In this document: positions 1 to 64,000 of the stretch, piece after piece | How the letters are laid out: each line of letters opens with the position of its first letter | How positions within the stretch are numbered: position 1 is the stretch's first letter | NCBI GenBank assembly: GCA_905618945.1 | Contig: CAJQTF010000011.1 | Coordinates: 99,870-163,869, forward strand | DNA from: an uncultured Methylophilaceae bacterium | Lineage (GTDB): Bacteria; Pseudomonadota; Gammaproteobacteria; Burkholderiales; Methylophilaceae | Reading direction: 5' to 3' | Length of the DNA: 64,000 nt | Made by a program: the position numbers and the translations under genes | Notes under the pieces: model-generated | Seen by the model: only the letters and a program-made list of their open reading frames with translations | Told to the model about the DNA's origin: nothing | Databases searched by the model: none

Positions 1-67
1 GTAAGAATCTAGTAATACTTAAGGCAATAAAATCGCTAAATGTTTCAGGTCGTCTATGCTCAATCAT
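1..67 (-). CDS. Partial CDS, N-terminus only (MIEHRRPETFSDFIALSITRFL...); possibly alternative oxidase
   Basis: Open frame from ATG at 67 (minus) running off the window edge; the HRRPETFSD-like N-terminus resembles bacterial alternative oxidases from memory. Confidence 0.35.
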   Translation of the reverse strand, partial: MIEHRRPETFSDFIALSITRFL

Positions 68-71
68 AAGG

Positions 72-710
72 TTATTTTTTAGCTTTATCTTTTCTAACAT
101 TTTTGATAATAAAATTCATTATGTCGATAGCATTTTTTTCGCCACCCGCCATTGTGCTAGAGGTAAAATATTTTCCATCTATGATCATTGTTGGAACTCC
201 AGTTGCACCGGCCGCCTTAAATATTTTAAATGAGCGGGATAGTTTTGATTTCATCGAAAATGAATTAAAGGCTGCTTCTACATCTTTTTTATCAAGTTTT
301 CCATTAAGGGTAATCCAATTAATAAGTGCTTTTGTATCATTATGTTTGAATATTTTTTCTTTATGTATAGCATCAAATAATTTTTCATGTAATTTGTTTA
401 CAAGCCCTAAAGACTCCAAAGCATAATATGCTTTTGCAGATGGAACCCAATCTTTTCTTGGGATTGCTGGAATTCTTTTAAAGATAACGTCTTTAGGTAA
501 ATTATCTGCCCATTTGTCTAGATAAGGATCCATAGTGTAGCAATGACCACAGCCGTACCAAAATAATTCAACTACTTCGATTTTGTCTTTTGATTCAGTA
601 GGAATGACTTCTTTAGTGGGTTTAAAATTGATGCCAGGCTCAGGCTGGACAGCAAAAACAAAGTTTGAAATTGCAATTAAAATTATAAATATTATTTTTT
701 TCATATACAC
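72..710 (-). CDS. dsbA: Thiol:disulfide interchange protein DsbA-like, periplasmic
   Basis: Signal peptide, ELFWYGCGHCY active site, cis-Pro GVPTMIIDGKY. Confidence 0.9.
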   Translation of the reverse strand: MYMKKIIFIILIAISNFVFAVQPEPGINFKPTKEVIPTESKDKIEVVELFWYGCGHCYTMDPYLDKWADNLPKDVIFKRIPAIPRKDWVPSAKAYYALESLGLVNKLHEKLFDAIHKEKIFKHNDTKALINWITLNGKLDKKDVEAAFNSFSMKSKLSRSFKIFKAAGATGVPTMIIDGKYFTSSTMAGGEKNAIDIMNFIIKNVRKDKAKK

Positions 711-725
711 CCTCTTTTAAATTTT

Positions 726-1283
726 TTAGTTAGATTTAGGCTTAGTAAGTTTGATTAAGTTCGCCTTAAATCCCTCTTTAATTAGTTTTTCACGCATATC
801 TCTTGTTTTTACAAGCTCACTATATGGCCCAACACAAACGCGGTGAAAAGCATTATCACCAATTTTGGCAGACATAATGACTGATTCGAAACCCATTAAA
901 GCTAATTTAGCTTTTAAATTGTCTGCTGGACTAACTTCTGAAAAAGCACCAACTTGTAAGTAGTAATTTACATCTCTATTTTGATCTGGATCAGCTGGTA
1001 TATTATCATTTGCATAGTTTGAATTATCGAGAGGCAGGGCATCATAAAAATCAAACCCAGTGTCTGCATCAATGTTAATAACATCTTCATCTCCCAGTGC
1101 AGAATTAATTTCTATGCAAGCCCCCGCAGTATCTTTTGATACAAATGGACTTTTGCCGCTTGTAATAAAAAGAGTAACAGCAATAGAAACAAGAATACCA
1201 AAAAGTAAACCAACAAATACCCCATTAGTAAAAGGAGTGCCTTCAGCTTTTTTTGCATGTTTAGTTCTATAATCATCTGCCAT
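726..1283 (-). CDS. SPOR-domain membrane protein (FtsN-like)
   Basis: Single N-terminal TM and C-terminal SPOR-like repeat (YYLQVGAFSEVSPADNLKAKL... VCVGPYSE); position next to argS. Confidence 0.85.
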   Translation of the reverse strand: MADDYRTKHAKKAEGTPFTNGVFVGLLFGILVSIAVTLFITSGKSPFVSKDTAGACIEINSALGDEDVINIDADTGFDFYDALPLDNSNYANDNIPADPDQNRDVNYYLQVGAFSEVSPADNLKAKLALMGFESVIMSAKIGDNAFHRVCVGPYSELVKTRDMREKLIKEGFKANLIKLTKPKSN

Positions 1284-1295
1284 AATTTCTTCCTT

Positions 1296-2954
1296 TTACA
1301 TTTTTTGGGGGGCTTCAATGCCTAATAAGTGCAAACCATTTCTTAAAACATACTTTGCACTATTGATTAATGATAATCTTGCAATTTTAATTTTTTCGTC
1401 TTCTACTAAGAATTTACTATCATTATAGTAGCTATGGAGTTCTGCTGCACAATCTTTGAGAAAATTAGCTATTTGATGAGGGGCAAGCTCATTAGTAGCT
1501 TGTAAAACAATCTCAGGATAAATTCCAATGCTTTTAATTAATTTTAGTTCAGCTTGGCTATCAAAAGTAAAAGAATCATCAAGTTTGAGTGTGGAAATAT
1601 CACCCCCCCATTGCTCGAGTACTTTAGATATTCTTGCATGAGCATATTGAATGTAAAAAACAGGGTTATTATTATTTTGACTTTTAGCTAAATCAACATC
1701 AAAGACTAATTGTGAATCAGGCCTTCTTGCCACTAAAAAATATCGTGTGGCATCGCAGCCCACCTCATTAATTAATTCTCTTAAAGTTAAATAACTGCCT
1801 GCTCTTTTTGAGATTTTAATCTCTTTATTTCCTTTAATGACAGTAATCATTTGATGAAGTACATATTCTGGCCAATCTTTTGGTATATTTTTATTTAGTC
1901 CTTGAAGTCCAGCCCGAACCCGACTAATTGTACTGTGATGATCTGCTCCTTGCTCATTAATAACTTTCTTAAATCCTCTTTCCCATTTGTCTAAATGATA
2001 AGTTACATCAGGTATAAAATAAGTATAGCTTCCATCTGTTTTTTGCATCACACGATCTTTATCATCTCCAAAGTTTGTAGTTTTTAACCATAGTGCACCA
2101 TCTTTTTCATATGTGTGCCCTTCTTTAATAAGGGTATTAACAACTTTTTCAACTTTGCCATTTTCATAAAAAGAAGATTCTAAACTATAGACATCGAATT
2201 TAGTTCTAAAAGCTATGAGATCTTGATCTTGCTCGTTTCTGAGATAGGCGACACTAAATTCTTGCATCGATTTAGTATCTTTAATTTTACCAGAGGCCTT
2301 AATGCTTTCTCCCTGGCATTCTATTGTTTCCATTGATAAAAAATCTTTTGCAATCTCATTTATATACTCTCCATGATAGCCATCAGAAGGAAATTTGGGA
2401 TCATCGGTCGGAATATTTTGGCAAGATGCTTTTACAGAACGCGCCAAATTATTAATTTGTTCGCCAGCATCATTGTAATAAAACTCACGTGTAACAATCC
2501 AACCAGATGCTTCAAAAAGCCGAGCTAAACAGTCACCAATTGCTGCCCCTCTTCCATGGCCAATATGGAGAGGCCCTGTTGGATTTGCAGAAACAAATTC
2601 AATTTGTATTTTTTGATGATTACCGGTTTGGTTTTTCCCATAATCATTTTTTAAGTTTAAGGCGCTATTAATGATTACATTATTAGCTTTACTACTTAAA
2701 AAGAAATTTAGGAAGCCTGCACCTGCTATTTCAATTTTAGTAATAAGATCAGAAGGAGGTATTTTGTCTAAAATTATTGCTGCGACATCACGCGGGGACT
2801 TTTTTAATTTTTTAGATAATATTAGACATAAGTTTGTAGAGAAATCGCCATGGCTGATTATTTTTGGCCTGTCAATAATAATAATAGACGAATCAGTGTA
2901 ATCAGTGATTTGTTTAACTACTGAAAAAAGTAATTCGGTCAGGTGTGCTTTCAC
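1296..2954 (-). CDS. argS: Arginyl-tRNA synthetase
   Basis: SANPTGPLHIGHGRGAAIGD class I motif; full-length homology from memory. Confidence 0.97.
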   Translation of the reverse strand: MKAHLTELLFSVVKQITDYTDSSIIIIDRPKIISHGDFSTNLCLILSKKLKKSPRDVAAIILDKIPPSDLITKIEIAGAGFLNFFLSSKANNVIINSALNLKNDYGKNQTGNHQKIQIEFVSANPTGPLHIGHGRGAAIGDCLARLFEASGWIVTREFYYNDAGEQINNLARSVKASCQNIPTDDPKFPSDGYHGEYINEIAKDFLSMETIECQGESIKASGKIKDTKSMQEFSVAYLRNEQDQDLIAFRTKFDVYSLESSFYENGKVEKVVNTLIKEGHTYEKDGALWLKTTNFGDDKDRVMQKTDGSYTYFIPDVTYHLDKWERGFKKVINEQGADHHSTISRVRAGLQGLNKNIPKDWPEYVLHQMITVIKGNKEIKISKRAGSYLTLRELINEVGCDATRYFLVARRPDSQLVFDVDLAKSQNNNNPVFYIQYAHARISKVLEQWGGDISTLKLDDSFTFDSQAELKLIKSIGIYPEIVLQATNELAPHQIANFLKDCAAELHSYYNDSKFLVEDEKIKIARLSLINSAKYVLRNGLHLLGIEAPQKM

Positions 2955-3032
2955 AAGGTTACAATAATAGTTAAAAGAGTTATTTTACCCTATCCATTGA
3001 GATATTTTTAAGGAATAAATTGCAAATAGGTA

Positions 3033-5222
3033 ATGAGTGATAAACAAAAATTTTTAAAAGTTGCTATTAATGTTCCTATTGATCAATTGTTTGATTATTT
3101 GCCAAATGGAGAGCCTTTTTCTATTGGGCAGTATGTAACGATTCCTTTTGGAAGAAGAAAATTGATCGGGGTTATTTATGGGATTTCTTTACATTCTCAT
3201 ATTCATCCATCTAAATTAAAATCAGTAATAAAAGTGGACCCAGAAGTAATTTTTGATACGCAAATGTTGAAATTGCTAACATTTGTTTCGGAATATTATC
3301 ATTATCCAATTGGTCAAACGATAATGTCTGTTGTCCCTAGCCGTTTAAAAAATAATTTAAATCAATTGCGTCAGTATGAATTAATTTATCAAGCAACCGA
3401 GAAATTAACTAAAGAATTCATTAATCAATTACCAGCACGCCAACTGAGAATAAGAAAAGTTGCAGAAGCAATACTTATAAGTGATATGAGGCAGACAGAT
3501 GTTATGAAATTAGTTTCTAACTGGTCAGATTGTGTTCACAAGTTGGAAATATATGGGTGCTTGAAATCAAAAATATATGAGCCTAAAGAAGAGGTTTCAA
3601 AAGTTGAAATACCATCATTAAACGATGAACAAAAAGCAGTAATTAATGCTATTAAAAATAAAAAAGGATATCAAGCATCTTTAATTTTTGGCATTACTGG
3701 AAGTGGCAAAACAGAAGTTTATATGCAACTAATCGAGCAGATTTTAAAAGAATCTAACGCCCAAGCTTTAATTCTAGTCCCTGAGATTAATTTGACCCCA
3801 CAATTAGAAAATAGATTTCGTACACGATTCCCTACTAAAAAGTTAGTCAGTTTGCATAGTCATTTAACTGATATTGAGCGATTGGACAATTGGAGAAAAG
3901 CAAAGTCAGGTGAAGCTAGGATCATTATTGGGACAAGATTGGCGATTTTTACACCGATGCCTTTTATTAAGATAATTATTATTGATGAAGAACATGACAT
4001 GTCTTTTAAACAACAAGATGGATTGAGATATCATGCAAGAGATGTTGCAATGGTTCGTGCGAAAAATAGTAATATACCTATTGTATTAGGCACTGCAACG
4101 CCCTCTTTGGAGAGCTGGCACAATGCTACACGCTTAGATAATAAATATAATTTCTTGAAGTTAAGTTTTCGAGCAGTTAAAGAAGCGTCTCTTCCAAAAA
4201 TACAAACAATCTTAGTAAATGATAAAACTAAAAACGGAATTTCTAGGGCATTAGTGGATGCGATAAATGATCGACTAAAACGTAAAGAGCAATCATTAAT
4301 TTTTATTAACCGAAGAGGTTTTGCCCCCACTCTCTTTTGCTCTTCCTGCAGCTGGACTGCGGAATGTAAAAGATGTAGCTCTAAATTGGTAGTTCATCAG
4401 AAAACAAATAGATTGAAATGCCATCATTGTGGACATGATCAGAATATAATTAATCAATGCCCTATATGCGCTAGCATGGGTTTACGCCCACTTGGCTCAG
4501 GAACACAAAAAGTAGAAGAGGCTTTAAACAAATTATTTCCTAATGCATCTATTTTAAGGGTCGACAAAGATACTACAAGGACTAAAAAATCTTTAACTTT
4601 GCTTCACGATAGAATGAACAATCGAGAAATTGACATACTAGTTGGAACTCAAATGTTAGCTAAAGGGCACGATTTCCCTTTTTTAACTTTGGTTGGAATT
4701 CTTGATGCAGACAATGCTTTATATAGTCCAGATTATCGTGCCCCAGAAAAATTATTTTCACAATTAATGCAAGTATCTGGACGTGCAGGACGTTCCAATA
4801 TAGCAGGAGAAGTTCTTATTCAAACCGTATTTCCACACAATCCAGTATTTGAGGGGGTTAAAAAACATAACTATGAAATTTTTGCTCAAACACTTCTTCA
4901 GGAAAGAGAGCAAATGGGCCTTCCCCCCTTTAGTTTTACTGCTATTTTGAGGGTTGAATCTAAACAATTAAAGTACTGCGAACAATTTATCAATGATGCA
5001 GCCAAATATGCTGAATCTTTATCAAATAAAGTTGTAATTTATGACCCTGTAAGGCCCTCAATAGAAAGATTAAAAGGTTACGAAAGATTTCAGTTATTTA
5101 TTCAAGCTAATGCACGTAAAGATTTGCAAAATCTATTAAAACAATGGACTGCTTATTTAAGACAATATCATTTAGCTAATAGAGTTAAGTGGTCTATTGA
5201 TGTCGACCCTTTAGAATTTTAA
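3033..5222 (+). CDS. priA: Primosomal protein N' (replication restart helicase)
   Basis: GITGSGKTEVYM Walker A, DEEHD box, zinc-binding Cys cluster (CSSCSWTAECKRCSSKL...CHHCG...CPIC). Confidence 0.97.
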   Translation: MSDKQKFLKVAINVPIDQLFDYLPNGEPFSIGQYVTIPFGRRKLIGVIYGISLHSHIHPSKLKSVIKVDPEVIFDTQMLKLLTFVSEYYHYPIGQTIMSVVPSRLKNNLNQLRQYELIYQATEKLTKEFINQLPARQLRIRKVAEAILISDMRQTDVMKLVSNWSDCVHKLEIYGCLKSKIYEPKEEVSKVEIPSLNDEQKAVINAIKNKKGYQASLIFGITGSGKTEVYMQLIEQILKESNAQALILVPEINLTPQLENRFRTRFPTKKLVSLHSHLTDIERLDNWRKAKSGEARIIIGTRLAIFTPMPFIKIIIIDEEHDMSFKQQDGLRYHARDVAMVRAKNSNIPIVLGTATPSLESWHNATRLDNKYNFLKLSFRAVKEASLPKIQTILVNDKTKNGISRALVDAINDRLKRKEQSLIFINRRGFAPTLFCSSCSWTAECKRCSSKLVVHQKTNRLKCHHCGHDQNIINQCPICASMGLRPLGSGTQKVEEALNKLFPNASILRVDKDTTRTKKSLTLLHDRMNNREIDILVGTQMLAKGHDFPFLTLVGILDADNALYSPDYRAPEKLFSQLMQVSGRAGRSNIAGEVLIQTVFPHNPVFEGVKKHNYEIFAQTLLQEREQMGLPPFSFTAILRVESKQLKYCEQFINDAAKYAESLSNKVVIYDPVRPSIERLKGYERFQLFIQANARKDLQNLLKQWTAYLRQYHLANRVKWSIDVDPLEF

Positions 5223-5254
5223 CTGGTTTATTTAATTCACTATACAATAACAAT

Positions 5255-6088
5255 ATGATCAAATCACCTCCGAAAGTTATGACTTTTTCTGCAACAGATC
5301 CTACTGGTGGTGCTGGGTTGCAAGCTGATATTTTAACTATTGCAAGCTTAGGTTGTCACCCAGTTTCAATTGCGACAGGGTTTACTATTCAAGACACCAT
5401 TGGCGTTAACAAATTAATTCCTATTGATTCTGATATGGTAAATAATCAAGCCCGACTTATATTAGAGGATATGGAAGTGGAAATATTTAAATTGGGATTA
5501 TTGGGAAGCAAAGAAAATATTACTACTATTGCTGAAATTATTTCGGATTATCCAGAAATCCCTCTAATTATAGACCCTGTTCTGGCTTCTGGGCGCGGAG
5601 ATGAATTTTCTGATATCGAAGCTAGGAATATGATGATGGAATTATTATTTCCTGAATCGTTATTAATAACCCCAAATAGCTTAGAAGCAAGGCAGCTGGT
5701 AAGTAATGAAGATGAACCTTCTGACTTATCCATTGAGTTATGTGCGAGCCGTTTAAAAGAAATGGGATGTGAAAATATTTTAATAACAGGGACTCATGAG
5801 AATACAGAGAATGTGATTAATACTTTATATAGCTCATCAAATCAAATTATCCCATATCATTGGGATCGACTTCCTGGAAGTTACCATGGGTCAGGTTGTA
5901 CGTTGACTTCTGCCATCTCTGCTTATTATGCATTAGGATTGTCAATTGAAGAGGCCGTAGAAGAGGCTCAACATTTCACATGGCAAGCATTAAAAAATGG
6001 TTTTAAACCTGGTATGGGACAATTGATTCCAAACCGATTTTTTCAGGATAATGGTCTTGAAGACGATGGAAAATTTACACATCATTAA
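5255..6088 (+). CDS. thiD: Hydroxymethylpyrimidine/phosphomethylpyrimidine kinase
   Basis: FSATDPTGGAGLQADILT, GSYHGSGCTLTSAI ribokinase-like motifs. Confidence 0.95.
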   Translation: MIKSPPKVMTFSATDPTGGAGLQADILTIASLGCHPVSIATGFTIQDTIGVNKLIPIDSDMVNNQARLILEDMEVEIFKLGLLGSKENITTIAEIISDYPEIPLIIDPVLASGRGDEFSDIEARNMMMELLFPESLLITPNSLEARQLVSNEDEPSDLSIELCASRLKEMGCENILITGTHENTENVINTLYSSSNQIIPYHWDRLPGSYHGSGCTLTSAISAYYALGLSIEEAVEEAQHFTWQALKNGFKPGMGQLIPNRFFQDNGLEDDGKFTHH

Positions 6089-6704
6089 AGGTCTTTATGC
6101 TATAACGCCTGAAGAAAGGGATTTATTTGTATTAATCTCAAAAGTAGAATCTTGTATTAAAGGCGGGGCAAGACTGATCCAATATCGATCTAAAAGCCTT
6201 TCTAAGATTGAGCAGGAGAAACAAGCAAGAAAAATTAAAATTGTATGTGATTACTATAAAGTACCATTAATTATAAACGACGATATTGAATTATGCCGTA
6301 TTTTAGATGCAGATGGAGTGCATTTAGGTGAAAATGACGACAGTTTAGAAAAAGCACGTTTAATTCTGGGGCCTTCAAAGATAATAGGAGTTTCTTGTTA
6401 CAACTCTATTGATAGAGTCAAAAACGCAGTAGATAATGGCGTAACGTATATAGCATTAGGGGCATGTTTTTCAACGACAACAAAGCCAAATGCACCAATA
6501 GCTTCATTAGATTTCATAGCTTTAGTTTTAAAAAAATTTAAAATACCTATAGTTGCAATTGGGGGAATTAATCTTGAGAATATAGAATTACTAACTAATG
6601 AGGGAATTAGTTGTATTGCAGTGATTAATAGTTTATTTAAAAAAAAAGACATAGAAGGAACGGCTAGGCAATTTTCAAGTCTTATAAAAAATGAGAAATT
6701 ATGA
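6051..6704 (+). CDS. thiE: Thiamine phosphate synthase (true start may be ATG at 6066)
   Basis: [33 protein letters not shown] motifs; overlaps thiD. Confidence 0.93.
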
Positions 6705-7987
6705 CAGACAAAAATAAAAACCTATTTGAATTATCTCAGAAATTTATTCCTGGAGGAGTTAATTCACCAGTTCGAGCGTTTTCTTCAGTTGGAGGCACGC
6801 CAATTTTCTTTAAAAAAGGATTGGGAAGTCGGCTTTGGGATGAGAATAATAAAGAATATATTGATTATATTAATTCATGGGGGCCAATGATTTTAGGCCA
6901 CGCTCACCCAGAAGTAATTGAAGTGGTAAAAGAGATTGCAAAAAATAGCCTATCTTTTGGAGCACCAACTTCAAAAGAGTTAGATATGGCTGAAATGTTA
7001 GTTAGATTGGTGCCAAGTATGGAGCAGGTTAGGTTGGTAAGTAGTGGAACTGAAGCAACTATGAGTGCAATCCGGGTTGCAAGAGGGTTTACGTCAAGAG
7101 ACCGTATTGTTAAATTTGAAGGTTGCTATCATGGACATGCAGATGCATTATTAGTAAAAGCTGGATCAGGTGCTTTAACCTTTGGTCAGCCGAGTTCTGC
7201 TGGCGTACCTGCAGATGTAGCAAAGCACACCCACACACTTCCATTTAACGATACTGAGGCTTTAGAAAAATGCTTTACTGAGATGGGGAATGAGATTGCA
7301 TGTGTCATTATTGAACCAATTGTGGGGAATATGAATTTAATTTTACCTGACATTAAATTTTTAAAAAAATTGAGACAGCTTTGTACGCAACATAGCACCA
7401 TTTTAATTTTTGATGAAGTAATGACTGGGTTTAGAGTCGCATTAGGAGGAGCTCAGGAGCTATATGGGGTAACTCCAGATATGACAACATTAGGAAAGGT
7501 AATCGGCGGTGGATTGCCGGTTGGTGCTTTTGGGGGCAAAAAAGAGATTATGCAAAAGTTAGCACCATTAGGACCAGTTTATCAAGCGGGTACTTTATCT
7601 GGAAATCCAGTTGCAGTTGCGGCTGGCTTAAAAACACTCGAACTAATTCAAAAACCAAATTTTTATCAACAATTGAGTTTAACGACAAAAAATCTAGTTG
7701 ATGGAATGACAGAGGCTGCAAGTAAAAATGGTATTAAATTCTCTGCTAGAAGCGTAGGGGGGATGTTTGGTCTTTATTTTAGAGAATCACCCCCAAATAG
7801 CTTTGATGAAATCATGGAAAGTGATCGTGCAAAATTTAATAAGTTTTTTCATTCTATGTTGAAACAGGGTATTTATTTTGGCCCATCTGCATTTGAGGCT
7901 GGGTTTGTTTCGGCAGCACATACAGAAAAGGATATTAATGAAACAATCAAAGCATCTCACAAGGCATTCGAAAGCTTAAATGATTAA
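6701..7987 (+). CDS. hemL: Glutamate-1-semialdehyde 2,1-aminomutase
   Basis: [36 protein letters not shown]; start overlaps thiE stop. Confidence 0.97.
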
Positions 7988-8081
7988 ATTAATTTTTTTC
8001 AAATCATTGAGTAAATAGACAAATAAGCATAAAATTATCGGTTCCGTTTAGAAGAGTAAAAATATAAAGAATAAAAGTTTA

Positions 8082-11000
8082 ATGGCAAATCAAAAAAATT
8101 TAAAACAAGGCTTATATAACCCAAAAAATGAACACGATTCTTGTGGTGTGGGGTTTATTACTAATATACATGGTAGGAAAAGTCATCGTATTGTTCAGCA
8201 AGGCCTAGAAATCCTCACAAATCTTACGCATCGAGGTGCAACTGGATATGATCCGAAGCTTGGGGATGGTGCTGGATTATTGATACAGATGCCTGACAGT
8301 TTTTTTCGAGAAGAAATCAAAAATTTAAAAACAGAACTGCCTGAAGCGGGGCATTATGGTGTTGGAATGATTTTTTTACCTCAGTCAAAGTCTGCAAGAG
8401 AAAAATGTGAGGCAATTATATCAAGGATGATTGCAGAAGAAGGTCAAGTTGAAATAGGATGGAGGGAAGTTCCGGTTAATAATAAAAATATTGCTGCGGC
8501 AGCTCGAGATGTTGAACCAGTCATCAAGCAAATTATTATCAGTAGAAATAAGAATTGTGCTTCACAAGATGATTTCGAAAGAAAATTATTTGTTATCCGT
8601 AAAAGAATTGAAATTGAAGTCAATAAGCTAGATATTGATGACCCAGCAAAATTTTATATAACTTCAATGTCTTCAAGAACAATAGTTTATAAAGGCATGC
8701 TACTTGCATGTGAGGTCGGTATTTACTTTGAAGATTTATTAAATGAATTAATGCAGTCAGCGTTAGCTCTAGTTCATCAAAGATTTTCTACAAATACTTT
8801 CCCTTCATGGGAGCTTGCTCACCCTTACAGAATGGTGGCTCATAATGGTGAAATTAATACTGTTCAAGGCAATGTGAATTGGATGAATGCTCGTCGTGAA
8901 AAAATGCATTCTTTGCTTCTTGGGAGAGATTTAGAAAAGTTATGGCCATTAATTGAGAATGGACAGTCAGATACAGCTTGCTTTGATAATTGTTTAGAGC
9001 TTTTAGTTGCTGGCGGGTACAGCCTTTCTCATGCAATGATGATGTTAATCCCCGAGCCATGGGCAGGAAATTCACTCATGAGTGAAGAAAGAAAAGCATT
9101 TTATGAATACCATGCAGCCTTAATGGAGCCTTGGGATGGCCCTGCAGCTGTTGCTTTTACTGATGGAAAAATGATTGGAGCAACATTAGATAGAAATGGA
9201 TTGCGACCTGCTAGATATTTACTGACTGACGATGGCGATTTAATGATGGCCTCAGAAATGGGTGTTCTAAAGTTTCCTGAAGATAAAATTATAAAAAAAT
9301 GGCGACTTGAGCCAGGGAAAATGTTACTTATTGATCTCGAAGAAGGAAAATTAATTGAAGATGATGAGATTAAAGAATTGTTATCTTCAGAAAAACCATA
9401 TCAAGACTGGATAAAAAAATCCCGTTATTTTTTAGGGGATTTAAAAGTTATCGATGTTAAATTTAAACACAAAGAAAGTCTGTTAGATTTACAGCAAAGT
9501 TTTGGGTATAGCCAAGAAGATCTCTCATTTATTTTAAGCCCAATGATTGAAACAGGGCAAGAAAATTCCGGATCCATGGGCAATGATTCCGCATTGCCAG
9601 TTTTGTCAAACCGCCCTAAAATTTTATACAATTATTTTAAACAATTATTTGCACAAGTTACTAATCCGCCAATAGATCCAATTCGTGAAAGCATAGTGAT
9701 GTCATTAGTAACATTTATTGGACCTAAACCTAATCTTCTTGGAATTGAGGATAAAGAGCCACCTTTTAGATTGGAAGCTAGTCAGCCAGTTTTAAGTATC
9801 GACGAATTGGAGCAACTAAAAAAAATTGACTCATTGACAGAAAATAAATTTAAATCAAAAGTAATAGATATTACTTTTGTCACAGATTCGGATGAAGACT
9901 CTGCTGTTGCAATGAGAAATGCTTTAGAAGATATTTGTAAAAATGCAGATCAGGCAATTAATGATGGATTTAATATAATAATTCTTTCCGATAGGGCTAC
10001 ATCTTCTGCTAGATTGGCAATTCCAGCCTTACTTGCTTGCTCGTCAACGCATCAATTTTTAGTTAAATCTGGCAATAGAACAAATGCAGGATTAGTTATA
10101 GATACTGGCTCAGCAAGAGAAGTACACCATTTTGCTTTACTAGCAGGTTATGGTGCTGAAGCTATTTGCCCATGGTTAACATATGAAACAATAAAAACTC
10201 TCACCGATGATTTTATTATGGCTCAGGAAAATTATATTAAGGCCATAGGCAAAGGTTTATTTAAGGTTATGTCAAAGATGGGAATATCAACCTATCAATC
10301 ATATTGTGGGGCTCAAGTTTTCGAGGCAATTGGATTGAATGAGAATTTCATCGAAAAATATTTTACTGGGACTGTGTCTAATGTCGACGGAATTGGTATG
10401 GATCAAGTTGCTATGGAGGCCGTGAGAATTCATCAATTAGCTTATGGTAATGACCCAGTATTAAGCAATGCTCTGGATGCTGGAGGAGAATATGCATTTA
10501 GGATTAGAGGTGAAGAGCATATGTGGACCCCTGAATCTATAGCTAAACTTCAACATTCAACTAAAAAAAATAATTATGAGACCTATAAAGAGTATGCAGA
10601 ACTTATAAATAATCAAGCCCATAGACATATGACATTGAGGGGCTTATTTGCATTTAAAATAAAAGAATCAATTCCTTTAGATGAAGTTGAGTCAGCAAAA
10701 GAGATTGTTAAAAGATTTACAACAGGAGCAATGTCTTTAGGTTCTATATCAACTGAAGCACATTCAACTTTAGCTATTGCAATGAACCGAATAGGCGGTA
10801 AATCAAACACTGGCGAAGGTGGTGAAGATATTCGAAGAAGTTTTCCAATTTTAAAAGACACTACAATTTCTGACCATTTAGATTCCGATATTATAATGAG
10901 AAATATTAATTTAAAAGCAGGAGATTCATTACGATCTAGAATTAAGCAAGTAGCGTCTGGAAGGTTTGGAGTAACTGCAGAATATTTAGCATCTGCAGAT

Positions 11001-12701
11001 CAAATTCAAATTAAAATGGCACAAGGGGCTAAACCCGGTGAGGGAGGGCAGTTACCCGGACATAAAGTTAGTGATTATATAGCTAAGCTTAGATTTTCTG
11101 TACCTGGAGTAGGTTTAATTTCACCACCACCACATCATGATATTTATTCTATTGAGGACTTAGCTCAATTAATACATGATTTAAAAAATGCGAATCCAAA
11201 AGCTAGTATCTCAGTTAAATTAGTTGCAGAAACAGGTGTAGGAACTGTAGCAGCTGGAGTAACCAAAGCCAAAGCAGATCATATTGTTATAGCAGGCCAT
11301 GATGGCGGCACTGGAGCATCACCATTAACTTCGATTAAGCATGCAGGCGGGCCTTGGGAAATTGGATTAGCAGAAACCCAGCAAACTTTAATATTAAATC
11401 AATTAAGAAGCAGAGTCATACTCCAGGTTGACGGCCAATTAAAAACAGGCAGAGACGTGGTTGTAGGGGCGATGTTAGGAGCTGATGAATTTGGTTTTGC
11501 GACTGCGCCACTTGTAGTTGAAGGTTGCATAATGATGAGAAAATGTCATTTAAATACTTGTCCAGTTGGAATTGCTACACAAGATCCAGAATTAAGAAAA
11601 AGATTTTCTGGTCAGCCAGAACATGTAGTTAACTTCTTTTTCTTTGTCGCTGAAGAGGCAAGGGAAATAATGGCATCTCTAGGTATCAGGAAATTTAATG
11701 ATTTAATTGGGCGATCTGATTTATTAGATAAGCAAAAAGGTATCGAGCATTGGAAGATAAATGGACTTGATTTTAGTAAAATATTTTATCAACCTAAAAT
11801 AGAGAATGATACTGCAAAATATAATACTGAAAGCCAAGATCATGGACTACAAAATGCTCTTGATAATGAATTAATTAAAAATACGATTTCTGCAATTAAA
11901 GATAAATCAAACATTACGTTTGATATATCAATTACTAATGTTAATAGAACTGTCGGCACTATGCTTTCTCATGAAGTAGCAAAAAGATATGGAAATACAG
12001 GCTTGCCAGAAGATTCTATAAAGATAAACTTGAATGGAACTGCCGGACAAAGTTTCGGTGCATTTTTAGCTAAAGGGATAACTTTTAATCTTAGTGGTGA
12101 AGGTAATGATTACGTCGGTAAAGGACTTTGTGGAGGGAAGATTATTATACAACCACCCAAGAAATTTAGAGGGCTAGCTGAAGAGAATATTATTGTTGGA
12201 AACACGACTATGTATGGGGCAACATCTGGGGAAACTTATTTCAACGGGATTGGTGGCGAGCGGTTTTGTGTAAGAAACTCAGGAGCCTCTGCTGTGATAG
12301 AAGGCGTCGGCAATCATGGCTGTGAATATATGACTGGCGGAACTGTAGTAATTTTAGGTAAAACAGGTCAAAATTTTGCAGCCGGAATGTCTGGTGGGGT
12401 TGCTTATGTTTATAATCCAAATAAGACATTTAAAAACTATTGTAATTTATCCATGGTAACACTCGATAAAGTGGAAAAAGAAAATATCGAATCTGATATA
12501 CCTCAACATTTAAATTTGGCAGATGAGATAATTTTGAAAACTCTTATTGAAAACCATTGTCAATATACTAAAAGCAATATTGCGAAAAAGATACTAAACC
12601 AATGGGATGTTGAATTAGAAAATTTTGTGAAAGTTATGCCAATTGAGTATAAAAGAGCATTGAACGAAATGAAAGAAACTAAAAAAAAGGAAGTGGCTTA
12701 A
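8082..12701 (+). CDS. gltB: Glutamate synthase large subunit
   Basis: DSCGVGF glutaminase N-terminus, FMN-binding barrel, GXGXG domain ([21 protein letters not shown]). Confidence 0.98.
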
Positions 12702-14128
12702 TGGGAAAAGTTACAGGATTTTTAGATTTTGCACGACAAAATGAGAGAAATCTTCCAACTGAAGAACGTGTAAAAAATTATAAAGAATTTATTTTGCATT
12801 TGACAGATGAAGAAGCAAAGGTCCAAGGGGCTCGCTGCATGGATTGCGGAATTCCATTTTGTAATAATGGATGTCCAGTAAATAATATCATCCCAGATTG
12901 GAATGATTTAGTTTTTAAGCAGGACTGGGAAGCAGCAATTGATGTACTTCATTCTACAAATAATTTTCCAGAGTTTACTGGGCGTATATGTCCAGCTCCT
13001 TGTGAGGCAGCATGTACCTTAAATATTAATTCAGATCCTGTAGGTATTAAATCAATAGAACATGCAATTATAGATAAAGCTTGGGAAAATAATTGGGTGC
13101 TTCCTCAAATATCAAAAATTAAAACTAAAAAGAAAATAGCTGTTGTTGGATCAGGTCCAGCCGGTCTTGCTGCAGCGCAACAGCTGGCAAGAGTTGGTCA
13201 TGATGTAGAAGTTTATGAAAAAAATGATCGTGTTGGAGGCCTTCTTCGATACGGAATACCAGATTTTAAAATGGAGAAAATTCATATAGATCGAAGAGTT
13301 AATCAAATGGAAGCTGAGGGCGTAAAATTTAAGACAAATCAAAATGTGGGGGAAACTGTTGACCCTGAAAAATTAATAGAAGATTATGATGCGGTTATTT
13401 TAACCGGTGGAGCAGAGTGGCCAAGAGATCTTCCTGTACCAGGACGGGAGTTAGAAGGTGTTCATTTTGCAATGGATTTTTTACCATTTCAAAATAAAAT
13501 CATAGCAGGTGATAAAGTTTCTGACCAAATTAAGGCAACCGGAAAGCATGTCGTGGTTATTGGTGGTGGAGATACTGGGTCCGATTGTGTAGGAACTTCA
13601 AATAGGCACGGTGCTTCTTCAATAACGCAATTTGAATTAATGCCTCAGCCACCGGAGCAAGAAAATAAATCTATGATTTGGCCATATTGGCCATTAAAGA
13701 TGAGAACATCTAGCTCACACGAAGAAGGATGCGATAGAGATTGGTCAATTGCTACCAAATCATTTGTTGGTGAAGATGGAAAAGTTAAAGAATTAATTGG
13801 TGTAAAAGTAGAATGGCGTGATGGAAAAATGCAGGAAATCCCTAATACAGAATTTAAATTAAAAGCAGATTTAGTTTTGTTGGCGATGGGATTTATGGGT
13901 CCACAACAAACAATGCTGGATAAATTCTTAATTGAGAAAGACAAACGAGGCAATGCTAAAGCTTCTACAGAGGGAGATAAGGCTTATTTTACCTCAAGAG
14001 GAAAAGTTTTTGCAGCAGGGGACATGCGCCGTGGCCAATCTCTAGTTGTTTGGGCTATTAGAGAAGGTCGACAATGCGCACGCGCCGTAGATGAGTTCTT
14101 AATGGGCTCTTCAGTTCTTCCAAGATAA
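12701..14128 (+). CDS. gltD: Glutamate synthase small subunit
   Basis: Cys clusters for Fe-[22 protein letters not shown] motif, next to gltB. Confidence 0.97.
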
Positions 14129-14143
14129 ACTACTCAACTTAAT

Positions 14144-15211
14144 ATGACCTCTATTATTAATGATGTTTTTTTAAAAACACTTTTAAGAGAAAGAACACCT
14201 TACACTCCAGTTTGGATAATGAGGCAAGCCGGGCGCTATCTCCCAGAATATAGAAAAACTAGAAAGCAAGCAGGAAGTTTTTTAGATCTTTGTAAAAATA
14301 AAGATTTTGCTACTGAGGTAACGATGCAGCCCCTAGAAAGATACCCCAATTTAGATGCAGCAATCTTATTTTCAGATATTTTGACTGTGCCTGACGCAAT
14401 GGGGTTAGGTCTTTATTTCGAAGAAGGTGAAGGCCCAAAATTTAAAAACCCATTACAAGATGAGAAAGCAGTTCAAAAGCTAGACATACCAGATGTTGAA
14501 GAAAAATTATCATATGTTTTTAATGCGGTTAAATCAATCAAGGAAGCCCTTAAAAACAGAGTCCCATTAATTGGATTTTCAGGAAGTCCGTGGACACTCG
14601 CAACTTATATGGTTGAAGGCAAAGGAAGAACAGATTTTTTAAAAATAAAGCAAATGTTATATAGTCGGCCAGATTTGATTAATCATATTCTTAAAATAAA
14701 TACTGAAACTGTAACTAAATATTTAGCCTGTCAAATTGATGCAGGTGCAGATGTAGTTATGATTTTTGATTCATGGGGGGGTGCTTTAGCACATAGCGAA
14801 TATGAAAGTCATTCGTTAAATTATATGAAGGTAATTATTTCAAACTTAAATTTATTAGGTTATCAAGATGTCCCAAAAATTATATTTACAAAAGGCGGCG
14901 GACAGTGGATAGAGGCGCAAGCTAATAGTGGTGCAGATGCTCTCGGCGTTGATTGGCAGACAGACCTCGGCCCTGCTAGAAAACTAGTAAACAATAAAGT
15001 TGCTTTACAGGGAAATCTGGACCCTGCAATTTTGTTATCGAATCCCAAGTCAATTGAAGCAGCAGTTAAAAGAGTTCTTGATGACTATGGTTATGGCGAA
15101 GGACATATTTTTAATTTAGGCCATGGAATTACACAGTTCACGCCACCTGAAAACCTTCAAGCATTATTAGAAACCGTTCGCAATTATAGTGCCAAGTATC
15201 ATCAGGAATAG
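14144..15211 (+). CDS. hemE: Uroporphyrinogen decarboxylase
   Basis: [30 protein letters not shown]. Confidence 0.98.
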
Positions 15212-15212
15212 A

Positions 15213-15956
15213 TTATTTAGAAAAGTTATTTTTTTCAGTAAACTTCCATCTACGAGTTATATTAATAATATCAACATTTTTAAGAATTTCTGCAGGAAAT
15301 CTTGCATAAGGCTCCCCAAGTTTAACAATATTAAGTGCTGCTAGATCGAGTTCTTTATGTCCAGAAGATTTATTAATAAATAAATTTTTAATTGTGCCAT
15401 CTGAGTTAAGTGATACAGTTAATCTAAGTGACCCAAACATACCTAATTCAGATGCTTCTTTGGGATAATTCATTGCACCAATTTTCTCTATTTTTTGCCT
15501 CCATGCATCAAAGTAAAGTTTATAAATATAATCCGTAGTATTGGCTGAAATAGTCCTGACTCTTTGTCGCCCCTTAAGATTATCCCTCTTGGCTAAAAAG
15601 TCTATATTTTTTATTTCAGATAAAATTTTTGATGTATCGATTGATTTACTATTAGATTTTGAATTTTGTTTTTTATATTTGATTATTTTTTGATTGTTAA
15701 TAACAACCTTATTTGTAACATCACTTTGATTATCTATAATAGTTAAAGAGTTCTTCGGAGGCAATTTTTTTTTATTAGATAAGCTTTTTCCGTCTTCAGA
15801 AGGCAACGGCTTAACTAAAGTCACTTGCATATTATCAAAACCATCTTGAATAGTGGATTTAATAATTGAAAAAGAAAAATTTTTTATAATAACAAGGTGA
15901 AGTAAAACTGAAAAAATAATAGCGATTAGTAGGCCATATTTTTGAAAATTATTCAT
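15213..15956 (-). CDS. TonB-family C-terminal domain protein
   Basis: N-terminal TM, charged linker, C-terminal TonB-like GSLRLTVSLNSDGTIKNLFINKSSG. Confidence 0.8.
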   Translation of the reverse strand: MNNFQKYGLLIAIIFSVLLHLVIIKNFSFSIIKSTIQDGFDNMQVTLVKPLPSEDGKSLSNKKKLPPKNSLTIIDNQSDVTNKVVINNQKIIKYKKQNSKSNSKSIDTSKILSEIKNIDFLAKRDNLKGRQRVRTISANTTDYIYKLYFDAWRQKIEKIGAMNYPKEASELGMFGSLRLTVSLNSDGTIKNLFINKSSGHKELDLAALNIVKLGEPYARFPAEILKNVDIINITRRWKFTEKNNFSK

Positions 15957-17310
15957 TTTTTAATAGTTGAATCACTTTATTTTGTAGCCCTGAGAATCCA
16001 CCGTTACTCATAAAAATTATGTTGTCATTAGGCTGACAAGAATCAATAATTTTATTTGCCAATATATCTATATCCTTCATGATAGTTACATTGGGAATAT
16101 TTTTAAATAATATTTTAGGGTCCCATGATAAATTTTTTGAAAAACAGAAAATAATATCTGCCTCCTTTAGGCTTATAAGTAAAGCATCCTTCATTTTTCC
16201 TAATTGCATTGTGTTTGATCTTGGTTCAATTATTGCAACTATTCGATCCGTACCTATTTTACTCCTTAAGCCCTCTAATGTAGTTTTTATAGCTGTTGGA
16301 TGATGAGCAAAATCATCATAAATATTTATCCCTCTAGTGGACTCTAAAAGCTCCATTCTTTTTTTTACATTTTTAAATTTACCCAAAGCGCTGATTGACT
16401 TATCTGAAGGTATGCCGACATGTTTGGATGCAGCAATTGCAGCTAAAGCATTCTGCGCATTATGATGTCCAATTAAATCCCATTTGACGATGCCTTGAGA
16501 TTTTTCTTGAAAGTACACTTCAAATTCATTTTCATTTATTTTTTGATAAGTCCATTTACCCATAGACCCAAAATCTTCAATCTCTGACCAACAGCCTTGC
16601 TCCAATACTTTTTTAAGTGATAAGCTATCATTATTGAAAATAATTTTACCGATGTTTGGAATAGTTCTAATTAAATGATGAAAATGTTTTTCAATATTTT
16701 CAATATTTTCAAAAATATCTGCATGATCAAATTCAAGATTGTTTAAAATTAATGTATTTGGGTGATAGTGAACAAACTTTGATCTTTTATCAAAGAATGC
16801 AGTGTCATACTCGTCTGCCTCAATGACAAAAAAAGTAGAAGAGTTTTTATTACTATTGATTGGTAATCTTGCTGAAACATTAAAGTTATTTGGGATACCA
16901 CCAATCAAAAAACCTGGCGCTAAACCATTAGCTTCTAGAATCCAAGCTAGCATGGCAGTAGTTGAAGTTTTGCCATGTGTTCCAGCTACTGCAAGAACCC
17001 ACTTGTCATGTAAAATATTCTCATAAAGCCATTGAGGTCCTGATTGATATTTAAGCTTTTGATTTAATATTGATTCAATTAAAGGATTACCTCGGGTAAT
17101 AACGTTTCCAATAATAAATATATCTGGTTTTATCTCAACTTGTTTTACATCGTAGCCTTCAGTAATTTTTATGTCTAATTGTTCAAGTTGATTTGACATA
17201 GGCGGGTAAACATTTAGATCGCACCCCGTTACTTTATGTCCTTGGGCTTTTGCTATAGCAGCAATTCCCGCCATAAATGTTCCACATATACCCAGTATAT
17301 GAATATGCAT
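15949..17310 (-). CDS. mpl: UDP-N-acetylmuramate:L-alanyl-gamma-D-glutamyl-meso-diaminopimelate ligase
   Basis: HILGICGTFMAGIA, AGTHGKTSTTAMLAWILE, YDDFAHHPTAI. Confidence 0.95.
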   Translation of the reverse strand: MHIHILGICGTFMAGIAAIAKAQGHKVTGCDLNVYPPMSNQLEQLDIKITEGYDVKQVEIKPDIFIIGNVITRGNPLIESILNQKLKYQSGPQWLYENILHDKWVLAVAGTHGKTSTTAMLAWILEANGLAPGFLIGGIPNNFNVSARLPINSNKNSSTFFVIEADEYDTAFFDKRSKFVHYHPNTLILNNLEFDHADIFENIENIEKHFHHLIRTIPNIGKIIFNNDSLSLKKVLEQGCWSEIEDFGSMGKWTYQKINENEFEVYFQEKSQGIVKWDLIGHHNAQNALAAIAASKHVGIPSDKSISALGKFKNVKKRMELLESTRGINIYDDFAHHPTAIKTTLEGLRSKIGTDRIVAIIEPRSNTMQLGKMKDALLISLKEADIIFCFSKNLSWDPKILFKNIPNVTIMKDIDILANKIIDSCQPNDNIIFMSNGGFSGLQNKVIQLLKNE

Positions 17311-17315
17311 ACTTC

Positions 17316-20300
17316 CTACCTTAAATTAGAAGCTAACCATTTTTTAATCACATCAACAGAAATATCTCTGCGTTTTGCCATATCGTTGACTTGGTCTTCA
17401 TCAATATTTCCAACACTAAAATATTTAGAGTTAGGATGGGAGAAGTAAAAGCCACTTACTGAAGAAGCTGGCAGCATAGCCATACTCTCTGTTAATTCCA
17501 TTCCAATTTCATTTGTTTTTAGTAGCTCAAATATATCTTTTTTTACAGTATGTTCAGGGCAGGCTGGATATCCAGGAGCAGGCCTAATTCCCTCATATTT
17601 CTCTTTTATCATATCTTCTGTTGATATTTCATTAGCAGTTTGGTATCCCCATAAATCCTGTCTTATTCTATCATGCATATATTCAGCAAAAGCTTCAGCC
17701 AATCTGTCAGTAATAGCTTTAATCATAATTGAGCTATAGTCATCTTCCGCTTCTTCAAATATTTTTTCATAAATTTCAGCATTGATACCAGAAGTTACAG
17801 CAAACATTCCAATATAATCTTTTACGCCGGTCGACTTCGGAGCAATATAATCAGACAAGCATTGGTTAGGGTTTAGTGTTCCTTTAATGCTTGGCTTCTC
17901 AGTTTGTTGTCTTAGGCAATAATAGGTAAAAATAGGTTTAGCTCTGTCTTCATTTTCATATATTTCTATATCATCGTTAACCGAGTTTGCAGGGTAAAAA
18001 CCAATCACACCATTTGCTTTTAATTTTTTTTCATTGATTATTTTATTGAGCATTGTTTTAGCTTCAATAAAGAGTTGAGAGGCGCTTTCCCCAACAACTT
18101 TATCTTTAAGGATAGCTGGATACTTACCATGTAAATCCCATGTTTGGAAAAAAGGAGTCCAGTCTATGAATTCAGCAAGTAGTTTGAGATCAATATTCTC
18201 AAAAACTCTACGACCAATGAATTTAGGTTTTTTTGGTTCAAATTTTAGGTGCAGTTTATTTTCTCTAGCAGATTCGAGTGAAATATATTTAGCACCTTTT
18301 TTATTTAGGTGCAGCATCCTAACATTTTCATAATCCTTAGACAGCCCTATAAGATATTCAACTTTTTTTACAGGGTCCATGAGTGATTGCATCATTGAGA
18401 CCGATCGGGAGGCGTCTGGAACATGAATAACTGGCCCTTCATAGCTAGGGGCAATTTTTACGGCTGTGTGGGCTCTGGAGGTTGTCGCTCCACCAATTAA
18501 AAGAGGGACATTATTATTTTTAAAGTATGGATCTCGTTGCATTTCACTTGCAACATGGGTCATCTCCTCAAGTGAAGGAGTTATGAGCCCAGACAGGCCA
18601 ATAATATCTACGTTTTCTTCTTTGGCTTTGGCTAATATTTCTGAACAAGGCACCATAACGCCCATATTAACAACTTCAAAGTTGTTACATTGTAATACGA
18701 CTGAAACAATATTTTTACCTATATCGTGAACATCACCTTTAACAGTTGCAATTAGCATTTTCCCTTTTGGCTTTGCTTTAATGCCAGTTCTTTTTTCTTC
18801 AGCTTCTTTTTCTTTTTCAATAAAAGGGACAAGGTGTGCTACAGCTTGTTTCATTACTCGAGCAGATTTAACTACTTGGGGTAAAAACATTTTCCCTTGG
18901 CCAAACAAATCACCAACTACATTCATGCCGTCCATTAAAGGACCTTCAATTACTTTGATTGGGCGTCCATCTTCTTCTTTCATTATCTTTGATCGTGCTT
19001 CTTCAGTATCTTCAACAATATAATCAGTTACGCCATGAACTAATGCGTACTCAATTCTTTTTTCCACAGGGATTAGGGTTTCTTCATCCCCACGCCAATT
19101 TAACTTAAGTTCTTCTTTTTTGCTTCCCTTTAGAGTCCCTGCTATTTCAATCATTTTTTCAGTAGAATCAGGACTCCTGTTAAGTATTACATCTTCAACT
19201 GCTTTTTTTAGATTATCATCTAAGTCATCGTACAAACCTAACATGCCCGCATTTACAATCCCCATCGTAAGACCTGCTTTTGCTGCATGATATAAAAATA
19301 CGGTATGAATAGCCTCCCGAGCTAAGTCATTTCCTCTAAAGCTAAAACTAACATTGGATACCCCACCTGAAACTTTCGCGTGAGGAAGATTCTCCGTAAT
19401 CCATTTCGTTGCATTGATGAAATCTACAGCATAGTTGTTATGTTCTTCAATTCCAGTTGCGACTGCAAAAATATTTGGGTCAAATATAATATCCTCAGGG
19501 GGGAAGTCTAATTTTGTGATTAGAGTGTCATAGGCTCGCTTACATATTTCTATTTTTCTTTCATATGTATCTGCTTGGCCTTTTTCATCAAACGCCATCA
19601 CAATTACTGCTGCACCATAATTAAGACAAAGTTGTGCTTGTTGAAGAAAGATTGCCTCACCCTCCTTTAATGATATTGAATTTACAACAGATTTACCTTG
19701 TACACATTTTAATCCTGCTTCAATCACTTCCCATTTTGACGAATCAATCATTATTGGAATTCTTGATATATCTGGTTCAGAGGCAATTAAATTGAGAAAG
19801 TGCTTCATTGCACTTAGCGAGTCAAGCATACCTTCATCCATATTAATATCGATGATTTGCGCTCCGCTTTCTACTTGTTGTCTTGCAACAGATACTGCTT
19901 CTTCATATTTTTCATTAATAATCAAATTAGAAAAAGCTTTCGAGCCAGTGACATTAGTTCTTTCGCCTACATTAATGAATAGCGAGTCATCATTAATTAC
20001 TAAAGGCTCTAAACCTGATAATTGCGTATATATTTGTTGGGGCGGAATTTCTCTTGGTTTTAAACCTTTCATTTCATTTGCAATGGCTGCAATATGTGCT
20101 GGCGTAGTTCCACAACAACCACCTGCAATATTTACAAATCCACTATCGGCAAATTCTTTTAGGAGTGAAGACGTATCTTCAGGCTTTTCATCAAAGCCAG
20201 TATCGGACATTGGGTTTGGTAACCCTGCATTTGGGTAGATACAAATATAAGTGTTTGAAATTTTTGATAACTCTTCAGCATAAGGCCGCATTAATGCTGC

Positions 20301-21065
20301 ACCTAAAGCACAATTTAGGCCAATGGTTAAAGGTTTTGCATGGCGAACAGAATTCCAAAATGCACTGACAGTTTGCCCTGATAGTATTCTTCCAGAAGCA
20401 TCTGTAACTGTTCCAGAAATCATAAGAGGAAGGCGGATTGATTGTTCTTCAAAAATAGAATTAATAGCAAAAAGTGCAGCTTTACAATTAAGAGTATCAA
20501 AAACAGTCTCTACTAATAATATGTCAACACCTCCCTTTATTAAGGCTTTTGTTTGTTCTTGATAGCTTGAAACTAACTGGTCAAAGTTGATATTTCGCGC
20601 CCCAGGATCATTAACATCTGGAGATATAGAAGCGGTCTTGGGGGTGGGCCCAATAGCCCCCGCAACAAATCTTGGTTTTTCAGGAGTTGAGAATTTCGCG
20701 GCAGCTGCTTTTGCAAGTTTAGCTGCATTAATATTCATCTCATTTACGAGGTGGGGCATATGATAATCATCCTGTGCAATGGAATTTGCACCAAATGTAT
20801 TTGTCTCGATAATATCAGCACCGGCAGCAAGATAATCTTCATGTATATCTTGGATTATTGTGGGCTGAGTAATATTTAGTAATTCATTATTGCCTTTTAA
20901 AAATATTTCTCTTTGACCTTTAGGGGCAGAAAAGTCTAAAAATTCAGACCCTCTGTAATCCTCTTCGGATAAGTGATGTTGTTGGATCATAGTGCCTGTT
21001 GCACCATCCATCAATAAAATTCTCTCTGCGAGTAATTTCTTAAGAATTTTTTCGGTGGTTACCAA
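17316..21065 (-). CDS. metH: Cobalamin-dependent methionine synthase
   Basis: Full-length four-domain protein: DGATGTMIQ, pterin-binding, B12-binding [11 protein letters not shown], activation domain. Confidence 0.98.
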
Positions 21066-21153
21066 TTTAATAGCCCTATTATAAAATTGATACGAAATTT
21101 TTTAAATATTAGATAAGCCACTGTGCGTTTTTTCCCTAAAACAATGTGGCCAG

Positions 21154-21345
21154 ATGGAATTTGGTTCACCAAACATTCCGCTTCTGACACGGTTAAAATA
21201 TGGCGAACGCAGTTTACAAAATAAATTGCAATCCGAGCCTGGGATTTTTCTTGCAGCGTTCCTCGAATATGGTGATTCTAGTGTAATAGTTAGAACAAAT
21301 CAAGAAATGAAGACAGGTTATGTATGTTTAAAAACATATATTTAA
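21154..21345 (+). CDS. Hypothetical 63-aa protein
   Basis: ATG-initiated ORF filling an otherwise unexplained intergenic gap; no recognised domain and no strong RBS. Confidence 0.35.
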   Translation: MEFGSPNIPLLTRLKYGERSLQNKLQSEPGIFLAAFLEYGDSSVIVRTNQEMKTGYVCLKTYI

Positions 21346-21370
21346 TTTAAAGAATAAGTTTTTAATCTAG

Positions 21371-21607
21371 TTATTTTGATTTGTGTTCTAAGTCTATAAT
21401 TTTTGCTTCTAAAGTTTCTAGTTTGGACCTCGTTCTTTTTAAGACTTCAGTTTGCACATCAAACTCTTCCCTGTTGACCAGGTCCATCTTGGTGAAAGTG
21501 CCCTTTAATAGTGCATTTAAATTATCTTCCATGTCACTTACTGGAGAATCTTTAATTATATTTTTTATTTTATTTGATAAATTTTGTATTTTTTCTTTAT
21601 TAAGCAT
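21371..21607 (-). CDS. ubiK: BMFP-domain accessory factor (UbiK/YqiC family)
   Basis: Short coiled-coil protein with LNALLKGTFTKMDLVNREEFDVQTEVLKRTRSKLETLEAKI pattern. Confidence 0.85.
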   Translation of the reverse strand: MLNKEKIQNLSNKIKNIIKDSPVSDMEDNLNALLKGTFTKMDLVNREEFDVQTEVLKRTRSKLETLEAKIIDLEHKSK

Positions 21608-21720
21608 AAGATTAATCCTTATTAAGCATTGATTCTAACAGGAATTAATACTTTATATCTTAGTAGTATAAATATTTTATTATTCCCCAACATAAAATAT
21701 TTAATTGTTAAATAAAAGTT

Positions 21721-21736
21721 TGGCACGAAAATTGCT
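21721..21736 (+). promoter_or_regulatory. Sigma-54 (RpoN) -24/-12 promoter
   Basis: TGGCACGAAAATTGCT matches TGGCAC-N5-TTGCW exactly; upstream of porin-glnK-amtB. Confidence 0.85.
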
Positions 21737-21767
21737 TTAACTATTATGTAGGAGAAACAAAACGCGT

Positions 21768-21791
21768 ATGAGTTCATACGTTTTAATTTAG
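21768..21791 (+). other. Possible 7-aa leader ORF (MSSYVLI) overlapping a GTATGA-GT-TCATAC inverted repeat
   Basis: Preceded by TAGGAGA; its TAG stop overlaps the next TAGGAGA RBS. Confidence 0.35.
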
Positions 21792-21802
21792 GAGAAGTTG
21801 TA

Positions 21803-22588
21803 ATGAAAGTAGATAAACTAAAGTTTGCAGTGTTAGGAGCACTAATGCTCCCTTTATCTGCAGTTGTAGTTGCTGAGGAAGCTAAGTCAGCTTTTAGTGT
21901 TAGCGGAAACGTTGGGCTATATTCTGATTATATATTCCGAGGGTACACACAAACAAAAAATGACCCAGCTTTACAAGGCGGGTTTGATATAGAACATGAA
22001 AGCGGAGCATATGCTGGTGTTTGGGCATCCAATGTAAATTGGACTACCGAAGGCGGGTATATGGATGATAACAGTATGGAAATAGATGGCTATTTTGGTT
22101 TTGCTGGTGGCTTAGGTGAAACTGGTATTGGATACGATATTGGTGTCTTAAAATTCTATTATCCAGGGACAAACACTACAGCTGGTGCTGGCGGTGCAGA
22201 TACAGATGCAACAGAAGTTTACGCAAGTCTAAGTAAAGACCTTGGTAAGTTTAGCGCAAGTCTGGGTATTTACTATGTAGTTTCTGATGATGCATGGGGC
22301 TTTGCCAATGCAGATGGCAGTAAATACTATACCGCTGATGTAGACGTTCCAATTGGTGAAACACCTTTGACTGCATCAGTGCATTTAGGACGTCAAACAT
22401 TCGAAGGCGTAGGCAATGATCCATATGACTACACAGATTGGAAAGTAAATTTAGAGTATTCAATAAATGATACTTTTGCTCTCGGTGGTTTTTATTCAGA
22501 CACAAACCAGAAAGTCGATAAATGGACAGTTAAGAACGTTTATTTAGGTGACGGTACGGGGGGTGTTTATTTATCTGCAGGATTTTGA
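21803..22588 (+). CDS. TorF family putative porin (Gcw_chp)
   Basis: Signal peptide, SGNVGLYSDYIFRGYTQTKNDPALQGGFDIEHESGAYAGVWASNV, beta-barrel C-terminus. Confidence 0.92.
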   Translation: MKVDKLKFAVLGALMLPLSAVVVAEEAKSAFSVSGNVGLYSDYIFRGYTQTKNDPALQGGFDIEHESGAYAGVWASNVNWTTEGGYMDDNSMEIDGYFGFAGGLGETGIGYDIGVLKFYYPGTNTTAGAGGADTDATEVYASLSKDLGKFSASLGIYYVVSDDAWGFANADGSKYYTADVDVPIGETPLTASVHLGRQTFEGVGNDPYDYTDWKVNLEYSINDTFALGGFYSDTNQKVDKWTVKNVYLGDGTGGVYLSAGF

Positions 22589-22602
22589 TAGGTAATTTTG
22601 TA

Positions 22603-22630
22603 TAGGGAGATTGAAATTCTCCCTTCAATT
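22603..22630 (+). terminator. Intra-operon hairpin/attenuator after the porin gene
   Basis: AGGGAGATTGAAATTCTCCCT stem-loop followed by a T-rich stretch, between porin and glnK. Confidence 0.45.
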
Positions 22631-22645
22631 TTTAAAGTAATTTAG

Positions 22646-22993
<348 letters not shown>

Positions 22994-23002
22994 GAGACTG
23001 AC

Positions 23003-24394
23003 ATGAAAAAATTATTTTCTAAACTTGGGATGGTTGGCTTATTAAGCTTTCTCTTAATTGGGTTTTCACAAGTCGGTATGTCAAATGAAGTATTTGATCT
23101 ATCGAACGGAACAATGCTACTTGCTGATAATCATGCAGAAATAGTACCCGCAGTTGAAGCGGTAGAGCAAGCACCTACTTTAGATACAGGTGATACAGCA
23201 TGGATGATTATTGCAACAATCCTTGTGATTGTGATGGCGATTCCAGGATTAGCATTATTTTATGGGGGCTTAGTTAGATCCAAGAATATGCTTTCGGTCT
23301 TGATGCAAGTCTTTGTTACTTTCTCGTTAATGTCAGTTCTATGGGTTATTTATGGTTACAGTTTGGCATTCACAGAGGGTCCATACAATAATTGGATTGG
23401 TGGTTTGGGAGCAGCATTTTTAGGGGGGGTCTCAGGAGATTCAATTTCCGGAACGATTCCTGAATATGTATTTGTTACTTTCCAGTTAACTTTTGCGGCC
23501 TTAACCCCTGCTCTTATTGTGGGTGGGTTTGCTGAGAGAATTAAGTTTCCCGGCATGCTGGTATTTTTAACACTCTGGCTAACTACTGTTTACCTTCCAA
23601 TTTGCCATATGGTATGGGGGGGCGGGTTAATTAGTTCATGGGGCGCAATTGATTTTGCTGGTGGTACCGTAGTTCATATTAATGCCGGTGTTGCAGCACT
23701 TGTTCTCGCAATCGGTCTTGGTAAGCGACTTGGTTACGGGAAAGAAGTTATGGCTCCACATAATATGCCAATGACTATGATTGGCGCCTCATTACTTTGG
23801 GCTGGCTGGTTTGGTTTTAATGTAGGTAGTGAACTTGCTGCTGATAGCACCGCTGGTTTGGTTATGATTAATACACAAGTTGCAGCTGCAGCAGGGGTAT
23901 TAGGCTGGATAACAATGGAATGGATGGCTCGTGGGAAACCTTCAATGTTAGGGGGTGCTTCAGGAGCAATTTCAGGGTTAGTTGCTATTACTCCTGCGTG
24001 TGCAGTAGTTGGACCAATGGGGGCAATTGCCTTAGGGTTTTTAGCTAGCATGATTGCATATTGGGCTTGTACTAGCCTTAAAAAATCTTTGGGGTACGAT
24101 GATTCACTAGACGTATTTGGTATTCATGGTGTTGCAGGGATAGTAGGTGCAGTTGGGTTAGCGATCCTTATGGCGCCGAAATTTGGCGGTGTTGGGTACG
24201 ATGAAGGTGTAACTATGATGAGTCAGTTCATGGTTCAGGCTAAATCAGTTGGATTTACTATTATCTGGTGCGGTGTAATTAGCTTCATTTTATTTAAAAT
24301 TGTTGATGTCACTGTTGGTCTTCGTGTTTCAGAAGAAGATGAAAGAGCCGGTTTAGATACTACTTCACACGGTGAAACAGCGTACCACTCTTAA
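23003..24394 (+). CDS. amtB: Ammonium transporter
   Basis: Multi-TM protein, DVFGIHGVAGIVGAVG signature. Confidence 0.98.
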   Translation: MKKLFSKLGMVGLLSFLLIGFSQVGMSNEVFDLSNGTMLLADNHAEIVPAVEAVEQAPTLDTGDTAWMIIATILVIVMAIPGLALFYGGLVRSKNMLSVLMQVFVTFSLMSVLWVIYGYSLAFTEGPYNNWIGGLGAAFLGGVSGDSISGTIPEYVFVTFQLTFAALTPALIVGGFAERIKFPGMLVFLTLWLTTVYLPICHMVWGGGLISSWGAIDFAGGTVVHINAGVAALVLAIGLGKRLGYGKEVMAPHNMPMTMIGASLLWAGWFGFNVGSELAADSTAGLVMINTQVAAAAGVLGWITMEWMARGKPSMLGGASGAISGLVAITPACAVVGPMGAIALGFLASMIAYWACTSLKKSLGYDDSLDVFGIHGVAGIVGAVGLAILMAPKFGGVGYDEGVTMMSQFMVQAKSVGFTIIWCGVISFILFKIVDVTVGLRVSEEDERAGLDTTSHGETAYHS

Positions 24395-24425
24395 TTACTT
24401 CCTCCTGTTGTAATTTGAGTAATTT

Positions 24426-24454
24426 AAAAGGCCCATAGAAATGGGCCTTTTTTA
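24426..24454 (+). terminator. Rho-independent terminator after amtB
   Basis: AAAAGGCCCATAGAAATGGGCCTTTTTT. Confidence 0.92.
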
Positions 24455-24639
24455 TATGCTAATATTTTATTTTAAATAATAATAAAGTAGAAATGTAATG
24501 TCTTTTGCTTTGTTAAAAAATATAACTTGTTCCATGGTGTAGAAAAATTAAGTAATCTTAATCATGATTATACTTAGCATAATTTCATAACTTAAGTCGA
24601 TGGATAACAACTGTTTTTAAATTATAGTATGTCTTCTAG

Positions 24640-24657
24640 ATGCAAAATAATTTGCAT
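24640..24657. repeat. Perfect 7-bp inverted repeat upstream of pqqA (ATGCAAA-ATAA-TTTGCAT)
   Basis: Read directly from sequence; lies 31 nt upstream of the pqqA ATG. Confidence 0.7.
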
Positions 24658-24688
24658 TAGAATTTGAAAAATATAAGGAGACTTAATT

Positions 24689-24760
24689 ATGTGGACAACA
24701 CCAGCTGCAACAGAAATGCGTTTTGGTTTTGAAGTAACAATGTACGTAATGAACAAGTAA
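24689..24760 (+). CDS. pqqA: PQQ precursor peptide PqqA (MWTTPAATEMRFGFEVTMYVMNK)
   Basis: 23 aa with the conserved Glu-x3-Tyr (EVTMY) that PqqE/D crosslink; AAGGAG RBS; own terminator. Not in the ORF track. Confidence 0.95.
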   Translation: MWTTPAATEMRFGFEVTMYVMNK

Positions 24761-24776
24761 TTGTTTATTTAATATA

Positions 24777-24808
24777 TAAAAAAGGGGAGCTATTGCTTCC
24801 TTTTTTTT
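24777..24808. terminator. Bidirectional terminator between pqqA and mltA
   Basis: AAAAAAGGGGAGC-TATT-GCTTCCTTTTTTTT. Confidence 0.8.
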
Positions 24809-24810
24809 AT

Positions 24811-26058
24811 TTAATTTTGGGTGGGGAAAGAGAAATTTTTAGGAAGCATTACCCATATTCTTCCTGATTGTTTCATTGAACCAGCTTTAGACCCTGGAAC
24901 TTTTCCTTGCCCCCAATAAAAATCTGCTCTTACCCCACCTTTAATTGCACCACCTGTATCTTGAGCCATCATAAGCTTATCTAAAGAAATATTTGAGTTA
25001 GGCTCAGTTGTTGATAAAAAGATAGGAGCTCCTAAAGGTATAAATTTTCTATCAATGGCCACAGTTCTTGCAGATGAGATAGGAACACCTAGAGCACCAA
25101 TTGGCCCAGGGAGCCCTTGAGGTAGCTCTCGGAAGAAAACAGTGCTAGGGTTAGCATTTAAAAATTTTTGTAGTTTTCTTTTATTTTTTTTGGCCCAGGC
25201 TTTGATGCTTTGCATAGAGACTTTGTGCCTTTTTAACTCACCTTGTCTAATTAAAGCTAATCCCATTGAGCGATATGGGTGTCCATTTTGATCAGCATAC
25301 CCAACTTGAGTTGTTGAACCATCTTCAAACTTGATAACGCCAGAGCCTTGAATTTCTAGAAAAAAAGATTCCACAGAATTTTCTACCCATAATAATTCAT
25401 TGCCTTGCAATGGATAATCTTTTTTTGATATTTCTTCTCTTGTGAAATAGGGAATTAATTTATTGCCCTCTACCCGACCTCTTAGTCTTTTATATTTTAA
25501 ATCTGGATAGACCTCACTAAGGTCGACTGTAATTAAATCATGTGGAGGAGTGTAGAGGGGTATTTTATATTTTTTTGTTTTAGTCCTACTTCCGTTTAAT
25601 ACAGGCTGATAATAACCTGTAACCAATCCTTTTTGAGACCCATCTTCATTTTTTGCTTTATAAAGATCAAAATGCGTATGTAAATATTCTACAACTTGTA
25701 TATTTGTTGGAGTGGATAAATTCTTTGCAGCTTCGCAAGCGATCTTCCAATCGTTTATGTTAATTAATTTCTTGCATCCATGCATCCATGCTGACCATGC
25801 ATGGCTAACTTGGTCTTGTTGAAGTTTCTCTTCAATTTCTGTCCATTGTGCTTTAACTAATAAGCCATATTGAGGAATTTTTTTTGATGATATATTTATG
25901 GTCGGGGGTTGAAGTCTTTTTAGCTTAGCAAGCTCAGACTTTGCTTCTGCCAACGCATTTTTTTCTAGTTCACAATTGCATGAATTTTGCACGTTTAACT
26001 GCCCACAGCTAGTTAACAGAGTAAACAGTAAAATTAATAAAAAATATTTTTTTTTCAA
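24811..26058 (-). CDS. mltA: Membrane-bound lytic murein transglycosylase A
   Basis: Lipobox LLTSCGQ; VTGYYQPVLNGSR and MAQDTGGAIKGGVRADFYWGQG motifs. Confidence 0.95.
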   Translation of the reverse strand: MKKKYFLLILLFTLLTSCGQLNVQNSCNCELEKNALAEAKSELAKLKRLQPPTINISSKKIPQYGLLVKAQWTEIEEKLQQDQVSHAWSAWMHGCKKLININDWKIACEAAKNLSTPTNIQVVEYLHTHFDLYKAKNEDGSQKGLVTGYYQPVLNGSRTKTKKYKIPLYTPPHDLITVDLSEVYPDLKYKRLRGRVEGNKLIPYFTREEISKKDYPLQGNELLWVENSVESFFLEIQGSGVIKFEDGSTTQVGYADQNGHPYRSMGLALIRQGELKRHKVSMQSIKAWAKKNKRKLQKFLNANPSTVFFRELPQGLPGPIGALGVPISSARTVAIDRKFIPLGAPIFLSTTEPNSNISLDKLMMAQDTGGAIKGGVRADFYWGQGKVPGSKAGSMKQSGRIWVMLPKNFSFPTQN

Positions 26059-26444
26059 TGAAGCGTCCTTGGCATATTTAATTCAAATTTAGGAATTTTT
26101 GCATTAAACTCAATTCCTTCCTCAGTAACCATATGATATGTACCTAACATATTGCCCAAAGGGGTATCAATTTCAGTTCCACTAGAATAAGTAAATATAT
26201 CACCGGGCTGAATAATAGGTTGTTCTCCCACCACCCCCTCACCTTTAACCTCAAACCTTTCATTATGAGCATTATTTATAATCCAATGACGAGAAATAAG
26301 CTGGATTGACTGAATACCCTGATTTTTAATTGTTACCGTGTAAGAAAAGAAATATTTATTTTCTTTAACATATGATCGCTCTTCAATAAATTCTGTTTTT
26401 ACCGAAATTAAAACATTAAATTCCTGAGTGGGGATCTTTACCAT
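26055..26444 (-). CDS. apaG: Co2+/Mg2+ efflux protein ApaG
   Basis: SRHWIINNAHNERFEVKGEGVVGEQPIIQPGDIFTYSSGTEIDTPLGNMLGTY. Confidence 0.95.
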   Translation of the reverse strand: MVKIPTQEFNVLISVKTEFIEERSYVKENKYFFSYTVTIKNQGIQSIQLISRHWIINNAHNERFEVKGEGVVGEQPIIQPGDIFTYSSGTEIDTPLGNMLGTYHMVTEEGIEFNAKIPKFELNMPRTLH

Positions 26445-27248
26445 TTATTTAATTAATCCTTTGACTGGGGAACTCGGCGAGGCTCTATAGGGTTTTTTAT
26501 CCATTCTGCCAGCAAGAAATGCCTCTCTTCCCGATTCAATTGCTTTTCTCATAGCTGAAGCCATCAAAATTGGATTGTGAGCTAAAGCAATTGCTGTGTT
26601 CATTAAAATACCATCACATCCGAGCTCCATAGCAATAGTAGCATCCGATGCAGTTCCGACTCCAGCATCTACAATCACAGGAACATTTGCTTTATCAATA
26701 ATTATTTCTAAATTCCAAGGATTCAATATCCCCATACCAGAACCTATTAGCGAAGCCAGGGGCATAATGGCACAACAGCCAATTTCTTCTAATTGTTTTG
26801 CTATTATTGGATCATCAGAAGTATAAACCATGACATCAAATCCATCTTTAATAAGAATTTTCGCTGCTTTAATTGTTTCGACAACATTTGGATAAAGAGT
26901 ATCCGGGTCTCCTAATACTTCTAATTTTACTAGGTTATGACCATCTAATAGCTCCCTAGCTAAACGTAATGTTCGGATGGCTTCATCAGAAGAATAGCAG
27001 CCGGCCGTATTAGGTAAATAAGTAAATTGCTCTGGGGGGATAAAATCAAGTAAAGAAGGCTCATCTGGACTTTGCCCTAGATTTACTCTCCTAATTGCAA
27101 CTGTTACAATTTCCGATTGACTCGCATCAATTGCAGACCTTGTTTCTTTAAAACTATTATATTTTCCAGTGCCGATTAGTAATCTAGATTTAAAAGAGAG
27201 ACCTGCAATAGTTAAGTTATCATTTGTATTTGAAATTTTATCCACCAC
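26445..27248 (-). CDS. thiG: Thiazole synthase
   Basis: [44 protein letters not shown]. Confidence 0.97.
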
Positions 27249-27441
27249 CTACTGCCCCTATAATTTCTATCTTGTCACCGTCGTTAATATAAATTTTATT
27301 AAAATCCTTTTTAGGAATTATCTCCCCATTCCTTTCAATTGCAAACCGTTTGCCATTTAAATTTAGTTTAATTATCAATTCTTCCGGAGTGGTTTTTATA
27401 CCTTTAAATTCCTTAATGTTTCCATTTATATGTATTTTCAT
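27238..27441 (-). CDS. thiS: Sulfur carrier protein ThiS
   Basis: Ubiquitin-like fold, C-terminal VGGG, overlaps thiG. Confidence 0.95.
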
Positions 27442-27573
27442 ATTACAATAAGTCCAATAGCAAATTTAAATATAACCTATTTTTTTTTATTATTAAATTA
27501 AATTAAATTTTTATATCAATTTAATGAGGGGACAAAATCCCTGTAGATTAATTTTTTCCCAAAAGGAATAAAA

Positions 27574-27729
27574 ATGTTAAACAATAAAAATACTAAGTTA
27601 GCAAAAATTGATGCAGATAAAAACAAACTTAATACTATAAAAGCTGTAAATAAGAATTCAATTTTGAGCAAGCTAAATCAAAAAAAAGAATTTTATCGCT
27701 CTCTAGAAGCATTTTCAGATTGCGTTTAA
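27574..27729 (+). CDS. Hypothetical small basic protein, 51 aa (MLNNKNTKLAKIDADKNKLNTIKAVNKNSILSKLNQKKEFYRSLEAFSDCV)
   Basis: ORF with AAGGAAT RBS-like sequence; not in the ORF track; fills the gap between thiS and the hydrolase gene. Confidence 0.5.
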   Translation: MLNNKNTKLAKIDADKNKLNTIKAVNKNSILSKLNQKKEFYRSLEAFSDCV

Positions 27730-28466
27730 TTATTTAAAGCTCTTGAAAACATTCTAAAACATAGTTGGTAACAAAGTGTAGCCAGCTCTGGATCATACCT
27801 GTCACCTTCATCCCTCATAAATGCATGCTGAGCATTAAACTCGTGCCAACTAAATAAAATATCAGTTTGTAATAATTTCTGATGAATTTGAACTCGTGCA
27901 TCTGTTGGAATATGGGTATCTTGCTTACCCCAAATCATCAATAATTCACCTTTAATATCTGATAACCGGTCCATGCTATGTTGATTTGGTTTGTTTGGGA
28001 TAGTATGGGTATGTAAGTCAGTTGCATAAAAACAAGCAGTTGATTTAATTTCTGGGTTTAGTGCTGCACGAAAAGCTAAATGACCACCAATACAAAATCC
28101 CATAGCGCCAAAATTATTATTTGACCAGCTTTGTTGCTTGGCCCAATCAACCATGGCTTGATTATCAGAGTCATAGGCTTGAGCATCCTTAGATTCTTTA
28201 TCAGAATTTCCCTTCTTTCTTCCAGCATCATCGTATTCCAATACTGTACCGATGGGATTTAATTCATGAAACACTTCCGGGACCATTACTGCATATCCAT
28301 GACTAGCAACTATTTTAGCTGCTCGCTCAATGGGCCCTGTTTGATGAAATATTTCTGAATAAAATAAAATTACTGGAAATTTACCAGGCTTAGATGGTCG
28401 ATGAATGTAAGTTCTCATTTTTCCAGTTGGAGTATCAAGATCAATGGAATCAGATTGAATTAGCAT
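27726..28466 (-). CDS. Dienelactone hydrolase family protein
   Basis: alpha/beta hydrolase with Cys nucleophile GFCIGGH, C-terminal HAFMRDEGDRYDPELA. Confidence 0.9.
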   Translation of the reverse strand: MLIQSDSIDLDTPTGKMRTYIHRPSKPGKFPVILFYSEIFHQTGPIERAAKIVASHGYAVMVPEVFHELNPIGTVLEYDDAGRKKGNSDKESKDAQAYDSDNQAMVDWAKQQSWSNNNFGAMGFCIGGHLAFRAALNPEIKSTACFYATDLHTHTIPNKPNQHSMDRLSDIKGELLMIWGKQDTHIPTDARVQIHQKLLQTDILFSWHEFNAQHAFMRDEGDRYDPELATLCYQLCFRMFSRALNN

Positions 28467-28534
28467 GCTATACCTTTAATAAATTAAAGGCCTATTTTAC
28501 TTGATATTTATAAGAAGCTAAATGTCTTATTTAA

Positions 28535-28693
28535 TTAATAATCTGTGATTCGACCAGTAGAGTAATTATGAGGAATATCATTCTGCCATTCACCACACAC
28601 CTCACATTGGTGATCTTGCATAGTGGGTCAAAAAAGAAGGTTAGGGCTTTCGCAATAGCAACATTTTACCCCTTCTTTTTTTGTGAACCTCAA
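28535..28693 (-). pseudogene. Possible decayed two-CxxC zinc-ribbon protein interrupted by TGA (...VKCCYCESPNLLF*PTMQDHQCEVCGEWQNDIPHNYSTGRITDY)
   Basis: Same-frame CxxC pairs on both sides of one TGA; no ATG start in that frame, only TTG. Confidence 0.4.
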
Positions 28694-28729
28694 CTACGAC
28701 CTTAGACCTCCCTAATCCATGAATCAACT

Positions 28730-29113
28730 TTAAGGCGTATCTTTTTTTTCATTTACTTCTGCGCACTGACTATATAGAATTTCTTTTTCATTTTTAATCT
28801 CGGTGTGCTCAGGAGAAATCTCTAAAGTTGTAATATTATTAGTATAAATATTTTGAGATTCATCAATTTGATTCAGCCTAAATTCTCGATCAGGCAGAAT
28901 AACCCATACAGATGTTTTTTCTTTTAGATATAGTAAGAAAAATGTTTTTTTCTTATCACAATTATATTGAGTAGAGTCTTCTGGGCGAATGTTTTGCTCA
29001 TGGATATCGTTTGAAAAGATATTAGATAAGGAATCAATTTTAGGCATTTTATCTAAAGAGCATGCGAAAGATAAAATTCCAATTAAAATTAATAATAAAA
29101 AATTAAGTTTCAT
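28730..29113 (-). CDS. Hypothetical lipoprotein
   Basis: Lipobox ILSFACSLDK; overlaps the start of the upstream protease gene. Confidence 0.6.
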   Translation of the reverse strand: MKLNFLLLILIGILSFACSLDKMPKIDSLSNIFSNDIHEQNIRPEDSTQYNCDKKKTFFLLYLKEKTSVWVILPDREFRLNQIDESQNIYTNNITTLEISPEHTEIKNEKEILYSQCAEVNEKKDTP

Positions 29114-30092
29114 TTCCTTGATCGATTAATGAATTATCTAGTTCTAATACTCGAGACTTATAGTAACTCATATCGTCCTTTTGATTTTCTTTATTCGAGA
29201 TTTTATATAAATATAAATAAGCTAATGCATGTTTTTTATTACTTTTTATTACCTTTTTTAAAATAGTTTTGGCGGAATCAAGCTCGCCTAATTGATATAA
29301 TGCAAAGGCGTGATGATAGTGCGCTTCAGTTTCATCGGGAGCCTCTGTAATCCATTTCAAAGTAATTTTTTTAAGTGCCCTCCATGATTCTTTTTTCATA
29401 GGCCCTATAATTTGCATAAAGAAAGGTTGGTTTTTAGTTGGTGCGTCCCAGAAAGGAAGCTCTGGTTGGTCTGTTATAGAAGTTTCTTTTCCATTGGCTA
29501 ACATATTCTTTATTATTTCGACTGGCATACTATAATAAAAAGCTGTATTTCCAGCGGTTTTAAAAGTTGTTATAGCTAATAGCTCCCCTTCGTAGTTAAA
29601 CAGTCCACCACCACTAGCCCCCATAGCAAACCAAGCTGAAGATTGAATTACTTTAAAGTTATTTAGTTTGTGTATACCTTTTACCCGACCAAATGAAGTA
29701 TGTGCTTTAACTGTATTGCCACCATAGCTTTTGCCAAAAACTTTCGTTTCATATTCTAATGAATCATTTGAGGAAAATTTAACTGGTTCAAGCTCTAGGT
29801 ATTTAAATTTTAAAATACAAACGTCATTTTTCCAATCTGCAATTATTGCATGTGGAGTATAGCTATTGCCATACTTGTTGACATTAATTCCTTGTGCATT
29901 AGCTATGACATGGCAATTAGTTACAATATGGTCTTTTTTGACTACAACACCAGAGCCAACCCCATGGTTACCTTCTTCGTTTGATACGTTAACTTTAACA
30001 ACAGATCTATTTATTTTGAATAATAATTCTGGAGCAGGGGTTGCAGATATAGATAAAGAAAAGAAGAAAAGAAGGAATAAAAAGTTTTTCAT
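29103..30092 (-). CDS. Trypsin-like serine protease with C-terminal TPR-like region
   Basis: GSGVVV...TNCHVI (His), NDVCIL (Asp), MGASGGGLF (Ser); TPR-like helices at C-terminus. Confidence 0.85.
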   Translation of the reverse strand: MKNFLFLLFFFSLSISATPAPELLFKINRSVVKVNVSNEEGNHGVGSGVVVKKDHIVTNCHVIANAQGINVNKYGNSYTPHAIIADWKNDVCILKFKYLELEPVKFSSNDSLEYETKVFGKSYGGNTVKAHTSFGRVKGIHKLNNFKVIQSSAWFAMGASGGGLFNYEGELLAITTFKTAGNTAFYYSMPVEIIKNMLANGKETSITDQPELPFWDAPTKNQPFFMQIIGPMKKESWRALKKITLKWITEAPDETEAHYHHAFALYQLGELDSAKTILKKVIKSNKKHALAYLYLYKISNKENQKDDMSYYKSRVLELDNSLIDQGNET

Positions 30093-30158
30093 AACACCTA
30101 TTAGCTTTAGTTAGAAGTGCGTAATAGAGTCTAAATTAATACCTTAGTTCATATTAAA

Positions 30159-30836
30159 CTAACCACATTTACTTTCGCCACAATTCAAGCAAGTTAAACA
30201 TCCATCCATCATAATAGAGGCTTTAACTTTACATTTTTTACATAATTGAGAGCCAGTGGGAAACCCAGTATCTTGATCAAGCCCATCGGGATTTTTTTCG
30301 ACAAAGCTCGCTTTTTTATCTTTTATTAATTGTTGTTGATATTCGTCTGGCTCTTGTTGTTGTAGCATGCCAATATTGATTAAATGTTGTTCAACAACCT
30401 GCCCTAGCTCGGCAACTAAGCTCGGTACATATCTCCCACCTTTTTTATAGTAACCACCATTTGGATCAAATACACTCCCTAATTCCTCAACAAGAAAAGT
30501 AATATCCCCACCTTTTCTGAATACTGCAGACATAACGCGTGTCAGTGCAACTATCCATTGAAAATGTTCCATATTTTTTGAATTAATAAATATTTCAAAA
30601 GGTCTACGGTGTTCTTGTTCGGTTCCTTCATTCATTAAAACGTCGTTAATGGTAATATAAAGTGCATGCTCTGTTACCGGAGTTTTTACTTTATAGGTTG
30701 AGCCTGTTATTTGGTCTGGCCTACTAAGTGGGTCACCTAACTGAAATATCTCAGCTGGTTGAGATTTTTTTTCTACCTCTTTGTCTTTATCAAGAACACT
30801 ATAACCCACAATTTTTTTATTGATTTTTACTGCCAT
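30159..30836 (-). CDS. nrdJb: TSCPD-domain protein, second subunit of split class II ribonucleotide reductase (NrdJb-like)
   Basis: TSCPD-like region plus C-terminal Cys motifs CKKCKVKASIMMDGCLTCLNCGESKCG; adjacent to nrdJ. Confidence 0.85.
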   Translation of the reverse strand: MAVKINKKIVGYSVLDKDKEVEKKSQPAEIFQLGDPLSRPDQITGSTYKVKTPVTEHALYITINDVLMNEGTEQEHRRPFEIFINSKNMEHFQWIVALTRVMSAVFRKGGDITFLVEELGSVFDPNGGYYKKGGRYVPSLVAELGQVVEQHLINIGMLQQQEPDEYQQQLIKDKKASFVEKNPDGLDQDTGFPTGSQLCKKCKVKASIMMDGCLTCLNCGESKCG

Positions 30837-30849
30837 TTTTAATTAATCC

Positions 30850-33009
30850 TTAGAATTTTCCGTAGTAACCTTCTTTTAAAGCATCATATAAATTTGCTGC
30901 TGAATGAATTTCTCCATCATATTCAATCTCTTCATTTCCTTTTACTTCAATTGTCGCGCCATCGTCTAAAGTAAATTGATACGTTGTTTCCTCTAGATCT
31001 TTTTCAGTTACTAAAACACCTTGGAAAGCTTCAGGATTAAATCTAAATGTTGTGCAGCCTTTAAGCCCTTTTTCATAGGCATATAAGTATATGTTTTTAA
31101 AATCTTCGTAATCATAGTCAGTAGGAACATTGATTGTTTTAGAGATTGAGCTATCAATCCATTTCTGAGAAGCCGCTTGTATATCAACATGAGCTTTTGC
31201 TTTAATCGTAGAAGAGTCAATAAAATATTCTGGTAATTTTTCTTCTTTTTTATCTGAGAATGGCATAGCTTTTTGATTTATAAGGTGGCGATATGCTAAA
31301 AGCTCAAAAGAAAATACATCTACTTTTTCCTTACTTTTTTTACCCTCCCTAATTACATTTCGGCTGTAGTGGTGTGCAAAAGATGGCTCAATACCATTGC
31401 TTGCATTATTTGCTAATGAAAGAGAGATGGTTCCGGTTGGAGCAATTGAGCTGTGATGAGTAAAGCGAACCCCAGATTTTGCAATCTTATCTTGAAGCTC
31501 TTTAGGAAATTGTTGCATATAGCGACTATATTTCCCTAAAAGTACTTTCCCTTTTACTTTGTCACCAATCTTGTGCCCCTCTTTTTTCATTTCTGGGCGC
31601 ATTGCTAGCATTTCGGCATTCACTTCAAATTCTTCATCCATTATCGGAGCTGCGCCTTTTTCTTGTGCTAACTCAATTCCAATTTCCCATCCTACCTGTG
31701 CTAAAACTTTTGTTACTTCTTCTGTAAATTTTAGTGATTCATCATCCCCGTAGACCATTTCCATCATGCTTAGTGAGGAGCCTAATCCTAAATAACCCAT
31801 TCCATGACGACGCTTCCTAGAGATTTCAGCTCTTTGTTTTTCAAGAGGTAAGCCATTAATTTCGACAACATTATCAAGCATCCTAGTAAAAGTACTTACT
31901 ACTTTTTTATATTTATCCCAGTCAAAATATGCTTCATTAGTAAAGGGGAGTTTAACAAATTTTGTTAAATTAATTGAACCTAGAAGACATGCGCCATATG
32001 GAGGCAATGGTTGTTCCCCACAAGGATTCGTAGCTCTAATATCCTCACAAAACCAGTTATTGTTCATTTCGTTAACTCGATCAACAAGAATAAATCCTGG
32101 TTCAGCATAATCATAAGTAGATGACATGATGATATCCCAAACACGTCGAGCCTTAATTATTTTATAAACACGACAAGCAACTTTTCCTGCGTTAGTCCCT
32201 TTTGTCTCAGTCAAATATTTTTCTTTTACAGGCCAATTTTTCCAAACTATTTTTTTGGAATCTGTTAAATCTAACATATCTTCTTTTACTTCTTTTTCTG
32301 TAATTGGGAACGCAAGTTTCCAATCTGAGTCTGATTTAACTGCTTCCATAAAATCTTTAGTAATAAGGCAAGACAAATTAAATTGTCTCAGACGGCCATC
32401 TTCCCTCTTTGCTTTAATAAAATCAGTAACATCAGGGTGAGAGATATCAAATGTTGCCATTTGTGCCCCACGTCGACCACCTGCACTAGATACTGTAAAG
32501 CACATACGATCATATATATCCATAAATGAAAGTGGGCCACTTGTGTATGCACCTGCACCTGCCACAAAAGCGCCTTTTGGCCTCAGTGTTGAGTATTCAT
32601 AACCAATTCCACACCCAGCTTTTAAAGTTAGGCCGGCTTCATGGACCTTATCAAGTATGTCAGTCATGCTATCTTCAATTATTCCGGACACAGTACAATT
32701 GATAGTGCTTGTTGCTGGTTTGTGATCAAGTGCACCGGCATTTGAGGTAATACGCCCTGCAGGAATTGCCCCATTCTGCAAAGCCCATAAAAATTCTTTA
32801 TGCCACAATTCTCTTATTTCAGGTTTTTCTACATCTGCTAAAGCTCTGGCAACTCTTTGGTAAGTTTCATCGATATTTTTATCAATAAAATCACCATTCT
32901 TTGATTTTAGCCTATATTTTTTATCCCAAATATCTTCGGAAACGGATTGAAAAGGTATTTTTTCTTCTTCAGATTCTTCTTCAGATTCTGACGGTACAAC
33001 TTTGAGCAT
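30850..33009 (-). CDS. nrdJ: Adenosylcobalamin-dependent ribonucleotide reductase, catalytic subunit (NrdJa-like)
   Basis: GCGIGYEYSTLRPKGA, NPCGEQPLPPYGACLLGSINL, HHSSIAPTGTISL. Confidence 0.95.
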   Translation of the reverse strand: MLKVVPSESEEESEEEKIPFQSVSEDIWDKKYRLKSKNGDFIDKNIDETYQRVARALADVEKPEIRELWHKEFLWALQNGAIPAGRITSNAGALDHKPATSTINCTVSGIIEDSMTDILDKVHEAGLTLKAGCGIGYEYSTLRPKGAFVAGAGAYTSGPLSFMDIYDRMCFTVSSAGGRRGAQMATFDISHPDVTDFIKAKREDGRLRQFNLSCLITKDFMEAVKSDSDWKLAFPITEKEVKEDMLDLTDSKKIVWKNWPVKEKYLTETKGTNAGKVACRVYKIIKARRVWDIIMSSTYDYAEPGFILVDRVNEMNNNWFCEDIRATNPCGEQPLPPYGACLLGSINLTKFVKLPFTNEAYFDWDKYKKVVSTFTRMLDNVVEINGLPLEKQRAEISRKRRHGMGYLGLGSSLSMMEMVYGDDESLKFTEEVTKVLAQVGWEIGIELAQEKGAAPIMDEEFEVNAEMLAMRPEMKKEGHKIGDKVKGKVLLGKYSRYMQQFPKELQDKIAKSGVRFTHHSSIAPTGTISLSLANNASNGIEPSFAHHYSRNVIREGKKSKEKVDVFSFELLAYRHLINQKAMPFSDKKEEKLPEYFIDSSTIKAKAHVDIQAASQKWIDSSISKTINVPTDYDYEDFKNIYLYAYEKGLKGCTTFRFNPEAFQGVLVTEKDLEETTYQFTLDDGATIEVKGNEEIEYDGEIHSAANLYDALKEGYYGKF

Positions 33010-33257
33010 TTATTTCTCCTAATTTTTTACTGTTTGGAACACTATTTCTTGAAAAAAGGTCTTATAAATAAAACCACTACATATTGTGCTAATGAAAAAA
33101 ATTTTACCACCTGGTTGTGTTTGGTCAAGAGTTATTTTGATAAAATTATAAATTCTTTTCATAAATTTTGTTTAACCATTATGTAATGCTTATCAAAGCA
33201 ATTGATTTAGTAAAATAAAAAATATAAATAAATTTCACATTGTGAGAAAATCGCATT

Positions 33258-34523
33258 ATGTACTTTTTTATATACGAAATTATAATTCTTTGTCTTATAC
33301 CTTTTGCTTTAGCCAAACTTTTTTATCGAGGGCTAATAAAGCCCGAACAATTAAAATATCTAGGTGAGCGTTTTGCCGTTTATTCAAAAGAGAAAAGGTC
33401 TTTATGGGAATCTAGACAAACAGTTTGGTTTCATTGCGTTTCTGTCGGCGAAACTAAAGCTATCTATAATCTTATTGAGATTTTATTAGAACGATACCCC
33501 AAAACATATTTCCTTATTAGTCATGGTACTTTAACAGGTCGAAATACTAAATTGCCAAACAATCAAAGAATTCATCGAACATATTTGCCCTATGACACAA
33601 TAAAAGCTAGTAAAAGATTCTTATCTTATTTTCAACCAAAAACAGGCTTAATTCTTGAGACAGAGTTATGGTTCAACCTAATAAATCAATGTAGATTGAG
33701 TAAAATTCCATTACATTTAATTAATGCACGACTATCAAAAAATTCTTTAAACAAATATTTGCCTTTTAAAAATTTTATTAATGCTGGTTTATCTCAGCTT
33801 AATTCAATCTATGTTAGGTCCAAAGAGGACCTGGTAAATTTTAGGGACCTTACTCAAGCTAATATGAAGGTAATGGGAAATATTAAATTTGAAGCCACTC
33901 CACCTAAAGGGGTCCGTGAGAAGAGTAATCAATTAAAAAATAAATTAAAAATAACCAATCAATTTGTTTTGGTGGCCGGAAGCACTAGACCTGGAGAGGA
34001 GAAAATTCTTTTAGAGCTTGTAAAAAAATTAAATCATAAAAATCTAATTTTGGTAATAGTTCCCAGGCATCCAGAAAGATTTATTGAGGTAGAGAAAATT
34101 TTTCAGAAACAGAATTTAAAAATCATAAGAAAAAGCAAATTAGGGGATCTCAAGAATCCTCCAAACTATATTTTAGGCGATACAATGGGAGACCTATACG
34201 AGATTTATGGAATAGCAAGTTTAGCAATTATTGGCGGTAGTATTTTAGATCATGGTGGGCAAAACCCTATAGAACCTATGAGTTTAAATATCCAAACTGC
34301 AGTTGGACCTTCAATTTATAATTTTAAAGATATGGTGAGTGATGCCGAAAAAAATAAGGCGATATTTAGGTTTAAAGATATGGTCGAATTAGAGCGGATT
34401 ATAAAAAATTTACTAGTTGAGGGAAAAATCAATCAAAGAATACTTAGAAATGCACAGCAATATATAAATAAGTCATCAGGAAGTACCGACAAAATTGTTC
34501 GATTAATTAATCAATACCTTTAA
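33258..34523 (+). CDS. waaA: 3-deoxy-D-manno-octulosonic acid transferase
   Basis: WFHCVSVGE, ILETELW, VVAGSTRPGEE, GQNPIEPM. Confidence 0.95.
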   Translation: MYFFIYEIIILCLIPFALAKLFYRGLIKPEQLKYLGERFAVYSKEKRSLWESRQTVWFHCVSVGETKAIYNLIEILLERYPKTYFLISHGTLTGRNTKLPNNQRIHRTYLPYDTIKASKRFLSYFQPKTGLILETELWFNLINQCRLSKIPLHLINARLSKNSLNKYLPFKNFINAGLSQLNSIYVRSKEDLVNFRDLTQANMKVMGNIKFEATPPKGVREKSNQLKNKLKITNQFVLVAGSTRPGEEKILLELVKKLNHKNLILVIVPRHPERFIEVEKIFQKQNLKIIRKSKLGDLKNPPNYILGDTMGDLYEIYGIASLAIIGGSILDHGGQNPIEPMSLNIQTAVGPSIYNFKDMVSDAEKNKAIFRFKDMVELERIIKNLLVEGKINQRILRNAQQYINKSSGSTDKIVRLINQYL

Positions 34524-35061
34524 TTAATGGAGCAACCTTCTTAAAAGTTTCATTTTCAGATGTTTTTAGCCATTCAAAGACTACTGATTCTGTATTGGTA
34601 ATGAAACAGCCCGCATCTCGCATCCTATTGAGGGCATTTTGCTTATTTTGAATATTTCTTGAAACTACAGCATCTTCAATAATAAATACATCTTTACCTG
34701 ATTTGACTAGACCAAGTGCAGTTTGTAAAACACATATATGAGCCTCCATGCCCATCAGGTATATTTGAGGACGTGTTTTAATCAAGTACCTAAGAAAAAT
34801 CGGTTCTTCTGTGCATGCAAAAACATTTTTTTCAACAAACTTTGCTTCAGATAAGAAAGGCATCATTGAGCTTAGAGTATGCCCAAGTCCTTTAGGATAT
34901 TGTTCTGTACAAATTTGTGGGATGCTTAATTCATTAGCAACCGTTATGAGTAATTCACAACGCCTAGTAATTTTATTTATTACCTCTTTGGGCATAGCTA
35001 CCGATAGTTTTTCTTGCATATCAATTATGACTAACTGACTTTTTTCTTTCAGGGCAACCAT
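34507..35061 (-). CDS. Isochorismatase-family cysteine hydrolase
   Basis: LVIIDMQEKL, TRPQIYLMGMEAHICVLQTALGL. Confidence 0.9.
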   Translation of the reverse strand: MVALKEKSQLVIIDMQEKLSVAMPKEVINKITRRCELLITVANELSIPQICTEQYPKGLGHTLSSMMPFLSEAKFVEKNVFACTEEPIFLRYLIKTRPQIYLMGMEAHICVLQTALGLVKSGKDVFIIEDAVVSRNIQNKQNALNRMRDAGCFITNTESVVFEWLKTSENETFKKVAPLIKGID

Positions 35062-35063
35062 GC

Positions 35064-36461
35064 TTAGTTCACCATTAAATATTGATTAATTTCATCTAGA
35101 TCTGTAATAGACAACATTCCGACTGATAATTTTAAATTTATGAAATTCATTATATAATTATAGCGCGATTCTAGAACATTCAATTTAGCATTAAATAATA
35201 TTTGCTGAGAGTCTAAAACTTCCACACTATTTCTTAAACCTTCTTGAAACCCAAGTTGGGTTGATTCTAGTTGAAGTGCTGCTGCCTTCATAGCTTGTTG
35301 ATAAGCTGATATTTGAGAAAAATTAGTTTGTAAGCTTAAATAGTAGCCCCTTACTTTAAGTTCAACACCTCTTCTAAGATATTCTTCATCTTCCTCTAAC
35401 TTACTTTTAAGTAAGACACCCTCCCTAACTCTTGAACTTGTCATGCCTCCTGAAAAAATTGGAATACTAATTTCCACACCAATGGCATCAGAATAACTTC
35501 TCATTCCTTCATTCTTGGTTGCACCATAAGGATATCCACCTTTGTCCCAATTGCGTGATCGAGAGGCAATAGCATCTATAGTTGGATAATGACCCGACCG
35601 CCGAGAATCAATTTCGCTTTCTGCAATTTTGATTTCATCTTTTTTTATTTGAAGTTCTAGATTATTTTCTTGAGCTATCGTAATCCAATCATCTGCTAAA
35701 TTATCAATTTCTGTAAATGTAATGACTGGATTAAGTGGCGTCAGTTTTCCTGGCAATTTTCCAGTTATTATTTGTATTTCTCTTTTTTTAATTTTTAATT
35801 TTTGTATAGCATTAATTTGTTGTGCCTCAATGAGGGCTTTTTTTGTCTTTGCTTCATTTATATCTGTAACCGAAATGAGTCCAGCCTCAAATTGTGCCTC
35901 AGCTTTAGATAATTGCTCTTGAATTGCTGCTCGTTGGTGCTGAAAGAGATCTACCTGATCTTTTGCTAGCAATGTCTCAAAATAAGCTTTGGAAATTCGA
36001 AAGATTAAATCTTGCTGCGTTTGAATAAGCTGTTTGTCAGAAAGGCTGGTTTGGGCTAAGATTTTTTTATATTCGCTATAAGCAGAATAGTCAAATAAGG
36101 GCTGCTTAAGTGTGACCCCGTAATCATATGTTTCATAATTTGTTTTCTTTCCTGATAATAAATCGTTGCTTGGCAGAGACTGGGTTAAGAATTTTCTTTC
36201 TTTATTTTGTTTATCAAAACTTGCATTCATAGTGATGCTTGGTAGGAATAATGATTTCCCTTGTTTAACTAACTCTTGTGCTGCTTTATTTTGAAAACGA
36301 GCAGAAGAAAGTAAGGAGTCATTTCTTAAGGCTTCTTGATATAGTGAAATTAAATCTATGGTTTCCTGTGCATAAGAAATTGGGGTGAATAGCCCAATAG
36401 CAGAAACTATAGCTAATAAAAGTCGCTGTAATAAAATTTTGATATTAAGAATAATTTCCAT
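35064..36461 (-). CDS. TolC-family outer membrane efflux protein
   Basis: Signal peptide, duplicated OEP repeats, LKQPLFDYSAYSEY and VEISIPIFSGGMTSSRVREG. Confidence 0.92.
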   Translation of the reverse strand: MEIILNIKILLQRLLLAIVSAIGLFTPISYAQETIDLISLYQEALRNDSLLSSARFQNKAAQELVKQGKSLFLPSITMNASFDKQNKERKFLTQSLPSNDLLSGKKTNYETYDYGVTLKQPLFDYSAYSEYKKILAQTSLSDKQLIQTQQDLIFRISKAYFETLLAKDQVDLFQHQRAAIQEQLSKAEAQFEAGLISVTDINEAKTKKALIEAQQINAIQKLKIKKREIQIITGKLPGKLTPLNPVITFTEIDNLADDWITIAQENNLELQIKKDEIKIAESEIDSRRSGHYPTIDAIASRSRNWDKGGYPYGATKNEGMRSYSDAIGVEISIPIFSGGMTSSRVREGVLLKSKLEEDEEYLRRGVELKVRGYYLSLQTNFSQISAYQQAMKAAALQLESTQLGFQEGLRNSVEVLDSQQILFNAKLNVLESRYNYIMNFINLKLSVGMLSITDLDEINQYLMVN

Positions 36462-36654
36462 ATGCTTTAAAACATAAATTTATTTAGTAAAGACTTTTTT
36501 TGAAATTATTGGAGTAAATGTTTTTAATAAGGTTCGTCTTCATAGTTAAATTATATATTAGAGGGGCAAACTAATTACGACTATTTCCATCTGCTCTCTT
36601 ATTATATATAGATTCACTTGCACATTTACTGATATTCGAATAGTCTATAAAGCT

Positions 36655-38668
<2,014 letters not shown>

Positions 38669-38675
38669 TTAAACA

Positions 38676-39473
38676 ATGGACTTTTATCTTTTATGGGTTG
38701 CATTTTTACTAGGTATTATTGAAGGCGTAACAGAATTTCTCCCTGTTAGTTCGACAGGTCATTTAATAATTGGTGCTGAGCTTTTAGGTTTCACAGACCC
38801 TTCTAGCAAAGTATTTGAGATATTTATCCAACTCGGAGCAATTTTTGCTGTGGTGGTAGAGTATAGAAAAAAGATTTTAGATACTTTTATTGGAATTCAA
38901 ACAGATAAAATTGCTCAAGCATTTACAAAAAATTTGATTATTGCCTTTATTCCGGCAGCGATATTAGGCTTCTTTTTTCATAGCTTGATTAAGCTATATC
39001 TATTTAATCCAATTGTGGTTGGGGCCGCATTAATAGTTGGTGGAATTCTTATGATTATCATTGAAAAAAAATTACCAAATAGACCTAAAGTTGATGTTGA
39101 TAAGATCAGCAATAAACAAGCATTGATTGTTGGAATAGCCCAATGTTTTTCTTTGATTCCAGGAATATCCAGAGCTGCCTCAACAATTATGGGCGGCCTT
39201 ATAGGTGGCTTAGATAGAAAAACTGCAACGGAATTTTCATTTTTCTTAGCTATTCCAATTATTTTTGCAGCATCTATTTTCGATTTATCTTCAAATATTG
39301 ATGTGCTAAGTAAAAGTGATATTCCAGTATTTGTAATGGGCTTTATAACGGCTTTTTTTAGTTCTTACTTAATAATAAAGATTTTTATTTGGTTTGTAGC
39401 ACACAATACATTTGTTGTATTTGGTTGGTATAGAATCATCGTCGGTTGTTTAACTATTTATTATTTTCTTTAA
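38676..39473 (+). CDS. uppP: Undecaprenyl-diphosphatase
   Basis: GIIEGVTEFLPVSSTGHLII, PGISRAASTI. Confidence 0.97.
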   Translation: MDFYLLWVAFLLGIIEGVTEFLPVSSTGHLIIGAELLGFTDPSSKVFEIFIQLGAIFAVVVEYRKKILDTFIGIQTDKIAQAFTKNLIIAFIPAAILGFFFHSLIKLYLFNPIVVGAALIVGGILMIIIEKKLPNRPKVDVDKISNKQALIVGIAQCFSLIPGISRAASTIMGGLIGGLDRKTATEFSFFLAIPIIFAASIFDLSSNIDVLSKSDIPVFVMGFITAFFSSYLIIKIFIWFVAHNTFVVFGWYRIIVGCLTIYYFL

Positions 39474-39481
39474 AAATTTGA

Positions 39482-40129
39482 ATGAAAGATTATCAAAAAT
39501 TAATTCCAATTTTAAAGAAAATTGAAAAGCTATCAGAAAGTAACCCAATATCAATTAAGAAAGCTCTTGCAGAGTTAGATCACTTTGGCTTTTCTCTTAT
39601 TGCATTAATCTTAGTGCTTCCATTTATGCAGCCATTCCCAGTAGGGCCTCTAAGTGTTATTGGGGGATTAACTATTGCAGCTTTAGGTATTCAGCTTTTA
39701 AAAAGAAAGCCCTTTCCAGTTTTACCTAAAAGGCTTCTGGTTATTACTCCAAGCAATAAAAGTTGGAAATGGATTACAAAAGTTTGTATTTTCATAATTT
39801 ATTGGGCAAAAAAAATTACTAGGCCTAGATTGCTTTATTTTGTTTCAAATGAAACAGGGACCAAGTTTGAAGGCGGAATTTTTATTTTAGGTGGCCTATT
39901 AATGGCAATCCCTTTTGCAATGTTATTGCCATTAAATAATTTTTTCCCCGGACTGGCTATATTATTTGCCACAATTGCACAATTTGAAAAAGATGGGATT
40001 TTTATTGTGCTGGCAATTTTTTGGATAATATTCTCAATTCTATATTTTAGTTTATTTGCTTATGGGCTATATTATCTTGGCTCAGAAGGTATGCAGCATT
40101 TACCAGAATGGGCTCTTCAGTTCAGCTAA
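39482..40129 (+). CDS. ExoD-family exopolysaccharide synthesis membrane protein
   Basis: GFSLIALILVLPFMQPFPVGPLSVIGGL and following hydrophobic architecture. Confidence 0.85.
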   Translation: MKDYQKLIPILKKIEKLSESNPISIKKALAELDHFGFSLIALILVLPFMQPFPVGPLSVIGGLTIAALGIQLLKRKPFPVLPKRLLVITPSNKSWKWITKVCIFIIYWAKKITRPRLLYFVSNETGTKFEGGIFILGGLLMAIPFAMLLPLNNFFPGLAILFATIAQFEKDGIFIVLAIFWIIFSILYFSLFAYGLYYLGSEGMQHLPEWALQFS

Positions 40130-41181
40130 TGAGTTTAATTTCAGACCAACTGATTCCGTGGCAAAAAAAGTTTGGCCGGAATAATTTTCCTTGGCAAGAA
40201 ACAAAAAATCCATATCTTATATGGATTTCTGAAGTTATGTTGCAACAAACCCAAGTCAAAACAGTATTACCGTACTATAGAAAATTTATAACAACCTTTC
40301 CAAATGTAAAGAGTTTGGCATTAGCTGATGATGACGATGTGATGAAGTTATGGAGCGGGCTAGGTTATTATGCGAGGGCAAGAAATTTGCATGAAAGTGC
40401 CAAAATAATTCATAGTAAATTCCAAGATAAATTTCCAACAAAACTCATTGATTTATTATCTCTTCCAGGAATAGGACGCTCTACCGCAGGGGCAATTTGC
40501 TCTCTTGCATTAAATCAAAAAACACCAATATTAGATGGTAACGTTAAACGAGTTTTCACCCGACTTTATGGGATTAAAGATTGGGCAGGTGTTATATCCG
40601 TTGAGAAAAAATTATGGGCTATGGCAGAAAAAAACCTCCCTGAAAGTAAATTTGGAAATTATAATCAAGCCCTTATGGATTTAGGAGCAACAATCTGTGT
40701 TAAAAAAGAACCAATGTGTTCAAAATGCCCTATCAATAATAGTTGTAAAAGTTTTTTACACAAATGGACTAATATTATTCCAGCGTCAAAACCAAAAAAA
40801 GAAAAATTAACTGAGGTATCTTATTTTTATATTGTTCAAAGTAAATCAAAATTTCTATTTATTAAGAAACCAAAAAAAGGAATATGGGGCGGGCTTTGGT
40901 CATTTCTAGAGTCTAAAGAGGAGTTGGATATTAAACAGTGGGTTTTAAACAACCTTGAAGTTAGTGGTTTTAGATTATTGCAGAATGGAGTTATGACTTC
41001 AGTTTTTACTCACTATAAACTTAAAATGTATTATCAGCATATAAAAGTAAAAGATCTAAAAAGTAAGGAAGATTTTCCAGGGGGGGCATGGCATGATAAA
41101 AATAGAATTGAAGAGGGCGCATACCCCGCACCAGTGAAGAAAATATTAAAAAAATTAATGCAAGATGGAACAGCCCTATAG
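40129..41181 (+). CDS. mutY: A/G-specific adenine glycosylase (start set at ATG overlapping the previous stop)
   Basis: FPWQETKNPYLIWISEVMLQQTQVKTVLPYY, LPGIGRSTAGAI, Fe-S Cys cluster, NUDIX-like C-terminus. Confidence 0.95.
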   Translation: MSLISDQLIPWQKKFGRNNFPWQETKNPYLIWISEVMLQQTQVKTVLPYYRKFITTFPNVKSLALADDDDVMKLWSGLGYYARARNLHESAKIIHSKFQDKFPTKLIDLLSLPGIGRSTAGAICSLALNQKTPILDGNVKRVFTRLYGIKDWAGVISVEKKLWAMAEKNLPESKFGNYNQALMDLGATICVKKEPMCSKCPINNSCKSFLHKWTNIIPASKPKKEKLTEVSYFYIVQSKSKFLFIKKPKKGIWGGLWSFLESKEELDIKQWVLNNLEVSGFRLLQNGVMTSVFTHYKLKMYYQHIKVKDLKSKEDFPGGAWHDKNRIEEGAYPAPVKKILKKLMQDGTAL

Positions 41182-41261
41182 TTTATTTTTTTTTAGGGGT
41201 TGCGACCAACATAATTACAAGGCATGATTCAAATTAATTAAAAAAGTAAGGAATTAAAGTT

Positions 41262-41663
41262 ATGCAGAAGTTTATTGATCCTATCGCAAGAGTTTTATTG
41301 TCACTGATATTTTTTATTTCAGTGTTATTTATTTTAAGTAATATCTTAAATACCCCAAATGGTTACGGGGCTTATCAAGATATGTTGGGAGCAAGAGGGC
41401 TGCCAGGTATTTTTGCGCCGTTGAGTATTTTAATTCAATTTGTAGCAGGCTTAACGTTAATTATCGGATATAAAATAAAAATTACTGCATACGTGTTAGC
41501 TGCTTACTCATTTATTTGGGCAATAGTATATTTAATAAATGCATTTTCAGGGCAGCCGCATTTATTATTAATGTCTCTCCAGTATTTAAGTATTACTGGC
41601 GGCCTTTTTTATATGGGAGCTCAACCAGCTACTGGTTTTAGTATTGATGGGTTGAAAAAATAA
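41262..41663 (+). CDS. DoxX-family membrane protein
   Basis: Four TM; RVLLSLIFFISVLFILSNI, GLPGIFAPLSILIQFVAGLTLIIGYK. Confidence 0.9.
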   Translation: MQKFIDPIARVLLSLIFFISVLFILSNILNTPNGYGAYQDMLGARGLPGIFAPLSILIQFVAGLTLIIGYKIKITAYVLAAYSFIWAIVYLINAFSGQPHLLLMSLQYLSITGGLFYMGAQPATGFSIDGLKK

Positions 41664-41683
41664 GATTAAAGCGCTTAGCTTTT

Positions 41684-42616
41684 TTATTCCCATTCTAATT
41701 TTGGGTAAACTTGATTAATATTTCTAGAATTCTGTACATCAAATAACTCCCATTTTTGTGATTCAGATTGAGCCACTGTTTCTATTGCCTTTCGAAGGCC
41801 TTGGTCCTCAGCAATTGAATGTCTAATATCATCTCTTAAAGTTATAAAGTAGTCTTTGCTTTTCTTAAAAGCTTCTTGCCAATTTTTTGTTGGCGTACCA
41901 TGCCCAGGAATAACTAGATTAATATTATCTAGTGAAATTAGTTGAGCCAAAACATCAATAAACCCATGTATATCTCCATCTATTACAGGTGTTCGCTCAA
42001 TAAACAATAAATCCCCAGCCCAAAGTGTCCCAGTTGTAATATCTGTAATGGTTACATCACTATCAGTATGAGCTGGTGGATAGGCAGTTATTTTAATTTC
42101 TCTTTCCCCTAAATCAAAAAGTATACTTTCATTTTCTTGGATAAGAATTGATGGAGGAATTTGTATAGATTTTTTAAACGGAATTTTGAGATATCTAAGG
42201 TTTAATGTTTCATAGAAGTTTTTTCTAAACTGCATCGCTTTTGGAAGCTTGCTATGGCCAACGAATTTTGTATTGAGATCGTTGAATGCTGCATTGCCAT
42301 ATATATGGTCAAGATGAACATGAGTATTTATTACATATTTGATAGGAAGAGATGTTTTTTCTCGAATACTTTTTTTTAGTAACTCTCCAATTAACAAGCT
42401 TCCACCAGTATCAATGACTGCAACGCTATCTTTGCCAATGATAAAACCAATGTTACATATGTCCCCCTGGTAGCTTTCATCAATATCTAAATGCTTACCT
42501 TGGTGAACAAATATTCCTGGCGCTACTTCAATAAGATTTAACTGAATTGAACTTGCTAAGATGCTTTGCGCTAAAAAAGTTAAAAAAAAGAGATAAAGCG
42601 CTAGTTTTTTTTTCAT
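41684..42616 (-). CDS. MBL-fold hydrolase resembling quinoprotein relay system zinc metallohydrolase 2
   Basis: Signal peptide; APGIFVHQGKHLDID...NIGFIIGKDSVAVIDTGGS; THVHLDHIYGNAAF; AYPPAHTDSDV; LWAGDLLF. Confidence 0.82.
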   Translation of the reverse strand: MKKKLALYLFFLTFLAQSILASSIQLNLIEVAPGIFVHQGKHLDIDESYQGDICNIGFIIGKDSVAVIDTGGSLLIGELLKKSIREKTSLPIKYVINTHVHLDHIYGNAAFNDLNTKFVGHSKLPKAMQFRKNFYETLNLRYLKIPFKKSIQIPPSILIQENESILFDLGEREIKITAYPPAHTDSDVTITDITTGTLWAGDLLFIERTPVIDGDIHGFIDVLAQLISLDNINLVIPGHGTPTKNWQEAFKKSKDYFITLRDDIRHSIAEDQGLRKAIETVAQSESQKWELFDVQNSRNINQVYPKLEWE

Positions 42617-42668
42617 TTTGTTAAATTGACGCTATGATAATGGTAATTTAATTTTACCCTATTTTATT

Positions 42669-43271
42669 ATGAGCAGTCCTACAAAAAAATATTCTAATAT
42701 TGCAATTATTTTACATTGGTTAATTGCTATTGGTATTTTCTTTATGTTTTATCTTGGCTGGTTTATGGAGGCTTTACCAAAAGAAGCGCCTAAATCATCA
42801 AACTATGATTTATTTAACTTAGGTATTTATTCATGGGAACTTGTTAAGGAAGCCTCGCCAAGAGCTTTCTACTTTAATCTTCATAAGTCTATTGGACTTA
42901 CAATATTTGCTCTTATAATTTTTAGAATTATTTGGCGATTGACTCATCGCCCACCGGCTTTGCTTAAAACAATGAAGTTATGGGAAAAAAGATTAGCTAA
43001 CGTAGCTCATCATGGACTTTATTTACTGATGTTCTTAATACCTTTATCAGGAATCATTATGTCTATTGGAAGTAAGTACGGCATTAAGTGGTTTGGTATT
43101 AAGGTTATTCCTGGCATTGATGATTCTGGATTAAGAGAGTTATTTCTTGAATTTCATCAAATTTTTGGGGTGTTAATTTTATGTGTTTTATTTTTTCATA
43201 TTATTGGAGGCCTAAAACATTCGTTTGTAGATAAGGATGGAACACTTAGAAGAATGTGGTTTAGCAAGTAA
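42669..43271 (+). CDS. Cytochrome b561 family protein
   Basis: Four TM with conserved His (ILHWLIAIG, FNLHKSIGLT, HHGLYLLM, FHIIGGLKH). Confidence 0.92.
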   Translation: MSSPTKKYSNIAIILHWLIAIGIFFMFYLGWFMEALPKEAPKSSNYDLFNLGIYSWELVKEASPRAFYFNLHKSIGLTIFALIIFRIIWRLTHRPPALLKTMKLWEKRLANVAHHGLYLLMFLIPLSGIIMSIGSKYGIKWFGIKVIPGIDDSGLRELFLEFHQIFGVLILCVLFFHIIGGLKHSFVDKDGTLRRMWFSK

Positions 43272-43311
43272 ATCTAGTATTATGTAACGATAATTGTAAT
43301 AATAAGTCATC

Positions 43312-44154
43312 ATGCCTATCGATATTTTAACCATAACAAACCACGATCGTAATATCTTTCAAGGGAAATATATATATCCTGTTGTATCAAGGAGAGCAGG
43401 TGGCTTGTCTTTAGGAATTAATTTAAATACAAACAATGCTTGTAACTGGCAGTGTATTTATTGTGAAGTTCCAAATTTAGTAAGAGGTAAACCAGAAACT
43501 ATTAATTTAAAAGAGCTAGAGAGTGAGCTTGATTATTGGCTTGATCAAATAATTAATAAATCTTTTTTAAGTCAATATACTAAAAGTAAAACAGAGTTCA
43601 AAGATATAGCTTTCTCTGGGAACGGAGAACCAACAGCATCTAAACAATTTAAGGATGTAATTTGTATTTTAATTAAGAAGATTAACGAATATAAATTAGA
43701 TAAAAAAATAATAATTCGTTTGATTACAAATGGGAGTTATATGGCTAACCCTGTTATACAAGAATCATTATCTTTGATAAGAAATTTTAATCGTGAAATC
43801 TGGTTTAAAATAGATGGCGTGAAAGAACATGATATACAAACGGTTAACCAAGTTAATTTATCATTAGTGACTATTAAAAAAAATCTTGAGGCTGCACTTA
43901 ACAATGGCCCTACGGTTATCCAAACCTGCTTTTTTAAATTAAATGAACAATTACCGAGCTTGGAGTCATTGGGAGCATATATTAATTTTTTAAAACTTTA
44001 TGAGAATAAAGTTAAAGGAATACATCTTTATAGTTTGGCTAGATTATCTGAACAGCCTAGTCAAAATAAATTAACACGACTTACAAAATTCGAATTAGAA
44101 GTTATTGCTAGTAAAATAAAAATATTAAACATTCCAGTTCAAATTTTTTCTTAA
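43312..44154 (+). CDS. Radical SAM protein
   Basis: CNWQCIYC (CX3CX2C) motif, FSGNGEPTAS. Confidence 0.9.
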   Translation: MPIDILTITNHDRNIFQGKYIYPVVSRRAGGLSLGINLNTNNACNWQCIYCEVPNLVRGKPETINLKELESELDYWLDQIINKSFLSQYTKSKTEFKDIAFSGNGEPTASKQFKDVICILIKKINEYKLDKKIIIRLITNGSYMANPVIQESLSLIRNFNREIWFKIDGVKEHDIQTVNQVNLSLVTIKKNLEAALNNGPTVIQTCFFKLNEQLPSLESLGAYINFLKLYENKVKGIHLYSLARLSEQPSQNKLTRLTKFELEVIASKIKILNIPVQIFS

Positions 44155-44161
44155 ATACGAT

Positions 44162-45904
44162 ATGAAAATTTTATTAATTATTTTTTTGAGTTTATTTTTA
44201 TTAACTGCTTGCCAAGAGAAAAACGATGATTGGAGCTCTTATGGCAAAGACCTTACTAATCAACGGTTTTCGAAATTAGATCAAATAAATATTAAAAATG
44301 TAAAAAATTTGGAATTAGGTTGGCAATATCAAACAGGAATTAGTGCAACTTTTCAAGCTACTCCTATTGTTCATAAGGGCATTATGTATGTATCTTTACC
44401 TTTTAACAATGTCATTGCTTTAGATGGAAAGACAGGTAAAGAATTGTGGCGGTATGAACACGATAGAAACCATAACTGGAAAATGTGCTGTGGACCAACC
44501 AACCGGGGAGTGGCGGTCCATGGTGACCAGATTTTTTTTGGGACTGTTGATGCAAGACTAATTTCACTCGACATTAAAACTGGCGAAAAAATTTGGGATA
44601 TTAATGTTGTAGAGAAAGTAGTAGAAACAGAATCTTTAAGCTCGCTAAATGAATTAGATCCAAACCGAGATAAAATTATAAGTGGCGGAACGGGCGTTGG
44701 TATTTCTATGGCGCCTGTTGTTTATAAGAATAAAGTAATTATAGGAATTACAGGTGTTGGCTATGGCCTTCATATAGAAGAACAGGGGAGCGACTCACCA
44801 TTAGGTGCGGTGGTTGGAGTTGCTGGAAGGTTTGGAAGACCCGGGTTCTTAGCGGCTTATGATATTCATTCTGGTAGACAAGTATGGCAATTTGATACAA
44901 TTCCTAAACATGGATGGGAGGGCAAGTTTACAAATTATACTGGTGATGGCGAAGTGCTTAATCGTGATACCTATCTTGAAAAAGAAGCACTAGCTCAATA
45001 TCCAGACTCTGCTAAATATGGTGGAGGTTCTGCATGGACAACCCCTGCAATTGATGAAATAACAAATACACTTTTCTTTGGAACTGGAAATCCTTCCCCA
45101 CAGATGAGTGCAGAAACCAGGCCTGGGGATAACCTTTATACAGTTTCATTAGTGGCTTTAGATGCCGATACAGGTAAATTAAAATGGTTTTATCAGCAAG
45201 TACCTCATGATACATGGGGATATGATGTTGCTAGCCCGCCTTTATTATTTGACACTATTAAGGATGGCAAGGTAATAGCTGCCGTTGGCCAAGCTGGCAA
45301 AACAGGGTGGTTTTATATACACAACAGAGATAATGGCGAGCTTTTAATGAAATCAGAAGCATTTGTTCCTCAAAATAATTTATTTGCTAAAGCTACTCCG
45401 GAAGGAACTGTAATTTATCCAGCTATTCTTGGGGGTTCAAATTGGTCACCGGTTAGTATGAATTTAGATCACCATCTAGTATATGTTTCTGGTATTCATG
45501 CTCCCATTAAATATACTCTTCATGAAAAAATATCTAATAATAAAGTAATTAAATATACTAGCTCTGAACCTTCTGGCGATCCTCAATGGGGATTATTATC
45601 AGCTATAAATGTATCAACTGGTAAAATTAAATGGCAACATACAACAGAGCAACCTCTTTTAGGCGGGTCTCTTGCTACAAAAGGAAATTTAGTTTTTCTA
45701 GGTGAAGGTAATGGTGACTTTAATGCTTTTAATGCAGTTAATGGGGAGTTAATTTGGCAAACAAATATAGATGCAGGAGTGAATGCCCCACCAATTACTT
45801 ATATGATTAATGATAAACAATACGTTGCTGTTGTAGCTGGAGGAAATAAAATTATGGGTTACAAGCAAGGAGATTATATAAGTGTGTATCAACTTCCAGA
45901 ATAG
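44162..45904 (+). CDS. PQQ-type quinoprotein dehydrogenase-like lipoprotein with altered active site
   Basis: Lipobox LLTACQ; beta-propeller W-repeats; adjacent Cys109-Cys110; SAWTTPAID; GTGNPSP; altered GRFGRPG and HDTWGYD. Confidence 0.85.
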   Translation: MKILLIIFLSLFLLTACQEKNDDWSSYGKDLTNQRFSKLDQINIKNVKNLELGWQYQTGISATFQATPIVHKGIMYVSLPFNNVIALDGKTGKELWRYEHDRNHNWKMCCGPTNRGVAVHGDQIFFGTVDARLISLDIKTGEKIWDINVVEKVVETESLSSLNELDPNRDKIISGGTGVGISMAPVVYKNKVIIGITGVGYGLHIEEQGSDSPLGAVVGVAGRFGRPGFLAAYDIHSGRQVWQFDTIPKHGWEGKFTNYTGDGEVLNRDTYLEKEALAQYPDSAKYGGGSAWTTPAIDEITNTLFFGTGNPSPQMSAETRPGDNLYTVSLVALDADTGKLKWFYQQVPHDTWGYDVASPPLLFDTIKDGKVIAAVGQAGKTGWFYIHNRDNGELLMKSEAFVPQNNLFAKATPEGTVIYPAILGGSNWSPVSMNLDHHLVYVSGIHAPIKYTLHEKISNNKVIKYTSSEPSGDPQWGLLSAINVSTGKIKWQHTTEQPLLGGSLATKGNLVFLGEGNGDFNAFNAVNGELIWQTNIDAGVNAPPITYMINDKQYVAVVAGGNKIMGYKQGDYISVYQLPE

Positions 45905-45931
45905 ATTTTATTTATTAAATAAGGATAATTT

Positions 45932-47098
45932 TTGAAAATTACAGTGGTAGGAATTGGTTATGTTGGTTTAGCGAATGCAATTCTGCTCGCACAGAATCAT
46001 AGCGTTACCTTAATTGATATTATTTCTGACAAAGTTGACTTAATCAACCAAAGAAAGTCCCCTATCCAAGATACTTATATCACCGAATACTTGGAGTCAG
46101 TTAAATTAGATCTTCATGCAACAATAGATCAAAATAGTGCTTATAAAGATGCTGAATTAGTTATTATAGCTACTCCTACAGATTACGACCCAGCTACAAA
46201 CTTCTTTAATACAAAGTCAATTGAAGAATCGATAGATAAAATACTTAAAATAAATAATAAGGTACCTATTTTAATAAAATCAACAGTCCCTGTTGGCTAT
46301 ACGGAAAGTTTAAGATTAAAATTTAATATACCTCATATAATTTTTTCGCCGGAATTCTTAAGAGAAGGCCAGGCATTATATGATTGTCTATATCCCTCAA
46401 GAATTATCATAAGCAACAAAGAAAATGATGGAAAGAGGGTGGCGGAATTATTTGTGCAGGGAGCAATAAAGAAAGATATACAAATTTTATATACAGATCC
46501 AACAGAAGCTGAAGCCATCAAGCTTTTCTCAAATATGTATTTAGCAATGCGAGTTACTTTTTTTAATGAATTAGATACTTTCTCATCGAAACATGAATTA
46601 AGCACAAAGCAAATAATTGATGGGGTTAGTTTAGACCCAAGAATAGGGGATTATTATAATAATCCATCTTTCGGTTACGGCGGTTACTGCCTTCCCAAAG
46701 ATACAAAACAATTACTAGCAAATTATAAAGATATTCCAAATAATATTATGCAGGCTATTGTTGATAGTAATGAAACTAGAAAAGAGTTTCTTGTAGACGA
46801 AATAATAAATACGAAGGCTAAAGTTATTGGTATTTATCGGTTGATAATGAAAAGTAATTCAGATAATTATAGAGAGTCAGCAATCTTAGGAATTATAGAA
46901 AGATTAAAAGAAAAAAAAGTAAATATACTTATTTATGAGCCTCAAATTAGCCAGGAACAATTAGAAGGGTTAACGATTGTTAATGATTTAAATAAATTTA
47001 TGAAAAAGTCTGAAATTATAATTGCCAATCGATACCACCCTGAATTAGAAAAAGCAAAAGATAAAGTTTATTCTAGAGATATTAACAATAAAGATTAA
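45932..47098 (+). CDS. ugd: UDP-glucose 6-dehydrogenase / nucleotide sugar dehydrogenase (TTG start)
   Basis: VVGIGYVGLANAILLA, FSPEFLREGQALYD, FGYGGYCLPKDT. Confidence 0.93.
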   Translation: MKITVVGIGYVGLANAILLAQNHSVTLIDIISDKVDLINQRKSPIQDTYITEYLESVKLDLHATIDQNSAYKDAELVIIATPTDYDPATNFFNTKSIEESIDKILKINNKVPILIKSTVPVGYTESLRLKFNIPHIIFSPEFLREGQALYDCLYPSRIIISNKENDGKRVAELFVQGAIKKDIQILYTDPTEAEAIKLFSNMYLAMRVTFFNELDTFSSKHELSTKQIIDGVSLDPRIGDYYNNPSFGYGGYCLPKDTKQLLANYKDIPNNIMQAIVDSNETRKEFLVDEIINTKAKVIGIYRLIMKSNSDNYRESAILGIIERLKEKKVNILIYEPQISQEQLEGLTIVNDLNKFMKKSEIIIANRYHPELEKAKDKVYSRDINNKD

Positions 47099-47116
47099 AC
47101 ATTAAGAGCCGAGAAA

Positions 47117-47830
47117 ATGCTTAAAATTATATTAATTTTAATCCATCTATTTATTGGGACTCTATTCATTATATTTTTTCCAGTAATTAATCATAAATTA
47201 AAAAAATTACTTATTAAGAGGTGGTCTTCATTACTTTTAAAAATATTTAAAATTAATTTAGTTGTTAATAATGATTTAAGAAAAATACTAAGTAAAAAAA
47301 ATTATTTAATTGTTAGTAATCATATTTCGTGGCTAGATATTTTTGTTATTAATTCAGCTTATCCAGTTGCTTTTGTCGCTAAACAGAGTATTTCAAAATG
47401 GCCAATCCTTAGTTGGCTTGTCAAAGGGTCCGAAACAATATTTATTGATCGTAAAAGAATTACTAAGATAAAGGTAACATTAAAGGAAGTAGAGAATTTC
47501 CTTGAAAATAAAGGGAGCATTTGTATCTTTCCAGAAGGGACCTCAACAGATGGATCACAACTTCTTAATTTCAAAAGTAATCTATTACAAACGGCAATTA
47601 ATAAAAATATTTCGGTACTTCCAATTGCTATTCAATATCTTCAAAACCAAAATTTTTGTTCAGCACCTGCATATTATGCAGATTTATCTTTATTAGATTC
47701 AATTAGAAATTTGATTAGATTTGATAATATAGAAGCTAAATTAACTATTTTGACCGAAATTAAAAGTATTTCTGATAGGAAAGTTTTAGCCAAAGAAGCA
47801 TATATAAAAATAAGTAAAGTGATAATTTAA
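47117..47830 (+). CDS. 1-acyl-sn-glycerol-3-phosphate acyltransferase (PlsC-like)
   Basis: SNHISWLDIF (HX4D), FPEGTSTDG. Confidence 0.92.
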   Translation: MLKIILILIHLFIGTLFIIFFPVINHKLKKLLIKRWSSLLLKIFKINLVVNNDLRKILSKKNYLIVSNHISWLDIFVINSAYPVAFVAKQSISKWPILSWLVKGSETIFIDRKRITKIKVTLKEVENFLENKGSICIFPEGTSTDGSQLLNFKSNLLQTAINKNISVLPIAIQYLQNQNFCSAPAYYADLSLLDSIRNLIRFDNIEAKLTILTEIKSISDRKVLAKEAYIKISKVII

Positions 47831-48103
47831 TTATTTAGGAGTTTAGTAGAAAATATAAAAAAATTGCTTAAAAGATAAAATGGGTATGTACACAATTCGA
47901 GCTAGTCATGAACTTACTTACAAATTTAAATATAATATACTTTAAATATTTTTTTATGGCTTGGGCATTTAGGGTTGATCTATTGAAGATGTGAGAATAA
48001 AGATAATGTAATAATAATTAATTTTGGTTTACAAATACCTCTAATTTAATTGGATATATTAATTTCATCATGTAACCTTAAGTTTTTATAGCAAAGATAT
48101 AAT

Positions 48104-48391
48104 ATGCAAATAAGAGCCACTAAAGAAATTTATCAGCAATTAAAAGAAGCACGAATTAAAATAATAATTCCTTTAATATTACTAGCAATCACTTCCTATT
48201 TCTCCTTTATTTGGGTTATTGCTTTCAAACCAATTTTTTTTGGTATATTAATATTTGATACAAATGTTTCAATTGGAATTTTTTTGGGCTTTCTATTAAT
48301 ACTTTTAATATTCCTAGTAACATTAACATACGTTTATCTTGCTAACAAAATTCTTGAGCCTTTAATAAAAAAGATTCAGAACAATGCATAA
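48104..48391 (+). CDS. DUF485-like small membrane protein preceding the acetate symporter
   Basis: Two TM, immediately upstream of and overlapping the actP-like gene. Confidence 0.65.
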
Positions 48392-50018
48392 ATTAATTCT
48401 TTTACTAGGACTTTTTTTTTCAAATTTATTATTTGCTAATACTGCTGATGGAGAACCAAACTACACAGCAATTATTATGTTTGTCTTATTTGTTGGCGTA
48501 ACGCTTTTTATTACCTATTGGGCATCAAAAAAAACTCACACAGCGAAAAGTTTTTATACGGCAGGTGGAAATATTACGGGACTTCAAAATGGCCTTGCAA
48601 TATCAGGTGATTTTATGTCGGCGGCATCTTTTCTTGGAATTTCAGGTTTAGTCTATTTGTCAGGATTTGACGGTCTAATTTATTCAATTGGATTTTTAAT
48701 TGGTTGGCCTATCATTTTATTATTAATCGCTGAGCCACTTCGTAACTTAGGTAAATATAGCTTTTCTGATGTTGTTTCTTTTAGACTTAAACAAAAACCC
48801 ATCAGAATACTTGCTGCTTGTGGCTCATTGTCGACTGTAATTTTATATTTAATAGCTCAAATGGTTGGTGCCGGAAAGCTTATAGAAATTCTATTTGGTT
48901 TACCTTATTATTCAGCTGTAATGATTGTTGGTGGACTAATGATTTCATATGTCACTTTTGGTGGAATGCTTGCCACGACCTGGGTTCAAATAATTAAGGC
49001 TGTTCTTTTATTATCTGGAGCAACGCTAATGGCATTCCTTGTTTTATATCAATTTGAATTTGATTTTAATCAATTTTTTTCTAAAGCCGTTAATGTTCAC
49101 AGCAAGGGTGAAAATATTATGGCTCCTGGTGGATTAATTTCTGACCCAGTTTCAGCTATTTCATTAGGTCTTGCTCTAATGTTTGGAACTGCAGGACTTC
49201 CACATATATTGATGCGATTTTTTACTGTACCAGATGCAGTAGAAGCAAGAAAATCAGTAGTTTATGCAACAGGATTTATTGGTTATTTTTATATATTAAC
49301 TTTCATTATTGGGTTTGGTGCTATTGTCCTAGTCTCTAATAATCCAGAATATTTAAATGATTCTGGAGCTTTAATTGGAAATAATAATATGGCAGCCATT
49401 CATCTTTCACACGCAGTTGGGGGGGATATTTTACTTGGATTTATTTCGGCAGTTGCTTTTGCCACAATTTTAGCAGTTGTTTCTGGGTTAACACTTGCAG
49501 GAGCATCTGCAATATCCCATGATCTATATGCTAACGCATTCTTAACAGGGAAAAATAATGAAAAAATGGAAATAAAAGTTTCAAAGCTTGCAACAATATT
49601 TTTAGGTGTTCTTGCAGTATTTCTAGGTATTCTTTTTGAAGAGCAAAATGTTGCATTTATGGTTGGCTTAGCGTTTGCTATTGCAGCCACTACAAATTTT
49701 CCGATATTAATTCTTTCTATCTATTGGAAAAATCTTACTACAAGGGGAGCAGTTATTGGTGGGTCTGCTGGATTATTTATTGCAATACTTTTAGTAATAC
49801 TAGGGCCAGTTGTCTGGGTAGATATTTTTGGTAATAATGAAGCAATCTTTCCATATAAGTACCCAGCTTTATTTTCTATGGTAGTTACATTTGTTGGGAT
49901 ATGGTTCTTTTCAAAAACTGACAAATCAAAAAACTCTACAGCTGAGAAAGAATTATTTGAATCTCAATATTTTAGATCACAAACTGGAGTAGGCATTGAT
50001 AAACCTAATGCTCATTAA
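48384..50018 (+). CDS. actP: Sodium:solute symporter, cation/acetate symporter ActP-like
   Basis: [51 protein letters not shown]; signal-like N-terminus. Confidence 0.92.
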
Positions 50019-50020
50019 TT

Positions 50021-50329
50021 ATGAATTTTTATAAATATCATATTTTCTTCTGCTTAAATCAAAGAGAAGATGGGGAACAGTGCTGTATGAACTTTAATGC
50101 TGAACCAATGTTTGATTATATGAAAAAGAAGATCAAGTCATTAAACCTTAATGGCCCTAATAAAGTACGTGTAAATCGTGGCGGGTGCTTTGATCGTTGC
50201 CATGAAGGGCCTTTGATGGTAATTTACCCTGAAGGAATTTGGTATCGCTATATAGATCAAGAAGACCTTGATGAAATTATAGAAGAACACTTACTAAAAG
50301 GAATAACTGTGAATAGGCTACTGGTTTAG
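50021..50329 (+). CDS. (2Fe-2S) ferredoxin, thioredoxin-like fold
   Basis: IFFCLNQREDGEQCC...VNRGGCFDRCHEGPLMVIYPEGIWY. Confidence 0.9.
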   Translation: MNFYKYHIFFCLNQREDGEQCCMNFNAEPMFDYMKKKIKSLNLNGPNKVRVNRGGCFDRCHEGPLMVIYPEGIWYRYIDQEDLDEIIEEHLLKGITVNRLLV

Positions 50330-50746
50330 TTTATTTTTAACATATTTAATAAATTCCAATTCTTGAACCTTAGAAAATTTATTAATATCAATTCTCTTTT
50401 TTTCACCCCAAATGCTATCTGGAAAATGATTGTCAGAAAAGTATCTCGGAATAATGTGCCAATGTAAGTGGGGGGTTATATTGCCAAGCGAAGCCAAATT
50501 AATTTTGTCAGGTTGTAAATATTCTTTTATAATTTTCTCCGTTTGAAAAATTACTCCCATAAATTCATTACGGGTTTCTTCATCTAAGTCTGCCATTTCT
50601 TTAACATGATTAATTAAATCAACTCGACAATAGCCTCGATAATTTTGATCATTAATTAATACAATACGAAGTAAATCATTTGCCCAGACAATAGGGTATT
50701 TTTGAGAAGAGCAAAGAACACAATTATCAGAGTTAAGAGATTTCAA
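50318..50746 (-). CDS. HIT-domain protein
   Basis: HLHWHIIPRY histidine triad. Confidence 0.9.
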   Translation of the reverse strand: MKSLNSDNCVLCSSQKYPIVWANDLLRIVLINDQNYRGYCRVDLINHVKEMADLDEETRNEFMGVIFQTEKIIKEYLQPDKINLASLGNITPHLHWHIIPRYFSDNHFPDSIWGEKKRIDINKFSKVQELEFIKYVKNKLNQ

Positions 50747-51830
50747 GCATTCGATCCAATGCTAGTTTAGCTAATTCCGCTTCTTTTTTTGGAACACTAA
50801 TAATATTAACCGGATTATCTTTGATAATATTTTCTAAAGTCCAGGACAGATGTTGGGGGTCTATTCTTGCCATAGTTGAGCATTCACAAACTACATGAGA
50901 CATAAACTGTACCAATTTTCCTTCAGGTTTCATTTCATTGGCCAATCTATTAACAAGATTTAGCTCAGTTCCAACTAACCATTTAGTATTCGGTTTAGCT
51001 TGCGTAATTGTATTAAGAATAAATTCAGTGGACCCAACATAATCAGAGTTCTGACAGACTTCAAATGGTGATTCTGGATGTGAGATAACAAAACCTTCGG
51101 GATGGAGTTCTCTAAATTTCTCTATATGTTGTAATCTAAACATTTGATGGACTGCACAGTGCCCTTTCCATAATAAAACTTTTGATTCAAGTATTTGTTT
51201 TTCTGTTAGACCGCCAAGTGGTAAATCAGGATCCCATACAGGCATATCCTCTATGGCAATACCCATTTTATGTCCCGTCCATCTTCCTAAATTTTGATCT
51301 GGAAAGAATAAGACCTTTTCCCTTTTTTTAAAAGCCCAATCAAGAACATTTGGTGCATTTGTTGAGGTACATACAATGCCATTATGCTCACCGCAAAAAG
51401 CTTTAAGGTCTGCGGCTGAATTAATATAAGTAATTGGCGTAATAGTTTTATCAAAATCTAAAACTTTAGAAAGTTCTCTATAGGTTCTTTCTACCTTTGC
51501 TAAATTTGCCATATCAGCCATAGAGCATCCAGCTGAAAGGTCTGGTAATACTGTAATCTGTTCTGGTCTTGATAAAATATTAGAAACTTCGGCCATAAAA
51601 TGAACGCCAAGAAAAACTATATATTTGGCATCTAGATTCTGCACATACTGTGCAAGCTTAAGGGAGTCCCCAGAGTAATCTGCGTGTCTATAAACGGTTT
51701 CATTTTGATAGTGATGCCCTAAAATGACAATTTTATCGCCTAAAGTTTTTTTGGCTTCGATAATCCTATCTTGGCAATCTTCATTTTTAAGGCTTTCAAA
51801 AGCATCGAACTTGATAGTAGCTGTATTCAT
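50733..51830 (-). CDS. nadA: Quinolinate synthase A
   Basis: ILGHHYQ, FFPDQNLG, FVISHPESPFEVCQNSDYVGST. Confidence 0.97.
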   Translation of the reverse strand: MNTATIKFDAFESLKNEDCQDRIIEAKKTLGDKIVILGHHYQNETVYRHADYSGDSLKLAQYVQNLDAKYIVFLGVHFMAEVSNILSRPEQITVLPDLSAGCSMADMANLAKVERTYRELSKVLDFDKTITPITYINSAADLKAFCGEHNGIVCTSTNAPNVLDWAFKKREKVLFFPDQNLGRWTGHKMGIAIEDMPVWDPDLPLGGLTEKQILESKVLLWKGHCAVHQMFRLQHIEKFRELHPEGFVISHPESPFEVCQNSDYVGSTEFILNTITQAKPNTKWLVGTELNLVNRLANEMKPEGKLVQFMSHVVCECSTMARIDPQHLSWTLENIIKDNPVNIISVPKKEAELAKLALDRMLEIS

Positions 51831-51840
51831 AATATATATT

Positions 51841-52299
51841 TTAACTTGCTAATAGCTTAATCTCATATAATTTTTCTAGGGCCTTAACATTGGTCCAGGA
51901 AAATACTGATTTCTTTGCCTCTTCTAACGTGACCCATTTAAAATCAATATGTTCCTTAGGAGAAAGAGTTACAGGTACTTTTTTTGGCAACTCTAAACCA
52001 AAAATATGTTCAGTATTATAACTAACGTCCGGGGCATATCGGTATTGCCAATGAGAAAATATTTTATACTCATGACTTAAATTCCAATCTTGTAAGAGAT
52101 AATTTTCGCAAATAATTCCAGTTTCTTCTAGAACTTCTCTTTTTGCAGTTTCTAATGGTGATTCATCAGCTTCTAAACTACCAGTGACTGATTGCCAAAA
52201 ATTACTCTTATCCGCACGACTTAGTAATAATATATCAAGTTGTTTTGTATAAATAACAACTAGTGCTGATATTGGAATTTTATAATGAGGTAGTTTCAA
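51841..52299 (-). CDS. nudB: Dihydroneopterin triphosphate diphosphatase (Nudix)
   Basis: GSLEADESPLETAKREVLEETGI Nudix box, NudB-like length and C-terminus. Confidence 0.88.
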   Translation of the reverse strand: MKLPHYKIPISALVVIYTKQLDILLLSRADKSNFWQSVTGSLEADESPLETAKREVLEETGIICENYLLQDWNLSHEYKIFSHWQYRYAPDVSYNTEHIFGLELPKKVPVTLSPKEHIDFKWVTLEEAKKSVFSWTNVKALEKLYEIKLLAS

Positions 52300-53270
52300 A
52301 TTTTTGGAAGCTTGAAAATGATTGTTTCTTCAACGCCTTTTATCTCTGAGATGGATACTTTCGTAATTTTTTTTATTTCTTGGATGAGACCCTGAACAAG
52401 GATTTCTGGAGCTGAAGCACCAGCTGTAATACCTATACTTTTTTTATTCTTTATCCATTTAGATTGAAATTGTGACATATCATCTATAAGGATAGCGTCT
52501 ATGTTTTTATCTTTGACCATATCTAAAAGCCTATTTGAATTCGAACTATTTTTTGATCCAACAACAAAAACAAGATCATGTAGGCTAAACATTTTTTTAA
52601 CAGCTTCCTGTCTATTTTGTGTTGCGTAACATATATCGTTGCTTTTTGGCCCAATAATTAATGGAAATTTATCTTTTAATGCCTCAATTATTTTCTTAGT
52701 ATCATCAATAGACAGTGTGGTTTGGCTTACATAGCTAAGTTTATTAGGGTTTGAAACTTTTAGGTTATTAACATCTTCTATATTTTCAACTAAATGTATT
52801 TGAGTAGCTAAAGAGTTTTTTTCAATTTGCCCAATTGTACCTTCTACTTCCGGGTGGCCTTTATGACCAATCATAATAATTGTATATTCATCATTACTTA
52901 ATTTATTGACTTCACGATGTACTTTAGTTACTAATGGACAGGTCGCATCTATTGAAATAAGATTTAATTTATCGGATTCTTTTACTATTGCTTTAGATAC
53001 ACCATGAGCGCTAAAGATAACATGGCTTGAATTTGGAATTTCTTTTAAGCTTTCAACAAAAATTACACCTTTTTCTTTGAGCCTATTTATTACAAATTTA
53101 TTATGAACAACTTCATGGTGAACATATATTGGAGCCCCATACTTTTCCAATGTTCTTTCAACAATTAAGATTGCTCTTTCGACCCCCGCGCAAAAACCCC
53201 TGGGATTAGCTAACGATATATTAATCATCTCTTTTGACATAGTTAATTTAGGGCAATAGTTGCTCACCAT
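52296..53270 (-). CDS. ispH: 4-hydroxy-3-methylbut-2-enyl diphosphate reductase
   Basis: ANPRGFCAGVERAI, VHHEVVHNK, IDATCPLVTKVH, GITAGASAPE. Confidence 0.97.
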   Translation of the reverse strand: MVSNYCPKLTMSKEMINISLANPRGFCAGVERAILIVERTLEKYGAPIYVHHEVVHNKFVINRLKEKGVIFVESLKEIPNSSHVIFSAHGVSKAIVKESDKLNLISIDATCPLVTKVHREVNKLSNDEYTIIMIGHKGHPEVEGTIGQIEKNSLATQIHLVENIEDVNNLKVSNPNKLSYVSQTTLSIDDTKKIIEALKDKFPLIIGPKSNDICYATQNRQEAVKKMFSLHDLVFVVGSKNSSNSNRLLDMVKDKNIDAILIDDMSQFQSKWIKNKKSIGITAGASAPEILVQGLIQEIKKITKVSISEIKGVEETIIFKLPKI

Positions 53271-54498
53271 TAATTAAGTCAGCAAAAGTTTCACGATTTC
53301 TTATTAGATGTAATTTATCAACATCAACAAGTATTTCTGATGCTTTTGGACGAGAATTATAATTTGAGCTCATTGACATTCCATATGCGCCTACATCTAA
53401 AACAGCTAGTATGTTACCTTCTTCTGCTGATAATAAACGGTCCTTACCAAGAAAGTCACCTGTTTCACATACGGGTCCAACAATATCATAGTTTTTTTCC
53501 TCAGAGTCAGTTGGAGATAAATTTTTAATTTCATGAAAAGCACCATAGAGTGCCGGCCTCATTAAGTCATTCATAGCGGCATTAATAATCATAAAATTTT
53601 TCTCTGAACTATTTTTAATATATTCTACTTCTGTTAATAAAATACCAGCTTTACCAATTAATGCTCGACCAGGCTCAAAAATAATTTTTAGATCACGACC
53701 TTTAAGAATATTTTTGACGGTTTGAGCATAATCTGAAAAAGTAGGTGGTACCTCATCAGAGTATTGAATACCAATTCCTCCCCCAATATCCATATGTTTA
53801 ATTAAAATACCAATTGATTTGAGGTGGTCAATCAGTGCAAGGAGTTTTTTAATTGAATCCTCAAAAGGCTGCAATTCAGTTATTTGAGACCCAATATGAC
53901 AATCAATACCTTTAATTTCAATTGAATCTAGTTCTTTGGCAATTTTATACATTGAAATTGCATTATGTTCGTCAACGCCAAATTTATTATCTTTAAGCCC
54001 AGTTGAAATATAAGGATGTGTTTTAGGATCAACATCTGGATTTACTCTAATTGATATACTAGCTTTTTTGTTTAATTTTTTTGCAGTATTTTGAATTCGG
54101 TATAGTTCTGCTTCTGATTCCACATTAAACGTGAGGATGTCATGTTTAATAGCTAATTCAATATCTTCTTTTGATTTTCCAACACCGGAGAATACAATTT
54201 TTTTTGGATCACCTTTTGCAGCAATGACTCTGTGAAGCTCCCCCCCAGAAACAATATCAAAGCCAGCCCCATTATTTGCTAGTAAATTTAATATAGCGAT
54301 ATTTGGGTTAGACTTAACTGCAAAACAAATAAGATGGTCTATATTATTGAATTGAGATTTAAAATCTAAGTAATTATCAAGAATAATTTTTTTAGAGTAG
54401 ATGTAAGAAGGCGTGTCAAATACTTTAACAATATTTTCAACAAGAACATTTTCAATATAGAATTTACCTTCTTTTAGTTTTAGAATAGATTCAGTCAT
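53248..54498 (-). CDS. lysA: Diaminopimelate decarboxylase
   Basis: FAVKSNPN, GGGIGIQY, GPVCETGDFLG. Confidence 0.97.
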   Translation of the reverse strand: MTESILKLKEGKFYIENVLVENIVKVFDTPSYIYSKKIILDNYLDFKSQFNNIDHLICFAVKSNPNIAILNLLANNGAGFDIVSGGELHRVIAAKGDPKKIVFSGVGKSKEDIELAIKHDILTFNVESEAELYRIQNTAKKLNKKASISIRVNPDVDPKTHPYISTGLKDNKFGVDEHNAISMYKIAKELDSIEIKGIDCHIGSQITELQPFEDSIKKLLALIDHLKSIGILIKHMDIGGGIGIQYSDEVPPTFSDYAQTVKNILKGRDLKIIFEPGRALIGKAGILLTEVEYIKNSSEKNFMIINAAMNDLMRPALYGAFHEIKNLSPTDSEEKNYDIVGPVCETGDFLGKDRLLSAEEGNILAVLDVGAYGMSMSSNYNSRPKASEILVDVDKLHLIRNRETFADLINGEQLLP

Positions 54499-54506
54499 TT
54501 TTAGCT

Positions 54507-54656
54507 TTAAGACACCTCTGACCCATGACCTGGAAAAATATTTTCTTTAATCCCTGCTTGGGGATATTTATCCTCAGGTATGTAGAGTTGACCTTTAGTG
54601 CCGCAACTATTTAATAGTGAGATGGCTAGCAAATATAAAATATAGTATTTTTTCAT
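54507..54656 (-). CDS. lptM: LPS translocon maturation chaperone LptM-like small lipoprotein (49 aa)
   Basis: MKKYYILYLLAISLLNSCGTKGQLYIPEDK; lipobox NSC; canonical position before lysA; absent from ORF track. Confidence 0.88.
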   Translation of the reverse strand: MKKYYILYLLAISLLNSCGTKGQLYIPEDKYPQAGIKENIFPGHGSEVS

Positions 54657-54696
54657 AATTAATTCCTTGTTTGTATTATTTTATCATTAATCAATA

Positions 54697-55212
54697 TTAT
54701 TTTTTTGAGTTTAATTGGAGAAGCTTGCTTGTGACCAGAGCGTTAACTAAGCCAAAAATAAAAGCTGATATTATAAAGATTGGTAAAAGGTAGAAGATGC
54801 CATTATGTGGAATTATCCAAAACCTTACGATGATAAATTGACCGGCTATATGTGCTAATGAAGCAATTAAGCTAAAACTAATTATACTAAAATATTTTGA
54901 ATTTAAATTCCTAAAAATTATAAGGGAAAAAAGGCTAAATAGGGCACCACTTAAACTTAGAAAAAATGTTGGACTTAAAAATGTACCTAAGAGAATACCC
55001 GTTACGAAAACTCTAATAAGAGAGACCCATATACCCATTCGTAGATCAAATTTAAATATAGTGTACAAAATTATAATATTTGCTATTCCAGGTTTTACAC
55101 CGGGGATAGGGCTTGGTAAAAAGAATTCGATTAGTGATAATGCAACAGCTATAGCAGATAGTTTAGCAATCTGATGGTCTCTATTTATAATATTAATAGT
55201 TGATAGAGTCAT
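54697..55212 (-). CDS. Gx transporter family membrane protein (heptaprenyl diphosphate synthase component I-like)
   Basis: ALSLIEFFLPSPIPGVKPGIANIIILYTIF. Confidence 0.88.
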   Translation of the reverse strand: MTLSTINIINRDHQIAKLSAIAVALSLIEFFLPSPIPGVKPGIANIIILYTIFKFDLRMGIWVSLIRVFVTGILLGTFLSPTFFLSLSGALFSLFSLIIFRNLNSKYFSIISFSLIASLAHIAGQFIIVRFWIIPHNGIFYLLPIFIISAFIFGLVNALVTSKLLQLNSKK

Positions 55213-55582
55213 ATTTTCTCTTAGCCCCTACAATAGAAATAGATATTTGATTTGGAATACAGATAATTGTTTGGTTTGCTTTATTTATCCATCCTTGATG
55301 GATACAGTATTTCTTTGCACAAGGTGCTGAGGAAAATCTAACTTTTCCATTATCAATATTTATTTTTGTTTCTCCTTTTGACCCATTAATTATTTTAGTT
55401 ATTTTTTGATTCAGACTATAGGTTGCTAATATTTCATTTCTTTTATATATCTCTAGGTATTCGCCTTGTGGGAGATTCCATAGAAATTTTGTACTAAAAA
55501 TAATTAAGCCGCAGAATAAGATAATGATAAACCAGTCACCAGATTTAATTAACTTAAAAAATTGTAATATTTTTTTTATCAA
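55193..55582 (-). CDS. NusG domain II-containing protein
   Basis: N-terminal TM then small beta domain with SSAPCAKKYCIHQGWI and ICIPNQISISI. Confidence 0.85.
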   Translation of the reverse strand: MIKKILQFFKLIKSGDWFIIILFCGLIIFSTKFLWNLPQGEYLEIYKRNEILATYSLNQKITKIINGSKGETKINIDNGKVRFSSAPCAKKYCIHQGWINKANQTIICIPNQISISIVGAKRKYDSINY

Positions 55583-56648
55583 TATCGTCTTCCCAATTTA
55601 TTTCTTTATTTAAAGATTTACTTAAAAGGATTGAGTCATCATCCATAATAATCAAAAAATAATTAATATTTAGTAATGTAGCCATATTCACTTTATTCTT
55701 TTTACTAATAATAAAGAGGGGTTTAGAAAAGACATCTGAGAGAGTGCCTGAATCTTCTGAAGGAGGTAATAAAATAGTAGCTGATTGTGTTTTTCTTTCA
55801 GGGTAGCCAGTTTTAGGATTGATTAAATGAGAAAATCTTTTATTATCAACCATAATATATCTTTGATAATCACCAGATGTTCCAATGGCCCAGCCAGGCT
55901 TAAGAGCAATCGTAGCTAGTATATTAGGCTTTCTAGGATTTTGGATTCCAACTACCCAATCGCGCTCATCATATTTACCAAATGCTAGAATGTTACCCCC
56001 GATATTAATTAAAGCATTTTTAACATTATTATTTTTAAGTATTTTTTTTGCTTGGTCTAACGCATAGCCTTTTGCATAACCACCTAAATCTATTTGAACA
56101 TTTTTATTGTTACTTTTTAAAATGCCATTCTTAATTATTATTGATTGCATTGATGGATTAGAAGATACTAATTTTTGAATTATTTCCTCATTTGGAATTG
56201 TTTTTCGATTGTAATCATTAGAGTGAAATCCCCATAGCTTAATGAGCTTGCCTATAGATGGGTTAAATAAATTTTGAGTTTGAGTTTCTAGGCGCTGAAC
56301 ATCGGTTAGAATTTTGATGATTTCATCGTTATTAATAGATATAGATTTATTTTTAGAGATTGCGTTATTAATATCTGTAATAAGGCTTTTTTCCCAAGGG
56401 TGAAGTAATTTATGTAGACGATGAAATTCAGTAAAAATTTCATCAGATACTTTTTCAGCATTAACCTTAGATTCACCATAAATTTTAATATCAATCAATG
56501 TTCCGAAGATATAATCCTTACCATGGTGAAGCTTATTGTCACTACAGCCGATTAAAAAGCCGATTAAAAAATATATAAGTAGATTATTTAAACGCATTAA
56601 TAATGTATTCTGCTGCTTTAAAATTTGTTTGTTCTTCAATCTCAACAA
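55554..56648 (-). CDS. apbE: FAD:protein FMN transferase (lipoprotein; start probably internal MRLNNLL)
   Basis: LIGCSDNK lipobox; DLGGYAKGYALDQA; NIGGNILAFG; RFSHLINPKTGYP. Confidence 0.93.
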   Translation of the reverse strand: MLRLKNKQILKQQNTLLMRLNNLLIYFLIGFLIGCSDNKLHHGKDYIFGTLIDIKIYGESKVNAEKVSDEIFTEFHRLHKLLHPWEKSLITDINNAISKNKSISINNDEIIKILTDVQRLETQTQNLFNPSIGKLIKLWGFHSNDYNRKTIPNEEIIQKLVSSNPSMQSIIIKNGILKSNNKNVQIDLGGYAKGYALDQAKKILKNNNVKNALINIGGNILAFGKYDERDWVVGIQNPRKPNILATIALKPGWAIGTSGDYQRYIMVDNKRFSHLINPKTGYPERKTQSATILLPPSEDSGTLSDVFSKPLFIISKKNKVNMATLLNINYFLIIMDDDSILLSKSLNKEINWEDDIDKKNITIF

Positions 56649-57507
56649 TCCCAGTAGGGCTAGTTATATTAATTTCAGTTAAATAGTTACCAATAATATC
56701 TAAACCTACAAAATTAAGTTTATTTTTAATTAAGAAATCTTTAACACCCATCACTATTTTTTTATCTCCAGATGTTAATTTTTGAGTTTTACCTTTACCG
56801 CCTTTTGCTAAATTAGCTCTTACCTCACCTTTAGATGGGATTCTTGCCAGTGAATAGGGCAAAGCTTCACCTTTGATTACAATGATGCGTTTATCACCCT
56901 TTTTGATTTCAGGTAAGTACCTTTGTGCCATGATAATTTTTTTACCATTATTTGTTGCAGTTTCTAAGATGACATTGATATTTTTATCTGTGGGAGTAAC
57001 CATAAAGATTCCATTACCTGCCATTCCATCTAGCGGCTTTATAATCACCTTTTTTTCTTTTCGAATAAAATTAATTATATCCTCGGCTTGTGATGAAACA
57101 ATTGTAGATGGGATAAGATTTTTAAAATTAAGTATTGATAATTTTTCATTGTGATTTCTAACTGAAACAGGGTTATTGATAACTTCAACATTAAATTCTT
57201 TGGCATTTTCGAGTATGAATGTCAGATTTAGGTAATCATTATCGAAAGGCGGATCTTTTCTTATAAATACTTTTGTAAAATACTGTATTTTATTTTTTAC
57301 TTTGACATTTTTTTCGACTAATGAATTGACACTAGAAATATGATAACTATCAATAATTATATTTTGTTTTTCATTAATAGTTAGTGAATAAATATTTGTG
57401 TAATGGACTTCTATTCCTTGATTAAGACATTCTTTTATCAAGGCTATAGTAGTATCTTTATAATAGATTAATGTTTCTGGCTCATCAATTATAAATAAAT
57501 ATTTCAT
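56584..57507 (-). CDS. gshB: Glutathione synthetase
   Basis: RKDPPFDNDYLNLTFILE, KPLDGMAGNGIF. Confidence 0.95.
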   Translation of the reverse strand: MKYLFIIDEPETLIYYKDTTIALIKECLNQGIEVHYTNIYSLTINEKQNIIIDSYHISSVNSLVEKNVKVKNKIQYFTKVFIRKDPPFDNDYLNLTFILENAKEFNVEVINNPVSVRNHNEKLSILNFKNLIPSTIVSSQAEDIINFIRKEKKVIIKPLDGMAGNGIFMVTPTDKNINVILETATNNGKKIIMAQRYLPEIKKGDKRIIVIKGEALPYSLARIPSKGEVRANLAKGGKGKTQKLTSGDKKIVMGVKDFLIKNKLNFVGLDIIGNYLTEINITSPTGIVEIEEQTNFKAAEYIINAFK

Positions 57508-58790
57508 TATATTTGGTTTTGAAGTTCTTTCGCAGCAGCAAGTAAGGCTAATCTGGCTATAACCCCATAAGCGTAAAATCTATTGGCCTTATCATCACAG
57601 GGTCTGCCTTGATCTGGCATAAGGCATGATGTTTCAAAAGCAACTGGTACAAAATGCATGCCCGGTGAATTAAGGTTCTCATCTTTCTCTTTATTTGTAT
57701 GTACTCGATAAAAACCACCAACAACAAAATGATCTATCATGTAAACAACAGGCTCAGCTACAGCATCATTAATAGCCTCTTCTGTATGAACCCCTTCTTG
57801 AATAATGACTTCTGTTACCTTCAATCCTTCTTTAACAATAGACATTTTTTTTCTCATTTTTCGATTAAGATTTATAACCTCTGTACTATTCTTAATCGTC
57901 ATTATTCCCATTCCATAAGTACCAGCATCTGCTTTGATTACAACATATGGTTCATGAGCTATATTGTATTGAGAATATTTTTCTTTGATTTTTGATAATA
58001 GCTTATCAATATGTTCAGCTAATTGAATCTCTCCTTCCCGCTCAAGAAAATTTAAACCATCTAGTTTTTCAAAATACGGATTAATTAACCAAGGATCAAT
58101 CTTTGTAAATCTAGAAAATTCTTCTACTACCTCATTGTAGTAATTGAAGTGTGTTGATTTTCTTCTGGTTGGCCATCCTGCTGAAAGAGGCGGGATAATG
58201 TTTTGATCAAGATTTTTAAGTTTATCTGGGACACCACCAGAAAGATCATTATTTAGGATAATCGCGCATGGTCTAAAGGTTGAAGAATCATCATTTTTTA
58301 AAAATAAGTGATCACTTTCTCTATGAATAGGCTCAATTTTTATCGAATTATTATCATCAATTTCAATTATTTGAATTTCATTTATATTTTCGTCAGCACT
58401 TCCGATTCTAACTTCAAGTCCAGAATTTTTTAAAATTTCCGTTAATTCAAATATATTTTTTAAGTAAAATTTATTTCGTGTGTGGTTTTCAGGAATAATT
58501 AGAACTCGCCATGCATCCGGACAAATTTTTTCTATAGCGACAGAAATGGCTTGAATTGTTAGTGGTGCAAAATCAGGATTTAGGTTATTGAAGCCTCCTG
58601 GAAAAAGATTGGTATCTACAGGTGTTAATTTAAAGCCAGAATTTCTTAAATCAACAGAGGCATAAAATGGAGCACTATATTCTAACCATTGTATTCTAAA
58701 CCAATGCTCAATATCACAGCTATGATTAATTATGTAATTTTCTAAATTAAATAACTCAGAACTTAACTCAGTTTTTAAAACAGGATTCAT
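57507..58790 (-). CDS. gshA: Glutamate-cysteine ligase (Acidithiobacillus-type family)
   Basis: [35 protein letters not shown]; paired with gshB. Confidence 0.88.
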
Positions 58791-59731
58791 GTGCCTACTC
58801 CTTGTGCTTGTTCATCTGCATGGTAACTACTTCTTACCATTGGACCGCTTGCAACAGAGGTGAACCCTAATTTTTCTGCTTCTCTTTTAAGATCATTAAA
58901 ATCAGTTGGCGAGACATACCTTTCAACAGGAAGATGATAAGGCGTAGGCTGTAAATATTGCCCTAATGTCAACATATCAACATTATGTTGTCTTAAGTCT
59001 TTCATAACATCTAGTATCTCTCCATTTGTTTCTCCCAAGCCAAGCATTAAACCAGACTTAGTAGGAATCAAAGGTAGCTTTTTTTTAAAATCTTTTAAAA
59101 GTAAAAGAGAATGTTCATATCGAGCACCGGGCCTTGCTCGTTTATACAACCTAGGAATTGTTTCAAGATTATGATTGAAAATATTAGGCGGCTGTTTTAA
59201 TAGTATTTCCAATGCTATATCAATTTTCCCTTTTCCTCTAAAGTCAGGCACAAGAATTTCAATTGCAATTTTTTTGTTATTTTTACGTATTTCTTTTATA
59301 CACTCAGAAAAGTGGCTGGCCCCACCATCTTTTAGATCATCTCTATCCACGCTTGTGATTACAACATAATTTAGTTTTAGTTTTGCAATTGTTAAACCTA
59401 ATTTTACAGGCTCATTTTCATCTGGCTTAAGCGGCACTCCGCTCGCAACATCACAAAAAGGGCAGCGACGAGTACAAATGTCCCCCAAAATCATAAAGGT
59501 CGCAGTGCCCTGGCTATAACACTCCCCAATATTAGGACAACTTGCTTCTTCGCATACTGTATTCAGTTGGTTATCTTTAAGAAGTCGACTTACTTTGTGA
59601 AATTTATCACTATTAGGAAGTACCATCTTTATCCATGAAGGCTTCGCTAACTTGTCTTTTTTAACAATTTTTATTGGCAATCGCGCAGTTTTTTCTTTGC
59701 CAACTTCTTTAATACTTATTATTTTTTTCAT
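58787..59731 (-). CDS. lipA: Lipoyl synthase
   Basis: [23 protein letters not shown] radical SAM cluster. Confidence 0.98.
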
Positions 59732-60332
59732 AATGTAGGTTTAATTTCTTATTAATAATTAATGCAATTTCTTTGCCAGATTGTTCTACGGTACTTTTAA
59801 TATTGAAGTCTGATAATTGTGACATTTTTAAGCCAGGAAAGCCACAAGGGTCAATCAATGTAAATGGCTTAGTATCCATGTCAACATTAAAACTTAAGCC
59901 ATGGTATGCATAATTTTTTTTAATCCTTAAGCCAATAGAGCATATTTTTTTCTCATCTATAAAGACTCCAGGTGCTTCTATTTTAGAATAGGAATTAATT
60001 TTATATTTTTTTAAAAAATCAATGACAGAATTTTCTAGAATTGAAACTAATTGTCTAATCATTAAACTATTTTTTTTAATGTTAATTAGTGTGTAAATAA
60101 TTAATTGACCTGGTCCGTGATAAGTAATTTTCCCTCCTCTGTCAACAAAAAGGTGAGGAATATTAGTATCCGGAATTAAGCAATCTTTTTTATTTACGCC
60201 AGTAGTAAAGATAGGTTGATGTTCTGTAATCCATAATTCATCTTTTATTGGTGCCTGATCAATAAAGTGCTTCATACCCCTCCAAGTATTCATATAATCA
60301 GTGCGTCCGAGCTGTTTTATATTTAGTGGCAT
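59709..60332 (-). CDS. lipB: Octanoyltransferase
   Basis: [14 protein letters not shown]; next to lipA. Confidence 0.95.
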
Positions 60333-60335
60333 ATA

Positions 60336-60713
60336 CTATAAAACGAATTTGGTCATTGGGCTATTTGATAGATCAGTATATATTTTATCAAGTTGTTTTT
60401 GAGAGGTGACGTAAATATTACAAGTTAAACTGATATATTTCCCATTGCTACTACCCTTCATTTCTATTTCCGAGGCATTAAAATTACCGTAATGTTTTTT
60501 TATGATCTCAATAACAGATTCAGAAAAATTTTCTTTTACTTCCCCCATAACTTTTATAGCAAAGTTACAAGGAAAATTTATCAGTGTTTCATTTTTGGTT
60601 TGGTCCATTGGTAAAGAGTTATTACTTAGAAATAATAAAACTATTAAGTTGAATTTTTTGTGAAATATCTTGTAAAGCTTGTTCTGCAATTTTTTCACTA
60701 TCATAAGGGCCAA
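60336..60713 (-). CDS. ybeD: YbeD/DUF493 family protein (start uncertain; the track ORF overlaps rlpA)
   Basis: FPCNFAIKVMG..., syntenic with lipB. Confidence 0.8.
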   Translation of the reverse strand: MALMIVKKLQNKLYKIFHKKFNLIVLLFLSNNSLPMDQTKNETLINFPCNFAIKVMGEVKENFSESVIEIIKKHYGNFNASEIEMKGSSNGKYISLTCNIYVTSQKQLDKIYTDLSNSPMTKFVL

Positions 60714-61464
60714 TAGTCACTAAATAAAGAGAGTCTTTACTTAACTTTTTTATATTTAATGAGTTTCTAAATTTAATTTTAGAGAGCCTATTAATTAAAT
60801 AGGAAGCATTATCTTCATTTGAGAAAGCACCTGCCTGGATATAAAAATATTTTATAGAAGAATCCACTGGCGAAGTCTTATAAGTTTGCTCTAGATTTTT
60901 TTCTGCTAAAGATGGGTTTACCATTTCGATTCTCACTAACTCGCTCCCTTTTTCAATAATCCGAAGCCGATGAGCTGCTGCATAAGACAAATCAATAATT
61001 CTTTCATCAACAAAAGGGCCTCGATCATTAACTCGAATAATTACCGAGCGTTTATTTTTTAAGTTTGTTACTTTTATATAGCATGGAAGTGGGAGTGTTT
61101 TGTGGGCACCAGTCATCTGGTACATATCATATGTTTCTCCAATAGATGTTTTCTTACCATGATATCTTTTGCCATACCAAGATGCATAACCCTCTTCCTT
61201 AAAGGGAATAATTTTTGTCATAGGAGTATATTTTTTATCAAATGCGACATAAGGACGACTAGCCCATTTTGAAAGTGCTTCATATTTTGGCTGAGCATCT
61301 GGAATTTTATCTAGATTTTCGGGTGGATTTTCTTCTGGCCCATCATCCAGGTAGTAAGCCCCTGATTTTTTATTTTGTTTCGCCCCTTCTTTAAAGAGAG
61401 GGTCTATTGATTGACAACCAACAAGTAGTAAGGAAATTATTATTATAAAAAAATGTTTGTTCAT
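60622..61464 (-). CDS. rlpA: Septal ring lytic transglycosylase RlpA with SPOR domain
   Basis: EGYASWYGKRYHGKKTSIGETYDMYQMTGAHKTLPLPCYIKVTNL; VNDRGPFVDERIIDLSYAAA. Confidence 0.95.
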   Translation of the reverse strand: MNKHFFIIIISLLLVGCQSIDPLFKEGAKQNKKSGAYYLDDGPEENPPENLDKIPDAQPKYEALSKWASRPYVAFDKKYTPMTKIIPFKEEGYASWYGKRYHGKKTSIGETYDMYQMTGAHKTLPLPCYIKVTNLKNKRSVIIRVNDRGPFVDERIIDLSYAAAHRLRIIEKGSELVRIEMVNPSLAEKNLEQTYKTSPVDSSIKYFYIQAGAFSNEDNASYLINRLSKIKFRNSLNIKKLSKDSLYLVTIGPYDSEKIAEQALQDISQKIQLNSFIISK

Positions 61465-62558
61465 TAGTTAGCGATTAAAGATTTGTGAGAATGTAGGCTC
61501 ATAATAATACCAATCATAGCTAAAGATACAACCATTGATGTCCCACCATAGCTTATAAATGGCAATGGGGCTCCAACTACAGGTATTACTCCACTAACCA
61601 TTGCAATATTGACAAAGGTTGAAACAAATAAGGTGATTACTAAACTGGCAGTTATCAATCTAGAAAAAGTATTTTGCATCTTTTGTGCCATATAAATACA
61701 TCGATATAGTGTGAAGAAATAAATAATAAAGATTCCAATAATTCCAATAAAACCAAATTCTTCTCCATAAACTGAAAAAATAAAATCAGTAGATGTTTCA
61801 GGGAGGAAGCTAAGTTGTGTTTGACCTCCATAACCCCACCCTTTTCCTAAAAATCCACCGGAACCAATAGCAATCATCGATTGAATGCTGTGGTAACCTG
61901 TCCCTAGAGGATCTCGAGTAGGATCAATTAAGCTAAGAATTCTATTTTGTTGATACAAATGCAACATTGACCAGAGGTAAGGTAAGGAAAGTAATAAACC
62001 AAAACCACCAAGTATCATAACTCTTAATGATAGGCCAGCCAGAACAATAATTACCCAGCCAGAAATCAAAATTAAAATAGCAGTCCCTAAATCAGGTTGC
62101 TTCAATATCATCACACAAGGAATAGCCAAAATAAACAATGCCATCAAGTGCGTTTTATAGCTTATATCATTTTGGAATCGATGATATAGCCAAGCAAGCA
62201 TTAGGGGAATTGTAATTTTGATAATTTCAGAAGGCTGTAAATTAAAAAATAATAAATTTATCCAGCGTTTTGCCCCATGACTCTGAAATCCAAAAAAAGC
62301 AACAAGTAATAATAGAATTAAACTTACTATATATAGATACGGAGCATAAAAAAGAAAACGTTTCGGATCTATATGACTTAATAATATTAATAAAACCATT
62401 CCAATTAAAATATTTATTATTTGAGTCCCTATTAAAATAATATTTTGTTGGGATGCGCTAGCAAGTATAATTAAACCAATGAGCAATAATAATCCCACAA
62501 GTAACATTAAAATTTTATCAATATTTTGAAAAGACTTATAAAGCGTAAATTTTCTCAT
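61464..62558 (-). CDS. rodA: Rod shape-determining protein RodA
   Basis: SEDS-family motifs, PETSTDFIFSVYGEEFGFIG. Confidence 0.97.
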   Translation of the reverse strand: MRKFTLYKSFQNIDKILMLLVGLLLLIGLIILASASQQNIILIGTQIINILIGMVLLILLSHIDPKRFLFYAPYLYIVSLILLLLVAFFGFQSHGAKRWINLLFFNLQPSEIIKITIPLMLAWLYHRFQNDISYKTHLMALFILAIPCVMILKQPDLGTAILILISGWVIIVLAGLSLRVMILGGFGLLLSLPYLWSMLHLYQQNRILSLIDPTRDPLGTGYHSIQSMIAIGSGGFLGKGWGYGGQTQLSFLPETSTDFIFSVYGEEFGFIGIIGIFIIYFFTLYRCIYMAQKMQNTFSRLITASLVITLFVSTFVNIAMVSGVIPVVGAPLPFISYGGTSMVVSLAMIGIIMSLHSHKSLIAN

Positions 62559-64000
62559 TAGTTAATACCATTTAGATAGGCATCAAAAACTTTTTTAGCA
62601 ATTGGGCCAGCCGTAGATCCGCCATGCCCTCCATTTTCAACTACAATAGCTATAACAAGTTTCGGATTTTCAGAGGGAGCAAAGGCGATAAAAAGAGCAT
62701 GATCTTTGAGTTCGTCTGGAAGTTTAGATTCATCATAAACCTCACCTTTCTTTAAGCTGAATACTTGAGCTGTACCTGTTTTTGCTGAGATATTATAGCT
62801 AGAGTTTCTTCCAATAAATGCTGCAGTACCTCCTTCTTTGGTAACTAAAGACATACCTTTTTTAATTAAATCAAGATCATCTGAAGATGTTGAAGCCATT
62901 TTCTTGGATTTCATATGGGCTGAAGTATTTGATTCTTTTAATAGACGAGGACGTAAATTATTATTTGGATTAATTAGTTTTGCTGTAGCTAAAGCTAATT
63001 GAATAGGTGTAGTTTGAGTATATCCTTGACCAATTGCAGTGATTGCAGTTTCACCTTGATACCATTTTTTCTTATATTTTATTTTTTTCCATTCATCTGA
63101 AGCAATAAGTCCTCGCTTTTCATTAGGCATATCAATATTAGTTTTTTCTCCAAAACCAAATCTTTTTAATACACTATTTAATTTTGGTATGCCCAACTCA
63201 ACTCCTAACCCATAAAAAAAAGTGTCACATGAAACGGCTATAGCTTTTATGAGATCTACTTCCCCGTGACCGCTCTTTTTCCAATCTGAAAAAGTTTTAG
63301 ATTGATTGGGCATATTATAAAATCCTTTATCAATAATTGAGAAAGGTGGGCGCCTTATATTATTTTCTAATGCTGCAATTGCAACAAAAGGTTTAAGTGT
63401 TGAGCCTGGCGGGTAAATACCCGAAACTACTCTATTGATTAAGGGTTTATGAACTGAATCATTGAGCCTTCTCCAATTAGTTTCATCGATCCCATTTATG
63501 AATAAATTAGAATCAAAAGACGGCTGGCTAACATATGCTAATACTGCGCCATTATTTGGATCAATTGCCACCATTGCCCCCTTGTATTCTCCAAAAGCTT
63601 TTTCAGCAACTTTTTGGATTTTATAATCAATATTTAGAGTTATATCTTCACCATGTATTGGCTCTACTATATCAAGTGTTCTAACAACATTATTTTGAAC
63701 ATCAACTTCTATTTTTTTATAACCAGGACGGCCATGCAATCTATCCTCATAAAAATATTCAATCCCTGTTTTGCCAATGTGATCTATGCCTAAATAACTT
63801 TCAAATCGATTTATTTTTTTTAACTTTTCTATATCTTTTTGATTAATTCGATTTAAGTAGCCAATAAAATGCGCACCTGATTTTCTTTTGGGGTAAAATC
63901 TGGAGAATTTATGTTTTAAATAAATATCAGGGTATTTATATTTGTTAGCTACAAACTTTGCCGCTTGAATCTCTGTTAGATTTGATTTGATAGGGAGAGT
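62558..64000 (-). CDS. mrdA: Penicillin-binding protein 2, partial (5' end beyond the window; track start 63739 is internal)
   Basis: Frame stays open from 63739 to 64000 (...NRFESYLGIDHIGKTGIEYFYEDRLHGRPG); YPPGSTLKPF, KTGTAQ motifs. Confidence 0.96.
   Translation of the reverse strand, partial: TLPIKSNLTEIQAAKFVANKYKYPDIYLKHKFSRFYPKRKSGAHFIGYLNRINQKDIEKLKKINRFESYLGIDHIGKTGIEYFYEDRLHGRPGYKKIEVDVQNNVVRTLDIVEPIHGEDITLNIDYKIQKVAEKAFGEYKGAMVAIDPNNGAVLAYVSQPSFDSNLFINGIDETNWRRLNDSVHKPLINRVVSGIYPPGSTLKPFVAIAALENNIRRPPFSIIDKGFYNMPNQSKTFSDWKKSGHGEVDLIKAIAVSCDTFFYGLGVELGIPKLNSVLKRFGFGEKTNIDMPNEKRGLIASDEWKKIKYKKKWYQGETAITAIGQGYTQTTPIQLALATAKLINPNNNLRPRLLKESNTSAHMKSKKMASTSSDDLDLIKKGMSLVTKEGGTAAFIGRNSSYNISAKTGTAQVFSLKKGEVYDESKLPDELKDHALFIAFAPSENPKLVIAIVVENGGHGGSTAGPIAKKVFDAYLNGIN

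Follow-up and report, generated by a model that had tools for sequence, protein, structure and literature searches.

A widely conserved quinoprotein subfamily with glycine in place of the catalytic aspartate and a link to the PQQ system

The gene at positions 44162..45904 (plus strand) of the window, as we call the whole stretch of 64,000 nt from an uncultured Methylophilaceae bacterium that was analysed, encodes a member of an undescribed, widely conserved quinoprotein subfamily, in which the aspartate that serves PQQ-dependent alcohol dehydrogenases (PQQ-ADHs) as catalytic residue and metal ligand is replaced by glycine. We refer to the members as WGYD proteins after the motif containing this glycine. 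Our searches of the literature accessible without subscription found no paper describing the subfamily or pseudoenzymes of this family. Co-occurrence with PQQ synthesis and the composition of several operons support a link of the subfamily to the PQQ system. The WGYD protein may be an accessory quinoprotein of a PQQ-dehydrogenase system and no ordinary alcohol dehydrogenase, a reading to which we give slightly less than even confidence.

The open reading frame is intact and encodes 580 amino acids, starting with a lipoprotein signal peptide whose LLTAC lipobox had already been pointed out in the first-pass annotation of this DNA. The protein matches Pfam PF01011 with 316 bits, and its best NCBIfam model is TIGR03075 (423.4 bits, under the cutoff of 480.05), the family of PQQ-dependent methanol/ethanol dehydrogenases. 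When the protein was aligned to PDB chains, both by profile and pairwise, the closest solved structures were PedH (6zcv), ExaA (1flg) and quinohemoprotein ADHs. An AlphaFold2 model built from a 66-sequence alignment (pLDDT 91, pTM 0.91) had PedH 6zcv as its best Foldseek match (TM 0.77-0.80), and its 30 best matches were all PQQ dehydrogenases. The protein is thus modelled as an eight-bladed propeller of the PQQ-dehydrogenase fold and is predicted to be a periplasmic, lipid-anchored relative of methanol and ethanol dehydrogenases. The host genome (~1 Mb, 78% complete) also encodes a canonical XoxF (L002), which is ~33% identical to it. Isolates of Methylophilaceae are the closest relatives with a name, and the host is thus most likely a Methylophilaceae bacterium of the marine type.

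The active-site residues that the first-pass annotation had read from motifs were all found where it had placed them, on the plus strand: the vicinal Cys109-Cys110 in KMCCGPT (44486..44491), the PQQ-floor Trp292 in GGGSAWTTPAID (45035..45037), the metal-ligand Asn310 in GTGNPSP (45089..45091), Arg223 in GVAGRFGRPG (44828..44830), and Gly353 (45218..45220) together with the lanthanide-position Asp355 (45224..45226) in HDTWGYD. The alignments to PDB chains also bore out its assignment of the two lost residues, since they place Gly353 where PedH, ExaA and other quinoprotein ADHs have their catalytic Asp, and the AGRFGRPG stretch opposite the metal-loop Glu of their xEFGVxG. Compared with the features of TIGR03075, the vicinal Cys, the Trp floor, the Asn ligand and the Arg and Lys contacts are present in the quinoprotein. 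Absent are the metal-ligand Glu of the xEYGVRG loop, at which the alignment places Arg223 or Gly200, and the catalytic and metal-ligand Asp of W-D-[YF], with Gly353 instead. The motif D-x-D is used as the criterion for lanthanide-dependent PQQ-ADHs (PMC11996626); the quinoprotein reads G-Y-D, and the second Asp is kept in 100% of the clade.

To describe conservation, 109 subfamily members were compared with 19 other quinoproteins. Of the members, 98% have Gly and 2% have Asn at position 353, while Asp is found there in 19/19 of the outside sequences, and this clade-wide difference shows that the change is more than chance. Much of the remaining pocket is kept: Asn310, Asp355, Asp350, Trp428 and Lys380 (45299..45301, plus strand; the equivalent of Arg/Lys331 of methanol dehydrogenase, MDH) are found in 100% of the members, the vicinal Cys pair in 98%, Arg115 in 94% and Trp292 in 84%, with Tyr in most others and Tyr, Phe or Ile in some basal members. 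On the other hand, MDH Glu55 corresponds to Gln65 (92%), MDH Thr159 to N, A or S and MDH Ser174 mostly to Thr; the MDH numbering of these three is that of MDH structures. Since several PQQ contacts are altered too, PQQ binding may be lost.

The column of Arg223 behaves differently from that of Gly353. It contains R in 36%, K in 15%, N in 14%, Q in 11% and Glu in some of the 109 members, while 17/19 outside quinoproteins have Glu. Thus, the Glu position is unconstrained and Arg223 is no signature of the subfamily. The first-pass annotation had proposed a subfamily in which the metal-ligand Glu and the catalytic Asp are lost, and this part is upheld by the 109 sequences, their conservation and the tree described below. 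Its additional suggestion that AGRFGRPG and WGYD might be conserved together as a clade had to be abandoned: only the Gly of WGYD is fixed, and AGRFGRPG was ruled out as a clade signature, the Arg column lying at the 17th percentile of conservation.

The loop bearing the metal-ligand Glu has also been rebuilt (44738..44851, plus strand). The canonical loop reads (I/V)xGxSGxEYGVRGF, and subfamily members have 23-24 extra residues after GxxG, which gives two similar stretches, in the quinoprotein IIGITGVGYGLHIE (residues 193-206) and VVGVAGRFGRPGFL (217-230). Because of this insert, GITGVGYGLH with Gly200 could equally well correspond to the metal loop, and no Glu is present there either. Neither copy has a Glu at the ligand position, and no conserved Glu exists in the copies of the subfamily. 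In the WNYD protein L115, the stretches IVGVSGAGYGLTLR and VVGVSGVKYGLRAF are the best self-match (score 37, z 5.8), and the offset of +23/24 is also the top self-match in L113, L111, L129, L131, L133 and L101, although not in every member and not in the protein of the window itself. These self-matches suggest that the insert likely began as a tandem duplication, the copies of which have since diverged. In the AlphaFold2 model the insert region forms an extra beta-hairpin (203-206/214-219).

The same change is present in most congeners and in the six other Methylophilaceae genera searched. The best 80 loci listed from a contig scan include Zoogloea, Limnobacter, Methylophaga, Hyphomicrobium, Hansschlegelia, Panacagrimonas, Methyloversatilis, Rhodospirillaceae and others, as well as single MAGs labelled Gemmatimonadetes and Methylomirabilis, and the subfamily is spread wider than these 80. 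One contig, L107, comes from a MAG labelled Klebsiella pneumoniae; it carries a WGYD gene and matches G037, a genome of the window's own order, so that the label looks like a misassignment. In the phylogeny that the first-pass annotation had recommended, the W[GN]YD proteins form one clade (77 rows, SH-aLRT 98), with two WNYD proteins nested inside it. The sister clade of six sequences keeps GEYG/AEYG and WDLD, and the XoxF and PedH types lie outside. The cutoff of TIGR03075 (480.05) splits the proteins in the same way as the tree: six other WGYD/WNYD members score 380-446, the two sister proteins tested 523 and 483, and XoxF 602.

Among congeners dN/dS is 0.08-0.13, and together with the intact frames this rules out a pseudogene or decay; with the pocket otherwise conserved and dN/dS at ~0.1, the subfamily is not decaying. 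The gene is dispensable, since the four near-complete congeners G001, G003, G005 and G015 are without it, yet keep XoxF and PqqE. A second paralogue in genome G246 (L136:417-2207) also has WGYD, but its vicinal Cys pair is gone (TKAGPANRG); by its sequence it appears to be one step further from a normal quinoprotein.

Co-occurrence with PQQ synthesis was analyzed in 377 genomes of the class, 12 of which carry a WGYD gene and 54 of which have PqqE over the cutoff. Eleven carriers belong to these 54, and in the remaining one PqqE is present as a fragment, bringing the total to 55/377. The association has a Fisher p of 3e-11 with the fragment genome and of 2e-9 without it, both uncorrected for kinship. 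In none of the 32 genomes checked was the WGYD protein the only PQQ dehydrogenase, and because every carrier checked has another one, the presence of PQQ genes cannot be attributed to the WGYD protein alone. A specific tie to methanol oxidation was considered and is unsupported: XoxF is found in 7/12 carriers and in 19/43 other PQQ makers (p 0.52). The SoxYZ-like protein TIGR04557, by comparison, is present in 12/12 carriers versus 28/43 other PQQ makers (p 0.013).

In the window, a gap of 7 nt separates the quinoprotein gene from the upstream gene of a radical SAM protein without a specific family match (43312..44154, plus strand), which is probably its operon partner and is found directly upstream in most congeners examined. 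In Zoogloea oleivorans (L082) a radical SAM homologue is located ~3.6 kb upstream of the quinoprotein gene. Further upstream in the window is a gene for a cytochrome b561 family protein (42669..43271, plus strand; PF01292, 116.7 bits), which is local to the genus and could possibly act as membrane electron acceptor. On the opposite strand, 1.5 kb from the quinoprotein gene, a SoxH-like quinoprotein relay system zinc metallohydrolase 2 is encoded (41684..42616, minus strand; TIGR04559, 365.4 bits versus a cutoff of 280). It is the sole marker near the gene in the window, a marker being TIGR04557, TIGR04558/TIGR04559, TIGR04494 or a PQQ-ADH beside the WGYD gene.

In five lineages the WGYD gene is in or beside PQQ-ADH clusters, while marker genes are absent at many other loci. 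In Panacagrimonas (L095, L096/L151) and in a gammaproteobacterial MAG (L103/L149) six genes are located on one strand in the order PQQ-ADH (TIGR03075; 777 bits in L151), cytochrome c550 PedF (TIGR04494), binding protein, SoxYZ-like (TIGR04557), SoxH-like (TIGR04558) and WGYD, the last two of which overlap in L103. The betaproteobacterium L084 has the order WGYD-SoxYZ-SoxH, and in Limnobacter pqqBCDE, PQQ-ADH, SoxH, SoxYZ and WGYD lie within ~17 kb. For five loci with SoxYZ so near, copy number and genome size give p ~7e-5, a rough figure that ignores kinship. A PedG/XoxJ-like binding protein is encoded just upstream of WGYD at six Zoogloea loci and at one locus of a Rhodocyclaceae MAG. In the Hyphomicrobiaceae MAG L092 a PQQ dehydrogenase is followed by a MoxJ-like/cytochrome fusion and then by WGYD; the product of the intervening gene (846-2162) is predicted to be a MoxJ-type binding protein fused to a c-type cytochrome domain. 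However, the neighbours are unrelated to PQQ in many lineages, including the gammaproteobacterial MAGs L106, L111 and L112 and Methylophaga (L083), and thus the linkage to PQQ-ADH genes is recurrent, not general. No universal partner gene was found, and in many lineages the WGYD gene is an orphan among housekeeping genes.

The alignment and the tree show how the subfamily arose from a canonical PQQ alcohol dehydrogenase. The loop bearing the metal-ligand Glu gained an insert, probably by tandem duplication, this Glu disappeared, and the Asp acting as metal ligand and general base changed to Gly, or to Asn in one side branch. Since the rest of the cofactor pocket is under strong selection, the most likely mechanism is, we infer, that PQQ or a PQQ adduct is still held, in a pocket incapable of ordinary metal-assisted hydride abstraction from alcohols. 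The accessory job could be that of a PQQ-holding, transfer or repair protein, or of a redox relay via the vicinal Cys pair, and the putative partners would be the SoxYZ-like carrier, the SoxH-like hydrolase and a binding protein of the PedG/XoxJ type. Both PQQ binding and the accessory role are inferred. It is tempting to go further and to speculate that Proteobacteria, along with a few MAGs from other phyla, have retained a PQQ dehydrogenase that is catalytically rebuilt or dead to serve their PQQ-ADH systems as a dedicated accessory, which holds, transfers or repairs PQQ or oxidises a SoxYZ-bound substrate, but in this full form we regard the idea as rather unlikely.

The first-pass annotation had considered that the metal site or the reaction might differ, or that the role might be non-enzymatic. 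Our data are compatible with all three, and add the strict co-occurrence with PQQ synthesis and the operon linkage to partner genes of PQQ-ADHs. A different reaction would mean an oxidoreductase using PQQ and an incomplete metal site (Asn310, Asp355) on a substrate that is not a free alcohol, such as a C1 or sulfur group bound to the arm of a SoxYZ-like protein, the product being freed by the SoxH-like metallohydrolase. Two lineages with the gene order ADH, c550, binding protein, SoxYZ, SoxH, WGYD and a third with WGYD-SoxYZ-SoxH are consistent with this, as is the retention of the vicinal Cys, Lys380, Asn310 and Asp355, and the newly fixed Gly could provide space for a bulky carrier arm. Still, the protein has no evident general base, most carriers have SoxYZ but not next to the WGYD gene, and we consider such a reaction fairly improbable. 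That the protein is instead a PQQ dehydrogenase of alcohols, aldehydes or sugars with an unusual site, in which residues of the insert or the WEG motif (Trp252-Glu253-Gly254) would replace Glu and Asp, seems improbable to us. Trp252 and Gly254 are conserved in 100%, Glu253 in 92% and the insert residue His204 in 88% of the 109 members, which speaks for such a site, as does the co-occurrence with PQQ synthesis. However, sister proteins in which both Glu and Asp are intact have WEG as well, so that it is no replacement for the lost residues, and His204 is replaced in some members.

Alternatively, the protein could be an empty quinoprotein, a PQQ-free beta-propeller serving as scaffold or binding platform like BamB or the acidobacterial empty quinoproteins. 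The second-best NCBIfam match is indeed TIGR04528 (335 bits), the PQQ contacts Glu55 and Thr159 are lost, and the protein in the window is a predicted lipoprotein. This must be weighed against scores that stay below the cutoffs of both TIGR04528 (335 < 650) and BamB (106 < 285), against the finding that all sampled carriers make PQQ, and against a pocket whose conservation ranks among the highest in the protein. We hold a PQQ-free scaffold to be improbable, and retain the accessory quinoprotein as our working model.

The WGYD subfamily is of importance for several reasons. The usual classification of PQQ dehydrogenases relies on two or three residues of the active site, and in a 2025 ocean survey 26.5% of the marine PQQ-DH sequences had neither the Ca nor the Ln motif, with no function stated for them (PMC11996626). 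Judging from their G-x-D motif, WGYD proteins would fall into this group. A subfamily that is without the base and a metal ligand, and has kept the pocket and a link to PQQ makers, makes it possible to test which features of the site are needed for catalysis and which for cofactor handling. Further, WGYD provides a specific partner to the SoxYZ- and SoxH-like genes beside PQQ-ADHs, the role of which was left open in a 2026 review (PMC12997753); if the accessory or SoxYZ-substrate reading were true, it would explain the function of these genes. Last, the role of WGYD is open to experiment, since several carriers are named, cultured methylotrophs, among them Methylophaga aminisulfidivorans and Hyphomicrobium facile.

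Among known systems, the lanthanide ADHs of the PedH/ExaF type (6zcv) and the TIGR03075 proteins share with WGYD the eight-bladed fold, the vicinal Cys, the Arg, the Trp floor, the Asn and the Asp of the lanthanide position. WGYD differs from them in the absence of the metal Glu, the Gly in place of the catalytic Asp, the insert in the metal loop and the score below the TIGR03075 cutoff (423 < 480). XoxF of the host genome belongs to the same PQQ-dehydrogenase superfamily, but keeps GAEFGVR and WDYD and passes TIGR03075 at 602 bits. Nearest to WGYD in the tree is the sister WDLD clade, from Rokubacteria/Methylomirabilota (L118-L120) and Burkholderiales (L036-L038). It has the motifs GNPSP, GWEG/GHEG and HD-W in common with WGYD, whereas it retains the Glu of GEYG/AEYG and the Asp of WDLD, is without the insert and passes TIGR03075 in both proteins tested (523 and 483). 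This clade is itself a little-described group of PQQ dehydrogenases. The acido-empty-quinoprotein group A (TIGR04528), which going by its family name we assume not to hold PQQ, likewise has a propeller like that of PQQ dehydrogenases, but the quinoprotein reaches 335.5 bits against a cutoff of 650, and WGYD carriers make PQQ. With the model of BamB (TIGR03300) it scores 106 bits, under the cutoff of 285.2. SoxYZ- and SoxH-like proteins accompany PQQ-ADHs with vicinal Cys according to the same 2026 review, in which they were proposed to act in maturation, in redox control or in shielding PQQ from sulfur (PMC12997753), and WGYD proteins would fit any of these roles.
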